In this document: positions 1 to 55,778 of the stretch, piece by piece
Layout of the letters: every line of letters begins with the position of its first letter
Numbering within the stretch: the stretch's first letter is position 1
IMG/VR virus record: IMGVR_UViG_3300008107_000217
Coordinates: 1-55,778 of that record
Reading direction: 5' to 3' (one strand)
Length of the DNA: 55,778 nucleotides
Source: a virus
Notes under the pieces: generated by a model
The model's input: the letters and a program-made list of their open reading frames with translations, nothing else
Database searches by the model: none
Told to the model about the DNA's origin: nothing
Translations under genes and position numbers: made by a program

Positions 1-720
1 TATTGCATAATCTTTTAACAACTTAAGAAACTTTACTTTCTTTTCAATTGATGCTTCTTTTAGTAAAGGTCTAGCTTGTTTAATCATCTCTGCTAGTTTC
101 TTATTCTTTAATTGTTTAGCTGCTGGCACTTTGGGCTCCAAAACTGTTTTAGGTGTAGATTGCAAATATTGATCCAAGACTTGTTTGATTGTATCTTTGT
201 GGCTACTCTTAGGATATAACTGACTAATGATTTGTTCTTTATTTACATCGTCTGCATTAGTATACATGTCACGTACTTGTGATCCAGAATATACTTCTTG
301 ACCATTAACAGTAAAATCTTTTTTCTTTGTGACTAGTACATAAGCATTTTTACCATATGGATTACATTGGTCTAAACTGACAAATGGTTGGAAGTATGCG
401 GGACTACCATCTTTTTTAGTGTATGGCATAGGGTCACGCTCACTACGTACTAATACAAATATATCTTTTGCAGGGTCAAATATTTCTAAAATTTCTTTAG
501 GATTGAGCGGCTGCCTTACTTCAACAAACGCATCTCTAACACCTGCTTGTTGTGCTAGAAACTTCTTTACTTTAAAAGGAATAGGTCGTTGTTTAACATC
601 ATTGCTGGCGGCAACAAAGAATTCAGCATCAGGAAAGGCACGTTTAGCCTCTACATAACTGCTCAAATGTCCTGCATGAAAGGGTTGAAACCCTCCACCA
701 TAAACAACAACTACCGCCAT
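1..720 (-). CDS. Nucleotidyltransferase-fold protein (cytidylyl/NMN-adenylyltransferase-like), 3' end outside the window
   Basis: The frame is open from ATG at 720 to the window edge (240 codons, no stop), so the C terminus is missing. Residues 7-19 read YGGGFQPFHAGHL, the nucleotide-binding HxGH motif of the HIGH/nucleotidyltransferase superfamily (pantetheine-phosphate and NMN adenylyltransferases, cytidylyltransferases). A later YSGSQVRDMY matches the second superfamily motif (ISxTxxR type). Such enzymes transfer a nucleotide from NTP to a phosphorylated acceptor. In T4-like phages related proteins are sometimes linked to NAD salvage, but the acceptor cannot be told here. The visible tail is Lys-rich and helical. 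It follows the 111-residue gene with only one base between. Fold assignment is firm, substrate is not. Confidence 0.8.
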   Translation of the reverse strand, partial: MAVVVVYGGGFQPFHAGHLSSYVEAKRAFPDAEFFVAASNDVKQRPIPFKVKKFLAQQAGVRDAFVEVRQPLNPKEILEIFDPAKDIFVLVRSERDPMPYTKKDGSPAYFQPFVSLDQCNPYGKNAYVLVTKKKDFTVNGQEVYSGSQVRDMYTNADDVNKEQIISQLYPKSSHKDTIKQVLDQYLQSTPKTVLEPKVPAAKQLKNKKLAEMIKQARPLLKEASIEKKVKFLKLLKDYAI

Positions 721-721
721 T

Positions 722-1057
722 TTAGTATGCTACCTTAACGTTATCAATTAACCCATTAGTAAACCCGGCGGCTATAGCACGTAAGTATGTAAAATTACCA
801 CGTATATTTGTAAAACTTCTTTGAGTTAAATTAGTACCATTAATAGTATATATGTTAATCCAATCAGTAGCAGAAGGCTCATCTACTATTGTAGCTTGTA
901 TTATAATAAGACCTGTGAAATTAGTCAAACTCCATGAGAATGTTTGATAGTTATGATTTATGTAATAGCCCGCTCCGGGTTGTGCAGTACCTGTCACATT
1001 AGGCCCCGACGTATGCGGCGTCTGTGGTAATAATGTTATTGTAGTAACTTGGCTCAT
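722..1057 (-). CDS. Small beta-rich virion-type protein
   Basis: The 111 residues are rich in Thr, Asn and aromatic residues and nearly free of Lys, as in secreted or virion beta-sandwich proteins. The second half (a Trp-containing strand, then TNGLIDNVKVAY at the end) looks like the C-terminal domain of the BppU-like protein at 50747-51508, which also has D-W-[YI]-N-I, a GY/NFTYLRA-like segment and a terminal beta strand. That suggests a shared discoidin-like or carbohydrate-binding sandwich, which is inference only. The start overlaps the stop of the 54-residue gene upstream as TAATG, so the two are translationally coupled. Exact function unknown. Confidence 0.6.
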   Translation of the reverse strand: MSQVTTITLLPQTPHTSGPNVTGTAQPGAGYYINHNYQTFSWSLTNFTGLIIIQATIVDEPSATDWINIYTINGTNLTQRSFTNIRGNFTYLRAIAAGFTNGLIDNVKVAY

Positions 1058-1221
1058 TATGCGCTTTCTACTTCAACAACAACGGAATCGCCTACTAATT
1101 CTTGGGCGACTTGTTCTAATGCAGCCTGAATTTCAGCACTAGTTATGCTAGTACCTTCATCACTGTCCTTAACTATTCTGCTAAATTTGATGACTAATAC
1201 ATCTTCGACAATCTTTGCCAT
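1057..1221 (-). CDS. 54-residue conserved-type small protein
   Basis: A short ORF begins MAKIVEDVLVIKFSRIVKDS and ends in VVVEVESA. It fills the gap between the late-type promoter at 1246-1253 and the 111-residue gene, with which it shares the TAATG stop/start overlap. An AGGG sequence lies a few bases before the ATG. The predicted form is beta strand, helix (AEIQAALEQVAQEL), beta strand. No function can be given. The spacing, ribosome site and coding pattern support a real gene. Confidence 0.65.
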   Translation of the reverse strand: MAKIVEDVLVIKFSRIVKDSDEGTSITSAEIQAALEQVAQELVGDSVVVEVESA

Positions 1222-1245
1222 GGTATATACCCTATTGTAATAGAG

Positions 1246-1253
1246 TATTTATC
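1246..1253 (-). promoter_or_regulatory. Late-type promoter GATAAATA
   Basis: The minus strand reads GATAAATACTC about 25 bases before the 54-residue gene. It matches the T4 late consensus TATAAATA apart from the first base, and the same box with a following C recurs before most structural genes in the window. Confidence 0.65.
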
Positions 1254-1256
1254 ATT

Positions 1257-1985
1257 TTAGATAGGTTCAGGTCGTTTTTCTAATTTGTAGCGTTTTCCTA
1301 AAAATTCACCATGCATTAATGATAGATAACTTAACACGCTTTCATCATCATAATCAATGAAATGATTAGGATTAGTAAATCTATAACGCCAACTCCAATG
1401 AGGTGATGTACCGTCAGTAGACCCTTTTACCCAATATTTTAAAGACGGGCTAGGATGTAATCCCGAAATACGGTTGAATAAATCATTCAGTTGTATAGCA
1501 AAATTATTTTCAACTTTTTTAGATTTTAGATATACTCTGAATCTATGTTTGGGGTTATTGACAAAAGACTTTACCCCTATAAAATTGCTAGTTTGTACTT
1601 CGGTATAATCATAATATATTCCCGGTTTAATGGTCTCAACAGTTTTTAACAAACTTAAATCATTACTAAAAAATGCTATTTTATTATGTTCTACTCTAAC
1701 TGTTCCTGCAACGTTTTCTTTGAAAGAATTGCGAAGTTCTATAAACAGTTTAAGAGCTTCTAAGTTAAAAGTTACAACAGGTAAATCTTCTTTTCTGATT
1801 TTTTTCCAACCTGTGGTAGCGTTATATCGCTTTATTAAACCCTCAATATTTTTTTCATATGTGGCATATCTTATACCCTCTATAGTGAATCGTACTCTAT
1901 ACTTATATTTACCATAGTAATTATCATCTCGGTAATCGAAAAAATCAATACCCGGAACGTCACTGACTGATTTCAATAATCCCAT
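1257..1985 (-). CDS. Protein of unknown function (about 242 aa)
   Basis: Not recognised. I use ATG 1985; a GTG at 1991 would add two residues. Either start lies inside the last codons of clpA (overlap about 26 bases), so it is probably coupled to ClpA. Two basic aromatic segments (YKYRVRFTIEGIRYATY near the N terminus and KHRFRVYLKSKKV in the middle) resemble each other and may be repeats of one beta-rich domain. The C-terminal part is rich in W, Y, H and F (YWVKGSTDG, HWSWRYRF, NHFIDYDDESVLSYLSLMHG), followed by a basic tail. No signal peptide, membrane segment or classic catalytic motif is visible. Position suggests cooperation with the DnaJ/ClpA pair, which is inference only. Confidence 0.6.
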   Translation of the reverse strand: MGLLKSVSDVPGIDFFDYRDDNYYGKYKYRVRFTIEGIRYATYEKNIEGLIKRYNATTGWKKIRKEDLPVVTFNLEALKLFIELRNSFKENVAGTVRVEHNKIAFFSNDLSLLKTVETIKPGIYYDYTEVQTSNFIGVKSFVNNPKHRFRVYLKSKKVENNFAIQLNDLFNRISGLHPSPSLKYWVKGSTDGTSPHWSWRYRFTNPNHFIDYDDESVLSYLSLMHGEFLGKRYKLEKRPEPI

Positions 1986-4236
1986 TCTCACCCACCGTTG
2001 CTGTTAATTTAGGTTGTACATCAAACATAATCTTGTAATCTACTAAATTGATATTGATATGTGCACCTTTGATTCTATCAAATAGAATCTTCTTACTTAA
2101 AGGAACTCTAATAAGTTCATCAATTTTTCTACTCAATGGTCTAGCACCCATCTTGCTATCATATCCATGCTCTGCTAGATATTCTACTACAGGTTCAGTC
2201 AGATTGATTGTGATGTCGTTATTTTCTTTTAACGATTTCTTCAACTCATCGGTAAACTTGATAACAATCTTCTTAATAGCCAACATATCAAGTTTAGTGA
2301 ACTTACATATCATATCTAACCGATTACGGAACTCTGGTTTGAAGAACTCTTTTAATGCTCGGTCATCATCACCTGTACGTTCTTGATTACCAAACCCGAT
2401 CTGATTTCGTTCACTATCACTTGCACCTAAATTACTTGTTAAGATAATGATAGTATTCTTGCAGTTAACTTCTTTACCATTAGATCCGGTAATACGTCCT
2501 TCGTCTAACATCTGCAAGAAGATATTAAATATATCAGGATGAGCTTTTTCAACTTCATCAAACAACAATATACTGTGAGGATTCTTGCTCAAGTCATTAA
2601 TCAATCGTCCACCTGATACTTGGCTATCATTGAATCCAACATAACCCGGTGGGGGACCAATCAAACTAGAAACTGAATACTTCTCTGAATACTCTGACAT
2701 ATCATATTTGAGTAAGGGCATATCTAAACTACTACTCAATAATCTAGCTAGTTCAGTTTTACCTGTACCAGTCGGGCCTAAGAACAAAAAACTACTCATT
2801 GGTCGTGTTTGATTACCGATACCTGCAAACGACACATAGATACGCTCAAGTACTTTATCAACTGTATCTTCTTGACCATAAAGCTTATTCTTAATGTTAG
2901 CTTCTAAACTAAAGATACGTTCATAACTATCACTGTTTAGTTTATCAGCAGGAACTTTAGTCATGCGTTCAACTTGTTCATATACTAACTCTTTTGTAAT
3001 ATCTACTTGTTGATTACCTAATACACGTTGTTTGGCACAAGCCGCGTCAATCAAATCTATGGATTTGTCAGGATTCTTACGGTCATGCATATAACGTGTA
3101 GCACTATCAACTGCCGCTGTAATTGCATCATCGGTAATGTTTACTGAGTGGAAGTCATTCAATCGTGTGCTTAGACCTTTAAGGATACGAATAGTAGAAT
3201 CACGATCCGGCTCATCTACGCCCACACGATAGAATCTACGCATCAATGCACGATCCTTCTCAAATGATTCATAGTACTCTTCCCAAGTAGTGCTAGCAAT
3301 AACTTTCAAGTTACCTTTAGTAATAGCCGGTTTAATCATGTTAGCAAAGTCAACACTACCATTGTTAGCTGAACCACTGCCTTTCATAGTATGCGCTTCA
3401 TCAATGAATAGTACTGCTTTCTTTTTAGTAACTAATGCTTCTAGTACCGATTTAATCTTTTCTTCAAAGTCACCACGATATTTAGAACCAGCAAGTAATG
3501 ATCCCACTTCAAGCGAATACAACTCATGATCCTTTAAGAACTTGGGTACCTCATCGTTGATGATTTTACTTGCTAGACCTTCTGCAATTGCAGTTTTACC
3601 TACACCAGGATCACCTACCATCAATACATTTGATTTAAATCGTTTAGCAAGAACGTTAACTATGTCATCTACTTCTTTAGTACGACCTATCATTGGTTCA
3701 AGTTTACCTTGACGGGCCAAATCAGTTAAGTTGGTTGTATATTCTTCCAAGATTTCATCAGCCCGATCGGTAGTTAATGGTGCTTCGCCTTCATTGTTTT
3801 TGTAGTATTTTTGCCAGAATGGTATAAATTCGTTTTTATTAATACCATACTTTAAGAAGAAGTAATGTGCGTGTGTATTTGTTTCGTTACTGATGCTAAG
3901 ATACAAATCAATAGTTGTAACAAATTTACGACCAGTAAACAATACTTGTGTTACCGAACGATTCATTACACGTTCTAAGCTATTTGTTTTACGTGGTTGA
4001 ATTTCTTGTTCAATATCAGAAGATGCTTCAATACTACGTTGGTTATCTAGGTATCCACTTACATCTTTAACCATAGTTGCAGTATCAACTCCAAAGTCGT
4101 CTAAAACTTTACTAAAGGGTGAATATGTTATTAGAGACAATAATAAATGTTCAATAGTGCAATATTCATGTCTACGAACTTTTGCTAGGCCTATTGCCTG
4201 TTCAATAATATGTTCAATTTCTGGGCTATGATTCAT
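1960..4236 (-). CDS. clpA: ClpA-like AAA+ protease unfoldase subunit
   Basis: The 758-residue protein has the complete Hsp100/ClpA plan: Clp N domain (IEHIIEQAIGLAKVRRHEY), AAA-1 with Walker A GDPGVGKTAIAEG and Walker B VLFIDEAH, pore loop KYRG, then AAA-2 with Walker A GPTGTGKTELAR, DEVEKAHPD, pore loop GYVG and arginine finger FRNRLD. There is no ClpB-type middle coiled coil. The tripeptide I-G-F at residues 613-615 lies where ClpA and ClpX carry the IGL/IGF loop that docks ClpP, so it is predicted to feed substrates to a host ClpP. No clpP is in the window. It follows dnaJ by 18 bases with an AGAGGTAA ribosome site and is presumably co-transcribed from the promoter at 5026-5053. Confidence 0.95.
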   Translation of the reverse strand: MNHSPEIEHIIEQAIGLAKVRRHEYCTIEHLLLSLITYSPFSKVLDDFGVDTATMVKDVSGYLDNQRSIEASSDIEQEIQPRKTNSLERVMNRSVTQVLFTGRKFVTTIDLYLSISNETNTHAHYFFLKYGINKNEFIPFWQKYYKNNEGEAPLTTDRADEILEEYTTNLTDLARQGKLEPMIGRTKEVDDIVNVLAKRFKSNVLMVGDPGVGKTAIAEGLASKIINDEVPKFLKDHELYSLEVGSLLAGSKYRGDFEEKIKSVLEALVTKKKAVLFIDEAHTMKGSGSANNGSVDFANMIKPAITKGNLKVIASTTWEEYYESFEKDRALMRRFYRVGVDEPDRDSTIRILKGLSTRLNDFHSVNITDDAITAAVDSATRYMHDRKNPDKSIDLIDAACAKQRVLGNQQVDITKELVYEQVERMTKVPADKLNSDSYERIFSLEANIKNKLYGQEDTVDKVLERIYVSFAGIGNQTRPMSSFLFLGPTGTGKTELARLLSSSLDMPLLKYDMSEYSEKYSVSSLIGPPPGYVGFNDSQVSGGRLINDLSKNPHSILLFDEVEKAHPDIFNIFLQMLDEGRITGSNGKEVNCKNTIIILTSNLGASDSERNQIGFGNQERTGDDDRALKEFFKPEFRNRLDMICKFTKLDMLAIKKIVIKFTDELKKSLKENNDITINLTEPVVEYLAEHGYDSKMGARPLSRKIDELIRVPLSKKILFDRIKGAHININLVDYKIMFDVQPKLTATVGENGIIEISQ

Positions 4237-4254
4237 TATGTTACCTCTTTTAAG

Positions 4255-5019
4255 TTATTTACTAGCAATAATGCTATTAGTGATAGAACTGTCAATTATA
4301 TCAGGAATGAATGGATCAAGCAAGATCATTTGGTCCCCTGCTATACCATTTCTAATTAAACCCTGTCCCGAAATACGTAGTAAACTTCCAGGTTGTGTTT
4401 TTGGGTTAACTGTTACTGCTAAAGTTTTACCACTGATAGTAGTAAACTCAAAGCTATCACCTACGATTAGATCCAAAACACTTATTTTGTGTGTAGAGTA
4501 CAAGTTCATACCTCTTCTTTCAAATTTATGATGAGGTTTAACTCTAAACTCTACTATAAGTATAGCGTTAGGAAGCATATTTTCATAGCGTATTTGTTGA
4601 CCGTTTTCTATACCTTGTGGTATTTCTACCCTTATGGTTTGGTTAAGGTTATTACCATTGAAATGTAATACCTGTTCTCCGCTAGTGTACACCTGTTCCA
4701 ATGATATCCATACATCGGTTTTGTAGGTTGGATTAGAAGGTTGTTGTCTCTGACTAAACATTTGACCGAATAAATCGTTGATGTTAAATCCTTGGTTAGA
4801 GAAGTGAAATCCACCGGGGAAACCTTGTGCATGTGGATTGTCATAGTCTTGTTTTTTCTGCGGGTTGCTTAATGTGTCATATGCTACTTGAATTTTTTGG
4901 AACTGGGCAGTATCACCGCCCTTATCCGGGTGATGAATACTTGCAAGTCTACGATATGCTTTTTTTACTTCGTCAGGAGTAGCGTTTTTTGCTACCCCTA
5001 AAATTTGATAATGATCCAT
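4255..5019 (-). CDS. dnaJ: DnaJ-type co-chaperone (type II, no zinc domain)
   Basis: The 254 residues start with a full J domain (MDHYQILGVAKNATPDEVKK, HPD near residue 31, then Y-D-x-L-S). A Gly/Phe-rich stretch follows (GFPGGFHFSNQGFNINDLFG) and then two beta-barrel substrate-binding domains. The CxxCxGxG zinc repeats of type I DnaJ are missing, as in CbpA. The J domain activates the host DnaK; no DnaK is in the window. It is the first gene of an operon with clpA. The promoter -10 box lies only six bases before the ATG, so the mRNA should be leaderless or nearly so. Confidence 0.92.
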   Translation of the reverse strand: MDHYQILGVAKNATPDEVKKAYRRLASIHHPDKGGDTAQFQKIQVAYDTLSNPQKKQDYDNPHAQGFPGGFHFSNQGFNINDLFGQMFSQRQQPSNPTYKTDVWISLEQVYTSGEQVLHFNGNNLNQTIRVEIPQGIENGQQIRYENMLPNAILIVEFRVKPHHKFERRGMNLYSTHKISVLDLIVGDSFEFTTISGKTLAVTVNPKTQPGSLLRISGQGLIRNGIAGDQMILLDPFIPDIIDSSITNSIIASK

Positions 5020-5025
5020 CAGATA

Positions 5026-5053
5026 ATTATAACACCTTAGTGTTAAAAGTCAA
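5026..5053 (-). promoter_or_regulatory. Host-type promoter TTGACT-16-TATAAT before dnaJ
   Basis: On the minus strand TTGACT (5053-5048) and TATAAT (5031-5026) are separated by 16 bases. Six bases separate the -10 box from the ATG at 5019, so the expected transcript start falls at or next to the start codon. No Shine-Dalgarno can fit in such a transcript. Confidence 0.75.
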
Positions 5054-5054
5054 A

Positions 5055-5663
5055 TTAAGATTTACCCTCAATTTTTTCTTTTGTTCTACCGTACGCGGCG
5101 ATACCTAGAACTGCACCCATAGCAATGTGGTAAAGACCAGCACCCTGTAATGTTAATGGTTGCCACTGGCTTGTTACTGAACCTTTACTTAATGCTTGTA
5201 ATAAACTCCATAATACCGGGAATATAACAAAGTCAACTGTACAAGTTAACATATATACCCAGCCCATAACTGGACGCCATTTTTTGTTAATCCAATCAGT
5301 ATTGTCATTAGCTACTAATACGTCTGCCCCTTGTGCGGCATTTGATCCTGCTTGTGTAAGATTTGGTGTCGATCCAGATGAATTCGCTCCCGCTCCAAAG
5401 TTTGAATTGCTACCAAAGCCGCCTCTGCTGCCATATGGTTGTGATCCAAAATTGTTTGTGGTTGGTGAACCAAATGAGCCAAAGTCTCCTGTTGAACTAC
5501 CGATTGCTGATGTACTGAATGCATTACTTGAACCTCCAAAACTACTATTTTTCGAGAACTCACTAACAGTAGGATCTGCCGCTAATTGCTCATAGTGATC
5601 GTCATCTTTTGCAATTGTATTGTCTTGTGGTCCCGATTTTCTTGCTAGTAGCGTTTGCGCCAT
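5055..5663 (-). CDS. Putative holin, GTA-holin-like with three membrane segments
   Basis: The first 120 of 202 residues are disordered and rich in Gly, Ser, Asn and Phe (SFGGSSNAF, GGFGSNSNFGAG). The last 80 carry three hydrophobic helices beginning at KWRPVMGWVYML, through FVIFPVLWSLL and LTLQGAGLYHIAMGAVLGIAAYG, with a short charged tail. This matches the 3-TM holin family of gene transfer agents and T4-like marine phages. A holin forms the membrane lesion that lets the endolysin (14403-15026 here) reach the wall. The Gly/Ser-rich N-terminal extension is unusual. It overlaps neither neighbour and has an AAGGAG site. Confidence 0.72.
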   Translation of the reverse strand: MAQTLLARKSGPQDNTIAKDDDHYEQLAADPTVSEFSKNSSFGGSSNAFSTSAIGSSTGDFGSFGSPTTNNFGSQPYGSRGGFGSNSNFGAGANSSGSTPNLTQAGSNAAQGADVLVANDNTDWINKKWRPVMGWVYMLTCTVDFVIFPVLWSLLQALSKGSVTSQWQPLTLQGAGLYHIAMGAVLGIAAYGRTKEKIEGKS

Positions 5664-5673
5664 TATGTTCTCC

Positions 5674-6213
5674 TTATAATCCAGCTTTTGCTATAAAATC
5701 TTTTAGTATGTTATCTTTTTCAAAATACACATTGTGCGGTTCTAATCCAGCACGACTACGCATCTCATTGAGATCCGTTTCTTTTAATTTTCTATACTCA
5801 TGTGGACTTAGTATTATTTTAGATTTTAATAATTCCACAGTAACTTCATGTTCTTCTTCGTCAATGATTACAGACCAATCTTTTAAAGAAAGATCAGTTA
5901 ATGTATCCATATCTTCTATCATTTCAATAATACGTTCAGGTGTTCTTGTTCTACGATCCATTTCAACAAATACTAAATATTTGCCTGGACTTACTTCACC
6001 TTCGCTTGTTTGTGCATCTAGTACATAGTCATAACCACGCTCTAACCAATCTACTAAATCTTCTGCAACTTGTTTGCCCTTAACCGTGAAAGTCACTGTA
6101 ACGATTTCGTCATCATCGCCCATTTTAGCTTCATACTTATCTATTGTTGCTATAGGTACTACCATGTTTTCTAAATCATGGTAATCTAATGTTTCATTAA
6201 TAATTTTTCTCAT
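5674..6213 (-). CDS. Conserved T4-like phage protein, probably virion-associated
   Basis: The 179 residues begin MRKIINETLDYHDLENMVVP. It is a soluble alpha/beta protein with a central segment SEGEVSPGKYLVFVEMDRRT and a C-terminal LSPHEYRKLKETDLNEMR. I recognise this pattern from conserved hypothetical proteins of marine T4-like phages but know no assigned role. Its ATG overlaps the stop of the 209-residue gene upstream, so the two are a coupled pair. No catalytic motif or membrane segment is seen. Confidence 0.65.
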   Translation of the reverse strand: MRKIINETLDYHDLENMVVPIATIDKYEAKMGDDDEIVTVTFTVKGKQVAEDLVDWLERGYDYVLDAQTSEGEVSPGKYLVFVEMDRRTRTPERIIEMIEDMDTLTDLSLKDWSVIIDEEEHEVTVELLKSKIILSPHEYRKLKETDLNEMRSRAGLEPHNVYFEKDNILKDFIAKAGL

Positions 6214-6842
6214 TATAGACCTCCGCCTAGGGGAATTTGTCCGCCTACTGGTAATGCAGGTCCTCCGGGTGCTGGCATGCCTCCCATTTGATCTGCGGGT
6301 GCTCTGCCCTCTTCACCCTCTAAACCTTCTTTATCTAAATCATCATCGTATGCACTATCTAGTTCTTCTAGGTCAATAGTTTGGTCTGCTAAATCAATAC
6401 TACCCTCACGGATATCATTCATCAATTCTCTAGGGATTTCAATTCTAACTAACCAAACCATGCGCTCAGTTAGTTTAGGGTAATGTGTTCCTGGTTTATA
6501 GTCTTCAGGAGTCTTTATATCTACTGGTACTTTAATTGTAGTTTTCTTAAACTGTATAGTGCATCCTAAATTTATTAAACGTTTGCCACCTCTTGGGTCT
6601 GGCATTAGTTTTTCAGGATACATAAAAATGCAAGAAACACTATATCGTTTACTGTCCGGACCGTCTACTAGTTCACCTAGTCCCCAGTTTTTGTATGCAT
6701 ACAAGTCAGCTTCATCCAAAACACGTTCAAAATCTAATAAAGTGTTAATGGAAGCATCACTGGTATATATACCCTTGACAGTATCTATAATACTAGGGTA
6801 ATCAATGTTGGTAAAGAAATCGTCTGCTGGAAGTTTGCTCAT
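6213..6842 (-). CDS. Conserved T4-like phage protein paired with the previous gene
   Basis: The 209 residues have an ordered N-terminal domain (DYPSIIDTVKGIYTS, FERVLDEADLYAYKNWGLGE, MPDPRGGKRLINLGC, YKPGTHYPKL) and a disordered tail, acidic first (SAYDDDLDKEGLEGEE), then Pro/Gly-rich. The family is familiar from marine T4-like phages, role unknown. The start codon is six bases from the late-type box at 6849-6856 and lacks a Shine-Dalgarno site, so the late transcript should be leaderless. A second box at 6904-6911 could give a longer leader. Confidence 0.65.
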   Translation of the reverse strand: MSKLPADDFFTNIDYPSIIDTVKGIYTSDASINTLLDFERVLDEADLYAYKNWGLGELVDGPDSKRYSVSCIFMYPEKLMPDPRGGKRLINLGCTIQFKKTTIKVPVDIKTPEDYKPGTHYPKLTERMVWLVRIEIPRELMNDIREGSIDLADQTIDLEELDSAYDDDLDKEGLEGEEGRAPADQMGGMPAPGGPALPVGGQIPLGGGL

Positions 6843-6848
6843 AATTAG

Positions 6849-6856
6849 TATTTATC
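6849..6856 (-). promoter_or_regulatory. Late-type promoter GATAAATA, six bases before the ATG
   Basis: The minus strand reads GATAAATACTAATTATGAGC, so the ATG at 6842 lies six bases after the box. The expected transcript start is at or beside the ATG. Confidence 0.65.
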
Positions 6857-6903
6857 TTTTATCAACACATTGTATTGATAATCAAAAAACGGACTGAGCC
6901 TAA

Positions 6904-6911
6904 TATTTATC
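6904..6911 (-). promoter_or_regulatory. Second late-type promoter box upstream of the 209-residue gene
   Basis: The minus strand reads GCGATAAATATTAGG. It could give a leader of about 55 bases for the same operon. The 169-base gap to phoH otherwise holds only a weak plus-strand TTTTCA-17-TATATT candidate for phoH. Confidence 0.45.
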
Positions 6912-7011
6912 GCTTTTCATTACTTAAAAACTACTCTATATTGCATGATCCATATGGATGTAAATAGACTTGAGTGTTATGAGAACTCGGCTCGATACAA
7001 AGGAGAATACT

Positions 7012-7794
7012 TTGAGCAAACGCAAAACAGGCGCATTACGCAAACAAGAACAAGACACACGTTATTCACACAGTAAAAAACATGATCCACAAACATTCTA
7101 TAAACAAGAAAGCAAAACAATCAATTTTGACCAAAGTCGCATCAAACTAGACCGTAGACCGATACAACTGGTACCCAAATCTTTAAATCAAGAAAAATAC
7201 ATTCTAGCTCTTTTAGATAAAGATACTGATATAGTTGTGGTTGGAGGACCGGCTGGGACAGGTAAAACGTATCTTGCAATGCTGGCTGCTATTAAGTCAT
7301 TAAAAGCAGGTGAGGTAGATCGTATTATCTTAACACGCCCGGCAGTGGGTGTAGACGATGAAAAGCATGGATTCTTGCCAGGTGATCTTAATCAAAAGAT
7401 GGAACCATGGACAAGACCTTTACTTGATGTTTTACGTGAATATTATACGGCAGCGGAAATCGCCCACATGCTAGAAGAACAGATAGTTGAAATTGCACCC
7501 CTAGCATTCTGTCGAGGTCGAAACTTTAAAAATAGCTATATAATATTAGATGAAGCTCAAAATGCAACACCTGGTCAACTCAAAATGATTATGACTAGAA
7601 TCGGCGTTGGTAGTAAGATTGTAATTACTGGCGACATTGAACAAGCCGATAGAAAAACAGCCGACAATGGGCTACTAGACTTACAAAATCGATTGAGGAA
7701 GGGGGTGATTCCAGGGTTGCAACAGTGCCACTTTGAACTGAAAGATGTTCAAAGACACAAGATAATTGAGCATGTACTTAAATTGTACTTATAA
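7012..7794 (+). CDS. phoH: PhoH-like P-loop ATPase
   Basis: PhoH-family ATPase with Walker A GGPAGTGKTYLAML and Walker B SYIILDEAQNATPGQL, plus a C-terminal sensor region. The N terminus is short and very basic, unlike the KH-domain form of host PhoH. PhoH genes are common in marine phages and the role is still debated (RNA metabolism or phosphate-stress link). I chose TTG 7012 because AAAGGAG ends seven bases before it; the frame could be extended to ATG 6979 or TTG 6970, neither with a good ribosome site. It is the only plus-strand gene of this area and ends at a bidirectional terminator. Confidence 0.92.
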   Translation: MSKRKTGALRKQEQDTRYSHSKKHDPQTFYKQESKTINFDQSRIKLDRRPIQLVPKSLNQEKYILALLDKDTDIVVVGGPAGTGKTYLAMLAAIKSLKAGEVDRIILTRPAVGVDDEKHGFLPGDLNQKMEPWTRPLLDVLREYYTAAEIAHMLEEQIVEIAPLAFCRGRNFKNSYIILDEAQNATPGQLKMIMTRIGVGSKIVITGDIEQADRKTADNGLLDLQNRLRKGVIPGLQQCHFELKDVQRHKIIEHVLKLYL

Positions 7795-7818
7795 AAAAGA
7801 GGGCGAAAGCCCTCTTTT
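7795..7818. terminator. Bidirectional terminator with GAAA loop
   Basis: A 10-bp stem (AAAAGAGGGC / GCCCTCTTTT) closes a GAAA tetraloop. It has U-runs in both directions and lies between the convergent stops of phoH and the 83-residue gene. Confidence 0.9.
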
Positions 7819-8068
7819 ATGTTTTAGCTTCTGCTTCTAACCGTTCAATAATGTTAGGGTATAATTGCCTATAATAGGCATCTAACTTTTCCCAATCAGT
7901 ATCTACTTTCTTTCCTTCAATAACACACTTATCTACTCTCCGATTCTTGTAATCCATAATCACATTACAAGTCTGAATGTCATTTGGTCTAGTATTTTTA
8001 CTAACACTAACAACTTCATCGATCTGTCCACCTGCTTTGGTGGTATATGTAACTAAAAAATATCTCAT
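7817..8068 (-). CDS. Conserved small T4-like protein (83 aa)
   Basis: Begins MRYFLVTYTTKAGGQIDEVV and carries CNVIMDYKNRRVDKCVIEGK. The pattern (beta strand, conserved QTCNVI, KCVIEG, terminal helix) is known to me from hypothetical proteins of T4-like cyanophages. No function known. It sits eight bases downstream of the clamp-loader gene and probably shares its transcript; the stop codon lies within the right arm of the terminator. Confidence 0.65.
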   Translation of the reverse strand: MRYFLVTYTTKAGGQIDEVVSVSKNTRPNDIQTCNVIMDYKNRRVDKCVIEGKKVDTDWEKLDAYYRQLYPNIIERLEAEAKT

Positions 8069-8076
8069 GTTTTTCC

Positions 8077-9000
8077 TTAACTGGTAAGTTCAATAATTGT
8101 GGCTGCTAGATTGATTTCTGGAATACCCACAAGACTTAAGTTTGCCAAACCATTACGAATTATAATAACTGACGCATCTTTGCGTTCTTGTGAATTTCCC
8201 CACAAATCTAAATTTTCGTACATCCATCTGTATGTATCTTCAATACGACTTGGATACAACGCAAGATATTGAAGTAGTTGTTGACGACCTTCAATAATCT
8301 TACCGGACTTAAACAACTGTGTAGCTTCTGCTAACAAACTGTCTTCTCCGTCTGTTGTAGTGGATGTATTGATAAGTTTACCAGTACTACTGTTGACTTG
8401 AAGTTGATTCAAACACTTACGTAAGTCTGGATATGTAGCACGTATATAGTTATCCAATACATCTAAATCAAATTCAACACCCTCAGTTAACAACACTTTT
8501 GCCGCACGTGTAGTAAACTCTGTTCTGTCTGTCTTTGTGATGTGAAACTCATGACATCTGCTCTTAAGTGCTGGTATAATACGATGCTGATAGTTACATG
8601 TTAGAATGAATCGTGCAGTCATATGATACGCTTCCATATCATTACGCAATGCTGCCTGACCAGCTGGGGTCAAGTAATCAGCTTCATCTAATAATACGAC
8701 TTTAAACTTACCAAATGGCATTGTTTGCACAAATCCTAAAATTTTGTCACGTACAACGTCAACACTATTTTCACGTGAAGCATTGATTTCTAGTGTATCG
8801 TATTCATTAATACCTAGTTCATTAATCAATATTTTTGCTAGTGTGGTCTTACCTGTACCTGGCTCACCACTCAACAACAAGTGAGGGATACTCTGAGTCT
8901 TAACCCAGCCAGTAACCTGTTGTCGTTGATTGTCATCTACAAAAACATAGTCCTCAATTATATTAGGACGATACTTCTCAACCCATAGTTGATTCTTCAT
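8077..9000 (-). CDS. 44: Sliding-clamp loader large subunit (T4 gp44-like)
   Basis: RFC/gp44-type AAA+ protein of 307 residues. It opens with LWVEKYRP, typical of RFC proteins, then has Walker A SGEPGTGKTTLAK, Walker B VVLLDEADYL, sensor 1 FILTCNY and the SRC arginine-finger motif (LKSRCHEFHI). A helical collar domain fills the C terminus. It would load the phage clamp on DNA; neither gp45 nor gp62 was found in the window. Its first codons overlap the stop of the 100-residue gene by four bases (ATGA). Confidence 0.94.
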   Translation of the reverse strand: MKNQLWVEKYRPNIIEDYVFVDDNQRQQVTGWVKTQSIPHLLLSGEPGTGKTTLAKILINELGINEYDTLEINASRENSVDVVRDKILGFVQTMPFGKFKVVLLDEADYLTPAGQAALRNDMEAYHMTARFILTCNYQHRIIPALKSRCHEFHITKTDRTEFTTRAAKVLLTEGVEFDLDVLDNYIRATYPDLRKCLNQLQVNSSTGKLINTSTTTDGEDSLLAEATQLFKSGKIIEGRQQLLQYLALYPSRIEDTYRWMYENLDLWGNSQERKDASVIIIRNGLANLSLVGIPEINLAATIIELTS

Positions 9001-9299
9001 TTTTTTAACATTTCCAATGTAATAACGTGTGCAATACCTTGACCTAAATCAGTTTCACTATTGATAATATGTAGTGCGGTATCGTGCCTGTCTGTTTTCT
9101 CATTATACGATGAATACTCCAATACATAACCACCATTAGCCATATGAATTGTAAAATTCATACCTCTACTATCGAGGTGTGAGCCGCGACTAACAAGGGC
9201 AACACCTCTTCTAGTAGAAGGATGTTTTGATTCTACCACCTCATTAATATCCTGTGGAAAAATAAAATTATGTAGTTTTAATCTTAACCAGTTTATCAT
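8997..9299 (-). CDS. Conserved hypothetical protein (100 aa)
   Basis: Not assigned. Sequence includes RGVALVSRGSHLDSRGMNFT, then HMANGGYVLEYSSYNEKTDRHDTALHII and a helical end HVITLEMLKK. It looks like a small beta-sheet protein. It lies between the GroES-like gene and the clamp loader in one operon, overlapping the latter by four bases. I have seen comparable proteins in T4-like phages without a role. Confidence 0.55.
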   Translation of the reverse strand: MINWLRLKLHNFIFPQDINEVVESKHPSTRRGVALVSRGSHLDSRGMNFTIHMANGGYVLEYSSYNEKTDRHDTALHIINSETDLGQGIAHVITLEMLKK

Positions 9300-9308
9300 T
9301 GTGTTCCT

Positions 9309-9677
9309 TTATACTTTGTCACTCATTGTTAAATCGTAGACGGGCTCGTCACTTACAAGTAGTATATCATTAATATCTACTCTGCGTATGGTGTGTTTGC
9401 CCGTTTCATCTTCAATATCGACACCTCGAGTCCATCTTCCGTGTGATATACAGATCCATTTACCCGGAACTAATTCAGGATCAGTTTGATCGGGTCCTAC
9501 TGCATAAATCTGCGCCCAACGAGGTCTGATACCTGATGACTTCATATCATCGTTTGGTAAAATGATACCACTGTGCGTGATACGTTCATCAAATGTCATG
9601 TCATATACAATGACATGTTCACCTAATGGTTTAAATTGATCCTTGTTGAATCTATGTGGTTCAAATGCTAATTTCAC
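9309..9677 (-). CDS. 31: GroES/gp31-like co-chaperonin
   Basis: The 122-residue protein shows the GroES beta-barrel pattern: FKPLGEHVIVYDMTFDERIT, SGIILPNDD (mobile-loop region), AQIYAVGP, a PGKWICISHGRW segment and the closing RVDINDILLVSDE. T4 gp31 replaces host GroES so that GroEL can fold the major capsid protein; the same job is inferred here. With ClpA and DnaJ it gives the phage three host-proteostasis partners. Its ATG overlaps the stop of the 101-residue gene. Confidence 0.85.
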   Translation of the reverse strand: MKLAFEPHRFNKDQFKPLGEHVIVYDMTFDERITHSGIILPNDDMKSSGIRPRWAQIYAVGPDQTDPELVPGKWICISHGRWTRGVDIEDETGKHTIRRVDINDILLVSDEPVYDLTMSDKV

Positions 9678-9979
9678 TTTTTAATTTCCTCGTCATCATC
9701 TTCTTCAAATTCTAATTCTTCAGCAGTCAACTCGTTTTTATCGATTGTTTTATCTGCTTCAATAGGTGATCGATTCAAATTGTTAGGAGCAGTAGTAACT
9801 GTTTTATTGTAAGAGTTTTTGATTCTATTAGTAGAATCACGTACTATCTTACCATGAGGATCAATAATATCCCCTCTTGCATTAACATTCATATTGCCCA
9901 CAGCACGTGTCTTTTCATTCTTTGTAGCTAATGTGGACATATCAATTGTTTTACCTCTTGCTGATTTGTACATTGACAT
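9674..9979 (-). CDS. Small conserved protein with acidic tail (101 aa)
   Basis: Basic, largely disordered protein starting MSMYKSARGKTIDMSTLATK with repeated Asn, and a strongly acidic end (LEFEEDDDEEIKK). A proper AAGGAG site precedes the ATG. It overlaps the GroES-like start by four bases. Similar short proteins occur in marine T4-like phages. Function unknown. Confidence 0.6.
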   Translation of the reverse strand: MSMYKSARGKTIDMSTLATKNEKTRAVGNMNVNARGDIIDPHGKIVRDSTNRIKNSYNKTVTTAPNNLNRSPIEADKTIDKNELTAEELEFEEDDDEEIKK

Positions 9980-9990
9980 GATTTTTCTCC

Positions 9991-10512
9991 TTATTTTAAA
10001 AATTCGTCTATAGAAAGGTCGTAGAACAAACTATTTATCCTATGTACTCCTATTAGGTAAAGAACATAACTAGATACACTACTTCCTCTACCTACTCCCC
10101 AAATTACATTATTCTTACGCATTGTATCTACGAGATACTTTAAATATTGTAACAGCGGGAACATCTCCCGTTCTTGAAACATTATTAGTTCTTTTCCCGC
10201 ACGTTGTAATTCTTCTTCAGTTTTACATTGGTCCAACACAAATTTAGCGATATCTAACTCACTATATTCAGTTGGCATATTCCAATTGTTCTGACTACGA
10301 TTATCAAATTCGATTGTTGATATATCTTCAGGTTGATATTGAGTAATTGTAGGTAAATTTGTAATACCCAATATATCTGAAAAATCTATAGTAGTATCAA
10401 CTAATGCATTTCTGATTGAACGTGTAGGATCAGACATATACAGATTGCATAAATCTTGTTCAGTTAGAATTTGCCTACTATGTTTATCTACATGCATACC
10501 ATATGATAGCAT
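9991..10512 (-). CDS. DnaE-like (C-family polymerase) palm, N-terminal half
   Basis: Residues about 105-173 align by eye to the bacterial Pol III alpha region before the catalytic Asp pair: RAGKELIMFQEREMFPLLQY, then NNVIWGVGRGSSVSSYVLYL (compare GIPVGPGRGSAAGSLVAY), then FYDLSIDEFLK (compare DLLFERFLN). It stops exactly where DnaE would run on into its PDFDVDF motif. That continuation is the start of the separate protein at 51928-52533. The first 80 residues are not recognised, and no PHP domain is seen. It has no catalytic Asp of its own. An upstream TACAAT five bases from the ATG suggests a leaderless mRNA. Confidence 0.72.
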   Translation of the reverse strand: MLSYGMHVDKHSRQILTEQDLCNLYMSDPTRSIRNALVDTTIDFSDILGITNLPTITQYQPEDISTIEFDNRSQNNWNMPTEYSELDIAKFVLDQCKTEEELQRAGKELIMFQEREMFPLLQYLKYLVDTMRKNNVIWGVGRGSSVSSYVLYLIGVHRINSLFYDLSIDEFLK

Positions 10513-10517
10513 AGTTA

Positions 10518-10523
10518 ATTGTA
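10518..10523 (-). promoter_or_regulatory. Possible -10 box TACAAT five bases before the ATG
   Basis: The minus strand reads TACAATTAACTATG. The -10 box and its distance from the ATG copy those of primase and exonuclease, but no good -35 box lies 17 bases upstream. A late-like AATAAATA lies nearby. Confidence 0.4.
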
Positions 10524-10540
10524 ATAATCAACTATTATGG

Positions 10541-11155
10541 TTATTTATTTTTGTTGTCAAATATGCCAAAAACTATTTCTGCGCTTGGTGTGCTTTTACC
10601 CAATTGTGGTTTCTCTTCCCAACCCAAAAAAACGTCTTCCCAATCAACAGGTGGTTTGGACAATTTAAGAATCTTCTTGTTTTTGCTATTAGATAATAGA
10701 TTAGAAATTTTAGTGTTACTATCATGCCACCATCCGGGTAACTTGAATGGCCCGGTATTCTCATCATATCCATGTAGACAACGTACACCATCACTCATTT
10801 TACTACAGATAGAAAGGTCAGTGATAGATAATCTACCCTCTGTGATAGCGTTTAGTTTTACCATAAGCATGATGCCTATGATTTGGTCATACGGTTCTTC
10901 TGGTAGTATACAGACCTTCATGTTAGCTTCAGCATATTTTTCAATAGCTATTGTTTCAGTGTCTTGTACAAAGATGCAATTCTCAATACTTTCTTGTAAG
11001 AAGTATTTTATTCGTTCTAGTGCAATGTTTTGTTCTCTTATAGATTCTGATTCTACCATAAAGTCAATATCTACATCGTACAAGTTCATAAAAAAATCAT
11101 CACTGAAGTGTACGCCTGTTTGGAAGTCAAAACTTCTATTAATTCTAGCTGTCAT
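10541..11155 (-). CDS. Conserved T4-like protein of unknown function (204 aa)
   Basis: Begins MTARINRSFDFQTGVHFSDD and contains DFFMNLYDVDIDFMVESESI, EEPYDQIIGIMLMVKLNAI and LPGWWHDSNTKI. I recognise the layout from hypothetical proteins of T4-like cyanophages, which are conserved enough to suggest a core role. No motif for catalysis or DNA binding is visible. It overlaps the stop of the small helical gene upstream by one base. Confidence 0.62.
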   Translation of the reverse strand: MTARINRSFDFQTGVHFSDDFFMNLYDVDIDFMVESESIREQNIALERIKYFLQESIENCIFVQDTETIAIEKYAEANMKVCILPEEPYDQIIGIMLMVKLNAITEGRLSITDLSICSKMSDGVRCLHGYDENTGPFKLPGWWHDSNTKISNLLSNSKNKKILKLSKPPVDWEDVFLGWEEKPQLGKSTPSAEIVFGIFDNKNK

Positions 11156-11385
11156 TATGATTTGGTAATGTTAATTTTGTTTTCTAAATTTTGTTTCTTG
11201 TATACTTCATCTATACGGCGGGTGTACTCTGCATTATAGCTTTCTAATGCCATTTGTATTTGCGGAACCAACGTAGGGTGTAGTGTTCTACTAGCTTGAA
11301 ATAACCTAGAATTCAATTGAGAAATAGTTTTCTGCAATTCGTCTATAGTTTTATCTTCTAAGTTATGTATGAAGGGATGTTGCAT
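11155..11385 (-). CDS. Small helical protein (76 aa)
   Basis: I start at ATG 11385 (MQHPFIHNLEDKTIDELQ), not the GTG at 11403, because the latter would put the late-type promoter box inside the gene. Almost entirely helical and probably coiled coil (ELQKTISQLNSRLFQASR, then LVPQIQMALESYNAEYTRRI). Such proteins occur beside the 204-residue family in other T4-like phages. The late box ends four bases before the ATG, predicting a leaderless late mRNA. Confidence 0.62.
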   Translation of the reverse strand: MQHPFIHNLEDKTIDELQKTISQLNSRLFQASRTLHPTLVPQIQMALESYNAEYTRRIDEVYKKQNLENKINITKS

Positions 11386-11389
11386 TAGG

Positions 11390-11397
11390 TATTTATT
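11390..11397 (-). promoter_or_regulatory. Late-type promoter AATAAATA four bases before the ATG
   Basis: The minus strand reads GTAATAAATACCTAATGC. There is no room for a ribosome site between box and ATG. The box overlaps the stop codon of the preceding virion gene. Confidence 0.55.
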
Positions 11398-12202
11398 ACA
11401 CACTACCTAGAGTAACTTTTTTCCATATAACAGTAGAGCCGTCATATGTACCTGTACAAAAATACAAGTTAGCACCATCAGTAGCTATCGCACCGGGTAA
11501 GTCACCCTGTGCACCAATAGCAGTTATAGTTCTATTACCAGTTACTTGTGTTGTTTTTTGTGGGCGAGTTAATGGTTCAATATCTAGTGTTACACCGCAA
11601 TCGGTTGTAGTGATGTTATACGATAGATTCTTTGTATTGTATGGTGCAGTAATTTTATTAGTATATACTGAATTAGCAATAGGTGTGGCTAAGTTACTTG
11701 TATAATTTTCTAATAGCGATGCTGTTTTTGTCATACCTAATACTGGTTTTGCATTAGCATCATTAGTAGTAACAGGGAAAGAAACTACAGCATTAGCATT
11801 AGCAACAGTTAATTGTAATTGCACATTGCTTTGTGTACTAGAAGGACTCCATCCGCCAAAGTTAAGAGTAGTATTAGCTACGATTGTACCATATTGTACG
11901 TCACCTTTACTTACATCAATAGTCGCTGTGCCTGATATGTTATTACCTAAATTAAATGTGGTTGCTCTAAAGCTTCTCACTAAAGCATTGCTAATCAATG
12001 TGTTAGCCATGTTGTTATCAACTACTGATCCGGTTAATGCAGACTTTACAACTACTTTGTTTTGTAAATCTGTAATCTCAGTGGCAGCAGTATCTAAGTT
12101 AACCTTAATACTAGAAAAATTATCTCTGAAACCTTGGGAGCTATTGTTTACTCCGGGTACTGGGTAATTTGGGTCTATTCCGTTTGTGTCAATTGTACTC
12201 AT
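11396..12202 (-). CDS. Virion structural protein with conserved N-terminal anchor (268 aa)
   Basis: The N terminus, NYPVPGVNNSSQGFRDNFSS followed by a helix (IKVNLDTAATEITDLQNKVV), is a recurring anchor of T4-like baseplate or fibre proteins. The rest is beta-rich and poor in charged residues, with repeated N-T-L and S-G-T strands and a C-terminal GAIATDGANLYFCTGTYDG, as in exposed adhesins. The long minus-strand row that follows (He-PIG protein, endolysin, long fibre) is of the same class. Exact place in the virion unknown. Confidence 0.65.
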   Translation of the reverse strand: MSTIDTNGIDPNYPVPGVNNSSQGFRDNFSSIKVNLDTAATEITDLQNKVVVKSALTGSVVDNNMANTLISNALVRSFRATTFNLGNNISGTATIDVSKGDVQYGTIVANTTLNFGGWSPSSTQSNVQLQLTVANANAVVSFPVTTNDANAKPVLGMTKTASLLENYTSNLATPIANSVYTNKITAPYNTKNLSYNITTTDCGVTLDIEPLTRPQKTTQVTGNRTITAIGAQGDLPGAIATDGANLYFCTGTYDGSTVIWKKVTLGSV

Positions 12203-12223
12203 AATATTATTCCGATATTGTAT

Positions 12224-14401
12224 TTAGTAGTCAACTTGCTTTGGTAAAATAGTTTTCTGCGGGAACAATACAGCAAAGTCATTAATATCTAATGGGTTAG
12301 GCTCAGGAGTACCGCTAGGTAATTCATTCCATTGAGCAGGTGACAAGTAATTGTTGTAGTCAAATGTTGCAGTTTTATCTACAAGATATCGGTCAACTTG
12401 GAAGTTAATTCTATTGATACGATAATCCCAATTGTTGACTATATTTTCTTTAATAGTATCAGAGTAGCCAGGTAATGTATAGCATATTACCCACGCTTGA
12501 ATGTATCCCAAAATAACACCATTAGACTGTTGAGTAGTCATCCATTTAGGAAGTAAATCTACATTGTAGTTATTACCAATGATAGACGATACTTCTTCTC
12601 GCATGTTTTTAAAACTAGCAGGGTAAAGTTTTCTAACTTGTCCCGGTGTTAAACTTGTTGTGTAATCTTGCCCTAATACTTCTTCAAAACTAGTGAAGAT
12701 TTTTGTACTACTAATTTGCCATGGACCTAAGTTTAAGTCAATATACTTGGGCCAATATATCTCAGGTGGTACGCTTACACCTGTTTGACTGTTGACTAAC
12801 TCATCAACTACTTGACTATAAACGACTTCATATATCACATTACCGTTTTTGTCTTTTGCTACTGCTGTTTTAAGATCACCCAAGATAACTTGTCTCCAGT
12901 AATGATTCTTCTGCACAGCGTCAATGTAACTTTCTATTGAACTAGAATTCATTCCATATGCATGTACATATGACACATTAGTTGCTTTACCAAAGTAAGG
13001 GTCGGTTGGTCTATACAAATATTCAGGTGGTATAAGTTCATCATTAACTAATAATGTATTCAACACATCTCTATCATTTAGACTAGGTGTGGCTTTGAAG
13101 TACAAGTTTTCATAAACTGCAGGATAATCAATACGAATTGTTAATTTAAATTGTTTTTGTATTGCTAATAAAGGATAGGTAGGAGAAAACGCTTCTATTA
13201 AAAATATGTACTCAGAAGTATCACCTTCTTCCATCATAGTAGTTTTAGGTTGTTGGGCTACTCTACCTATAATTTCACCGTTTGAAGATAATGTTAGGTT
13301 AGGAGGAAAGTCACCACTAATCAATCTGTATGACAATGCATATTGTGAGTCTGCGTTTACATACAAATCACTGATAGCACCATTAGAAATGTAACCTAAA
13401 TCTTCTTCAGTTATCCATACTACATCATTTACAACATTATTACTTACAGTAATTAAGAATGGTTGGTACGGGGATGCAATTGACCTGGTGTCAGCTTTTT
13501 GAACACTTACAGTAAAACTAAATTGAGAGATACCAGTTGAATTCAAAACTGGTTTACCTGTAATCCAGCCTGTATTAGTATCACCTGTCAAACCTAATGG
13601 TAGACCTCTAAAATCATAATATAAATTTGATCCATCAAAATCTTTACCTAATATTTTAAATGAAAAGAAGTCACTACTAGTAACTGTGGGAATATAATTA
13701 GATGTTATATAGTAATCATAATACGAGTCAGTTGGGCTTATATTAAATGTTGCTGGATTTAAGTTCAGTATTGCCGGTACCCTTGTTTTTCCAGGATTAG
13801 ATAAATTCCAATTGTTAACAGTTATTGAATAAATTTTTACGTCATTGCCTAATGGGCTCGCTAACGATACGGTAAAGCTATATGTTTTTGTAGTAGGCGC
13901 ATTTGAAGCATTAACCGGAGGAGCAGGATACCCTCTGATTCTTCCTGTCTCATTAATTTCCAAACCAGGAGGAAGCAAGCCACTAGTTTTTGTTATAACT
14001 ACTGTATTAGTACTTACTGGATTGGTATAATTTAATTGAATGTCTACCCACTTACTATCGAACGTTTGCAAAATCTTACCAGCTGGGGTAGTCAGTTTAG
14101 GTTCAGCGGCAGCGGATGTAGTGATAGAGAATGTTCTATCAGTGAGGTTAAATTTGTCATCCGTGCATCTTATAGTGAAAGTATAATTTATATTAACAGC
14201 TACACTATCTAATATACCAGTTATTAAACCATTCTTATTTATAGAAACGTTTGCGCCTGCAGGGAGACTACCGCTTAATAATTTGTAAGTGACTGAAGTA
14301 GCAGGTAATACTGCCTGAGCACTTACCGGAATAGATATGACTGAATTAGACGGGTAAGTACCTAGACTTCCTGCATTAGTTATCCAAACTGGTTGTGCCA
14401 T
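12224..14401 (-). CDS. Large virion protein with putative Ig (He-PIG) domains
   Basis: The 725 residues start MAQPVWITNAGSLGTYPSNS. It has repeated He-PIG-type units, recognised by L-P-x-G-x-x-[IVL] followed by G-x-I-x-G (LPAGANVSINKNGLITG, LPPGLEINETGRIRG, LPLGLTGDTNTGWITG, PPNLTLSSNGEIIG), so at least four units in about 400 residues. The C-terminal 300 residues are a different domain (SYIDAVQKNHYWRQVI, YWPKYIDLNLGPWQI), familiar from T4-like marine phage structural proteins. Likely an exposed tail or baseplate component involved in host contact. Only two bases separate it from the endolysin. Confidence 0.75.
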   Translation of the reverse strand: MAQPVWITNAGSLGTYPSNSVISIPVSAQAVLPATSVTYKLLSGSLPAGANVSINKNGLITGILDSVAVNINYTFTIRCTDDKFNLTDRTFSITTSAAAEPKLTTPAGKILQTFDSKWVDIQLNYTNPVSTNTVVITKTSGLLPPGLEINETGRIRGYPAPPVNASNAPTTKTYSFTVSLASPLGNDVKIYSITVNNWNLSNPGKTRVPAILNLNPATFNISPTDSYYDYYITSNYIPTVTSSDFFSFKILGKDFDGSNLYYDFRGLPLGLTGDTNTGWITGKPVLNSTGISQFSFTVSVQKADTRSIASPYQPFLITVSNNVVNDVVWITEEDLGYISNGAISDLYVNADSQYALSYRLISGDFPPNLTLSSNGEIIGRVAQQPKTTMMEEGDTSEYIFLIEAFSPTYPLLAIQKQFKLTIRIDYPAVYENLYFKATPSLNDRDVLNTLLVNDELIPPEYLYRPTDPYFGKATNVSYVHAYGMNSSSIESYIDAVQKNHYWRQVILGDLKTAVAKDKNGNVIYEVVYSQVVDELVNSQTGVSVPPEIYWPKYIDLNLGPWQISSTKIFTSFEEVLGQDYTTSLTPGQVRKLYPASFKNMREEVSSIIGNNYNVDLLPKWMTTQQSNGVILGYIQAWVICYTLPGYSDTIKENIVNNWDYRINRINFQVDRYLVDKTATFDYNNYLSPAQWNELPSGTPEPNPLDINDFAVLFPQKTILPKQVDY

Positions 14402-14402
14402 A

Positions 14403-15026
14403 TTAATGTGCGCCTAATGCATGTAATGCAATTTCGTAGTGATGTTTTCTATCTTCTAAACCAATAGTTCCACCGTTGATACGTTTTGTCAATGTAACAA
14501 AATCATCTTTATCGCAATATTGATTTAAGTTATTGTTATCCCAAAACCATCCCGCACTACTTACTGCACCTGCTGATGTTTCTAAATATGCCACTGTATC
14601 TTCTAAGCTAATACCCAAATCTTCAGCAAATTTGGTATAGTTTTGTTTACCGGTTAATTGAATTAAACCACGACCACAAAATTTGTAGCCGTCGCCTGAT
14701 TCTTCTGGTCCATTACCCATACGATTTGCATATACTCTGTTAGCGATTTTAGCTGGCTGACGTTCATATTGTCTTGCTAAATCTTCTGTAGGAAAATACT
14801 TTTTGAACGTACCCATTAATCCTTTAGCACTATAGTTCAAGTTCTCTTTTACAAAATTAAATCCACCGGATTCGTGTGCTGTTTGAGCTAAAAATGCTGC
14901 CACACGTTTAGGATTAGTGTACATATCATAATACTCTGCTACTTCATGTAGTGGCATCGCATATGTTTCTAATATGCTAGTTCTTGTTTTAGGACATATT
15001 TTTTGTAAAATCTCAATAGTTATCAT
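14403..15026 (-). CDS. Endolysin, glycoside hydrolase family 19 (chitinase-like)
   Basis: GH19 fold: the catalytic Glu lies in AQTAHESGGF (residue 52), a second acidic residue follows in KENLNYSAKGL, then GRGLIQLTGKQNY and INGGTIGLEDR. These enzymes cut the glycan of peptidoglycan to release virions. I start at ATG 15026, which has AAAGGAA seven bases upstream; the frame runs up to 15062 but would then overlap the fibre gene. No signal peptide or SAR segment, so release depends on the holin (5055-5663). It lies among structural genes, so it might instead act as a virion-borne hydrolase. Confidence 0.88.
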   Translation of the reverse strand: MITIEILQKICPKTRTSILETYAMPLHEVAEYYDMYTNPKRVAAFLAQTAHESGGFNFVKENLNYSAKGLMGTFKKYFPTEDLARQYERQPAKIANRVYANRMGNGPEESGDGYKFCGRGLIQLTGKQNYTKFAEDLGISLEDTVAYLETSAGAVSSAGWFWDNNNLNQYCDKDDFVTLTKRINGGTIGLEDRKHHYEIALHALGAH

Positions 15027-15036
15027 CTTTTTTCCT

Positions 15037-18000
15037 TTATAGTCTACCAACTGCAATTTCAACTATACCTTCTGTGCCGGTAAAATTCTCTAAACTCTTA
15101 CCTATTATTGAACCCATGATAGGCTGACTGCATGCCATTGCCCTACCGTTGCCTGCACTAACCATTATATCACCTTTGGCAATATCACCCACTACTTTGC
15201 AAGGTACACGACCTTGCAATGCTAATGATACAGGGAATTCACAATCAATATTACTATTCATTACATATGCTGGAGCAGTTGTTACAATACCGGCTACTTT
15301 TGCTGACATTGGAGTCATTGAAGTAGTGATTTCATTATCACCTCCAAATTCTACTACAGTACCTGATTCAATATCTTTATCACCTGCGTAGTATTCTGCT
15401 AAGTCAGAGTATGTTGCCATTAATTTAGATCCACTTGACAACACCCAATTACCAGTAATTGTACCTGCAGCTGATGCACTTCCTGCATTTAATCCTATTG
15501 CATATGCAACATTCATATACATACTTCCGGTACTATCACGATTTGCAACTCTATTTGCTAATGCTAATGGGGTAGAATCAACTGTAAATGTAATGTCACC
15601 TGTACCATTATAGTAACCACCAGCAAGGCCGTAACCAGCTGTTAAGTTTTTCAATGTGCCACCTAAACCTACACCAGATATCTGAGGTAATGTCCATGCC
15701 AAACCTGTACCTGAAGGAGCCATAGTCAATACTTGATTTGGTTGTCCTTTAGTTAAAAACGCAGTAGTATCTTTTGCAGTTTGATATATAACCGTCGTAT
15801 CACCACCACCTGATATATTACCTTTAAGATTACCAATGAATTGTACAGCAGTAATGTTACCTGCTTCAAAGTTACTACTTGTATCACGTAATACAATCTT
15901 ATTAGCTGTATTTCCTGATACTGCATCGACTGACCAAATTATATCACCACTTCCATTGTACTTACCACCTATTATGTATGCACCATTCGAATGGTCTTTT
16001 AAATCTTTACCTAATTTAATACCAGATATAGTTCCTGCTACCCATTTAGGGGCGGCACCAGTACCACCAGATATTAATGCCTGATCTGCTGTTCCGGGGG
16101 CAAGCATAGCTGTAGTACTAACACCATTCTGATAAGGTATTGAGCCAAAGACTCCGCCTAATATGTTTGCCGCACTCAGTGACGCTCCGGTAGTATCAGC
16201 ATAAGTTGCACTTGCAACCTTACCTGATACATTCGAACCTACTACAAGATTTGCAACATCTGCAGTTTTGATGTTAGTAAGGCCAGAGCCGTTACCGATA
16301 AATGATTTACCTTCAATTGTGCCGCCCGATGTTATTCCACCTGTTACAGCTAACTTAGTTAGAGTTCCGACTGCAGTAATATTAGGCTGATCCGCTGTTT
16401 TAACAGTGCCTGCAAACGTTGCATTAACTGCATCAGTTATACTACCTTGTATATCACCAACAAACAACTTAGCTGTAACTTTATCACCTAAATTACTTTC
16501 ACCACTTGCATTAATACCACCGTCTGATTTACGTTTGACAATTTTATCAGCAGTACCTGCTACATCTAAATCTACTGCAATAGTAAGTGCATCTTTACCT
16601 ATGTACGTTGAACCAGATTTTTCAAACCCTGTACCAAATGTCAATGTTTTTAAGTTATCACCTAAAGGAATTGTAGAAATAGTTCCTGCTGCCCATGTAG
16701 GAGCTCCGCCACCAGATGATTTTAAGAATTGACCCGCATCACCCGGGGATGTTATTCCAGTAGATCCGGTTGCTTTTTGATATACAACTCCACCTGCACT
16801 ACCACCGTCAAAATTTATTGCTCTAGTTGCAAGATCGGCTGTGGCCGCTTTTGTTGCATTATCTGCAAGAATTGCAGTTGCCACTTTACCGGTTACATTA
16901 CTACCTGGTATATCATCTAATCCGGATCCTAGACCCCTAAAGATAGGAGCAACTAATGATTCTTGTGATTTATCATAATAGAACTTTGAATCATTACCTA
17001 CTTTGCCGCCAGGCTCCATAAACAATACAGTTTTTGTAGGCGCGTCCGTTTCAAATGAACCTACAAAGTTACCGTAAAAGTTACCAAAGAAACTTTTAGC
17101 ACTAATATTTTCATTAGATATAATATTACCACCAACACCCATACCACCTGTTATGATTGCTGCACCTGTTGTGTAAGATATACTAGGTGTAGCGTCTGTC
17201 AATATTATTGTTGTACCTGATATACCTTTAGCTTCAATATTACCTGATGCATTTCTAACAACAATTTTACTTCCAGTAGGTGCAGATGTAGCATCAACGC
17301 TAAATGTTTGTCCTGATGTGCCGTCATAACCAGTAGAGCCTGTTAAGAAACTGCCAGGTAATAGTTTAGGTAAATTTTGACCAATTGGTGTACCACTAAT
17401 TGTCCCCTTTACCCACTTAGGAGAACCTGTACCAGTAGATATAAACGCATCACCATTTGTTCCAGGAGGAACAAATTTTGTTACATTAGGTTGTGCTTGA
17501 TATGGTACTTCACCGCCTGTACCTTCAAATAAATTACGTGCCCATAATACTGGCCCTAATACATTTGGACCTGATGTACATTCTAATGTAAAGCCATTAC
17601 CTTCATAATTAGTAGCAAATAATGTTTCTGTTGTTTTATCCCATGTGAAGTTTGCGTGTCCTGCAGTACTACCGTTATCATTAAATTGAACTTGTGTATC
17701 AGTACCGGCAGCAACTACAGAAGATGCTGGTAAAGGATTACTACCAACAATTCCCGACACATCTAGCCATGATAAGGCACCTGCACCATCAGTAGTTAAT
17801 ACATAGTTTATTGTACCACCTGATATATGCAAATTAGCTATATCTATTGTAGCACTTACTGGATTCAATATGTTAGCAAAAATATATTCTGCAAAGACAT
17901 TACCACCCGGATCACGAACTACTACTTTATCTGGATCAGCAGTTACTGATCCATCAACATCAAATTGAACATCTATATTACCGTTATATGCATTTGCATT

Positions 18001-19011
18001 TGATAATATCCAATTACCATTTTTTAACGCCGCTAGTGTATTACCTAATGCAATACCAGAAATTGTACCATTAGCCCAGTATATACCGTTAGCACTATCA
18101 CTTATAAGTACATCACCTACGTTTCCAACATTAGCAAATCCTGTTGTATCTACACCTGTTTGAATTAATAGTTGTCCTGCATTACCACCAATAATACCAC
18201 CTGCAAAATTAGCATAGTTAGCATAGTTAGCCATATTAGCAAGTTCTATTCCAGTTAATAGACTACCATTACCTATAAAGAAATTAGCAGTTGCATTACC
18301 GGTATTAATATCAAGACTTATAAAATGATTTGCTGATGCTGTATCACCTAAATTAGCATTACCTGCTATTATAGTCCCTACAGCAGTTACAGTATTAGAC
18401 TGTATATTATCAGCATCAATATCACCTCGTACTGTTAAAGTCAATCCATCCCATGTTAAATTAGGTGAACCATCAAACACACCAGAATTGTTATACATAA
18501 CTTGTGTGTTTGATCCAGGTGCACTAAATGTGCCCTTTATGGTACCACCAATAACATTTCCACGGAAGTTACTTGCAGTAATATCACCTGTAACAGTTAA
18601 GTTATTTAAAGCACCAATACCAGTAATACCCGGTTGTGGTCCTGCAGTTAATGCACCTGAAATAAAATTAGCAGTTACTTTATTAACTACAATATTAGCT
18701 GCCAAATCCATTGCAATAGGGGTACTTGCTGTTGTGATTGTAGCAGTCTGACCTGTTGGTGTACCTATACCAACACGTAAATTGTTAGCAGTTTGAACTG
18801 TGACGCTAGAAATATTAGCAGTAACAGTAACATTACCCTGTGTTTGATTTACTGATATACCAGCACCCGGCTGTACGCTTACAACACCAGTAGATACCGT
18901 TAACGTATATAGTTCAGTGAAATTGTTTTGTGATTTTTGGAAGGCAGTTCTAATGGCATCCGCATCAGGATCATTAGGGAACACGCCAAAGTCTATTAGC
19001 TCTTGAGACAT
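15037..19011 (-). CDS. Long repetitive tail-fibre-type protein (1324 aa)
   Basis: N-terminal anchor SQELIDFGVFPNDPDADAIR followed by a coiled segment. The shaft holds at least five modules of about 200 residues marked by G-T-I-S-G-x-x-L-G-x-x-L, then Y-x-G and K-I-V-x-R, with interspersed FIGNGSGLTNI and QPNITAVGTLTKLAVTG beads. The C terminus (SDLAEYYAGDKDIESGTVVE, RVPCKVVGDIAKGDIMVSAG) resembles terminal domains found on many phage fibres, some of them self-cleaving. It shares bead sequences with the 1046-residue protein at 39194-42334. Likely the host-recognition fibre or its long arm. Late-type promoter at 19032-19039. Confidence 0.75.
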   Translation of the reverse strand: MSQELIDFGVFPNDPDADAIRTAFQKSQNNFTELYTLTVSTGVVSVQPGAGISVNQTQGNVTVTANISSVTVQTANNLRVGIGTPTGQTATITTASTPIAMDLAANIVVNKVTANFISGALTAGPQPGITGIGALNNLTVTGDITASNFRGNVIGGTIKGTFSAPGSNTQVMYNNSGVFDGSPNLTWDGLTLTVRGDIDADNIQSNTVTAVGTIIAGNANLGDTASANHFISLDINTGNATANFFIGNGSLLTGIELANMANYANYANFAGGIIGGNAGQLLIQTGVDTTGFANVGNVGDVLISDSANGIYWANGTISGIALGNTLAALKNGNWILSNANAYNGNIDVQFDVDGSVTADPDKVVVRDPGGNVFAEYIFANILNPVSATIDIANLHISGGTINYVLTTDGAGALSWLDVSGIVGSNPLPASSVVAAGTDTQVQFNDNGSTAGHANFTWDKTTETLFATNYEGNGFTLECTSGPNVLGPVLWARNLFEGTGGEVPYQAQPNVTKFVPPGTNGDAFISTGTGSPKWVKGTISGTPIGQNLPKLLPGSFLTGSTGYDGTSGQTFSVDATSAPTGSKIVVRNASGNIEAKGISGTTIILTDATPSISYTTGAAIITGGMGVGGNIISNENISAKSFFGNFYGNFVGSFETDAPTKTVLFMEPGGKVGNDSKFYYDKSQESLVAPIFRGLGSGLDDIPGSNVTGKVATAILADNATKAATADLATRAINFDGGSAGGVVYQKATGSTGITSPGDAGQFLKSSGGGAPTWAAGTISTIPLGDNLKTLTFGTGFEKSGSTYIGKDALTIAVDLDVAGTADKIVKRKSDGGINASGESNLGDKVTAKLFVGDIQGSITDAVNATFAGTVKTADQPNITAVGTLTKLAVTGGITSGGTIEGKSFIGNGSGLTNIKTADVANLVVGSNVSGKVASATYADTTGASLSAANILGGVFGSIPYQNGVSTTAMLAPGTADQALISGGTGAAPKWVAGTISGIKLGKDLKDHSNGAYIIGGKYNGSGDIIWSVDAVSGNTANKIVLRDTSSNFEAGNITAVQFIGNLKGNISGGGDTTVIYQTAKDTTAFLTKGQPNQVLTMAPSGTGLAWTLPQISGVGLGGTLKNLTAGYGLAGGYYNGTGDITFTVDSTPLALANRVANRDSTGSMYMNVAYAIGLNAGSASAAGTITGNWVLSSGSKLMATYSDLAEYYAGDKDIESGTVVEFGGDNEITTSMTPMSAKVAGIVTTAPAYVMNSNIDCEFPVSLALQGRVPCKVVGDIAKGDIMVSAGNGRAMACSQPIMGSIIGKSLENFTGTEGIVEIAVGRL

Positions 19012-19031
19012 AAATATCCAACCTTATTGAG

Positions 19032-19039
19032 TATTTATC
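19032..19039 (-). promoter_or_regulatory. Late-type promoter GATAAATA before the long fibre gene
   Basis: The minus strand reads TTGATAAATACTCAATAAGG, then the fibre ATG about 20 bases after the box. ATAAATA of the box is complementary to TATTTAT that ends in the start codon, a small version of the promoter-in-hairpin layout at gp13. Confidence 0.65.
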
Positions 19040-19066
19040 AAATTTTGTAGCACATTAGGTTCCAAA

Positions 19067-19094
19067 AAAATAGCTCGGTTAACCGAGCTATTTT
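19067..19094 (-). terminator. Intrinsic terminator after the 830-residue gene
   Basis: A 12-bp perfect stem (AAAATAGCTCGG / CCGAGCTATTTT) with TTAA loop, followed on the minus strand by seven T. It separates the 830-residue gene from the fibre promoter. Confidence 0.88.
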
Positions 19095-19107
19095 ATAGCT
19101 TTTTATA

Positions 19108-21600
19108 TTACCTAATACCGCTTAATTTCATCCAATCATTGATTGATTCACGGAATGCTACTTGTGTTGGGTTACCAACAGTGTTATTATGCTTCATTTT
19201 GTGCATATCATTTCCCATAGATAACAATGCTTTTAGCTTCATCATTTCTGTGTTAGCCATTGCATCACCACCGGCGTCATTAGAGAAGTTTTCTTCTACT
19301 TGTTCACTATCACATGAGTGACCCTCATACATAGCTCCGCCACATTCGTTGCAAGTCTGATCACCTTCTTCTTTTACTTGCTCCATATCACCGTCACCGT
19401 CTAAATCAGCCTTTTTCTTACCTGCTTGTTTAGCCTTTAATACGTTATATGCATACTTATTGCCTTCTTCGACTTCTTCTTCTTCTAAGCTACCGCCCAT
19501 TGCACCACCTGCTGCGGCACCCATCGGGCCACCCACTAGTGCACCAAGACCGGCGCCGATGCCAGCGCCTACAACGCCCTCATCAGTAGTTTCTTCTTTA
19601 GAATTTTCTTCGTCATCATAAGACTGTTTATCAGAATCTTCTTCGCCTTCTTCATCTTCGTAGTCAGAAGTAACTTCTAATTCACCAGTAGCTGGAGCTT
19701 CTGCACCAGTCTCAATACCGGTCATCTTTTTAATCAATGCTAACATATCATCGCCGTCACCAACTACTGAGGGTGACATTTCAGGCTCAACACCGTGACC
19801 CTCAGGTTCTGCACCATGTGCATGTGCATCTATTGGCGCTCCATAAGCACTAGTAGGCTTATCACCACCAAATACACCTAACCCTGCTTGACGTACAATA
19901 GCTAACAATTCTTGTGCATCTGCATCAGTAGCATTAATACTTACTGAATCAGGTGAGCCTTGCTGACCTGTACTGCTAGAAACTGTAATGCCTTCATTTA
20001 ATAATGAGTTAAGTTCCTTTTCCCAACTTTCAACTTGCATATCTTTCATGTTTTTTCCTTCTAGGGCAAAAGGACTTTTCTTGGCTAAGTCCCTCATTAA
20101 ACCAGTTGTTGTTTTAGGATCAGTTAATGTATTACTTGTATCATTAACTTGTCCGAGGCTCAACGGGAAATCAGATCCTGCTTGCTTACGCATAACTGCA
20201 GGTTTCTGCACAATGTTTGGCCTAGCACCAAACGGTAGTGTAGATGTATTTCCCATTGGAACAGTACCTGTTCTAATTCCTTCATCTAATTCACCTTCAT
20301 CTTTAAAGAAGTCTAATGCAATCTTTACAAGAGAACGCTGTGCGCCATCACTTAGACCATTATACTTGTCATCATGCTGTACTGCCGCAAGAATTTGTTT
20401 TTCCGCACGTTCAGCATTATGACCTTTAATGTTAAATGCGCTACGGAAAGGTGCGCTATCAATATCAGCAATCAAATCATCAACAAAATGTTTGACCGCA
20501 CTTTCATAAATGTTCATACTTTCATCTACTTTCTTCTTCTTACCTAAGGCTTCAAAATCAGCCTTAGTCAATTTACCTTTTGGTGGTGCAACATCTAATT
20601 TATCTTGATCACCTGGTAAATCTTTTGTTTCTTTAACTTTCTCTGGCAAGCCTTTATGTTTAGTACTTGCAAAGTCTTTAGCATCAGATTTCTTCATAGT
20701 CTTTGCTACTTTACCAACTTCTTTACTTGCTGGCTTTTCACCCTTTTGAGCGGCGTGTACCATACCCATGAATTTTTGTTGCTTCTTACTTACTGCTTTT
20801 TCAGCTAATGGTTGATTGGAACCCGGCTTAGTTAACGTAACGTTGCCCATGTTAACTAAATCACCTAACTTTTTAATTTGATCTGCTGGTCCACTAGCAA
20901 CTTGTTGACCTGTTTGTGTAGTCATTGTTGCAGATGGTTTGCCAGCTGGCATGCCTGGCTTTACAATTACTTTTTGTCCTGCTTGAGGAGCAGTACCTGT
21001 CATTGGAATTGGACTTTCTTCTTCTACATTCGATTTGAAAGAACCACTTGGTATACGTTTAACTTGTTGTGGTTTAATAAACTTAGGTGTGACTTTTGTT
21101 GCAAGTGCTGTAACAGGTTTACCGCTAGCATCAATTGTTTTACCTATAGCTTGTTTCTCATGGCTACGTGCAAAATGCGGATTCTTTTCATAATAATCTC
21201 TATGAATCTTATTCATACCGGCAATTCTGTCTGCTGATATTTCGTAATCATCATTCTCATTAAGAGTCTTCTGACTTTCAACTTCTTCAATGAACTCTTT
21301 TAAGCTGTGCTTTTTACTTTTCTTACCAATATCTTTTTCTGGCTTTTTACCGCCACCAAATACATTGTGAAGATGTTTAGTGTCATACTTCTTTACTTCA
21401 CCTGTTTCGTCAGCGTCTTTCTTGGGACGACCACGACCTTTTTTCTCGGTTGATTTGGCTTTAACTTTGTTGCCTTCTTCATCTTCGTCATCCTTGCGAC
21501 CATATCCACCTGGTTCAGCAGTATGTACTCTGCCACCCTTGACTTCTTTCGTAGCCTCGGATAATTGGCTTAATGATTCTAACATGCTTCTGAAATCCAT
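19108..21600 (-). CDS. Composite 830-residue protein: AT-hook, DUF3008-like, glycine zipper, zinc ribbon
   Basis: Largely disordered and charged. In order: a short helix with L-x-E sites (SMLESLSQLSEATKE), a basic AT-hook GRGRPKKD near residue 55, a DUF3008-like domain (KKQQKFMGMVHAAQKGEKPA then KKSDAKDFASTKHKGLPE, roughly residues 265-325), two helical regions (VKHFVDDLIADIDSAPF; RSLVKIALDFFKDEGELDEG), an acidic Gly-rich stretch, a glycine zipper (GAGIGAGLGALVGGPMGAAA), an EF-hand-like DLDGDGD and a CNECGGAM..HSC zinc-ribbon-like pair. The end (FRESINDWMKLSGIR) is helical. The mix of DNA-binding and packaging-like elements suggests an internal head or core protein, which is inference. Confidence 0.62.
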   Translation of the reverse strand: MDFRSMLESLSQLSEATKEVKGGRVHTAEPGGYGRKDDEDEEGNKVKAKSTEKKGRGRPKKDADETGEVKKYDTKHLHNVFGGGKKPEKDIGKKSKKHSLKEFIEEVESQKTLNENDDYEISADRIAGMNKIHRDYYEKNPHFARSHEKQAIGKTIDASGKPVTALATKVTPKFIKPQQVKRIPSGSFKSNVEEESPIPMTGTAPQAGQKVIVKPGMPAGKPSATMTTQTGQQVASGPADQIKKLGDLVNMGNVTLTKPGSNQPLAEKAVSKKQQKFMGMVHAAQKGEKPASKEVGKVAKTMKKSDAKDFASTKHKGLPEKVKETKDLPGDQDKLDVAPPKGKLTKADFEALGKKKKVDESMNIYESAVKHFVDDLIADIDSAPFRSAFNIKGHNAERAEKQILAAVQHDDKYNGLSDGAQRSLVKIALDFFKDEGELDEGIRTGTVPMGNTSTLPFGARPNIVQKPAVMRKQAGSDFPLSLGQVNDTSNTLTDPKTTTGLMRDLAKKSPFALEGKNMKDMQVESWEKELNSLLNEGITVSSSTGQQGSPDSVSINATDADAQELLAIVRQAGLGVFGGDKPTSAYGAPIDAHAHGAEPEGHGVEPEMSPSVVGDGDDMLALIKKMTGIETGAEAPATGELEVTSDYEDEEGEEDSDKQSYDDEENSKEETTDEGVVGAGIGAGLGALVGGPMGAAAGGAMGGSLEEEEVEEGNKYAYNVLKAKQAGKKKADLDGDGDMEQVKEEGDQTCNECGGAMYEGHSCDSEQVEENFSNDAGGDAMANTEMMKLKALLSMGNDMHKMKHNNTVGNPTQVAFRESINDWMKLSGIR

Positions 21601-21824
21601 TATTTTGATCCTTTATTTTGATTTATGATTAAGTTCTCAATGCGGTCTAATTGAGCATTAGCATCACTTAATCTTTTTTCACTTGCTTCTACTTTAGTAT
21701 GTACTATTGCAAGTTTTTTATCCATCTCACCTATTTTACCATCCATTGTCATATAACCAGTGCCACCTATACTGCAGGCACCAATTAATATCCAACTAAT
21801 TTGTGTAGTAGAAAAGTCAATCAT
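21600..21824 (-). CDS. Small membrane protein with coiled coil (74 aa)
   Basis: One hydrophobic segment (ISWILIGACSIGGTGYM) near the N terminus followed by a coiled coil (DKKLAIVHTKVEASEKRLSD...). The layout resembles small conserved membrane proteins next to head genes in T4-like phages, and also inner-membrane spanin-like proteins. A Cys in IGAC could be read as a weak lipobox, but the N terminus has no positive charges. It overlaps both neighbours by one base, so it is coupled to them. Confidence 0.6.
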   Translation of the reverse strand: MIDFSTTQISWILIGACSIGGTGYMTMDGKIGEMDKKLAIVHTKVEASEKRLSDANAQLDRIENLIINQNKGSK

Positions 21825-22420
21825 TATCTTCTTGCTCCTGTAGGAGGAAGTTGCGGCCTAGTCATTTTACTCATAGGACTAATTGTATTAATACCTTCTT
21901 TACTTTTGTTAGGCTGAGTAGCAGTCTTTGGCGCATCGTATGGAATATTAATGCTAGATTTTTTAGGGATGACACGGTCAAGATATTGATTAGCATATTC
22001 TTTGCTAGCTTCTTTACCATCATCTGCCATTTCAGTTTTTAACAACAATGGACTGTCATCAACTTGATTAGCATACTGCTCCGCTGTATGTTCAATGCTA
22101 TCAGCAAACTCAGTTGTTTGCATTCTAACACGATTAATATTACAACCACATGCTTGAGCACATTGTTGAATCATTGGCTCAGTAGCTGGGTATTTAAACT
22201 CAACTTTAATGATAGTCAACGAATCATTTGATGCATCAGGAAAACCTTGAATAGATTTTCTTATAGGTGTGGATTTAGGTGTGTCGATCTTTACTGGATC
22301 GAATTTACTTAGATTGTATTTGAACATTTCCATAAACTTTGCATCGCAATCACCTAAGATTTTGATAGTATATTGATATGTTCTGACACTCTCTGTTAGA
22401 TAATGACGTAGGCTCTTCAT
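21824..22420 (-). CDS. Conserved T4-like protein with capsid-targeting-like N terminus (198 aa)
   Basis: Begins MKSLRHYLTES, which has the L-x-E pattern of T4 capsid-targeting sequences. A ferredoxin-like alpha/beta domain follows (YTIKILGDCDAKFMEMFKYN, LTIIKVEFKYPATEPMIQQC) with several Cys (CAQACGC), then a disordered basic tail. The family (short MK..L.E head, then a small domain with KxDTP...TPI) is familiar from marine T4-like phages. Role unknown; location beside terminase and composite head gene fits a head protein. Confidence 0.62.
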   Translation of the reverse strand: MKSLRHYLTESVRTYQYTIKILGDCDAKFMEMFKYNLSKFDPVKIDTPKSTPIRKSIQGFPDASNDSLTIIKVEFKYPATEPMIQQCAQACGCNINRVRMQTTEFADSIEHTAEQYANQVDDSPLLLKTEMADDGKEASKEYANQYLDRVIPKKSSINIPYDAPKTATQPNKSKEGINTISPMSKMTRPQLPPTGARR

Positions 22421-22439
22421 TGTTTTATTCCTGTATTAA

Positions 22440-22940
22440 TTATTTATCACTATTGTCTTTTTTGTTTGCCAACAATGTTTTTAGTAGTTCATTCCTATCT
22501 AATAGATTGCCCTCGCCCAGTGGGGTGCTTTGTATTTCTTCTATCTTAGACTGTGTTTTATGATCCAATGATGCTTTTTTAAGTTGTAAGTCAATCATTT
22601 TAAGTTTTTTGTTGATTTTAGCTGTTTTTGCTGTGATTGCATGACCTAACATACTACTAGCACTATTGAAGATTTCACTAGCAAATCTACTATCAACTTG
22701 CATACCTAGATCCATCAAGTCTTTATAGCTGTTAGTTGCTAGACTAGCTAATTCATCCATCTCAATGTCGCTTGCTTCTAATCCCCTAACTTGAGGAAGT
22801 GCATTCTCAATCTTTTCTAGATTAGAATATGCTTCTTGCGTGATTACTTGAGCTTCAGCTTTTTCAATGTTGGATTCGTTTATTTCCTTTTCTGATTCAA
22901 AATCAGGAAGATCAAACAATTCACTTAGTTTTTTGGTCAT
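22440..22940 (-). CDS. 16: Probable terminase small subunit (gp16-like)
   Basis: The 166 residues are almost wholly helical, with a central coiled-coil pair (LASLATNSYKDLMDLGMQV; AITAKTAKINKKLKMIDLQL). Length (T4 gp16 is about 164), the short N-terminal LFDLPDFESE motif typical of T4-like gp16, and the adjacent gp4 gene support the call. It would recognise concatemeric DNA and stimulate gp17 packaging ATPase, which lies outside the window. The motif evidence is modest, so another helical head protein is possible. Confidence 0.58.
   Translation of the reverse strand: MTKKLSELFDLPDFESEKEINESNIEKAEAQVITQEAYSNLEKIENALPQVRGLEASDIEMDELASLATNSYKDLMDLGMQVDSRFASEIFNSASSMLGHAITAKTAKINKKLKMIDLQLKKASLDHKTQSKIEEIQSTPLGEGNLLDRNELLKTLLANKKDNSDK
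22441..22448 (-). promoter_or_regulatory. Late-type promoter GATAAATA
   Basis: The minus strand reads GTGATAAATAATTAATAC, then an AGGAATAA ribosome site and ATG at 22420. It overlaps the terminase gene's last codons. Confidence 0.6.
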
Positions 22941-22961
22941 ACAACTATCCTATTATAGTAG

Positions 22962-22969
22962 TATTTATT
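22962..22969 (-). promoter_or_regulatory. Late-type promoter AATAAATA before gp16
   Basis: The minus strand reads GCAAATAAATACTACTATAA, then AGGA and ATG 22940. The box overlaps the last codon of gp4. Confidence 0.5.
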
Positions 22970-23405
22970 TGCGGGTGCCGCCCTTGTAGAAAAGGTCATC
23001 CTCAGTAATTACACGAAATGTGATGCCGCTTCGCTTGCAGTATGTATTGGCTGCTGCCCATTTAGCATGATTAAGTGCTACCACTGCTCTATCTCTAGCA
23101 TTAGCTTTTTTGCTTTCAATAATACTTTGTTTCTTGGGTTTGATTTCAACCATCTCTGCTATTTGTTTACCAAACTTATTCTGATATACAATAAAAAAGT
23201 CAGGGATATACATAGATGGCTTACCCGTCAATGGGTTACGATAGGGTATTGAAATTGCTTCACTTGCCCATTGCAATACTGCATCATTCTTATCACAGAA
23301 TTGCATGAATGTAAACTCCCAACCGCTACGATATCTAGGTTTATGTTTACCTACATATTTTTCTGGTTTAGTTGGTACGAATACACCTTGTGCAAAGTTT
23401 GCCAT
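22965..23405 (-). CDS. 4: Head completion protein (gp4-like nuclease fold)
   Basis: The 146-residue protein matches T4 gp4 in size and pattern: YRSGWEFTFMQFCD, LQWASEAISIPYRNP, then YIPDFFIVYQN and VEIKPKKQ, and a C-terminal ITFRVITEDDL. The PDF...E-I-K elements form a PD-(D/E)xK or TnsA-like nuclease core. In T4, gp4 (with gp50/65) trims or seals DNA at the head vertex before tail joining. Start overlaps the stop of the 119-residue gene by one base. Confidence 0.85.
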   Translation of the reverse strand: MANFAQGVFVPTKPEKYVGKHKPRYRSGWEFTFMQFCDKNDAVLQWASEAISIPYRNPLTGKPSMYIPDFFIVYQNKFGKQIAEMVEIKPKKQSIIESKKANARDRAVVALNHAKWAAANTYCKRSGITFRVITEDDLFYKGGTRK

Positions 23406-23764
23406 TATACCACAATGTTACGTTGAACAGGTTCGTTTGGTACTGGCTCTATACTAACACCGTATAAAGTTGTTTTGCTTTTTATACCGTTGAGATAGTA
23501 CGCCATAAGTGCAGTAGTTTGTAACTTACTTTTACCTTTAATATAGTCTAGTAATGATAATGCATCTTCCCCAATGACATTAGCAATTCTAAATAAAAAG
23601 GCTGTGAAGTTTTTTGCTATGCTTTTACTCTGTGATATTTCTAAGAAGTACGAATACACTATATCATATTCGTTTGAGTTTACTACCGTTTGGAAGTTGT
23701 AGAAAGAATCAAAAATCTTTACAGTATTATCTAAATTTGAATATGTTTCGTCAATAAGGGCCAT
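23405..23764 (-). CDS. Conserved T4-like structural-module protein (119 aa)
   Basis: Helical protein beginning MALIDETYSNLDNTVKIFDS with the conserved C-terminal pattern YYLNGIKSKTTLYGV and PVPNEPVQRNIVV. I recognise it from cyanophage and pelagiphage structural regions, where it lies next to tube-like and head-completion genes. Probably a baseplate or tail assembly component; no exact T4 equivalent recognised. Confidence 0.6.
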   Translation of the reverse strand: MALIDETYSNLDNTVKIFDSFYNFQTVVNSNEYDIVYSYFLEISQSKSIAKNFTAFLFRIANVIGEDALSLLDYIKGKSKLQTTALMAYYLNGIKSKTTLYGVSIEPVPNEPVQRNIVV

Positions 23765-23783
23765 AATATTAGTTCTATATTAT

Positions 23784-24968
23784 TTAACCCACTCTAGGTG
23801 GTTTACCTAAAAAGTTTGATATGTTGCCGTTGATATTGTTAGCTATGTCAGCTACAGGAAACTTAAACGGATTATTTGAATTAGGAGGAGGGTTAATCGA
23901 ATTAGCTACGGTAGATAAAGCTTCTGATTTAGCAATCTTAAGAATATTTTGAGGATTCTTAAACGTGTTCTTCATTGCTCCTGCTTTTTGTATAGCACCA
24001 ATCCAGTTACCGTCTTTTAAGTCTTGCATTGTACCACCGATGCCATCAACTAAACCACCTTGTCCTAATATACTTGAATTAGAACCAGGTCTTGCAATAG
24101 GGCTAAGTGTTCTATCATAGTGTTCTATATCACCAAACTCAGGAACATATTTGCTAGGATTTTTTCCATCAACTGCACCTTCGTAATACTTAACTGTCTC
24201 GTAACGCAATGTCATTTGATGTTCCATGATACCGTTACTAGCAGAGTAATCATATGTATCGTGGCTAAAACTCTCAATGATAGGATTAACTAACTTGTAC
24301 ATTACAAAGTTATGTTGATTAAAACCATATACGTTGATTGATCTAAAGAACGGAGCTTTACTAGATCCAATAGTTGCGCCTAGATTAGTTTGTTGTCCGT
24401 TGCCTGACTCACCTACATAACCCCAATCATCATTACCCGTGATAGAAGGTTGATATAGATTACGTGTGTTCATATCTAATTGACCTGAATTACCGTATGA
24501 AGGTTTACCACCATATGATGATGGAGTAGGTGTATATGATTCGTATGGATCAGTTTGTACACTATCTTTGAAGTAGTATGAATAGTAGTTATACCATAAC
24601 TTTCTAATCAAATTACCATTATCATCATGGAATGTGATATTGATAGGATCATATTTGATTTTGGTTTGCACAATTCTAGTACGATTGTACTGATTCATTG
24701 TGTGCAAATCAAATGTATACTTAGGCAATTGAACAGTTTTAACTGCTAACCCGAAAAAGTTTTTAGTCCCATCAGGAAATTGAAAGCTATCACCTAATAG
24801 TTGATAGTTTATGTCAAAGTAGACATGAAACAAGAACTTATATTTAGGAGAAAACTGATAAGAGTTAGTTCTAAACGTTTTACTAGCGTGAGTATAATCA
24901 CGAAGGTACTCACTGCCAAAGAATCCTTTGACAGTGTCCTTTAACAAGTCTTGGAAGAATCCTGCCAT
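23784..24968 (-). CDS. Tail-tube-fold baseplate protein (gp54/gp48-like)
   Basis: The 394-residue protein has the tube fold in its first 150 residues (KFLFHVYFDINY, VKTVQLPKYTFDLHTMNQYN, KIKYDPINITFHDDNGN, LWYNYYSYYF), parallel to the gp19 sequence of the next gene (IDIARPSVSFTEIPIDIYN, WTTTTINMRDDAGGNVSKL). The C-terminal 100 residues are flexible, Asn/Gly-rich. In T4, gp48 and gp54 cap the baseplate and start tube growth. Co-location with gp19 and gp18 fits. Choice between gp48 and gp54 not possible by eye. Confidence 0.65.
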   Translation of the reverse strand: MAGFFQDLLKDTVKGFFGSEYLRDYTHASKTFRTNSYQFSPKYKFLFHVYFDINYQLLGDSFQFPDGTKNFFGLAVKTVQLPKYTFDLHTMNQYNRTRIVQTKIKYDPINITFHDDNGNLIRKLWYNYYSYYFKDSVQTDPYESYTPTPSSYGGKPSYGNSGQLDMNTRNLYQPSITGNDDWGYVGESGNGQQTNLGATIGSSKAPFFRSINVYGFNQHNFVMYKLVNPIIESFSHDTYDYSASNGIMEHQMTLRYETVKYYEGAVDGKNPSKYVPEFGDIEHYDRTLSPIARPGSNSSILGQGGLVDGIGGTMQDLKDGNWIGAIQKAGAMKNTFKNPQNILKIAKSEALSTVANSINPPPNSNNPFKFPVADIANNINGNISNFLGKPPRVG

Positions 24969-24974
24969 TAGTTA

Positions 24975-25604
24975 TTAACTACCAATACCAGTTACTGCTG
25001 TACCACCAAATGCACGACCTACACTAGTACCAATACCAGATGTCAATGGGCTTTGAATAGCATTATCATAACGTACAGTCAATGAGATAGTAGCCATTTC
25101 GTTTGAGCTATAATTCATGTTGTTGTAGTTAACAGTCTGAATAAAGCAACCATAAAGTTCCCATTTCTCTAATACTGTTGGTGTAGCTAAACCATTTCCG
25201 CCATCTAGTACTTCATAGTTTATTTCAAACTTATAATCTTGTGCAGTTGCGGCACTAGCTTGTTCAACAAAATCCATTTGTTTCTGAATTTGTTGACCTA
25301 CTAATTTACTAACGTTACCACCTGCGTCATCACGCATGTTGATAGTTGTAGTGGTCCACTCATGTTTACCAGCTAGATATATTTTACTATTGTAAATATC
25401 AATTGGTATTTCCGTAAATGAAACACTGGGTCTTGCAATATCAATAACTTGTTTGGTTAGCTCTTGTGTAGAGCCACCTGTACCAAAGTTCAAAAATAAT
25501 GCTCTGAAACGATATTGCAATTTAGGCATCAATAGGCCCTGAGAGCTAGGTGTGTTGTCTGCTCCTACGGTCATATTGAACAGTGATTGTGAGGCTGTTG
25601 CCAT
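24975..25604 (-). CDS. 19: Tail tube protein gp19
   Basis: The 209 residues are typical of gp19: PKLQYRFRALFLNFG, IARPSVSFTEIPIDIYNSKI, WTTTTINMRDDAGGNVSKLV and a closing YSSNEMATISLTVRYDNA. It polymerises inside the sheath. It has its own late-type promoter (25624-25631) after the sheath gene's terminator, which allows high independent expression. Good AGGAG ribosome site. Confidence 0.92.
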   Translation of the reverse strand: MATASQSLFNMTVGADNTPSSQGLLMPKLQYRFRALFLNFGTGGSTQELTKQVIDIARPSVSFTEIPIDIYNSKIYLAGKHEWTTTTINMRDDAGGNVSKLVGQQIQKQMDFVEQASAATAQDYKFEINYEVLDGGNGLATPTVLEKWELYGCFIQTVNYNNMNYSSNEMATISLTVRYDNAIQSPLTSGIGTSVGRAFGGTAVTGIGS

Positions 25605-25623
25605 GTTATTTCTCCTATATAAT

Positions 25624-25631
25624 TATTTATC
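25624..25631 (-). promoter_or_regulatory. Late-type promoter GATAAATA for gp19
   Basis: The minus strand reads AAGATAAATAATTATATAGG, then AGAAATAACATG. It lies directly downstream of the sheath-gene terminator. Confidence 0.7.
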
Positions 25632-25641
25632 TTATCATAAA

Positions 25642-25659
25642 AGTCCCCCGAGGGGGACT
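25642..25659 (-). terminator. Terminator after tail sheath gene
   Basis: Perfect palindrome AGTCCCC-CTCG-GGGGACT followed on the minus strand by TTTTATG. It ends gp18 transcription just before the gp19 promoter. Confidence 0.85.
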
Positions 25660-25662
25660 ATA

Positions 25663-28600
25663 TTATGCTGATGCTGATAAGGCCCCAGTGTTAACAATAC
25701 GAACCGGGATGTAAATGAATTCAGCCGCTTTCACTGGCTCAATTGCAATATCAATCCATAATTCATTTCTATCGATTCGTGCTGGTGTGTTATTTTGTGT
25801 ATCACACTGTACGATGTAGTCATATAAACCACGTTTTGCAACTAGGTCAATAAACAATGTTTGTACAACACCTGCAATTTGATTACGTGTTAATGCATCA
25901 TTAGGCTCAAACACAAATGGTCTTGCAAGAACTTGTAGACGTTCACGGATGTAGCAAACTAAACGTGCTACGTTTGTTCTATCCATCGCACTCATTGTGT
26001 CTTTACTGTTCTTATTACCATAGTTTAGTAATCCAACACCTGTAAAGAATGCTAATGGGTTGATTTGATTTGTATACAATACATCACGAATGCCTTGACG
26101 ATTCTTGATAACTTGGAATTCACCAGTAGTTGCATCTAAGTAACCAATATTCAATGCGTTGTCAATAGTACCACGACGTGTACCTGCTGCCGCTAACCAA
26201 GGATAAGCTACAGCATCGTTTCGTAAGAATGTACGTAACATCATATGACTTGCAGGAACAACAACTTGTGCACCAGTTGTATCTGTTGTGATACCACTTG
26301 GATAGAATACACCTAAGTATTCGTTGCGTGTAACCCAACCATCTTCACCTGATGAGCTTGCACCGGCTGCATTTGTAGCCCAATTCTGAATATCAGTTGC
26401 TTGGTCTGCTAAACGCAATGGAGTGTCACCAACGATATACGCTGTATTGTTTCTCTCATTGTTCAATGTAACCATGTCAGGCTGTAATTCAACATAGTTA
26501 GGAGCAGCCATTAAGTTGAAATATGTGTCCTCTTCACGAATTGACATATTTGTAGATACTGCTGAACGCAATGCTTGTACAACTATGTTACGTTGAGCTT
26601 TACGACCCATATATGGTGAACCGTTAGTGTTTAGACCACTTGCGGATACCCATGTATATGATTGACTCGGTAATGAACCACTTGGATAGTTGTTTGCAGT
26701 GAAATAGTTTGTTCTAAACTGTTTTACATTGTAGCCACTACGGCGTGTGTTGAATAACAACATACCTGTTGGGTACAAATCAGGGTCTGGACAATCTAAA
26801 TCTGTAAAGTTGCTTGTTAGCATAGAAACGATTGTTGGGATCGGATCGTTAACTGGATCAACTGCGCCAGAACTAGCCCAACGTGCATCAGCAAACAATA
26901 CACCTTCACTACTTACTTGGTCAGTAGTATCAACTAACACCCATTGATCTACACCGTCAACTGATTGCCAACGACTTAATACTGGATAGTTTTCTAGGTC
27001 AGCAGCACTTGTGCTAATCCATAGATCACCATATACCAACGCAGTACCGTCACTTTGTTCAGTTGGAGCAACTGCGGCACAGATTGGACCATCGGGATCA
27101 GTTGCAGGTGAACCAGTTGCTGACGGGAAACCATCGCTATTGAAGTTTACATTTCTGTAACCTTTCCAAGTACCTGATTGGTTAACCATAATATCAACTT
27201 CATCAGCTACTGAATAGAACCAGTTAGTGTTGTTGAGTGGATTAGATGCAGGAGCACCTTCATTAGCTGTATAATCTAAACTTATCCAGTTACTTATTTG
27301 AGTAGTATATCTAGCTTTAGCAACACTTGTTTGCAATACGCTAGCACTAATAATAGCACCAGATAGTGTATCAACTGCAGTTACTATCAAAGAGCAATTG
27401 TTAGCAGGAGCATCACCGCCTAGTTGAGTACCTGTAATAGTCAATACGTCACCTACTGAATAGTTTTCACCGGCATTTACTGGAGTAGCATTTGCAGTAT
27501 AACTAAGACCAGCTGCAGTAATAGTAAACGTTGCTGGACCAGCTGGTTCAGCTTGTCCGGTACCGCCTGTTGTTTCGCCTACTGCTGTAAACACACTGAA
27601 AGGACCAAATCCTGCATTAATTGCACCATCTAAACCTGAATCAGAAATAGTTCCATTGCTAGTACCTTGCACAACACCAAAATTATTAACATAGTCATCA
27701 ATGATAATCTGACCACCTTGAGTGTGTGAAAGTTGAATTGAACCTTCATTCGTAACAATTGCTGTAGTATTTGGTATACCAGCAGCTTGCCATGCAGTAA
27801 CAAAATCTACTGCATCAACTGTACCACTTGATGGCATTTGCACTGTGTAGACACTCGACAAACTGCTACTACCCGGTACACTAACTTGTACATTAATACA
27901 TGCATTGTTAGTAAATGTTGGGCTTGTGTCTGTACCAGTCGCTACTGTAGCACCTGTTGCCAGTCTTTCTTTAAGAATAACAGGAGCACTGGTCCAACTA
28001 TTCATATAACCATATTGACCATAAGTAGAACCAGCTGGAATAGCTTTTCCTCCTGTACTGTCTAACGCATATGTAGCTGCCCAATCAGAAGAATACATAT
28101 TGCAATTTTGTACAATATACTGATCTAGTATACTATTGTACTTAGAAAGTAATAGATTTGCACCACTGCCTGTAACACTTGTCTTAATCCATACTGAACC
28201 TGATATTCTAGGTTGAGATTGTGAGCTACCCCATAATGGCATCTGAGCAGATGTGCCATATGTAGTAAGTGATTGGTAATACGTTTTACCATCTACTAAC
28301 CCTAAATCTTCTAAAGGAGTTCCTGTTAGATTGTTTACAGTAACATAAGAATTAGCACTTACTTGTGCAGAATATATGTATAACTTGTTACCTACATTTT
28401 CCGCAAATACTTCATCGATTCCATAATCATTGATAGCAGATACTACACCATCAATATCGTTATTAGGACTGTTAGGTACTGTAATTTCTAATGTAAAATT
28501 AGAAGTAATAATTTCAAACTTGTCACCCACTGTTACTGTAGGATTGTAAGTTGCACCGATCGCAGTAGGGACACTCTTCTTCCAGTCAACACCACCCAAT

Positions 28601-29238
28601 TGAACCCAGACATTATCCAAGTTTTTATAAAAATAAGTAGAATTACTTGTAGGACCTGTTGTTGGTTGGGATGCAATAACTGCGTAACTACCAACATTAC
28701 CTAAACTAACTTTTGGATAGTCGCCAGTCAAATCTGTACTGTCAGTAATTACTAACGGAGTCTTCTCTACAAATTTCTGTGTTGTACTGTTCCATTCGTA
28801 AATTCCCCAATCACTTGATGTAGTATCTAACCAATAAGTGCCATCAGCTGGGTCACCCAATGGACGGGAAATAGATCCTGTTAAACTTGCTAAGTCTACG
28901 TCTGCACGTAGTACAAAGCAACGATTTGTTGTACCCAATAATGAGTAAGCGGCTAGTAGACCATATTCATTTAACTCATACCCTTGAATAGGTACATTTG
29001 TACTTGTCTTATAGAAAAATGGATTTCCGTATAAGTTTACTAAGTCACGTTGACTTGTTACTTGATATAATTTATTAGCGTTAGCTTTTGTAGTTGCCGC
29101 TGCTACCCCAGTACCGGCTGCATTTGTTTTATTCTGTGCGGTAGCTAAGATAATTAAAGGGACTGAATTTGAGGCTGATGGAACGTATTGACTTTCGTCA
29201 ATGATCGTAACTTGTACGCCTGGTGATACTAGTGCCAT
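25663..29238 (-). CDS. 18: Tail sheath protein gp18 with very large insertion
   Basis: N terminus MALVSPGVQVTIIDESQYVP and C-terminal core (YPTGMLLFNTRRSGYNVKQF, GWVTRNEYLGVFYPSG, RNQIAGVVQTLFIDLVAKRG, TPARIDRNELWIDIAIEPVK) are classic contractile sheath. Length is 1191, against 659 in T4. The extra roughly 500 residues (about 130-760) hold surface-type beta modules such as WLDTTSSDWGIYEWNSTTQK and GSVWIKTS, likely domains decorating the outside of the tail. Late-type promoter at 29291-29298, a small hairpin in the leader and AAAGGAAAA before the ATG. Confidence 0.93.
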   Translation of the reverse strand: MALVSPGVQVTIIDESQYVPSASNSVPLIILATAQNKTNAAGTGVAAATTKANANKLYQVTSQRDLVNLYGNPFFYKTSTNVPIQGYELNEYGLLAAYSLLGTTNRCFVLRADVDLASLTGSISRPLGDPADGTYWLDTTSSDWGIYEWNSTTQKFVEKTPLVITDSTDLTGDYPKVSLGNVGSYAVIASQPTTGPTSNSTYFYKNLDNVWVQLGGVDWKKSVPTAIGATYNPTVTVGDKFEIITSNFTLEITVPNSPNNDIDGVVSAINDYGIDEVFAENVGNKLYIYSAQVSANSYVTVNNLTGTPLEDLGLVDGKTYYQSLTTYGTSAQMPLWGSSQSQPRISGSVWIKTSVTGSGANLLLSKYNSILDQYIVQNCNMYSSDWAATYALDSTGGKAIPAGSTYGQYGYMNSWTSAPVILKERLATGATVATGTDTSPTFTNNACINVQVSVPGSSSLSSVYTVQMPSSGTVDAVDFVTAWQAAGIPNTTAIVTNEGSIQLSHTQGGQIIIDDYVNNFGVVQGTSNGTISDSGLDGAINAGFGPFSVFTAVGETTGGTGQAEPAGPATFTITAAGLSYTANATPVNAGENYSVGDVLTITGTQLGGDAPANNCSLIVTAVDTLSGAIISASVLQTSVAKARYTTQISNWISLDYTANEGAPASNPLNNTNWFYSVADEVDIMVNQSGTWKGYRNVNFNSDGFPSATGSPATDPDGPICAAVAPTEQSDGTALVYGDLWISTSAADLENYPVLSRWQSVDGVDQWVLVDTTDQVSSEGVLFADARWASSGAVDPVNDPIPTIVSMLTSNFTDLDCPDPDLYPTGMLLFNTRRSGYNVKQFRTNYFTANNYPSGSLPSQSYTWVSASGLNTNGSPYMGRKAQRNIVVQALRSAVSTNMSIREEDTYFNLMAAPNYVELQPDMVTLNNERNNTAYIVGDTPLRLADQATDIQNWATNAAGASSSGEDGWVTRNEYLGVFYPSGITTDTTGAQVVVPASHMMLRTFLRNDAVAYPWLAAAGTRRGTIDNALNIGYLDATTGEFQVIKNRQGIRDVLYTNQINPLAFFTGVGLLNYGNKNSKDTMSAMDRTNVARLVCYIRERLQVLARPFVFEPNDALTRNQIAGVVQTLFIDLVAKRGLYDYIVQCDTQNNTPARIDRNELWIDIAIEPVKAAEFIYIPVRIVNTGALSASA

Positions 29239-29290
29239 GTTGTTTTCCTTTTGTGTTATGATTTTGAGGGTTAACGCCCTAACGTACTAA

Positions 29291-29298
29291 TATTTATC
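29291..29298 (-). promoter_or_regulatory. Late-type promoter GATAAATA for gp18
   Basis: The minus strand reads CTGATAAATATTAGTACG, followed by a leader of about 45 bases with an AGGG-CGTTAA-CCCT hairpin before the AAAGGAAAA site. Confidence 0.65.
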
Positions 29299-29345
29299 AG
29301 AAGGACGTAAAAACTGCCGAAAATGGTGCCTTCGAAGGTTCCTAT

Positions 29346-29353
29346 CATAAATA
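29346..29353 (+). promoter_or_regulatory. Late-type promoter CATAAATA five bases before the ATG
   Basis: The plus strand reads ATCATAAATATCACTATGAG. The distance from box to ATG is five bases and there is no ribosome site, as with other leaderless-type starts here. Confidence 0.5.
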
Positions 29354-29358
29354 TCACT

Positions 29359-29703
29359 ATGAGACCTATATGTAAGCAATGCAATAAGAACTTTTGCGCT
29401 ATTAATTACAAACGTAATGACATAATACACTATCGGTCTAAATGTGATGAGTGTGGTCGTAAGAATAATAAGAAAAAAGCTAGAGTACCCAGCTGGCAAA
29501 AAGCAGGATACAAGAAAAAAGCCGCATGTGATTTATGCGGCTTTAAGGGATTGTTTACTAGTCAGCTTACCGTCTTCTACATTGACGGTAACTTAGATAA
29601 TAACGAACTAATAAACTTACGTAGTATCTGTCTTAACTGTGTAGAAGTTGTCAAACGTAAAGAAGTTACTTGGCGTAGGGGTGACTTAGAAGTTGACTAC
29701 TGA
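29359..29703 (+). CDS. Zinc-binding HNH-like small protein (114 aa)
   Basis: Two Cys pairs, RPICKQCNKNFCAINY and RSKCDECGRK, and two more further on, AACDLCGFKG and SICLNCVEVV, would bind one or two zinc ions. Between them VFYIDGNLDNNELINLRSIC follows the H-x-D-G-N-x-x-N-N pattern of HNH nucleases, but the usual His is replaced by Tyr-Ile (FYIDGN), so nuclease activity is doubtful. I use ATG 29359 (MRPICKQ) because the longer frame starts upstream of the promoter box. The family is widespread in T4-like marine phages. Convergent overlap of 18 bases with the kinase gene. Confidence 0.7.
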   Translation: MRPICKQCNKNFCAINYKRNDIIHYRSKCDECGRKNNKKKARVPSWQKAGYKKKAACDLCGFKGLFTSQLTVFYIDGNLDNNELINLRSICLNCVEVVKRKEVTWRRGDLEVDY

Positions 29704-30318
29704 GTTTACTTGCCCGTGTAATGAATCAATACTTCCGTTGTTGTCAATATAGTAGTCGTACAACAATCCTACACTACTGTACTCACTTGCATGAACATTG
29801 TGCCCTTCTAGTATTAACTTGGCTTTTTGATATTGTTCGCTACTTTCAGATTCATTGTTGTAATCAACTGCGGCACTATACCATACTGGACGTGACCCAC
29901 GATTAACTCTCATAGTCACACCACCTACACTTTTAATTGAATTAACTTCATTTGCAAATCTGCAATCAGTAATAACAATATTTTCGTCTGTCTGACGTAG
30001 TTTGTTCTCTACACTAGCAACCCAGATATCTTTATGAAATCCATTACGACAAACTTCTGTTCCCCAATATTGTAGTACCCATCTAGGTGTAATTTCCATA
30101 CCTAATCGGTCACTCCACCAGTCATCACGTTTTTCACGCCATTCTCTACTAGACTTAGTTGAACCCTCTAGTAAATCTCTATTCCAACCAAATACTGCGG
30201 CTACTGCGTCTTTCAATGAGGCCGCAAAACTAACACGTTTGAATCCGTGAAATGTGCAAAGATAGTCAGCAATTGTATCTTTACCTGACCCAATCAATCC
30301 TGTAACTCCAATAATCAT
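29686..30318 (-). CDS. 1: Deoxynucleoside monophosphate kinase (gp1-like)
   Basis: P-loop MIIGVTGLIGSGKDTIADYL at the N terminus, a LID-like Arg-rich region (SREWREKRDDWWSDRLGMEI), ITPRWVLQYWGTEVCRNGFH and IVITDCRFANEVN, all as in T4 gp1 kinases, which phosphorylate dNMPs (also modified ones) to dNDPs. I start at ATG 30318, eight bases after AGGAG; the longer ATG at 30339 lies on the promoter -10 box. The ribosome site lies in a hairpin arm (30326-30354). Confidence 0.9.
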   Translation of the reverse strand: MIIGVTGLIGSGKDTIADYLCTFHGFKRVSFAASLKDAVAAVFGWNRDLLEGSTKSSREWREKRDDWWSDRLGMEITPRWVLQYWGTEVCRNGFHKDIWVASVENKLRQTDENIVITDCRFANEVNSIKSVGGVTMRVNRGSRPVWYSAAVDYNNESESSEQYQKAKLILEGHNVHASEYSSVGLLYDYYIDNNGSIDSLHGQVNSVVNF

Positions 30319-30325
30319 ATGGTAA

Positions 30326-30368
30326 CTCCTGTAATACATATTGTACTACAGGAGAGCGGTAAAGTAAA
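30326..30368 (-). promoter_or_regulatory. Promoter TTTACT-17-TACAAT inside a hairpin that covers the gp1 ribosome site
   Basis: -35 TTTACT at 30368-30363 and -10 TACAAT at 30345-30340. An inverted repeat CTCCTGTA (30354-30347) / TACAGGAG (30333-30326) brackets the -10 box, and AGGAG in the second arm is the gp1 ribosome site. A transcript from this promoter lacks the first arm; a read-through transcript has both. Confidence 0.65.
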
Positions 30369-30392
30369 GAGTTTAGGTTATCTTTAATTATA

Positions 30393-31010
30393 TTATTTAC
30401 CACTATCAGAGTTAACTAACTTGATGTTAGATATTTGCTGTTGTGGGTAAAAACAAACGCCTTGTCTAAACCCATAATCAACAGAATGCGGGGTATATAT
30501 AACCCCGTCATACCCAGCTGCCTTTATCTTTGGAAGAGAGTCTGTAGCATGACCTTCGTACCCTGCTTTCTGATCCAGCACGACATAAGGATTTTTCAAA
30601 GTTATCTTTATTTTGTAAAGATAGTTTCCTTCCCATGTGTATCTATCATCACTGAAATAAAATTCGTCTGTTGGGAGAATTTTTTTTATTTCTGAATCAG
30701 AAGAATGGTAGGCTGTAAAAGTAATCGGCTTACCAAATTTGAAGGAATCAAAATTGCCCTCCGCCACACCTTGAACATGTTTACCTTCTCGTAAGCTTAT
30801 TTGGTCAATAGGTAAACTAGCAAAATTGCCAGAGTTACCGTAAGATGCAAAAGGTTTAAAAATAACTCTATCACCATTAATTTCACCGGTGGCAATACCT
30901 ACTAATTTGCCTTTATAGAAAACTTTATTGCCGGCTTTTAATTTTTCTGCTTTAGATAAAAACTTATTAGGCGGAGTTAAGCTCTCTTGTAAAAATTCAA
31001 TAGCTCTCAT
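30393..31010 (-). CDS. ADP-ribosyltransferase-like protein with capsid-targeting-like N terminus
   Basis: Residues about 97-198 look like the ART fold found in phage polyvalent and MuF-associated proteins: TFTAYHSS (100-104), EFYFSDD (116-122), LYKIKITLKNPYVVLD (131-146), KIKAAGYDGVIYTPHS (161-176) and GVCFYPQQQISNI (184-196). The first ten residues, MRAIEFLQES, fit the M-[KR]-...-L-x-E pattern of T4 internal head proteins processed by the prohead protease. Residues 30-75 form a small barrel (VFYKGKLVGIATGEINGDRV). T4 injects Alt, an ADP-ribosyltransferase, with its DNA; a like role is inferred, not shown. Co-transcribed with gp13. Confidence 0.58.
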   Translation of the reverse strand: MRAIEFLQESLTPPNKFLSKAEKLKAGNKVFYKGKLVGIATGEINGDRVIFKPFASYGNSGNFASLPIDQISLREGKHVQGVAEGNFDSFKFGKPITFTAYHSSDSEIKKILPTDEFYFSDDRYTWEGNYLYKIKITLKNPYVVLDQKAGYEGHATDSLPKIKAAGYDGVIYTPHSVDYGFRQGVCFYPQQQISNIKLVNSDSGK

Positions 31011-31772
31011 TTAGCCTTGTACCCAAGTCAATGGTTGACTATAATCTACATAACGCTTTAAGTCTTCTAGTAACTGTGCTTGCATCTCTTTGGATTCTGC
31101 TTTCATGGCTGCACCGTTCAAACTTGTACCGCCACCTGGTCCTGCAATGCTAGCAAACTTCTCACGTGCTTCACCGATGATGCCCTTAAGGATAGCTAAG
31201 ATCCAGTCGCTAATCCAAACACCTGCACCCGGATCCTGTAGCAATACTGCTTCAGGCTTCTGAATGTCTGCCCAAATCAATACATGCTCTCCGCTACCTT
31301 TTACATCACGTACAATACGTAATTCTTTAGTTACTGGATTAAATGTGAATATTACATATCCACCGAACATACGTGCGGCTAGTTCAACATATCCTGCATA
31401 CATGTCATATGTAGCTAGACCACCTGCATAATTATAGTTAAGCAAGTATGTGTTCAAAATAGCACTTGAGAATGGATCAAATGCTGATGCACCAGGACCA
31501 GTCTCCATCCCGATACTTCTACGAAATAACTGTCTTACGTTAATGAATTCGCTAGGCAAAGTGTAAACATCTACATTCTTTTCTAACGTCAATAATGTAT
31601 AAGATTCTTCAGTAGAATTCTGTGCCCTTTGACGATAGATACTAATAGCATATCTATATGCTGATTCAAAGTGTTCGGGTCCAATCTCAAGGTCAACTAT
31701 TCCGTCACCTAAACGTAGTCGTAAATTTCTAAATAAGTCTTCTTTTAATTGGTCTAATGTAGCACCTGCCAT
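31011..31772 (-). CDS. 13: Neck protein gp13
   Basis: The 253 residues match T4-like gp13: LDQLKEDLFRNLRLRLGDGI, ESAYRYAISIYRQRAQNSTE, VYTLPSEFINVRQLFRR, FNPVTKELRIVR and a C-terminal LAILKGIIGEAREKFASIAG then GGTSLNGAAM. gp13 caps the filled head before tail docking. The start codon follows directly after a 15-bp hairpin that contains its ribosome site and the late-type promoter (31774-31808). Confidence 0.88.
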   Translation of the reverse strand: MAGATLDQLKEDLFRNLRLRLGDGIVDLEIGPEHFESAYRYAISIYRQRAQNSTEESYTLLTLEKNVDVYTLPSEFINVRQLFRRSIGMETGPGASAFDPFSSAILNTYLLNYNYAGGLATYDMYAGYVELAARMFGGYVIFTFNPVTKELRIVRDVKGSGEHVLIWADIQKPEAVLLQDPGAGVWISDWILAILKGIIGEAREKFASIAGPGGGTSLNGAAMKAESKEMQAQLLEDLKRYVDYSQPLTWVQG

Positions 31773-31773
31773 A

Positions 31774-31808
31774 ATAATCTCCAGATAATGTATTTATCTG
31801 GAGATTAT
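31774..31808 (-). promoter_or_regulatory. Late-type promoter within a perfect 15-bp hairpin covering the gp13 ribosome site
   Basis: Arms 31774-31788 and 31794-31808 are perfectly complementary with a five-base loop. On the minus strand GATAAATA (31798-31791) spans the end of the first arm and the loop, and the second arm carries CTGGAGA one base before the ATG at 31772. Late transcripts should begin in or after the loop and so lack the first arm. Longer transcripts would hide the ribosome site. Confidence 0.8.
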
Positions 31809-31811
31809 CAA

Positions 31812-32486
31812 TCAAAGAAATGTAAAGTTACTAGAAAATGCGTCTGCTGATTTTGCCCTAGTAGCAAGGTGTTTCATGTTCTTATGTGAGATTCTAAAGT
31901 TAACTCCTGAATCACGCACATCTAACAAGAACAATGATTCAGGTCCTGCACTAATAGTAAAATCAGCTTTATAGATTTCATCATAATCCAACAGTTCACC
32001 CTTAAACAATGCCATCATACCTCGTTCTGAAACGATTGATTGCAGTTCATCGTAAGACTTTTCTAAATCTTCCTGAATGTGGTCATAGTCAAAATAGTAG
32101 ACATTTACATCAGTAATAGCACACAAATTATTGTCATACCATACATCAATATGACCTTGCATTTTTTTATAAACATCTGACTGTCTATAAGATTTATTTA
32201 CTAAATCATACCATTTAGAATGCCCAATTGTAGTCGCATTATCTGCAATAGATGTAGCGTTATGGGACTTGATATCTAGCCCATATTCTAATACATCAGG
32301 ACCCTTTTTAGTTTCACCATTACGGCAAACTGGATCAAAAAATTCAAGAACCATTCGTTCAATTTCTCTACCAGTACTGCCATGTGGGTTTGCAATACCC
32401 ACATGTTGTTTAGGAACTGATTTTCCAATCAATTGATCTCTCAAAAACTCAATACCCTCTTGTGTAATCCAATGCTCGGCAAGCAT
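31812..32486 (-). CDS. PD-(D/E)xK-like putative nuclease (224 aa)
   Basis: Central motif KKGPDVLEYGLDIKSHN has the D-x(n)-D-x-K arrangement of restriction-type and RecB-type nucleases, preceded by an EREMVLEFF-like helix and followed by SKWYDLVNKSYRQSDVYKK. The C terminus is beta-rich (YKADFTISAGPESLFLLDVR). I use ATG 32486; a GTG at 32519 is in frame. Both starts lie inside the mazG-like gene (38-71 base overlap). Function may be DNA degradation or modification-dependent cutting; by eye only. Confidence 0.55.
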   Translation of the reverse strand: MLAEHWITQEGIEFLRDQLIGKSVPKQHVGIANPHGSTGREIERMVLEFFDPVCRNGETKKGPDVLEYGLDIKSHNATSIADNATTIGHSKWYDLVNKSYRQSDVYKKMQGHIDVWYDNNLCAITDVNVYYFDYDHIQEDLEKSYDELQSIVSERGMMALFKGELLDYDEIYKADFTISAGPESLFLLDVRDSGVNFRISHKNMKHLATRAKSADAFSSNFTFL

Positions 32487-32769
32487 TAGTCCAATACCAA
32501 ATGATATCTCCCAACTCACGCTTCATGTGAAAACGATTTTCTTCAGTAAAAGGTTTACCCTGGAACATCATCTTCTTAACAATCTCGCTAAACTCTCCAC
32601 CTTCACTGGCTAACCCTGTGCTTGCTGTCATAAGCAATGCAGGATTAATGTTAGAGTGTTGCTTCAACTCTCTTAGTCTGGCTATAAGTGTCTCTGTATC
32701 ATTACTAGCATCACTAGTAACAGCTTGTACAAAATCTTTGTATTTGTTTAAATCAATGTTTTGTGACAT
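32449..32769 (-). CDS. mazG: MazG-like nucleotide pyrophosphohydrolase, shortened at the C terminus
   Basis: MazG motif ASEGGEFSEIVKK then KRELGDIIWYWTNACRAL gives the E-x-x-E and E-x-x-D metal ligands of all-alpha NTP pyrophosphatases. Phage MazG is thought to lower ppGpp or remove abnormal dNTPs. The sequence ends nine codons after the motif in DYTRGY, where T4-like phage MazG proteins, as I remember them, continue for some 30-40 residues. The next gene begins over this end. Preceding family-typical head: IDLNKYKDFVQAVTSDAS. Confidence 0.75.
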   Translation of the reverse strand: MSQNIDLNKYKDFVQAVTSDASNDTETLIARLRELKQHSNINPALLMTASTGLASEGGEFSEIVKKMMFQGKPFTEENRFHMKRELGDIIWYWTNACRALDYTRGY

Positions 32770-32990
32770 TACTTTCCAATCAATCCGTACAAACCCTTAG
32801 CAAGTGATTCTAACTCACTCTCACTCATATAAAAACTGTAAGTTGAACTCATGTCAACATCACCTTTTTTATCTTTTGTTTCCTGAATAAACTCAACTGC
32901 ATAGAGATCATTAGGATTAATAGCTCTCCATTGCTTCACACGCAATCTAAAAGCTTCGTTATCTTTAACTGTAAATTCTTTCACTTCCAT
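32769..32990 (-). CDS. Small conserved protein (73 aa)
   Basis: Begins MEVKEFTVKDNEAFRLRVKQ and ends ESELESLAKGLYGLIGK; predicted beta-beta-alpha. One-base overlaps with both neighbours show tight coupling in an operon with mazG. No function recognised. Confidence 0.58.
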   Translation of the reverse strand: MEVKEFTVKDNEAFRLRVKQWRAINPNDLYAVEFIQETKDKKGDVDMSSTYSFYMSESELESLAKGLYGLIGK

Positions 32991-33175
32991 TATACTAGGT
33001 CCTTAAACATGTTTTTTCTACCTTCTTCCCCTACAAGCATGTCAAATACTTCTTTGACACGCTGTAACATAGCGCAATTAAGCATAAGCAAGTCACGCCT
33101 ATCATCGCACATCATAATTTGCTGGTCAATCGGCTTGACTAACTCAGTCATACGTTCTTGAATATCATTCATCAA
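32990..33175 (-). CDS. Small helical protein (61 aa)
   Basis: All-helical (IQERMTELVKPIDQQIMMCD, LLMLNCAMLQRVKEVFDMLV). Family with a VKPIDxQI motif is known to me from T4-like phages without a role. Overlaps the 388-residue gene by four bases and the next gene by one. Confidence 0.58.
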   Translation of the reverse strand: MMNDIQERMTELVKPIDQQIMMCDDRRDLLMLNCAMLQRVKEVFDMLVGEEGRKNMFKDLV

Positions 33176-34338
33176 AATGCTTTCAAAATAATCATACCTT
33201 CATTAAAGCGGCCATTAGGTGTAGTACTGACTGCTTTAATATCTTTAAAGTACTTACGAGCGGCTGGCTTGCTACCCATAATTTCTTTAATCTGCTCTGT
33301 TGGTTTACGTAATGTTTTTATTTCACTTTGTGCAGTATCAAATCCTAACAACGTATTACCTTTGACAGTAAATGTTTTGCTGTAATCATCTGCAACATAA
33401 TGATGTAACTTGCGTTTTGCTGTATCATATACCCAAGCTTCACTTGCACCATGAAGTTTTGTGGGATGTACGCTTGCCAAATCTAACTTACTTGCTGTAT
33501 CTTTAAATACTTTCAAGTACTTCAATTTTGCTACCTGTTTCTCTACAGGAACAGCTTTTCGGGCACGTGGGGCTTTTGCCGCTTTCTTAACACTAACGTA
33601 ACTGTTCAGGTCTCCCAGAACTTGTTCGATAAACTTAAGTATATTCTTAATTTGAGTTTTTGTCAAATGCTGGTAACCCTGAACAAGTTGTGCATCCTTG
33701 CCCTTTGCAACCTCATCAAACTCGTTTTGTTTCTTTTTCCATACATCAGCTAACAAACTGATATGTTGTGGCATTACGTTCTTTTTTGCTACTTCATCCA
33801 TAGGCTTAAATGAATGTTTTGTGGGTGCGCCTGCTGTAATAAAATCATCAAACATACCTTCAAGTTCGCCTGCCGCATCACGTGCTTTATCTTTCAGAAT
33901 GTCCTGAATATTCGGACGTGTAGCTGATTCTTCTTTTTCTTTAGGTATTTCGGGTTTAACTAAACACTTTAATACTCGGGAAATCTCGTTCTGTAATGTA
34001 GCTTCCTCATGTTCTGACAGTTCTAACCCTCTAAGATTCATACGTGCCAACCAGCAGAATGTCATTAGGAATTCACTTTCATGAACCTTACGCATCTTTT
34101 TAGCATCTTCTGTGCGGTTGTTATAATCTAAGTATTGACTTAGTAGTTCCTTAGCATCTTTTTTAGTATAGAAACGGTTATACCAATTGAAGCTTCGGGC
34201 TAGTGTAACATTTCGTTTATCCTCATCGGGTTGCAATGGGAAGAAGGGTTCGTCACCTAAATATTTTGTATCTGCATCTCTTGGGTTCAATGCCTTGACA
34301 AAGTGGTCTTCTGTATGTTTGCCTTTACGTGTAGCCAT
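33172..34338 (-). CDS. Conserved T4-like protein of unknown function (388 aa)
   Basis: Start at ATG 34338 (MATRKGKHTEDHFVKALNPR), six bases after AGGAG; the frame's ATG at 34374 lies on the -10 box. N-terminal domain has NVTLARSFNWYNRFYTKKDA and RMNLRGLELSEHEEATLQNE; a central helical and Lys-rich linker (KKAAKAPRARKAVP); C-terminal domain with VHPTKLHGASEAWVYDTAKR and GNTLLGFD. The N-terminal part seems conserved in marine T4-like phages. A nucleic-acid-related role is possible, given its basic middle part and early-type promoter, but not shown. Confidence 0.65.
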   Translation of the reverse strand: MATRKGKHTEDHFVKALNPRDADTKYLGDEPFFPLQPDEDKRNVTLARSFNWYNRFYTKKDAKELLSQYLDYNNRTEDAKKMRKVHESEFLMTFCWLARMNLRGLELSEHEEATLQNEISRVLKCLVKPEIPKEKEESATRPNIQDILKDKARDAAGELEGMFDDFITAGAPTKHSFKPMDEVAKKNVMPQHISLLADVWKKKQNEFDEVAKGKDAQLVQGYQHLTKTQIKNILKFIEQVLGDLNSYVSVKKAAKAPRARKAVPVEKQVAKLKYLKVFKDTASKLDLASVHPTKLHGASEAWVYDTAKRKLHHYVADDYSKTFTVKGNTLLGFDTAQSEIKTLRKPTEQIKEIMGSKPAARKYFKDIKAVSTTPNGRFNEGMIILKAF

Positions 34339-34365
34339 GCGCTCTCCTAGTTGATAATACTTAGT

Positions 34366-34394
34366 ATTGTACACTAGATTCCAATTAAATGCAA
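34366..34394 (-). promoter_or_regulatory. Host-type promoter TTGCAT-17-TACAAT
   Basis: -35 TTGCAT at 34394-34389 and -10 TACAAT at 34371-34366, 17-base spacer. It drives the 388-residue gene, the two small genes, mazG and perhaps the nuclease. It has a normal leader with AGGAG. Confidence 0.75.
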
Positions 34395-34416
34395 GAATTT
34401 TTTCACCTTACAACAC

Positions 34417-34424
34417 GATAAATA
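34417..34424 (+). promoter_or_regulatory. Late-type promoter GATAAATA for gp14
   Basis: The plus strand reads CACGATAAATACTACACAAT, 20 bases between box and ATG 34445. Confidence 0.7.
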
Positions 34425-34444
34425 CTACACAATTGGATTAAACG

Positions 34445-36103
34445 ATGCCAAAACTCTCACTTTATAGACCACAAAAATCAAACGATTTTAAGTTTTTGGA
34501 TAAAACAATATCCGAAATGTTTACTATCGGCGCTACCGACTTGTTTGTTCACAAATATATTGGGATTAAGAATAATGGACCAAGCAATGATCTTACTCAA
34601 CCGCAATATACTACACCAAACGTAACAGATATTCAGGACTTACTATTCTTAGAAAATCGTGACAGAAAATATGATCCGGATATTTATAGAATACGTGGAC
34701 ATTATAATGTGCAGAATCTAGATTTTGATTTGAGTCAGTTTGGATTATTCTTAAACAACGATATTATCTTTATCACGGTTCATTATAATGATATGATGAA
34801 TATTATAGGTAGAAAGTTAATAGTTGGTGACGTATTAGAATTACCGCACCTAACTGATTATCATCCATTAAATGAAACTATACCAGTTGGATTAAGAAGA
34901 TATTATCAAGTTACTGATGGTAATTATGCTAGTGAAGGGTTTAGTCCTACATGGTATCCGCACTTATGGCGTATCAAATGCGAACCATTAGTAGATTCAC
35001 AAGAATATGCAGATATTATGAATCAACCAATTAATAAGGATAATTACTTAGGTGATTGGGATAATACAAAAGAGTATCCAGTTGGATATACAGTAACATA
35101 TGGTGGCACAACTTATACAGTAATAGCGCCCGGGCCAGCACCAGTTGGCGTACCATGTACTGATACAGAATATTGGGAGGTCGATACGGCTAGCACACTA
35201 CAAGATATTATTGGTAGGTACAATAAGAACATTGAAATCAATGATGCTGTTATTGCAGAAGCTATGAGAATAGTTCCAAAATCAGGTTACGATAGAAGTC
35301 AATTATATGTTGTACCTACATATGATAACAATGCACCGGCACCCCCAGTCAATGTTGTTATAACTAAAGAAGCTCCTACAGTTCAAGGCACTGTTACATT
35401 TGTAACTAGCTCATTGTACGGAAACCCTAGTCCTGTACTAAAGATTAGTGCAGCCGCATTAAAGAGTTTGTGGGACTTAACTGCTGATGATACATCTGCA
35501 TTACGTGCATTCATTCAAGCAAGTTTACAGATTGCTGAGATACCACCTGAAGTAACTGATAGTGGTAGTGGAGCACTTGAGGGTACAACAGTATTAACTG
35601 TTAAATCTATGGGAGAAATCACTGGCCCATATGGTACATCAGATAATACATATATTACCAGTGACCAAGATCCAGTAGCGCCCGGATTTAACAGTGAGAT
35701 TATACCTGGCATCATTGACTATCGTGCTGATACTGATCCTAGATTCAGATATATTAAACGTCAAAGCCCAAGAAGCTTTGGTTATATTGATGGATACTTG
35801 ACAGGTGATGGCACAGCTCCTAATGGTGAACCAGTTGCAGCGGGAACTAACTTCCCAGCTACAGCCGAGATAGGTGATTACTTCTTACGTACTGATTATT
35901 TACCGCAACAATTATTCCGTTGGGATGGTGTATTGTGGATCAAGATAAGTGAGAATGTAAGAACTGGACTAGGATTTACTAGCGATGATAAATCACAGCT
36001 AAGTACATTCATTAACAATAGCAATGTAACTGTATTGACTAACGGTACGACAATACCTGAGAGACAAGCATTGTCGTCTATACTTAGAATTCAAACAGAT
36101 TAA
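34445..36103 (+). CDS. 14: Neck protein gp14, extended, with a CBM5/12-like module
   Basis: Residues 1-200 are clear T4-like gp14 (MPKLSLYRPQKSNDFKFLDK, DIQDLLFLENRDRKYDPD, DLSQFGLFLNNDIIFI, LELPHLTDYHPLNETIP, FSPTWYPHLWRIKCEPL). At 205-250 a separate module reads WDNTKEYPVGYTVTYGGTTY...YWEV, with the Y-x-x-G-x-x-V-x-Y-x-G-x-x-Y pattern of CBM5/12 carbohydrate-binding modules. The C-terminal 250 residues carry further beta modules (YFLRTDYLPQQLFRWDGVLW). T4 gp14 is about half this length. It seals the head with gp13 and joins the tail. Confidence 0.9.
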   Translation: MPKLSLYRPQKSNDFKFLDKTISEMFTIGATDLFVHKYIGIKNNGPSNDLTQPQYTTPNVTDIQDLLFLENRDRKYDPDIYRIRGHYNVQNLDFDLSQFGLFLNNDIIFITVHYNDMMNIIGRKLIVGDVLELPHLTDYHPLNETIPVGLRRYYQVTDGNYASEGFSPTWYPHLWRIKCEPLVDSQEYADIMNQPINKDNYLGDWDNTKEYPVGYTVTYGGTTYTVIAPGPAPVGVPCTDTEYWEVDTASTLQDIIGRYNKNIEINDAVIAEAMRIVPKSGYDRSQLYVVPTYDNNAPAPPVNVVITKEAPTVQGTVTFVTSSLYGNPSPVLKISAAALKSLWDLTADDTSALRAFIQASLQIAEIPPEVTDSGSGALEGTTVLTVKSMGEITGPYGTSDNTYITSDQDPVAPGFNSEIIPGIIDYRADTDPRFRYIKRQSPRSFGYIDGYLTGDGTAPNGEPVAAGTNFPATAEIGDYFLRTDYLPQQLFRWDGVLWIKISENVRTGLGFTSDDKSQLSTFINNSNVTVLTNGTTIPERQALSSILRIQTD

Positions 36104-36714
36104 GCTTTTTTAAGTTTACAATTATCAAAGTGCCATCTTGGCATTGTACAAGAACCGCCTTGTTTTAGACAATGAGGGCACTCTACTATTTTGTATTTCA
36201 TACCTGTGCGAGTTTTTGCACTTTTATCAATCCATTCTTGCGGAAGTGGACGACCTTTATTTTTATTAGGACTGCTTCGTATTTTAGGTTTTTTATATTT
36301 TTTACCTATCTTTTTTGCAAGATATTCCTGAGAACGTTTTATCCCGGTTTGTCTTTTACTTTTATTCACATTTTCTTCAAAAGTATGCTTTCTTCCTGTT
36401 TGGGCCTTTGAAATTTTGCTACGACCTATTGGTCCTGGATCACCGCCATCACCTGATTCTGTCTTTAAATTAGCCCAATCATTACTGCTAACTACATTCC
36501 ATAATATACTGTAATATTCTCCCCATTGTTTAACTTCATCATTAGTTGCACATTCTCTTAAAATTTCAGTATCATAATCAGATCCATGTTTTTTTAGATG
36601 TGATTTCCAATATTTACCAGATCCGGTATATGAGTGAGGGTCGTTTGATGTAGTTTTACCTAAGTACTGTAATCCAGTAATACGATGGGTCTTTTTATAA
36701 AGATAAATAGTCAT
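36100..36714 (-). mobile_element. Free-standing GIY-YIG homing endonuclease gene
   Basis: The encoded 204-residue protein starts MTIYLYKKTHRITGLQYLGK, a GIY-YIG variant (YLY...YLGK), followed by SYTGSGKYWKSHLKKHG and a conserved GEYYSILWNVV. Next come NUMOD3-type repeats (KISKAQTGRKHTFEENVN, TGIKRSQEYLAKKIGKK), and a C-terminal zinc ribbon CPHCLKQGG..C..PRWH. This is the layout of phage Seg-type intron-less homing endonucleases. It lies on the opposite strand between gp14 and gp15, which are normally adjacent, and has an exact TATAAATA promoter and AAGGAG site of its own. Stop codons of gp14 and this gene overlap. Confidence 0.82.
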
Positions 36715-36773
36715 GCTGATGCTCCTTGATAGCTTTAGAGTAACTGGGTGTCCGAAACCGCGAGTTACACTAT

Positions 36774-36781
36774 TATTTATA
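36774..36781 (-). promoter_or_regulatory. Exact T4-like late box TATAAATA before the endonuclease gene
   Basis: The minus strand reads GTATAAATAATAGTG. It is the only perfect TATAAATA noticed in the window. The leader contains an imperfect hairpin GTAACT...AGTTAC. Confidence 0.65.
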
Positions 36782-36795
36782 CAAGGGACTTAATT

Positions 36796-38181
36796 TTGGC
36801 TTCTTACTTTTATGATAATCAGATCCGCAGGTTTCTGGTTCAATTCGCAAGAATCTTTAGTAACTGGCAAGTTACTAAAGGGAAAGACCCTGCAGGCAAT
36901 GACATTCAAGTACGTGTGCCAATCATGTACGGTGATCAAAGTCGTATGGCAGCTACTCAAATAGCTGAAAACAGTCCTAGCAGTTTGCCTAGCGCACCAC
37001 TGATTACTTACTATATTACCGGACTTGAATACGACCAACGTAGAACACAAGATCCTTATTTTATTGAACAACTTGATGTTCGTCAAAAGACATTCAATCA
37101 GCAAACAGGTCAATATGAAACAACACAAGGTCAAGCATTTAGTGTTGAACGTATCATGCCTGTACCCTATACGTTAAGAATTACCGTAGACTTTTGGACT
37201 ACGAACTATAATCAGAAATTAGAATTAATTGAGCAATTAGGTGTATTGTTTAATCCAAGCATGGAAATACAAAGCACTGATAACTTTATTGATTGGACTA
37301 GTTTAAGTGTTGTATATCAAGATGGATTAACATTTAGTAGTCGTGTTATTCCACAAGGTAGCGGCAATCCTGTTGATGTGATGACTTGGAAATTCTACAT
37401 GCCTATATGGATTAGTAGTGCGGCTAAGATTACTAAGATGAATATCATCTACAAGATTATTGCTAGTATCTTTAAGGGTAATGCACTGTCAGATATGCAA
37501 GACGATGAATTACTATTAGGTACTCGTCAAAAGATAACTCCATATGGATATAAAATATTACTATTAGGTAATACACTACAAGTATTACCAGATGGTGCAG
37601 CATTTACACCTGGCAACAATACATTAGATACACCTGCAGGTCCTAATAGTGAGGTTATATGGGAAAGCTTTTTAAATGTATACGGTACTGTTAGACCGGG
37701 TATCAGTCAGATATGGTTACAAAACCCATATATGGATACTGATATTGTAGGTACTATAGCATTTAACCCAACAGATGATAGATTATTAATATATAACATT
37801 GATACTGATACCTTACCGGCCAACACTATGGATGCAGTTGATAGCGTTATAAATCCATTGCAAAAAGGACCTAGCACTCCTAGTGAAGAAAATGGATTAC
37901 CTGAACCTGTAATTGGTCAGCGTTATTTGATTGTTGAAGATATCGGTAGTGATAACAATATTGAAACATCAAACGCATGGGGTAACTTAGTTGCACATGC
38001 AAATGACATTATTGAGTTTGATGGTACTAATTGGATAGTAAGTTTTAATTCTACGATAATTAGCGATATTCAATTTGTTACTAACTTAACCACTGGTGTA
38101 CAATATCGTTTTGATGGTATGTCATGGATGAAAGCGTATGAAGGATGGTATGCTCCAGGAGATTTTAGCATAGTGATTTAA
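36796..38181 (+). CDS. 15: Tail terminator / sheath stabiliser gp15, extended
   Basis: Residues 1-225 match gp15 of marine T4-like phages: YFYDNQIRRFLVQFARIFSN, VPIMYGDQSRMAATQIAENS, YDQRRTQDPYFIEQL, QAFSVERIMPVPYTLRITVD, IQSTDNFIDWTSLSVV and MPIWISSAAKITKM. The C-terminal half is extra beta modules (EFDGTNWIVSFNST, YRFDGMSWMKAYEGW). I choose TTG 36796 because AAGGGA precedes it and cyanophage gp15 proteins begin at this point; the frame extends to GTG 36748 without a ribosome site. Confidence 0.86.
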   Translation: MASYFYDNQIRRFLVQFARIFSNWQVTKGKDPAGNDIQVRVPIMYGDQSRMAATQIAENSPSSLPSAPLITYYITGLEYDQRRTQDPYFIEQLDVRQKTFNQQTGQYETTQGQAFSVERIMPVPYTLRITVDFWTTNYNQKLELIEQLGVLFNPSMEIQSTDNFIDWTSLSVVYQDGLTFSSRVIPQGSGNPVDVMTWKFYMPIWISSAAKITKMNIIYKIIASIFKGNALSDMQDDELLLGTRQKITPYGYKILLLGNTLQVLPDGAAFTPGNNTLDTPAGPNSEVIWESFLNVYGTVRPGISQIWLQNPYMDTDIVGTIAFNPTDDRLLIYNIDTDTLPANTMDAVDSVINPLQKGPSTPSEENGLPEPVIGQRYLIVEDIGSDNNIETSNAWGNLVAHANDIIEFDGTNWIVSFNSTIISDIQFVTNLTTGVQYRFDGMSWMKAYEGWYAPGDFSIVI

Positions 38182-38184
38182 ACA

Positions 38185-38192
38185 GATAAATT
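38185..38192 (+). promoter_or_regulatory. Late-like box GATAAATT five bases before the ATG
   Basis: The plus strand reads CAGATAAATTACTATATG. One base differs from GATAAATA. Spacing to the ATG equals that of the other leaderless-type starts. Confidence 0.4.
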
Positions 38193-38197
38193 ACTAT

Positions 38198-38617
38198 ATG
38201 CACAAAAATATTTCAGCGGGCGTATTCTTCTATTGTTCCCAAACTAAACGATTGCTATTCTTATTAAGAAGCGATGAAAAGAACATTGGTAATTGGGGAC
38301 TGCCCGGTGGAAAGCTTGAAGAAGGTGAAACACTAATAGAAGGTGTTGAACGTGAGTGCAGTGAAGAAATTAACTTCTTTCCAGAACATGCAAAACTAAT
38401 ACCTATACAGAAATTTGTGAATAACACATTCACTTATCATACATTCTTTTGTATCATTGAGAATGAATTCATTCCTATATTAAATGAAGAACATGTAGGT
38501 TATGCTTGGGTAGATTATAGAAGATATCCTAAACCACTACATCCTGGTTTATTCAACACAGTAAACTTTGAAGTGGTTCAAGAAAAGATACAGAAGATAA
38601 TAAAAAAAGCGACCTAA
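38198..38617 (+). CDS. Nudix hydrolase
   Basis: Perfect Nudix box GKLEEGETLIEGVERECSEE (G-x5-E-x7-R-E-x2-E-E) at about residues 48-67, after WGLPGGK, with beta strands typical of the fold (ISAGVFFYCSQTKRLLFLLR). Substrate could be oxidised or modified (d)NTPs, Ap(n)A, NADH or similar; T4 NudE shows a phage precedent. The gene's stop codon lies in the loop of its own terminator. Confidence 0.9.
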   Translation: MHKNISAGVFFYCSQTKRLLFLLRSDEKNIGNWGLPGGKLEEGETLIEGVERECSEEINFFPEHAKLIPIQKFVNNTFTYHTFFCIIENEFIPILNEEHVGYAWVDYRRYPKPLHPGLFNTVNFEVVQEKIQKIIKKAT

Positions 38618-38629
38618 GTCGCTTTTTTT
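38602..38629. terminator. Bidirectional terminator
   Basis: A 12-bp stem (AAAAAAAGCGAC / GTCGCTTTTTTT) with CTAA loop. It lies between the convergent Nudix gene and the minus-strand virion gene; the loop contains the Nudix stop. Confidence 0.9.
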
Positions 38630-38642
38630 TATTATGTTGATA

Positions 38643-39101
38643 TTAATCGTTGTTTTCAACTGATACTTTTTCATAATCAGTACCAGGAGTAGTACCAGCA
38701 GCCGCTGTAGTAAAGAATGACAACAAATACTTAGTATCTGAAAAGTCTAATGCCCATTTGTTTGTCATAGTAGAAAAACGAATTGGGTCTCCGTTATTAT
38801 CAGTTGCAGTGATTGTCATGTCATCATCTGCTAAACTATCATCAGCAACATCAGCCAATGTACATACACCGGTATTTACACCGTCAGTGACTAAGTACTT
38901 ACGTTTTGCTTTTTGACGTAAGATATACCCGTCTGCTTCTGCGTTTGCGCCAATCTTTACACGTACTACTACGTTAAGACTTACGTTATTTCCACCAACT
39001 ACTCCTATTCCGTTACCGTTAAATCCGTTATCTGTTGTACCGTCATTTGGGAATCCGATATCGATTGTTGAGTCTTTTGCTATTTTAAGTGGTCTTGCCA
39101 T
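38643..39101 (-). CDS. Small structural protein (152 aa)
   Basis: Begins MARPLKIAKDSTIDIGFPND, then Gly/Asn-rich strands and a Thr/Ala-rich end (LLSFFTTAAAGTTPGTDYEK). Motif RQKAKRKYLVTDG (about 60-75) is typical of abundant small proteins in marine T4-like virions. It is preceded by a structured leader of about 80 bases, AAGGAG and late-type promoter 39183-39190, all signs of high expression. Position in the virion not known. Confidence 0.62.
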   Translation of the reverse strand: MARPLKIAKDSTIDIGFPNDGTTDNGFNGNGIGVVGGNNVSLNVVVRVKIGANAEADGYILRQKAKRKYLVTDGVNTGVCTLADVADDSLADDDMTITATDNNGDPIRFSTMTNKWALDFSDTKYLLSFFTTAAAGTTPGTDYEKVSVENND

Positions 39102-39182
39102 TTGTTTTCTCCTTGAATATTGTGGGTTCTATCCACTACGCGGGGGGACCGCATAAACTCCCCGAATTGAGAGTGTATTATA
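39102..39182 (-). promoter_or_regulatory. Structured 5' leader of the 152-residue structural gene
   Basis: Two hairpins can form on the minus strand: GGGGA...TCCCC around GTTTATGCGG, then GTGG-ATAGAA-CCCAC, followed by AAGGAG. Such leader hairpins may protect the mRNA or regulate translation. Confidence 0.5.
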
Positions 39183-39190
39183 TATTTATC
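39183..39190 (-). promoter_or_regulatory. Late-type promoter GATAAATA
   Basis: The minus strand reads TTAGATAAATATATAATAC. It precedes the structured leader of the 152-residue gene and overlaps the space after the fibre gene. Confidence 0.6.
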
Positions 39191-39193
39191 TAA

Positions 39194-42100
39194 TTACCTA
39201 GCAATTGGTACCGGAACGCCTACATTACCGGCTACATCAACTCCAACTGTTATTTTATAGACACCGAAGCCATCTGTAATATACAATCCATCTGCCCCAC
39301 CTAATAGTTGCCAGTTAGGTGCTGTTGGCCAGTTAGAAGTATTTGCATCAGATGTATCTTTAATCACAACACTAGCTAAGTATGCATTTCTAAAGAATGA
39401 ACTACCTAATGCTTCATCCTCACTATCACCCAAGTTAGTAGTAAAGTCGCTTACTGGAATAAACGAATGTGAGTTAGGTGCTGTTGAATCATTCTTTGCT
39501 AATACTATTGCATCCGTGTTAGCAGTATTTGCTAACTGGGGAGCTCCAAAGCCTGCAGCTTGTAATGGTACTATCCCTACTAATGCATCAAATACTAATA
39601 TACCTGAACCTGAATGTGCAGGCTTATCAAGTATACTGAATCCAGTAGGATCAGTCGATATATACATATTGGTCACTGAACCATCTAATATCAAAGCATC
39701 AGTTGAATTTATACTATTTGTGCCTGATATACGTAATGAAGTTAAGTTACCTACACTAGTAATATTACTTTGTTGTGCTCCTGTAACATATCCAGCATAC
39801 GCAGAATAGTTTGCGTTTGCTACGTCACCGCTAATAGCATTTCCATCAATACCGGTTATGTTGCTACCATCACCATACAAGTAATTTGCAGTTACAATAT
39901 TAACTGTTTCGATGTTACCGATATTAGCATTACCGGTTACTTCTAACACTGTTAGATTACCAAGACTAGTAATGTTAGGCTGTGCATTTACTGAAACAGT
40001 ATTTGCAATATCAGCGTTAGATACTGCACCTAATATGTTACCTGCAGGCAAGTTTATTAAATTAGCACCGCTACCGATAAAGAAGTTAGCAATAACTGCA
40101 TTACCTAAGTTAGCATTACCACCAGTAATATTACCAGTTACTGTCAAGTTTGTTAAGTTACCTACACTAGTGATATTAGGTTGTGCATTAGTTGTTAGCG
40201 TACCAGTCATTAAGGTTACTGCTAATGTGTTTGTAGAATTGTTAAATGTAAAGTCTGCACTACCAGTAAATGCACCACTTACATTAAACTGTACAGAATT
40301 TGCGTTAGAGTCAGGAGATTGAGCCGATACCCAAGTTAAATTGCCGGTTCCATCTGTTCTTAAGAATTGACCATTTGCTCCACCCGTAATATTAACATTA
40401 CCTACATTACCCAGTGTGGTAATACCTGATACAGTTAAGTTAGATAATGTACCTAAACTAGTTATATTAGGTTGAGCATTATCATTAACTGTATTTGCAA
40501 CTAATGCAGAATTAGCAGAGCCTGCATATGACGCAAAGTTTGCATTTGCAACTTGTCCTACATTAGCGCCATTGATATTAGTTAGATTAGCACCACTACC
40601 AACAAAGAAGTTAGCAACAACTGCATTTGCACCACTTAAATTACCTGCAGTGATATTACCAGTGACAATTAAACTTGTTAAGTTACCCACACTAGTAATA
40701 TTAGGCTGTGCGGCTGTTGTAATAGTACCTGCTATGTTAGCTACTGTTAATGTATTTGAACCACTATTGAAAGTGAAGGCTGAACTTGCACCAAATGCAC
40801 CAGCATCATTAAATTGAATTTCGCTATTAGCACCGCCGGGTGTGCCACCACCACCACCAGGTGTAGCCCATGTTAAAGTACCTGCACCATTTGTTCTTAA
40901 GAATTGACCACTAGTACCGCCGGGTATCTTAACGTTAGAAACGCTAGCTGTCTGTAGTATACCATTAACAGTTATATTTGGTACGGTTGCTAAGAAATTT
41001 ATAGGATCATATGTTAATGCGGCGTCGCCACCGAATGACCCATTATTGTTGAATTGAATGAATGTGTTTGAACCGCCCGGTGGTGTAGAAGTAGCTAATG
41101 CCGGCTCCCATGATAGTCCACCTAATCCATTAGTAGTTAACACATAACCATTAACACCACCTGAAATTCTAACATTGGCTGCATTACCTAAATAACTAAT
41201 ACCATCTACAGCTAATGTGCTTAGATTACCAATACTAGTAATGTTAGGCTGTGCGGCTGTAGTTAATGTACCGCTTACTGTATTTGCAGTTACTGATGCA
41301 ACATTGATAGTGTTGGTTGAAAGATACAAGTTACCTGTTATACTAACACCATTAGTGTTAGATGAAATATTTTGTGTTCCTAAGTTGATTGTAGTTCCAC
41401 TTAGATACAAATCTCTCCACTTAAGTGAACTAGAACCCAAGTCAAAAGTTTCATCAGATGAAGGGACTAGGTTAGATTGTACACGACTTGTAACTCTAAG
41501 ATTACCTACGTTTGCTAAACCAGTACTGAATAAATTACCGACGTTAGCATTACCTGTTACTGCTATTCTACCTGAAATATTAGCGTTGCCACCAGTAATG
41601 TTTCCTGTAATAGTTGCATTATTAGCTACAATAATACTAGTGAATGCACCTGTGTTAGGTGTACCTGCACCCACTGTACCGTTATGTGGACCTATCAAAT
41701 TACCGTATATATTACCTGATGTAACATTAATATTACCGGCGTTAGTAAGTTCGCCGGTAACTTCATTGTATACAAAGCCGGAACTACCACCAAAGGTAGT
41801 ACCACCTTGATTGTATTGAATTTGACTGTTAGCACCACCTGGTGTTCCAGAAACAACGTTGCCAGTTAAGAATGCTGCCCAAGTTAAGTTACCTGTACCG
41901 TCTGTTTGTAATATATAACCGTTAGTACCGCCGCCTAACTTAACGTAGTCAGCATGACCTAAGTGAACATTGACATTATTATATTGACTAGTATTACCAG
42001 GCTGTTTAGCGTTTCCACCTGCATTAACCCACTCTAAGTTAGTAGAGTTTGCGATGTTTTTAGCAACAACTAACTGCCCGGGAACAACGTTTGATAAATT

Positions 42101-42334
42101 AATATTGCCGTTACCAGTACCTGTAATTTTTCCGAAACTTAAATTACTAACCTCAGTGAGAATTTCTGTTTGTGTAGTAGTACTTGAATTAGCGGCAGGA
42201 TGTATTACAGGATCGTTACCTATATATATACGCCTGTCATCAGTTGCAAAACCGATCTCCCCGATATCTAATTGGGGTAAGTCAACGTTTGCACCTGTAC
42301 GGTGTTGAATTTTGGAGATTTGTACGATAGCCAT
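39194..42334 (-). CDS. Repetitive tail-fibre-type protein (1046 aa)
   Basis: N-terminal anchor VQISKIQHRTGANVDLPQLD with GEIGFATDDRRIYIGND is the standard head of many T4-like marine fibre and adhesin proteins. The shaft has about four modules: GGANSEIQFNDAGAFG-type, then F-x-x-x-x-N-T-L-x-V, then QPNITSVGNLTSLIVTGN (six QPNIT-like copies) and FFVGSGANLTNI. The C-terminal 180 residues are unique (ILDKPAHSGSGILVFDALVG, NWQLLGGADGLYITDG). It shares bead units with the 1324-residue fibre. The start codon lies in an 11-bp hairpin next to the late-type promoter. Confidence 0.76.
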   Translation of the reverse strand: MAIVQISKIQHRTGANVDLPQLDIGEIGFATDDRRIYIGNDPVIHPAANSSTTTQTEILTEVSNLSFGKITGTGNGNINLSNVVPGQLVVAKNIANSTNLEWVNAGGNAKQPGNTSQYNNVNVHLGHADYVKLGGGTNGYILQTDGTGNLTWAAFLTGNVVSGTPGGANSQIQYNQGGTTFGGSSGFVYNEVTGELTNAGNINVTSGNIYGNLIGPHNGTVGAGTPNTGAFTSIIVANNATITGNITGGNANISGRIAVTGNANVGNLFSTGLANVGNLRVTSRVQSNLVPSSDETFDLGSSSLKWRDLYLSGTTINLGTQNISSNTNGVSITGNLYLSTNTINVASVTANTVSGTLTTAAQPNITSIGNLSTLAVDGISYLGNAANVRISGGVNGYVLTTNGLGGLSWEPALATSTPPGGSNTFIQFNNNGSFGGDAALTYDPINFLATVPNITVNGILQTASVSNVKIPGGTSGQFLRTNGAGTLTWATPGGGGGTPGGANSEIQFNDAGAFGASSAFTFNSGSNTLTVANIAGTITTAAQPNITSVGNLTSLIVTGNITAGNLSGANAVVANFFVGSGANLTNINGANVGQVANANFASYAGSANSALVANTVNDNAQPNITSLGTLSNLTVSGITTLGNVGNVNITGGANGQFLRTDGTGNLTWVSAQSPDSNANSVQFNVSGAFTGSADFTFNNSTNTLAVTLMTGTLTTNAQPNITSVGNLTNLTVTGNITGGNANLGNAVIANFFIGSGANLINLPAGNILGAVSNADIANTVSVNAQPNITSLGNLTVLEVTGNANIGNIETVNIVTANYLYGDGSNITGIDGNAISGDVANANYSAYAGYVTGAQQSNITSVGNLTSLRISGTNSINSTDALILDGSVTNMYISTDPTGFSILDKPAHSGSGILVFDALVGIVPLQAAGFGAPQLANTANTDAIVLAKNDSTAPNSHSFIPVSDFTTNLGDSEDEALGSSFFRNAYLASVVIKDTSDANTSNWPTAPNWQLLGGADGLYITDGFGVYKITVGVDVAGNVGVPVPIAR

Positions 42335-42366
42335 AGTATAATCTTTATATGATTATACTATTTATC
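42333..42366 (-). promoter_or_regulatory. Late-type promoter abutting a perfect 11-bp hairpin over the start codon
   Basis: Arms 42333-42343 and 42351-42361 (ATAGTATAATC / GATTATACTAT) with a seven-base loop. GATAAATA occupies 42366-42359, so its end is the start of the first arm. The second arm ends in the ATG at 42334. Transcripts from the box would lack most of the first arm. Confidence 0.72.
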
Positions 42367-42371
42367 AACTA

Positions 42372-43058
42372 TTATAGGAACTGTGAATAGTATTTGTCTA
42401 AACGTTCAAACCAGACAGTAGAATATTTGTCGAACTCAGAGCCTTCTAAGATAAACTCCTGATAGATATTGTCAGCAGAACACATGAAAATGACACCTTT
42501 ACGTATCTTTGTACCGTGTACTTCATTATGTGCGTTAGCATAGGCTGCTAATTGAACAAAGTAGTCTTCGATCCACTCACGCTTTTTAGGTTTATTAGTT
42601 TGTTTATGATCCATGATAGCTTCATTGCCATCATGTATACCTACTAAGTCTGTCGTCCCTGCATAAATCTTCGGAAAGTAGAGCGGCACTTCTGTACCCC
42701 ACCATTCACTGCAGTTAACAAGACCTTGATTAATGATAGTTTGCGCCATAATATGGCTTTGCAAGCTATACGGATTGCTTCCGGGCTCACCTGTTGCTCC
42801 TGTCTTAATATAATTCTCAAGCCATTTGTGCATTCGTGTTCCACGGCCTGCGGCTTCAGTTGTAATCTCTTGTGCTTTTTGATGTCCTACTCGGTTACGC
42901 CACTCTTGCAAAGCTTTTTTACTTTCTTCACTTTTAGTAGCTTCTAATACAGTAGTAACACTGGGTAGTTTTTCACCATCCGGAGTAGCATAGCGGCGTT
43001 TGCCGTCTACTTCCACTCTACTCATGGGAACGTAGTTATATTTATTTGGTATGTACAT
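42372..43058 (-). CDS. MGME1/RecB-like PD-(D/E)xK exonuclease
   Basis: Nuclease motifs in order: AAGRGTRMHKWLENY (G-x-x-x-H), AGTTDLVGIHDG, AIMDHKQTNK (D-x-K) and YFVQLAAYANA (Q-x-x-x-Y of the RecB family). Similar single-domain exonucleases (called MGME1-like) occur in many T4-like marine phages and may process DNA ends or Okazaki flaps. The -10 box TACAAT is six bases from the ATG, so the mRNA should be leaderless. Confidence 0.82.
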   Translation of the reverse strand: MYIPNKYNYVPMSRVEVDGKRRYATPDGEKLPSVTTVLEATKSEESKKALQEWRNRVGHQKAQEITTEAAGRGTRMHKWLENYIKTGATGEPGSNPYSLQSHIMAQTIINQGLVNCSEWWGTEVPLYFPKIYAGTTDLVGIHDGNEAIMDHKQTNKPKKREWIEDYFVQLAAYANAHNEVHGTKIRKGVIFMCSADNIYQEFILEGSEFDKYSTVWFERLDKYYSQFL

Positions 43059-43064
43059 ATGGTA

Positions 43065-43093
43065 ATTGTACTACACTTTTACATGTAATACAA
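43065..43093 (-). promoter_or_regulatory. Host-type promoter TTGTAT-17-TACAAT, six bases before the ATG
   Basis: -35 TTGTAT at 43093-43088 and -10 TACAAT at 43070-43065. The minus strand continues TACCATATG, so the expected start of RNA coincides with the ATG at 43058. Confidence 0.75.
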
Positions 43094-43102
43094 TCTAAAA
43101 GG

Positions 43103-43423
43103 TCAATTTAATGCTTTGTTTGCCATTTGTTTACGAATTTTTTCGTTTTCGTCCGGGCTCGGATCTGGTCCAATTTGTTCATCGCCCTTAAATGTAACTG
43201 TGTCATCGTTAATATCAGCTATGATATTTTTAAGTGGCTCTTTTTTTACGATATCAAAAAGATCAGATTTGCCTAGTGCAACACCCTGATCTTTTAACAT
43301 TCTTAAGAATTCGTCTGTTGATAATGGTTGTTGCGAACCTTGAAATAGGCTTTTAAGTTGACTAGTAACTGCCGTCAACTTAACACGCAACGGATCATTA
43401 TCCGCGAATTCGTATATTCTCAT
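43103..43423 (-). CDS. Small protein with IxE N terminus (106 aa)
   Basis: True start is ATG 43423 (MRIYEFADNDPLRVK); the longer frame upstream is a shadow of the repeat region of the neighbour. Helical (VKLTAVTSQLKSLFQGSQ, STDEFLRMLKDQGVALGKSD) with a C-terminal beta pair and charged tail. I-Y-E at residues 3-5 fits the [LI]-x-E signal seen in several neighbours. The start is one base past the upstream stop (TAAAATG). Confidence 0.58.
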   Translation of the reverse strand: MRIYEFADNDPLRVKLTAVTSQLKSLFQGSQQPLSTDEFLRMLKDQGVALGKSDLFDIVKKEPLKNIIADINDDTVTFKGDEQIGPDPSPDENEKIRKQMANKALN

Positions 43424-43424
43424 T

Positions 43425-44180
43425 TTAGCGTTTAGCTCTGCCGACTGGAGATTCTGGTTCTTCTTCAGGCTCTTCTGGTAATTCAGGACCAGCATCTGCT
43501 CCCATATCACCACCGACTTCAAGGTCGTCACCTGACATGTCTTGCCCGCCCATATCAGCACCCATGTCACCACCCATGTCACCACCCATGTCAGCACCCA
43601 TGTCACCACCCATTTCTCCACCACCGAAACCACCACCTTGACCAGTGATAGAACCTAGTGCACCTTGCAATCCTGTTTTAGATTGTGTTAGTGATTGTTG
43701 TAATGCGCTCAATGCTTCGGATACTTGGCTGTTAAATTGCTCACCTTCGCTTGTACCAAACTCGCTGTTGACACCGTCAACAACTGCAGGTAGTTCTTTG
43801 ACTAGCATGTCAGATACTTGCTCAATCATTTTTTGCATTGCATCGACCATTTCTTGTGCGGCTAAAACAACCTGTGACTTCTCAACTTCTTCGTTTTCTA
43901 CAACGATGCGTTGATTGTACATAGGCATTGCTTTAAGTTCACCGTAGTGATGAGTTAATGCTTGTTCCATGAATATCAATTTAAGATACGCTGAATTCTT
44001 TTCTGTACCAACTCCGCTTTTATTGGATTTGGTCTCGTTAATCAAGCCTCGTACCTTGTTTAGCATACGCTTAGTCTCAAAAGGTCCTAACTTATCCACA
44101 CTGAATGTTTGGTTAAATTGTTCTTTTAAGGCTTGCTTAGCCATTAAACTTGGTTTCATGTTAAATTCTGTAAGTTTCAT
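43425..44180 (-). CDS. Head-type protein with LxE N terminus and GGDM repeats (251 aa)
   Basis: I start at ATG 44180 (MKLTEFNMKPSLMAKQALKE); the longer frame would run through the late-type promoter. The first 170 residues are helical (KRMLNKVRGLINETKSNKS, AYLKLIFMEQALTHHYGELK, VDAMQKMIEQVSDMLVKELP). A Gly/Met/Asp repeat tract (G-G-D-M and G-A-D-M units) and an acidic Pro/Glu tail follow. MKLTE has the L-x-E feature of capsid-targeting sequences. The family occurs in marine T4-like phages; a role as core or internal head protein is inferred. Confidence 0.62.
   Translation of the reverse strand: MKLTEFNMKPSLMAKQALKEQFNQTFSVDKLGPFETKRMLNKVRGLINETKSNKSGVGTEKNSAYLKLIFMEQALTHHYGELKAMPMYNQRIVVENEEVEKSQVVLAAQEMVDAMQKMIEQVSDMLVKELPAVVDGVNSEFGTSEGEQFNSQVSEALSALQQSLTQSKTGLQGALGSITGQGGGFGGGEMGGDMGADMGGDMGGDMGADMGGQDMSGDDLEVGGDMGADAGPELPEEPEEEPESPVGRAKR
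43550..43615. repeat. 12-base tandem repeat encoding G-G/A-D-M units
   Basis: Repeated unit CCCATGTCACCA (minus strand reads GG-GA/TG-D-M codons) about five times in a row with minor changes. It lies inside the 251-residue gene and keeps the frame, since the unit is four codons. Confidence 0.8.
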
Positions 44181-44206
44181 AGTGTTTTCCCAGAGTACTA
44201 ATATTG

Positions 44207-44214
44207 TATTTATC
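44207..44214 (-). promoter_or_regulatory. Late-type promoter GATAAATA
   Basis: The minus strand reads CTGATAAATACAATATTAG, then GGGAAAA and ATG 44180. Confidence 0.65.
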
Positions 44215-44223
44215 AGTTTTGAA

Positions 44224-44703
44224 TTATTTTGTGGTTTGCTCGGCAAATTTGCTCTGCTGCCACTTTTGCATTTTTCTTATATGAAGGTCCAATTCACATG
44301 TTAATTCTTTTTTCTTTATAGTGTTGGTCTGTAACTTATTCAAGTAGATAGCTTTCATATCTACATCTTTGGATTTTTTGTACATTTTTTTGTATAACTC
44401 TATATTGAATTCAGAACTATTTATTTGCTTATCAAGCATACTGACTTTATTAGATTCCATTATAAGATTTCTATGATCCATAGTAGCCCATGTTACTGCC
44501 GTCTTTAAGTCGCTGAAAGTGTTAATCTGTTCATTTCCTATATGTACGCTATAACAATCTCTTTCTTTAAGTATCACATATATACCAAACAACAAATATT
44601 CCCCATTACCATTGGGCAGTATCAATGACTTGAGTAGTTTTGTTGTTCTAGGAGAACTAATAATGTTAGTTAGTGCTGTGAACAGCTTATTTTCATCAAT
44701 CAT
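44224..44703 (-). CDS. Conserved hypothetical protein (159 aa)
   Basis: Starts at ATG 44703 (MIDENKLFTALTNIISSPRT) after GAGGTG; overlaps the previous stop by eight bases. N-terminal half alpha/beta (YLLFGIYVILKERDCYSVHI; FSDLKTAVTWATMD), C-terminal half a long charged helix (DLHIRKMQKWQQSKFAEQ). I have seen this type in marine phages; role unknown. Confidence 0.58.
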   Translation of the reverse strand: MIDENKLFTALTNIISSPRTTKLLKSLILPNGNGEYLLFGIYVILKERDCYSVHIGNEQINTFSDLKTAVTWATMDHRNLIMESNKVSMLDKQINSSEFNIELYKKMYKKSKDVDMKAIYLNKLQTNTIKKKELTCELDLHIRKMQKWQQSKFAEQTTK

Positions 44704-45157
44704 GTAACACCTCAAAGTATATATTTTTAAGCTCAGGACTTATATCTAAGAAATTAGGTAACTTGTCCCACTCATTCAATTTAGTAAGCATTGGTACGCT
44801 ATCACAGTCAGTGTACAATGCTCCTAATTCTGTTATCCCATCGTCAAATACACTATAGTAATTTACAGTGAAATTAAATGCCCATTTAGGTACAGGTTTA
44901 TCTTCAGTAGAATCAAACAAAAATCCAAAATGCTGAAACTCTGTAAATGTAATATCTTGTTTTTCAGGTACTGTTATGTCTTCAGGTTGTGAGCGCAATG
45001 ATATAACTTGCAGTACTGTGTCAAAATTACATTGACGGTTTCTATCATTATTCCATCGCTTCAAAGCATTCTCATCTAAGTTAGATGGTGGTTTTCTATT
45101 TAATACACCAGTATTTGTAATATCAAATAATGTGTGGCATCTAATTTTAGTAGTCAT
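44696..45157 (-). CDS. Conserved T4-like protein (153 aa)
   Basis: Begins MTTKIRCHTLFDITNTGVLN and includes RWNNDRNRQCNFDTVLQVIS, a pattern (I-x-C-H-T-x-F-D-I-T; N-x-x-R-N-x-Q-x-N) that I know from hypothetical proteins of T4-like cyanophages. C terminus has VPMLTKLNEWDKLPNFLDIS. The late box ends four bases before the ATG (45162-45169), so no ribosome site is possible on the late RNA. Confidence 0.62.
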   Translation of the reverse strand: MTTKIRCHTLFDITNTGVLNRKPPSNLDENALKRWNNDRNRQCNFDTVLQVISLRSQPEDITVPEKQDITFTEFQHFGFLFDSTEDKPVPKWAFNFTVNYYSVFDDGITELGALYTDCDSVPMLTKLNEWDKLPNFLDISPELKNIYFEVLHD

Positions 45158-45161
45158 GCTG

Positions 45162-45169
45162 TATTTATT
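45162..45169 (-). promoter_or_regulatory. Late-type promoter AATAAATA four bases before the ATG
   Basis: The minus strand reads TTCAATAAATACAGCATG. One of the clearest leaderless-type layouts in the window. Confidence 0.6.
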
Positions 45170-45205
45170 GAAAATAGGTGAATTAGAATATTAAGTTATA
45201 GCCAC

Positions 45206-45233
45206 AAAAAAACCCGAGAGACTCGGGTTTTTT
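45206..45233 (-). terminator. Terminator after the 117-residue structural gene
   Basis: CCCGAG-AGA-CTCGGG stem flanked by seven A and six T, so on the minus strand it ends in a T-run. Confidence 0.9.
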
Positions 45234-45247
45234 AAGTAAACTAAAGA

Positions 45248-45601
45248 TTAGTTTGTGAAAGTTGCACCGTTAGATGTTGTCCCGCCTGTTGCAGTATCCA
45301 ATGTACCTGTTGTCCAAGCACCTGTTGGGTATACTGCAATTGCTAGAGTGTCAGTAGAGGCGTCTGTAACTTCATAGATGTATACAGTAGCTAATTGCTG
45401 AATTGCATCCATAGCTCCCTTTAATACTGCGCCGCTAGTAGCCACATTAGCTAAAGCGATAGTAAAAAAGTCTAATTTAGGACCTTGTGGTTGAACTGTG
45501 GCTGCCGATGTAGCTGCGTTAACTGCGCCAACTGTATAGCTAGCTGTGTCATAATTCATTACTGGCTTAAAGTCGCCATGTGTACGTGTTGTTGATGCCA
45601 T
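45248..45601 (-). CDS. Small abundant-type structural protein (117 aa)
   Basis: Low in charge and rich in Ala and Thr, starting MASTTRTHGDFKPVMNYDTA, with a helix AVLKGAMDAIQQLATVYIYE. Isolated transcription unit: own late-type promoter, leader hairpin, AAAGGAAAA site and terminator. That organisation suggests high-copy expression, e.g. a head decoration or tail protein. Exact role unknown. Confidence 0.6.
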   Translation of the reverse strand: MASTTRTHGDFKPVMNYDTASYTVGAVNAATSAATVQPQGPKLDFFTIALANVATSGAVLKGAMDAIQQLATVYIYEVTDASTDTLAIAVYPTGAWTTGTLDTATGGTTSNGATFTN

Positions 45602-45613
45602 GATATTTTTCCT

Positions 45614-45652
45614 TTAAAAGTATGAGTCATATAGACTCTACTTTTATTTATG
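45614..45652 (-). promoter_or_regulatory. Late-type promoter CATAAATA with 5'-terminal leader hairpin
   Basis: Box at 45652-45645. It is followed on the minus strand by AAAAGTAGAGTC-TATAT-GACTCATACTTTT, a long stem with one bulged A, then AAAGGAAAA before the ATG. The hairpin should begin at or near the RNA 5' end. Confidence 0.62.
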
Positions 45653-45686
45653 CCAGGTACAAAAAAATGTTGGTTTTGGGTTAACT

Positions 45687-46994
45687 TTAGCCACGTCCAG
45701 CTAAGTGCTGTGCGCTAAAACCACCCAAACGGTCTACATATTTGACACCGTGTGCTACATAGCCTTCTTGGCTCTCTGCACCACCCTGTAAGTATCCCTT
45801 GACTGGACTTTGCTTCCCAGCAATGTCTAAGTCATTATATATGTGCATTTTTAACTTGTATATCTCACCCCAAACTCTATACAAATATAGCATACCTTTT
45901 TGATTAGCTTGGATGTGATTCAATATCATTTGTTTATTGTTATCTGTCATCTTTGCAGTAGCTAATTTTGTTTGAACATAGTTCATAAAATCTTTACCCA
46001 TCATCTTTAATGCATTATTGATAACAGCATCACGTTGTTTGGGTGTTTGACTAGCACTTAAGCTAGGTGCAATCTTTCGTACTTCATAGTTAATATAGCT
46101 GGTAAGAAATCCACGGAAAGCATCATTTGTTGTTTTGTTGGCTAAGGGTATTCCAGCTACAAACTTGTCAATGCTAGGAGCTAGTGGTGCTAACATTTTC
46201 TTAACTCGTTCAATAGCATCATCCCATCCTCCGGAATTCATTTCAGGAGTGATTGCCATCTTACTAGGAAGTATAGCTATACTAGACTTTGGTGGAACTT
46301 GAAGTTGTCCTAAGCTACCATTGAGTGATTGTGCAAAATCAGTTGCTTTGTACGTTTCTTTTTTACCCTGTCGTCTAGCTTCTTGTGTAGCTTCTATTGC
46401 TTTTTGATGTGCATCAGCAGGTATGAACTGATGTATAGCTATACCAGCACGTTTACCTGTTATGTGTTGTTTTGCAAAATCACTATTTGCTTGAATCTTG
46501 TACTCAATACCTGTAGGATTAGGTCTAAAAATATAGAATCCATTTGTGTCTGCTAACGGAGCACCAAACAGTACATCACCCCAATAATACCCTAGTGTTT
46601 TAGGAGTTGCTTTTTGTAATCCAGGCCATAGATTAGTAACATCCTGTATCATAGTACCCCTGTCTACACCTCTGTTAACATCATATTGTGCAAACTGTTT
46701 AGGGCTGAATACATTTCTACCACTGTCATCTACTTTGTCAAACATATGCTTGTCCATGACTCTGAATTTACCATCAGGACCGTATCCAAATATCAATGCA
46801 GGACTACCGTCCCATTTGATTGTAGCTTGATCTGGCTGTTGTATAGTAGCTGTCATGTGTTTCAATGCGGTATCTAGCCCTCGACTACCTTGCATGATAA
46901 CAATATCTTCAGGATGCGTTAAATGGGCTTTGGCTAATTCAGCCTCAGTCAATAGTAGTGCTGAAAGTTTATCAACAATGTTACTTAGATCCAT
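45687..46994 (-). CDS. Ligase-like nucleotidyltransferase, DUF6267-type (435 aa)
   Basis: ATIKWDGSPALIFGYGPDGK places K60-W-D-G63 like motif I (K-x-D-G) of DNA/RNA ligases and capping enzymes. Further elements fit the same fold: YYWGDVLFG (motif III-like), FRPNPTGIEYKI, and near the C terminus EGYVAHGVKYVDR (EG-V...VK). The last part FSAQHLAGRG is conserved in this type. Middle residues 215-390 are helical. Family members are known in phages as DUF6267 without a proven reaction. An L-T-E lies near the N terminus (LLLTEAELAK). Overlaps the next gene by one base. Confidence 0.65.
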   Translation of the reverse strand: MDLSNIVDKLSALLLTEAELAKAHLTHPEDIVIMQGSRGLDTALKHMTATIQQPDQATIKWDGSPALIFGYGPDGKFRVMDKHMFDKVDDSGRNVFSPKQFAQYDVNRGVDRGTMIQDVTNLWPGLQKATPKTLGYYWGDVLFGAPLADTNGFYIFRPNPTGIEYKIQANSDFAKQHITGKRAGIAIHQFIPADAHQKAIEATQEARRQGKKETYKATDFAQSLNGSLGQLQVPPKSSIAILPSKMAITPEMNSGGWDDAIERVKKMLAPLAPSIDKFVAGIPLANKTTNDAFRGFLTSYINYEVRKIAPSLSASQTPKQRDAVINNALKMMGKDFMNYVQTKLATAKMTDNNKQMILNHIQANQKGMLYLYRVWGEIYKLKMHIYNDLDIAGKQSPVKGYLQGGAESQEGYVAHGVKYVDRLGGFSAQHLAGRG

Positions 46995-48064
46995 TATCTT
47001 CTCTTAAACTTTTTAGACTCTTTTGGTTGTATATCACTAACATCTTGTGGTCTACTACCTGGACGGTATGCTTTTGAAATAGATGGATCTCTAGGTAAAT
47101 TAGATTTCATTTTACGTGACAATTCATCGGCAGCTTTATTATATCCCGGCATTGATTGTTCAGCATCTTTAGGGGGTGTAGTAGACTGAGTACTTGTTGG
47201 TCTAGTATTTTGTTGTGTTCCTTGATCGCCGGGATAAGGTGTACCTTTAGTTCCGGCTGCGCTTGAACCACCTATACCTGAAGTTAAATCTTTGATTACA
47301 TGAGCATATCTTGAGGCATCTTTTCTGCTTAGTAGATACGCAACATCTCGTAAAATCTTGTCTAAATCACTAGCTGAATTTGGTGTCCTATATAGTTGAC
47401 CCAATGCATCCATTATCTTCTCAGCAGTTACACTAGTTTGATTAGGTGTACTAGTTGAAGCTTCGGGTTTGGCATTTATTTGTTTATTTAGAGGTGCGAC
47501 CGGTGAAGTGAGTGCAGGAGAATTTTTTGAATTAGGTGTCGTTGGTCCTGTTGGGCTAGGTGTTGTAGGACCAGTAGGTGTCGTAGGGCTAGGTGTTGTA
47601 GGACCAGTAGGTTGAGTTGGTGCACCACCTCCACCACGTCTCGGAGTAGATCCACCTGAAGCTTCTGGTGCACCACCAGTTTTTCTAGAGTCACGGTATT
47701 TGTCTGCTAATATATACATATAATTAGCAACTTTTTGTAAAGATCCTGCGCCTGGATTAGGTCCGGCTTGTGTAGAAAGTTTAGTTAAATTCTCTATTTC
47801 TATAGGAGTTAAATTCCAACCATATTGTGCGGCATATGTTTTTAAATAATCATCTAAATCAAATCCACCTACTCCTGCACTTTTTGAAGATTTAACATTT
47901 AATGCTAATTGATTGGCAAATTTCTTTATGAAATTATTTTTAAGTGCAGCCTGTTGACCAGTCTGACCATATAATCCACCGCCAGTTACTTTATATAAAC
48001 CGGATTTAATTGTATCGGCTAGGTCTTCTTTAACAACTGGTCTAATCTCACTGATTTTCATCAT
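46994..48064 (-). CDS. Protein with IxE N terminus and Pro/Thr linker (356 aa)
   Basis: Begins MMKISEIRPVVKEDLADTIK (I-S-E). Two ordered domains, one before residue 130 (NNFIKKFANQLALNVKSS; GFDLDDYLKTYAAQYGWNLT) and one at about 215-270 (EKIMDALGQLYRTPNSASDL; RYAHVIKDLTSG), are linked by a Gly/Pro/Thr tract of GPTTPSPT repeats. The second Met (48061) is better spaced from AAGGAA. Family typical of marine T4-like phages; function unknown, possibly head-associated. Confidence 0.6.
   Translation of the reverse strand: MMKISEIRPVVKEDLADTIKSGLYKVTGGGLYGQTGQQAALKNNFIKKFANQLALNVKSSKSAGVGGFDLDDYLKTYAAQYGWNLTPIEIENLTKLSTQAGPNPGAGSLQKVANYMYILADKYRDSRKTGGAPEASGGSTPRRGGGGAPTQPTGPTTPSPTTPTGPTTPSPTGPTTPNSKNSPALTSPVAPLNKQINAKPEASTSTPNQTSVTAEKIMDALGQLYRTPNSASDLDKILRDVAYLLSRKDASRYAHVIKDLTSGIGGSSAAGTKGTPYPGDQGTQQNTRPTSTQSTTPPKDAEQSMPGYNKAADELSRKMKSNLPRDPSISKAYRPGSRPQDVSDIQPKESKKFKRR
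47553..47612. repeat. 27-base direct repeat, period 33, in the Pro/Thr linker
   Basis: Identical 27-base copies at 47553-47579 and 47586-47612, spaced by exactly 11 codons. They encode GPTTPSPTT-like units. Frame-preserving expansions are likely here. Confidence 0.85.
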
Positions 48065-48296
48065 TTTTCCTTATACTTTTAGAAAATCTGCTCTTATCAC
48101 GTGATTTAATAGCACTTAATAGTTTTTTCTCTAAAATAGATGCTTTTTCATTATCATAGTTCTTACCTATCATTTCTAATAAGTTGATAGCACTGGTAAT
48201 AATATGCTCGGCACGACTCTCAATGAGGTACTTAGTATCTTTTTGATCGCCAATGGCTTGTAGTTCTTCTAACAGGCTACGTGTCTTTTTTTGCAT
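48048..48296 (-). CDS. Small helical protein (82 aa)
   Basis: Helical throughout (RSLLEELQAIGDQKDTKYLI, SRAEHIITSAINLLEMIGKN) with basic tail. SRAEHII..AINL is a pattern I know from T4-like phages without role. Driven by the late-type box at 48317-48324; overlaps the next gene by 17 bases. Confidence 0.58.
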   Translation of the reverse strand: MQKKTRSLLEELQAIGDQKDTKYLIESRAEHIITSAINLLEMIGKNYDNEKASILEKKLLSAIKSRDKSRFSKSIRKNDENQ

Positions 48297-48316
48297 AATG
48301 CAGATTCCCTATTGAG

Positions 48317-48324
48317 TATTTATC
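48317..48324 (-). promoter_or_regulatory. Late-type promoter GATAAATA
   Basis: The minus strand reads GTGATAAATACTCAATAGGG. Its box overlaps the last codon of the helicase gene, splitting early replication from late genes. The sequence around it is nearly the same as at 19032-19039. Confidence 0.65.
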
Positions 48325-49750
48325 ACTTTTTAAGATTGTTCAACATTGATTTTAATTTACTGCCCTGAACATCTGCCATAACACGATTTGTAACTGGTTC
48401 TAATTCTGATTCTATTTTATTATTAAATCCAACATTATTGTCAACTACAGTAGATTGAGTCCGTAATTTACTCATAATATCATTGGGACTTGAATGAGTT
48501 TGTTGCTTATCCCCATATCCCTCAGGATCGCTATCTGTGATACGCATGGTATCAATACTATATTCTAAATCAATTTTCTGACCTACGCCTGTTGAGCTAC
48601 GTGATTTCATGCATTGAATCTGATACTTCCCACGCTCACGCATACTACGACTTGTAAAGATACCAAACACATTATCTGCTGTATTAATCTTACTGATACC
48701 ACCTGCAATGTGACTATGATCGAACTCAATTTCTTCAACAGCACTACGATTTAACTGAGATGCTGTGACCATAAGAATACCTAATTCTTTTGCTAAATTA
48801 CGTAATTCTTCTGAAACATATTTGTCTTTAATAAACTGATCGTTAGGATTAACTTTGACTGATACAGGCATAACGAGATCCAAATAGTCAATCATTACAA
48901 AGTCAACTTTGATTCCTGTCTGAATCTGAACTTCTTTCAAATATGAACGAATGTCATTAACATTACTTTGTGCAGGCAAACCTTTGACACGATATTGTCC
49001 TGACTTCTTACCTACCATCTTAACTCTAAGTTCAGTGCCCTCAATATCTTTACGAATATCTCGGGTACTCATACTTGTTAACATTGCATCTGTACGCAAT
49101 GACGTTAGTTCTTCGCTAAGTTCCAATGAAACATAAACACCACTTAATCCTTGTTGTAACCAGTTCAATGCAATGTTCATCATGACCAATGATTTACCTG
49201 AACCTGAGCCACCTGCAAAGATATTCAATTCACCACGACTAAAGCCACCATACAACAATCTATCCATCTGGGGCCAACCTGTACTAACTTGTCCACCTGC
49301 ATTAAAATATTTGTTGATACGACTTTTAGGATCAGCGAAATAATCTGTACCCATGTCTCTTTGCAAACTGATTTGTACCGCATCTTTGATTAGTTTCTCA
49401 ACAGGACCAAAATCTCCCTTCTCAAGCATATCGGCTGACTTAAGAATTGCACGTTCTAGTTCTTGTCGTTTAGTAAAGGATTCAAATTCTTCTAAGAACC
49501 ATTCTGTATGTTTTTCTCCGAATTCTTCGATTAGTGCAATGTCCATTCCTGTTGTTGCTTTAATCTGTGATATATCCGGAAGTATACTATACTTCTCGCT
49601 GTATTCTTTCATAAACTCAGCGACTGGTCTTATCGATTTATCAAAGTTGTCAGCATTCATAATGTTCATAACTCGGGTATACAATTCCGAATTAGTTAAC
49701 ATCATCTGCAAAAACAATCTTTGTACGTCTACGTTATAGTCCTTTAGCAA
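48323..49750 (-). CDS. 41: Replicative DNA helicase (gp41/DnaB family)
   Basis: RecA-like DnaB-type core with Walker A FAGGSGSGKSLVMMNIA, GVYVSLELSEELTSLR (helicase motif 1a), VDFVMIDYLDLVMP (Walker B) and KELGILMVTASQLNRSAVEE (motif 3/4). N-terminal helical domain as in T4-like gp41. The C-terminal 80 residues are flexible. It unwinds the fork with primase gp61, encoded just upstream with a 17-base overlap. Confidence 0.94.
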   Translation of the reverse strand: MLKDYNVDVQRLFLQMMLTNSELYTRVMNIMNADNFDKSIRPVAEFMKEYSEKYSILPDISQIKATTGMDIALIEEFGEKHTEWFLEEFESFTKRQELERAILKSADMLEKGDFGPVEKLIKDAVQISLQRDMGTDYFADPKSRINKYFNAGGQVSTGWPQMDRLLYGGFSRGELNIFAGGSGSGKSLVMMNIALNWLQQGLSGVYVSLELSEELTSLRTDAMLTSMSTRDIRKDIEGTELRVKMVGKKSGQYRVKGLPAQSNVNDIRSYLKEVQIQTGIKVDFVMIDYLDLVMPVSVKVNPNDQFIKDKYVSEELRNLAKELGILMVTASQLNRSAVEEIEFDHSHIAGGISKINTADNVFGIFTSRSMRERGKYQIQCMKSRSSTGVGQKIDLEYSIDTMRITDSDPEGYGDKQQTHSSPNDIMSKLRTQSTVVDNNVGFNNKIESELEPVTNRVMADVQGSKLKSMLNNLKK

Positions 49751-50708
49751 TTTTCTTCCTGTTCATTTCTATTTTAATTTTACTATTTGTTGCACTCTGT
49801 AGTATACTCATTAGGGTTGGTAACTTCCCATATCTTACTACAGCATCATTAACATCTTTGATATCAGCTTCCCAATTAGGTAAGCTAACTTGATAACCCA
49901 ATTCTAATGCTCTGTCACACATCTTTAGTCCTGTCTTATCTCTGTCAGGAACTACAATAATTTGTTTATTTAATGTTGATATTAATTGTGCTTGGTCATT
50001 GCTAATGTCATCGTGCATAACTGCGATACCGTCAATGCTTAATGCGTCAAATATACCTTCTGTCAATATACACGCACTCCATTGATTCTTCTGTATATCA
50101 ATATTGAATACGTAACCGGGTTGTTGTTCGTTAATGTATTTGGGGATTTTGTTGTCTAAGAATCTACTAGTGTGACCAACGATTTTATTCTTATATGTAT
50201 AAGGGATAACAATACGTTGTGACATTCTACCAAACTCACGAGGAGTTACTAAGAAGGGGTAGTCATTATAATTTATCTTGCGTTTACTTAGATAGTCTAT
50301 GTATACTTTGTGCGCTGGATTATTAGGATCAATCAAATCACCATCAGGCAATTGATGATCCTTGAATTTCATTTTGAAATTTATTCGTTTGGGCTGAGTG
50401 AAATCTAATATGTCTTTATGTGCTAGACTTTCTAAGCTCCACTTTTGTATTTGGTCAGTATCAACACCTAACCATGTTAGTAGTTGTTTTGCTTTAGGGG
50501 TAATTGTTTTACCTAATGTAAAGTTACAGCTAAAGCTACAGTTAAAACAATGATAGGTCCAATTAGTAGGGCCATCGAATTTAATTCCGCCCCTATGACG
50601 TTTATCTTGTTTATGACCACGATGACTACAACACGCCGCATTGAAGCTGTACCAACCACTGTGTGTTAGTTTACGTTTACCCGGTATCAGAGATAGAATA
50701 TCAAACAT
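49734..50708 (-). CDS. 61: DNA primase (gp61-like, TOPRIM)
   Basis: Zinc domain ACCSHRGHKQDKRHRGGI then YHCFNCSFSCNF at the N terminus; TOPRIM motifs CILTEGIFDALSI and IIVVPDRDKTGLKM in the middle; conserved basic residues in GRMSQRIVIPYTYKNKIVGH. It makes RNA primers for the gp41 helicase. The -10 box TACAAT lies six bases before the ATG: leaderless mRNA predicted. Confidence 0.92.
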   Translation of the reverse strand: MFDILSLIPGKRKLTHSGWYSFNAACCSHRGHKQDKRHRGGIKFDGPTNWTYHCFNCSFSCNFTLGKTITPKAKQLLTWLGVDTDQIQKWSLESLAHKDILDFTQPKRINFKMKFKDHQLPDGDLIDPNNPAHKVYIDYLSKRKINYNDYPFLVTPREFGRMSQRIVIPYTYKNKIVGHTSRFLDNKIPKYINEQQPGYVFNIDIQKNQWSACILTEGIFDALSIDGIAVMHDDISNDQAQLISTLNKQIIVVPDRDKTGLKMCDRALELGYQVSLPNWEADIKDVNDAVVRYGKLPTLMSILQSATNSKIKIEMNRKKIAKGL

Positions 50709-50714
50709 ACTAGT

Positions 50715-50743
50715 ATTGTAGCATGTTTTTAGATGTAAGTCAA
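50715..50743 (-). promoter_or_regulatory. Host-type promoter TTGACT-17-TACAAT for primase/helicase
   Basis: -35 TTGACT at 50743-50738 and -10 TACAAT at 50720-50715, followed on the minus strand by ACTAGTATG. The strongest -35 box of the set with TACAAT. Confidence 0.8.
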
Positions 50744-50746
50744 TTT

Positions 50747-51508
50747 TTAACGGACAACCAGACTAGTAATATCACCAGTTGTTACGTTAGCATATTGTGC
50801 CCTTACGTAAGGATGGTATCCCTCACATAAGAAATATAAACTTTCGGTTGCGTTTGCAAATGTATTTGCTTCGTGTATGTTATACCAATCACCATTTGGG
50901 ATAGTAGATCCTTGTATTACTACATCGCCGGTAAAGTTGTCCAATGACATTTGCACACCCAATATATCTGTGAATAATGGATTGTCGTATGTGCTGAATA
51001 CACTGCTGTAGAATGTTACACCTACATTGCTTATGGGTGCGTGACTTGGGATAGTTACAGGAATAGTATTAATATATCCTGGTAATACACTATCAATAAC
51101 TTTTACTGTACCACGTGCATTTGCATCGGGACTAACAAAGGCAGCTGTATGTGCAGTTCCCTCTACTACCTCTAGTGAATAGAAACACATTTGAGGTTCT
51201 ACATCTACAATATCAGTAGCATCTAGCTCTAATTGAGTTATACCAGTCAATGGCAATAAATTGGTTAATTGCTTACTAAAATATACCATAGAACCATCAT
51301 ATTTGATAAGTCTAAAAGAGATAGTTTTACCGGTAATATTTACTGGTTTCTGTTCTTGGTTTAGGAACTGAAACTGAATCTTGTTTTCCACGCCCTTGTT
51401 TAGGGTTAAATCTTTTGCATACACGATATCATATCTCCTATTGCTAGAGCCGGAATACAACACTACTGTTTGACGTTGTGTGTAATAATAAACATTTGTT
51501 GAATACAA
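50747..51508 (-). CDS. BppU-like virion protein (253 aa)
   Basis: Starts with TTG (51508) seven bases after AAAGGAG. Residues 35-140 look like the N-terminal domain of baseplate upper proteins (NKIQFQFLNQEQKPVNITGK, ISFRLIKYDGSMVYF, QLELDATDIVDVEPQMCFYS). The C-terminal domain (VVIQGSTIPNGDWYNIHEAN, CEGYHPYVRAQYANVTTGDI) resembles the 111-residue protein at 722-1057. Beta-rich virion component, probably baseplate or fibre connection. Confidence 0.65.
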   Translation of the reverse strand: MYSTNVYYYTQRQTVVLYSGSSNRRYDIVYAKDLTLNKGVENKIQFQFLNQEQKPVNITGKTISFRLIKYDGSMVYFSKQLTNLLPLTGITQLELDATDIVDVEPQMCFYSLEVVEGTAHTAAFVSPDANARGTVKVIDSVLPGYINTIPVTIPSHAPISNVGVTFYSSVFSTYDNPLFTDILGVQMSLDNFTGDVVIQGSTIPNGDWYNIHEANTFANATESLYFLCEGYHPYVRAQYANVTTGDITSLVVR

Positions 51509-51526
51509 AATGAGACTCCTTTATCA

Positions 51527-51534
51527 TATTTATG
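51527..51534 (-). promoter_or_regulatory. Late-type promoter CATAAATA
   Basis: The minus strand reads GTCATAAATATGATAAAGG. Close spacing to AAAGGAG and the TTG start of the BppU-like gene. Confidence 0.55.
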
Positions 51535-51562
51535 ACAAATAATATAAAGACATTTTTGCCCG

Positions 51563-51570
51563 AATAAATA
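51563..51570 (+). promoter_or_regulatory. Late-type promoter AATAAATA for the 126-residue gene
   Basis: The plus strand reads CCGAATAAATACTTCCGAG, 18 bases before ATG 51589. Divergent with the box at 51527-51534. Confidence 0.55.
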
Positions 51571-51588
51571 CTTCCGAGAACTAAATAA

Positions 51589-51969
51589 ATGCTTCATAAC
51601 GACTTTTTCAAACGACTAACCGAGAACCACCCCTTTATAACGGTCTGCTCATACGCAGGCCAAGATTATGTAGGCATAGTTCAAAATAGAGATGATGTAG
51701 TAACTACCATCTACGACTATGGATCTATTATAGACCAAGTAATACGAGAAAAATTCTTAGAACTAGGGGATATATGGTGGTGGGAATCTAATAGATTAGT
51801 GCCCATTAATATGTTCTTAAAAGAAGATTGGATGATCTTTAAACCCTATCTAAGAACATTTAACAATAAGAGTCTGACTATATTACACGGTCCTATATGT
51901 AGTATGTTAGAACTAAGCAAACGTAAGTCAAAGCGTAAAAGTATTACCCTGGTCAAGAGGATATCCTAA
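51589..51969 (+). CDS. Conserved T4-like protein (126 aa)
   Basis: Begins MLHNDFFKRLTENHPFITVC and has AGQDYVGIVQNRDDVVTTIY, LGDIWWWESNRLVPINMFLK and a basic tail KRKSKRKSITLVKR. I know the motif W-W-W-E-S-N-R and the head from hypothetical proteins of T4-like phages; not characterised. It ends with a 42-base convergent overlap on the DnaE-like gene. Confidence 0.65.
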   Translation: MLHNDFFKRLTENHPFITVCSYAGQDYVGIVQNRDDVVTTIYDYGSIIDQVIREKFLELGDIWWWESNRLVPINMFLKEDWMIFKPYLRTFNNKSLTILHGPICSMLELSKRKSKRKSITLVKRIS

Positions 51970-52533
51970 TTCATCAATCAAATTCATATGTACGACAACT
52001 AAATGAGCATATGCAATTGCGTGACTTTTCTTAAAACTATACCCATCAGTGCCTTTATCCCATACAGTTTTTGCAACTTCAGCCCACGTTAAACCAATTA
52101 AGTGTTTCTTTGCAGGACGAATGATAGACAAGAACATAGCTAGTCTAGGGATGCTATCTATAGGTTCTTTCATTTTCTTAATGCTATTATAGTGATTGTT
52201 TAAGTGAATCAAGTTTTCTACAAACTTTGCATCCTTTAACTTATCCCAATCAGGTTCACACATTAAGCACTTTAGATGTTCTTCACTTCTAACATAGTTA
52301 TAAACATAAACATTTAACATATCTAATTTGAGATATCCACGTTGTTCTGCCTCAGAATAATCGATGTTAGCCATATCATTGATAGCATCGTAGGGTATAT
52401 TAGTCACGTGAACACCTGTTGCATGTTTACGAATAGGATTAACCTTACGCATTGCCGCAGGCGTATGCTTGATAAGACTTAATATCTTATCTCGGTCACC
52501 AAAGTCAATATCAATGTCTGAATTAAATTTCAT
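51928..52533 (-). CDS. DnaE-like (C-family polymerase) palm, C-terminal catalytic half
   Basis: Residue 4 onward, NSDIDIDFGDRDKILSLI, copies DnaE PDFDVDFCMDGRDRVIDYV with the paired catalytic Asp (D8 and D10). KHATGVHVTNIP corresponds to SGTHAAGVVIS, GYLKLDMLNV to VKFDFLGL with the third catalytic Asp (D71), and YSFKKSHAIAYAHLVV to YGFNKSHAAAYALIAY. It begins where the 9991-10512 protein ends. Finger and OB parts of true DnaE are absent. Overlaps the DEDD exonuclease start by four bases, so the catalytic half is encoded next to a 3'-5' exonuclease. Function unproven. Confidence 0.75.
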   Translation of the reverse strand: MKFNSDIDIDFGDRDKILSLIKHTPAAMRKVNPIRKHATGVHVTNIPYDAINDMANIDYSEAEQRGYLKLDMLNVYVYNYVRSEEHLKCLMCEPDWDKLKDAKFVENLIHLNNHYNSIKKMKEPIDSIPRLAMFLSIIRPAKKHLIGLTWAEVAKTVWDKGTDGYSFKKSHAIAYAHLVVVHMNLIDELGYPLDQGNTFTL

Positions 52534-53093
52534 TTAGGTGGTGCAACTAGGCCTGCTTTAATTAATTTAGTATACGCTTTTTGTACAACAATAGCCTGAC
52601 GTTCAGCATCTTCTACTGCTTTGTGACTAGTAGAATGCCCACCGTCTTTAAGACTAACACCTGCAATTTCATATAATGTACGTGTATCTCTAACTGTCCA
52701 GAAAGGCCAGGGGATAGGATTAGGTTTGTCTGATGTTTGTCTCCAAGCAGACTCCATAACTACACAATCAAATGATGCACCATTACTCCAAACAGCACGA
52801 CGGTTCCAACAGAACTTATAAAGAGTCTCCATGCACTCGCTAAATGGCAAACGTCCCCCGTCTCCCATAGCTTCTTCAAGTGCTTCAGGGCTCTGCTCAC
52901 TCCACCATCGTAATGTATCTTCATTGATACTCCTGTTATATATTTCTGTTTGATCCTCTACTGTAGGACGTAGTTCTAATCGTTCAACTACGCCACTACC
53001 TTTAGGATCGAATCGTACCGCACCGATGGTTAAGATAACACAGTTAGGTGTTGTATCTAAACTTTCAATGTCAATCATAATGTCATTTGCCAT
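52530..53093 (-). CDS. DEDD 3'-5' exonuclease (RNase T / DexA-like)
   Basis: Rv2179c/DexA-type exonuclease: IMIDIESLDTTPNCVILTIG with the first Asp-Glu pair, NGASFDCVVMESA with the second Asp, and SHKAVEDAERQAIVVQKAY with the final His...Asp. Family acts on DNA or RNA 3' ends; T4 DexA degrades single strands. Its neighbour downstream is the DnaE-like catalytic half. Confidence 0.88.
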   Translation of the reverse strand: MANDIMIDIESLDTTPNCVILTIGAVRFDPKGSGVVERLELRPTVEDQTEIYNRSINEDTLRWWSEQSPEALEEAMGDGGRLPFSECMETLYKFCWNRRAVWSNGASFDCVVMESAWRQTSDKPNPIPWPFWTVRDTRTLYEIAGVSLKDGGHSTSHKAVEDAERQAIVVQKAYTKLIKAGLVAPPK

Positions 53094-53935
53094 AATAATG
53101 CCGCTCCAATTACACCTGCACTGTCACCTAATTTTGCTCTATATATAGGTGTGTTGAATTCATCATTGAATATATTCTTTTTAACAGATTCAATGCCTTG
53201 AGTGAATAATATATCATTATTACTGATTCCTCCGCCAATTACAATACAATCCGGGTCTAATACTTGAACTAAATTAGAAACTGCCAACCCAAACTTATTT
53301 AAAAAACATTCTTGTATCTCTGTCATTTCCATATATTCTTTTGTGGATAGTTTTTTATTTGTAAGATTGTATGCCCATGTGTCAATTCCTGATCCGCTTA
53401 ACCAAGTTTCTACACATCCAATTCTACCGCAACGACACATTATATTGTTACTAGGGTCTAATGTTGTATGTCCCCATTCACAACTTATGTTATGAAATCC
53501 TTTATGTAGCATTCCATTAATCACTATGCCGCCTCCCACACCCGTACCTAATATCATTCCGAATACAGTATTATATCCATTGCCTACCCCTAACAATGAT
53601 TCTGCTAAAGCAAAACATTGACTATCGTTGGCAATTTGTATCTTACGATTTAATCTAGTTTCCAACATACCTACAAAATCTGTATCGTTTAAAAATCCTA
53701 TGCTAGAATTTATCATTAAACCGGTTCTATTGCTTATGGATCCCGGCATACATACTCCCAATGTATGTTCTGTTGTATTAGTATACAGTATAGCTTTATT
53801 ATAAAGAACTTCTATTTCTTCGTATACAGAACCTGTAGGAAGACGTTCTCTAAACAATACCTCATTTGTAGTTGATAACACACAACACTCAATTTTTGTT
53901 TTACCAATATCAACACCAATCTTATTCATAATCAT
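53075..53935 (-). CDS. ROK family sugar kinase
   Basis: N-terminal IGVDIGKTKIECCVL phosphate loop, catalytic base in IANDSQCFALAESL, ATP site LGTGVGGGIV, and the ROK zinc signature EWGHTTLDPS...CRCGRIGCVETW with the His and three Cys. C terminus DCIVIGGGISNND and DSAGVIGAALL completes the actin-like fold. ROK enzymes phosphorylate hexoses such as glucose, fructose or N-acetylsugars. Such a gene is unusual for a T4-like phage; ATG 53935 used (53929 also possible). It overlaps the exonuclease by 19 bases. Confidence 0.88.
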   Translation of the reverse strand: MIMNKIGVDIGKTKIECCVLSTTNEVLFRERLPTGSVYEEIEVLYNKAILYTNTTEHTLGVCMPGSISNRTGLMINSSIGFLNDTDFVGMLETRLNRKIQIANDSQCFALAESLLGVGNGYNTVFGMILGTGVGGGIVINGMLHKGFHNISCEWGHTTLDPSNNIMCRCGRIGCVETWLSGSGIDTWAYNLTNKKLSTKEYMEMTEIQECFLNKFGLAVSNLVQVLDPDCIVIGGGISNNDILFTQGIESVKKNIFNDEFNTPIYRAKLGDSAGVIGAALLWQMTL

Positions 53936-54157
53936 CTAAACCCATCGTAATGAAAACCATATTGCGTCTGCTTCTCTATCAAATTGAATGTTACAATATG
54001 ATTCACCTTGAGTAACAACCTCGGGATGAAATGTCATATGCCACCCTTTACCATGCCAAAAGATTATAGGGTTACTATGTAACATAGGTCCTACATTCTC
54101 TATCAGTAAGTGTAACACTAATGCCCATGGTTTGTAAACCTTTATGATCACTGCCAT
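53936..54157 (-). CDS. Small paralogue A, FxF...DAxxFxLRW family
   Basis: The 73 residues (ATG 54157) end CNIQFDREADAIWFSLRWV. This C-terminal signature (F-x-F-x-[DE]-x-x-[DN]-[AL]-x-x-F-x-[LM]-[RK]-W) is shared with the next three genes. Other parts are aromatic and include PIIFWHGKGWHMTF. It overlaps gene B by ten bases. Unknown function; see findings. Confidence 0.62.
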   Translation of the reverse strand: MAVIIKVYKPWALVLHLLIENVGPMLHSNPIIFWHGKGWHMTFHPEVVTQGESYCNIQFDREADAIWFSLRWV

Positions 54158-54420
54158 TTTAGTAGAAACCATTCTAAATCTTTTTGTTCTTTAAACCAAA
54201 ACTTGCTGTTGTTAATATACCATCGTGCGTTAGGAGTATATACTCCGGGCATATTATCGGTGCCACTGCGACCAAAGGTGTCAATACACCAATCTTCCAT
54301 TAGTATCCAATATTGATTGGACTTTTTATTATTTAATACCCAATCAAAACTAGGATAAGCAGTATAATATTTTGACCCAAATATCAAACCTTCTTCTAAT
54401 ATTAACTCCACTATGTCCAC
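54148..54420 (-). CDS. Small paralogue B, FxF...DAxxFxLRW family
   Basis: The 90 residues start with GTG at 54420 (overlapping gene C by ten bases). Contains EDWCIDTFGRSGTDN and ends SKFWFKEQKDLEWFLLKWQ. WC-x-x-x-F-G resembles AWAVETFG of gene D, so B and D share two segments. Confidence 0.62.
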   Translation of the reverse strand: MDIVELILEEGLIFGSKYYTAYPSFDWVLNNKKSNQYWILMEDWCIDTFGRSGTDNMPGVYTPNARWYINNSKFWFKEQKDLEWFLLKWQ

Positions 54421-54626
54421 CTCAATGCAAAATAACTAGCATTGCTATCATTGTAAAAGGTAAATCTTGCATGTCGTTTTACAATAGGGTCATGGCTAAA
54501 GTTGTCATACTTCTCTTGGTAGTAAGCATAATCAAAATCAACACCCTGTATCCAACCCATGTTTCGTAACTCATGGCCTATTTCCATAGTTCTTTTAGCA
54601 GTAATGTATAGGATAACATCAGCCAT
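54411..54626 (-). CDS. Small paralogue C, FxF...DAxxFxLRW family
   Basis: The 71-residue protein starts MADVILYITAKRTMEIGHEL and ends ARFTFYNDSNASYFALRWT. Predicted alpha/beta; GGGG precedes the ATG closely. Same family as A, B and D by the end signature. Confidence 0.62.
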   Translation of the reverse strand: MADVILYITAKRTMEIGHELRNMGWIQGVDFDYAYYQEKYDNFSHDPIVKRHARFTFYNDSNASYFALRWT

Positions 54627-54627
54627 A

Positions 54628-54786
54628 TTATCCCCATCTTAACTCAAAATGAATAGCATCACGCTCATCCTTAAAGTAAAAATCCATATAATCTTCTGTT
54701 GCATGTGTATCAAACTTATCTCCGGGCAAACCAAATGTCTCTACCGCCCATGCACATTTTTGATTCCATGTATAAGAAATGTACAC
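54628..54786 (-). CDS. Small paralogue D, FxF...DAxxFxLRW family
   Basis: Core YISYTWNQKCAWAVETFGLP with GDKFDTHATED and end FYFKDERDAIHFELRWG. I place the start at GTG 54786, since family members known to me begin just before YTW; an ATG at 54840 is in frame but would run through the zinc-finger gene. It overlaps the last 71 bases of that gene in another frame. Confidence 0.6.
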   Translation of the reverse strand: MYISYTWNQKCAWAVETFGLPGDKFDTHATEDYMDFYFKDERDAIHFELRWG

Positions 54787-55360
54787 CACTGTCACTCTGA
54801 TACAACATCCAAGGACTAATCTTACCAGTTGTAATTGCATAACAAATCTTATTTACGTTACCATATCTTAGAATATCATGAGGTAGTATATGTTCTGCTT
54901 GTGCTAATTCAATTGTATACTGAACACTACGAGTAATTGCATCATACGCATCCTCAACTCTAACATACTCTTGCAAAAATTTAGTATAGTTAGTGTCAGT
55001 TGCCCAATTATCAAGCTTGATTTGGTCTCGCAATAACCAATCAACATACCTGCTGATGTTGATGCAATTTGTATCTACACAATATGTTCCAAACTTTGCA
55101 AATGCAATATAGTATGGACTCTTAATAAACTCTAGCTGAGTCTTTGTCTTTTTAGTTGCGGTGTGTTTGGTATAGAACTGTACAAAGGACTGATATGCAA
55201 TACGATTGCTTTGCTTGTCTTTTTCTAACCAACGATGTTTAGTCTCACATATATGAGTAAGCAGAGTCCGTTCTTTTATAAACTCCCTGCTACAAAACTC
55301 ACAACTGTGCTTAACCGATTTAGTTTCCTCGGCTTCTTTCGTACTTTTCAATGTCGGCAT
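54716..55360 (-). CDS. C2H2 zinc-finger protein, C terminus apparently replaced (214 aa)
   Basis: SCEFCSREFIKERTLLTHIC...KHRW is a C2H2-like finger near the N terminus. The body (IAYQSFVQFYTKHT, EFIKSPYYIAFAKFGTYC, ISRYVDWLLRDQIKLDNW, RSVQYTIELAQAE, TTGKISPWMLYQSDSG) follows a T4-like phage family that I remember as longer, about 270-300 residues. Here the sequence after YQSDSGV turns into a frame-shifted reading of gene D and stops. So it is either truncated or an overprinted end. Confidence 0.66.
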   Translation of the reverse strand: MPTLKSTKEAEETKSVKHSCEFCSREFIKERTLLTHICETKHRWLEKDKQSNRIAYQSFVQFYTKHTATKKTKTQLEFIKSPYYIAFAKFGTYCVDTNCINISRYVDWLLRDQIKLDNWATDTNYTKFLQEYVRVEDAYDAITRSVQYTIELAQAEHILPHDILRYGNVNKICYAITTGKISPWMLYQSDSGVHFLYMESKMCMGGRDIWFARR

Positions 55361-55778
55361 GTGTAATTAATTGGCTTAATAATTCTATGTCAGATAGTTT
55401 GAGATGAGGATAAATTTGTGCTAGATAACATTTTTTTTTGTTGTCATCTATAAATGCTTCTGTGATGGCAGCTAGATCATCACTAGATGCACCTTTGTAT
55501 ACTTTACTGTAGTATTCTTTAATGTCTTTTGCTTTAGCTGGTTCTTTTAACGATGAAACTTTGCCAGACATGTGAGGTATCCACTGATGGAATTGCTTAC
55601 CCATGCCAGGGCTGGCCGCACATAACATCATCCATTGTAGTTTAGGATGCCTCTGTACATATTCATTGAACAGATGTTTGTTTGCCGCACACTCTGTACT
55701 CATTACATAATATGCACCCAACTCACCTGATGCTTTTATAGCACTCATCCAATGTGTCATCATATAGGGAACAAACTT
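55320..55778 (-). CDS. Conserved phage protein, N terminus outside the window
   Basis: The frame is open to the window edge; visible part starts KFVPYMMTHWMSAIKASGEL and goes on TECAANKHLFNEYVQRHPKL, WMMLCAASPGMGKQFHQWI, LSDIELLSQLITHADIEKY. No P-loop despite SPGMGKQ, since no following Ser/Thr. I recall related sequences in T4-like phages but no function. It overlaps the zinc-finger gene by 41 bases, so the two are one operon. Confidence 0.6.
   Translation of the reverse strand, partial: KFVPYMMTHWMSAIKASGELGAYYVMSTECAANKHLFNEYVQRHPKLQWMMLCAASPGMGKQFHQWIPHMSGKVSSLKEPAKAKDIKEYYSKVYKGASSDDLAAITEAFIDDNKKKCYLAQIYPHLKLSDIELLSQLITHADIEKYERSRGN

Follow-up and report, generated by a model that had tools for sequence, protein, structure and literature searches.

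Two distant genes of an uncultivated virus predicted to encode complementary halves of a minimal C-family DNA polymerase palm

Can the palm of a C-family DNA polymerase be divided between two proteins whose genes lie far apart in a phage genome, and would such a pair be an enzyme? This question is raised by a 55,778-base record of an uncultivated virus, which was analysed in its entirety and which we call the window. The preliminary description of this DNA had claimed that two genes about 41 kb apart encode the two halves of a DnaE-like palm. Both open reading frames (ORFs) are indeed present, on the same strand and with 41.4 kb between them:

51928-52533, minus strand: the C-half, 201 amino acids, predicted to carry the C-family polymerase palm strand with the catalytic aspartates D6/D8/D71, the proximal fingers and the steric-gate helix
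9991-10512, minus strand: the N-half, 173 amino acids, predicted palm portion that carries the nucleotide-binding motif GRGS and stops where DnaE has FERFLN

Sequence profiles and structural models confirm the prediction that the C-half and the N-half are complementary halves of one C-family (DnaE/PolC) polymerase palm. The arrangement is the same as that of the split minimal PolIII alpha described by Iyer et al. in 2021 in "group 2.2" jumbo phages (PMC7824862); judged by the consulted passages of that paper, there is no difference in kind. The window pair is therefore a new member of a system whose split has already been published.

Both window proteins recur at 100% identity in a 180-kb IMG/VR contig (G001), and IMG/VR holds 323 stretches related to the C-half and at least 587 related to the N-half. 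Both halves are under purifying selection, with a median dN/dS of 0.082 for the C-half (432 pairs) and 0.074 for the N-half (75 pairs); the pairs had at least 75% protein identity and an estimable dS of at least 0.1, and they share sequences and are hence non-independent. Given these relatives and this selection, chance or artefact as the origin of the two ORFs is ruled out.

The relationship to C-family polymerases is found by several kinds of comparison. The N-half matches Pfam PF07733 (DNA_pol3_alpha) at E 6.3e-9 and phrog_11127, annotated as "DNA polymerase", at E 1.2e-40. The C-half has no Pfam match up to E 1, and it matches phrog_11778, also annotated as "DNA polymerase", at E 2.7e-57. 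Profile-profile comparison (hhalign) with a reference of nine sequences, E. coli DnaE and eight homologues from phages or plasmids, aligned residues 34-144 of the C-half (probability 97.0, E 1.2e-10) and residues 102-173 of the N-half (probability 95.9, E 6.2e-9). Sequence-only profile searches of the PDB were uninformative for the halves: PolIII alpha was not recovered for the C-half up to E 1, and for the N-half it appeared at E 0.31, ranked under unrelated chains.

AlphaFold2 models of the C-half and the N-half (pLDDT 88.8 and 88.3, respectively) were aligned (VIA) to PDB candidates supplied by Foldseek, in which PolIII alpha was top-ranked, with modest best E-values (7.5e-3 for the C-half and 2.6e-2 for the N-half). 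Over residues 1-198, the modelled C-half aligned, with long stretches skipped, to E. coli PolIII alpha 397-790 (2hnh, Z 8.2, 192 residues, 3.9 Å), over residues 1-200 to PolC (3f2b, Z 9.8, 195 residues, 3.3 Å), and to the Taq enzyme with Z 9.1 (3e0d); down to row 14, its fold ranking contains nothing but DNA polymerases, after which Z drops to 3.3. For the N-half, residues 73-173 aligned to E. coli 277-393 (4jom, Z 10.8, 98 residues, 2.8 Å), the match to 5lew reached Z 12.1, and the 12 listed rows are without exception DNA polymerases. In reading these values, it is important to consider that a structural Z below about 8 may reflect a common arrangement only; the best Z for both halves is above that. 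The PDB ranges matched by the two halves abut at E. coli 393/397, which is the split. A DnaE-palm match had been expected for each protein, and both indeed match PolIII alpha, by profile as well as by fold.

Residues 1-66 of the N-half are predicted to form strands and helices, mostly with good confidence (residues 1-4 low), and lie outside every listed structural match. Foldseek was also run against viral models. Among the best 50 of 179 matches, the first 20 targets have 374-1474 amino acids, 12 of them being named DNA polymerase or PolIII alpha and 8 being nameless. No second minimal palm was recognised in these best 50 of 179, where known C-halves of about 200 amino acids are likewise absent.

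The residues that would form the active site can be placed in both proteins. In the C-half, D6, D8 and D10 are equivalent to E. coli D401, D403 and D405, H37 to H511, K69 to K553, D71 to D555, R139 to R639, H171 to H760 and Y175 to Y764. In the N-half, R142, G143 and S144 are equivalent to R362, G363 and S364, and E108 to E328. The stretches D6-D10 and F167-Y175 were placed by motif and matched fold range, and the remaining residues by profile alignments, which were thinned by identity. The catalytic triad had earlier been assigned to D8, D10 and D71. We retain D8 and D71 and replace D10 with D6; the triad is then D6/D8/D71, corresponding to D401/D403/D555, the metal ligands of the E. coli enzyme (PMC3919608). 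According to the same source, D405, the equivalent of D10, is absolutely conserved across DnaE groups and is Asn in PolC.

These residues are highly conserved among relatives, as counted in distinct proteins, i.e., with identical proteins and two fragments of the C-half, only 142 and 78 amino acids long, left out. Positions 6, 8 and 10 hold Asp in 87 of 89 C-halves, and the other two sequences (L233 and L245) are cut by a contig edge. K69, D71, R139 and H171 are conserved in 89/89 C-halves, and G141, R142, G143 and S144 in 107/107 N-halves. Every complete sequence thus retains the catalytic carboxylates, GRGS and the counterparts of K553 and H760, even where identity to the protein of the window is as low as about 31%. 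The last of these, H760, is the proposed steric gate in E. coli (PMC8485763).

Other parts of the polymerase are lost or altered. From D10 to H37 there are 27 residues in the C-half, compared with 106 in E. coli (405 to 511). We take the thumb to be located in this interval of the E. coli protein, and the difference in spacing therefore indicates that the thumb is missing. Similarly, the spacing that corresponds to R639 to F756 is 28 in the C-half and 117 in E. coli, so that the C-half lacks the distal fingers, to which Q687, E688 and R709 belong; R710 likewise falls within the missing segment, and R396 falls at the split. The fingers and PHP had been described as absent. This holds for PHP, whereas the fingers are truncated rather than absent, since the fold match reaches E. 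coli 790. The finger profile PF17657 matches in the records of 8 of 21 relatives, in each case inside the C-half gene and twice at the curated cut-off; in the window there is no match up to E 1. PHP (PF02811) was found in 0/20 records including the window, while a control was found in 14/14 genomes; among these records, the window and the contigs from IMG/VR are fragmentary. Above its cut-off, PF07733 matches nothing but the N-half, which it finds in 11 of the 12 records searched; two weak, sub-cut-off matches, one of which has internal stops, were set aside. A separate third gene supplying fingers or PHP was considered, and none was found by domain search of the records.

In addition, the nucleotide pocket is changed. 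The position of E. coli Arg390 (N-half residue 170) is Glu in 106/107 N-halves and Asp in 1/107, and it is Arg in 9/9 DnaE sequences. R390, R362, R709 and R710 are said to interact with dATP (PMC4374717), although this is a weak source, because it is a modelling paper that, in its consulted part, gives D457 and not D555 as the third aspartate. The dNTP-contacting arginines R390 and R709 are consequently not retained: position 390 is acidic, and the segment with R709 is missing. Two lysines of the C-half are nearly invariant, namely K142 (88/89, with Arg in 1) and K168 (86/89, with Arg in 3); at the equivalent positions in E. coli numbering, 642 and 757, Lys occurs in 1/9 and 0/9 DnaE sequences, respectively. 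K142 and K168 may compensate for the lost arginines. Because R390, R396, Q687/E688, R709/R710 and the thumb are altered or missing, the grip on dNTP and DNA must differ from that of DnaE, and activity is not assured.

Canonical C-family enzymes are single polypeptides that include PHP, palm, thumb and fingers (PMC3666897). With E. coli DnaE/PolIII alpha and PolC, the pair has in common the palm fold, the Asp triad, GRGS and the equivalents of K553, R639 and H760. Unlike them, it consists of two polypeptides without PHP, thumb or distal fingers, has Glu or Asp at position 390, and lacks R396, Q687, E688 and R709.

If the two proteins belong together, they should be found together. Searches with tblastn of 50,697 phage records gave counts that vary with the query: relatives of the C-half were found in 63 or 64 records and relatives of the N-half in 58 or 66, and a third N-half query reached 99 records, including Streptomyces phages and other phages outside the group. 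Among the tblastn matches listed, 63 records have the C-half, 60 have the N-half, 60 have both and none has the N-half only. With the profile search added, the N-half is present in 62 of the 63 listed C-half records; for instance, two 141-kb circular Alishewanella phages that had only the C-half by tblastn yielded an N-half match in the profile search (E about 2e-14). The pair is therefore not confined to genomes above 200 kb. A profile search of 24 records chosen for the C-half found the N-half in 22. The two without it, whether by tblastn or profile for the first and by profile for the second, are an unverified 109-kb Klebsiella record and a 139-kb IMG/VR contig. We take both for fragments; genomes in the genus of the Klebsiella record are about 346 kb, and in its relative RaK2 (346 kb) both halves are present. 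It should be kept in mind that the profile-tested records were preselected for the C-half, and that the N-half without the C-half was assessed only in the tblastn matches listed, where it stood alone in 0 of 60 records; six records of one of these searches lie beyond its listing. By tblastn and profile, the two families occur together across phages and not independently, as the preliminary description had anticipated. The halves as independently occurring genes are ruled out by this co-occurrence.

In 22 of 22 pairs, the two genes are on the same strand and about 11-224 kb apart in record coordinates, a distance at which no operon links the halves. The split point is constant. All 128 N-half ORFs stop at most 2 residues from the end of the profile match, and the Met closest to the Asp motif of the C-half precedes it by 5 residues in 96 of 124 ORFs. 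No fused ORF was found among these 124 C-half and 128 N-half ORFs (252 in total, 91 and 107 being distinct, with repeated loci included).

The genes around the two halves of the window are as follows:

51589-51969, plus strand: convergent small gene of phrog_11637 (unknown function), overlapping the 3' end of the C-half gene by 42 bases
52530-53093, minus strand: DEDD (Rv2179c-like) exonuclease gene (PF16473, E 2.1e-33)
49734-50708, minus strand: gp61-like primase, downstream of the C-half (phrog_47, E 4.2e-32)
48323-49750, minus strand: gp41-like DnaB helicase, downstream of the primase (phrog_19, E 1.7e-70)
9674-9979, minus strand: small gene of phrog_14844 (unknown), directly after the N-half
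9309-9677, minus strand: GroES-like co-chaperonin (Cpn10; PF00166, E 5.8e-6; phrog_931, head morphogenesis)
8077-9000, minus strand: gp44-like sliding-clamp loader, near the N-half (phrog_168, E 1.1e-72)

Each half lies in a conserved replication cluster, the C-half with primase and helicase and the N-half with the clamp loader. Among 108 IMG/VR C-half loci, 78 of which extend at least 2.8 kb downstream, a primase homologue is present in 79, a helicase homologue in 60, and a gene like that at 50747-51508 lies downstream of the C-half in 87. The phrog_11637 gene stands beside the C-half in 98/108 of these loci and in 12/14 named phages; so constant a neighbourhood suggests that it is linked with the C-half. 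For the N-half, 103 IMG/VR loci were available (four contigs are counted twice, and 75/103 extend at least 2.8 kb downstream). The phrog_14844 gene follows in every one of them, a median of 15 bp past the N-half ORF; a GroES-like gene is near the N-half in all 103 as well, and the clamp loader in 91. Annotated phages have matching gene orders, with extra genes in between in Phosso. In XacN1 and CM1, no such neighbours were found within 3 kb of the C-half and 1.5 kb of the N-half.

The exonuclease gene was thought to abut the C-half gene. The DEDD gene is indeed adjacent, but it overlaps the start of the C-half gene by 4 bases. A homologue is upstream in 74/108 IMG/VR C-half loci, and in none of 14 named phages' C-half loci (E 1e-4, flanks of 1-20 kb). 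The exonuclease is thus conserved as a neighbour in near relatives only, and it is a possible functional partner of the C-half, conceivably for proofreading.

Some further genes of these records deserve mention. In the Alishewanella phage Slickus01 (L261, OQ508957.1, 141 kb), the C-half is flanked by a replication factor C-like gene, 1.4 kb upstream, and by a primase/helicase gene on its downstream side. The N-half is only about 8.5 kb further upstream, so that the two clusters are close together in this phage. In the window, a ROK-family kinase-like gene (53075-53935, minus strand, PF00480, E 8.8e-60) overlaps the exonuclease gene. ROK proteins are unusual in phages; this gene has no PHROG match up to E 1, and it is upstream in just 5 of 108 relatives' C-half loci (3-kb flank). 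The window also encodes a ClpB-like double AAA+ ATPase (1960-4236, minus strand; phrog_4871, with AAA_2 and ClpB_D2-small) and a 1046-amino-acid protein (39194-42334, minus strand) with a weakly Mtd_N-like N-terminus (25.0 bits against a cut-off of 26.3).

The host genome of the pair was expected to encode a family-B polymerase (PolB). Among the relatives, PolB was found in 14/14 named phages, 3/7 IMG/VR contigs and 2/2 further records. It was not found in the 55.8-kb window fragment itself, nor in the 180-kb contig G001. The earlier proposal, a minimal C-family palm divided between two proteins in a phage with PolB, is, as regards the palm, supported by the profile and fold matches and by the joint occurrence of the two families.

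Given these observations, our preferred reading, to which we assign a probability of about two in three, is that the two proteins join non-covalently into a heterodimer that is one minimal C-family (DnaE-like) nucleotidyltransferase and serves as an auxiliary DNA polymerase beside the family-B replicase (gp43). The N-half would contribute the GRGS nucleotide-binding helix. The C-half would contribute the aspartate triad for metal binding and Lys69 (E. coli K553), together with the beginning of the fingers and a helix whose His171 (E. coli H760) would select for deoxyribose. Judging from the modelled fold, a single half would have an incomplete active site. The auxiliary polymerase would probably be of low processivity and might work, e.g., on primers, in short gaps or at the fork. 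What has been shown is the homology, the complementary coverage of the fold, the joint occurrence, the conservation of catalytic residues, the purifying selection and the replication-gene surroundings, whereas the physical complex, its catalysis and its role at the fork are what we infer.

Several other readings have to be weighed against this one. The heterodimer might have the C-family fold and a changed job, such as end tailing, extension by a few nucleotides or transfer to another substrate. The acidic residue at position 390 in 107/107 N-halves, the loss of the thumb and of the R709 segment, and the new, nearly invariant K142 and K168 all fit such a change. However, the steric-gate His is kept in 89/89 C-halves, which suits dNTP selection (the role of H760 is from PMC8485763), and the gene context is that of replication; we consider a changed job unlikely, albeit worth keeping in view. 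Loss of the dNTP-contacting arginines and of the thumb would also be expected of a catalytically inactive palm that acts as a structural or regulatory subunit, or as a decoy, of the phage or host replisome. A decoy, which the preliminary description had entertained, would be expected to lose some of the catalytic carboxylates, GRGS or the K553/H760 equivalents, and every complete sequence keeps them; with dN/dS low as well, the decoy is not favoured, and we regard an inactive palm in general as improbable.

The distance of about 11-224 kb between the genes, and the C-half without N-half in 2 of 24 profile-tested records, could mean that the two proteins function independently and merely resemble halves of one domain. 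Against this stand the fixed split point at the N-half ends and in the Met spacing, and the matched PDB ranges, which abut; the two exceptional records, moreover, are those taken for fragments. We therefore regard independent function as very improbable. Within the heterodimer reading, a more far-reaching version is that the pocket is rewired, with the acid at 390 and K142/K168 replacing the triphosphate arginines R390/R709, and that the two-subunit enzyme forms a class apart, the smallest known among C-family nucleotidyltransferases, acting on a substrate of its own at the fork beside PolB. This version is speculative, and we would sooner doubt it than adopt it.

Parts of this family have been annotated before. 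The "PolIII alpha" CBB_328 of phage CBB (PMC5259590) and gp316 of Atu_ph07 (PMC6102473) are N-halves of the same family; in the consulted passages of these papers, the C-half is not recognised for either phage, and CBB_328 is called truncated. Cyanobacterial intein-split DnaE (PMC3919608) resembles the pair in that DnaE is encoded by two genes, and differs in having an intein at its split. The pair has no room for an intein, because N-half ORFs end at the profile match and, in the majority of C-halves, a Met stands 5 residues ahead of the motif. In the open-licence PMC literature, as far as its texts were consulted, we found no bench study of a split PolIII alpha, and the consulted parts of PMC12926913 and PMC3656037 contain nothing on the split. 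As for Iyer et al., the loss of the thumb, the change of Arg390, the new lysines and the gene clusters are not mentioned in the consulted passages (PMC7824862).

If active, the pair would be the smallest C-family polymerase core known to us, would reveal which parts of DnaE are dispensable, and would place C- and B-family polymerases within one phage. Iyer et al. suggest that the split PolIII alpha models an ancestral form (PMC7824862). Position 390, with its conserved Glu or Asp in place of Arg, and the loss of the thumb offer a concrete handle on whether the pair polymerises at all, and the new, testable element is an altered nucleotide pocket alongside an intact metal and sugar-selection site.
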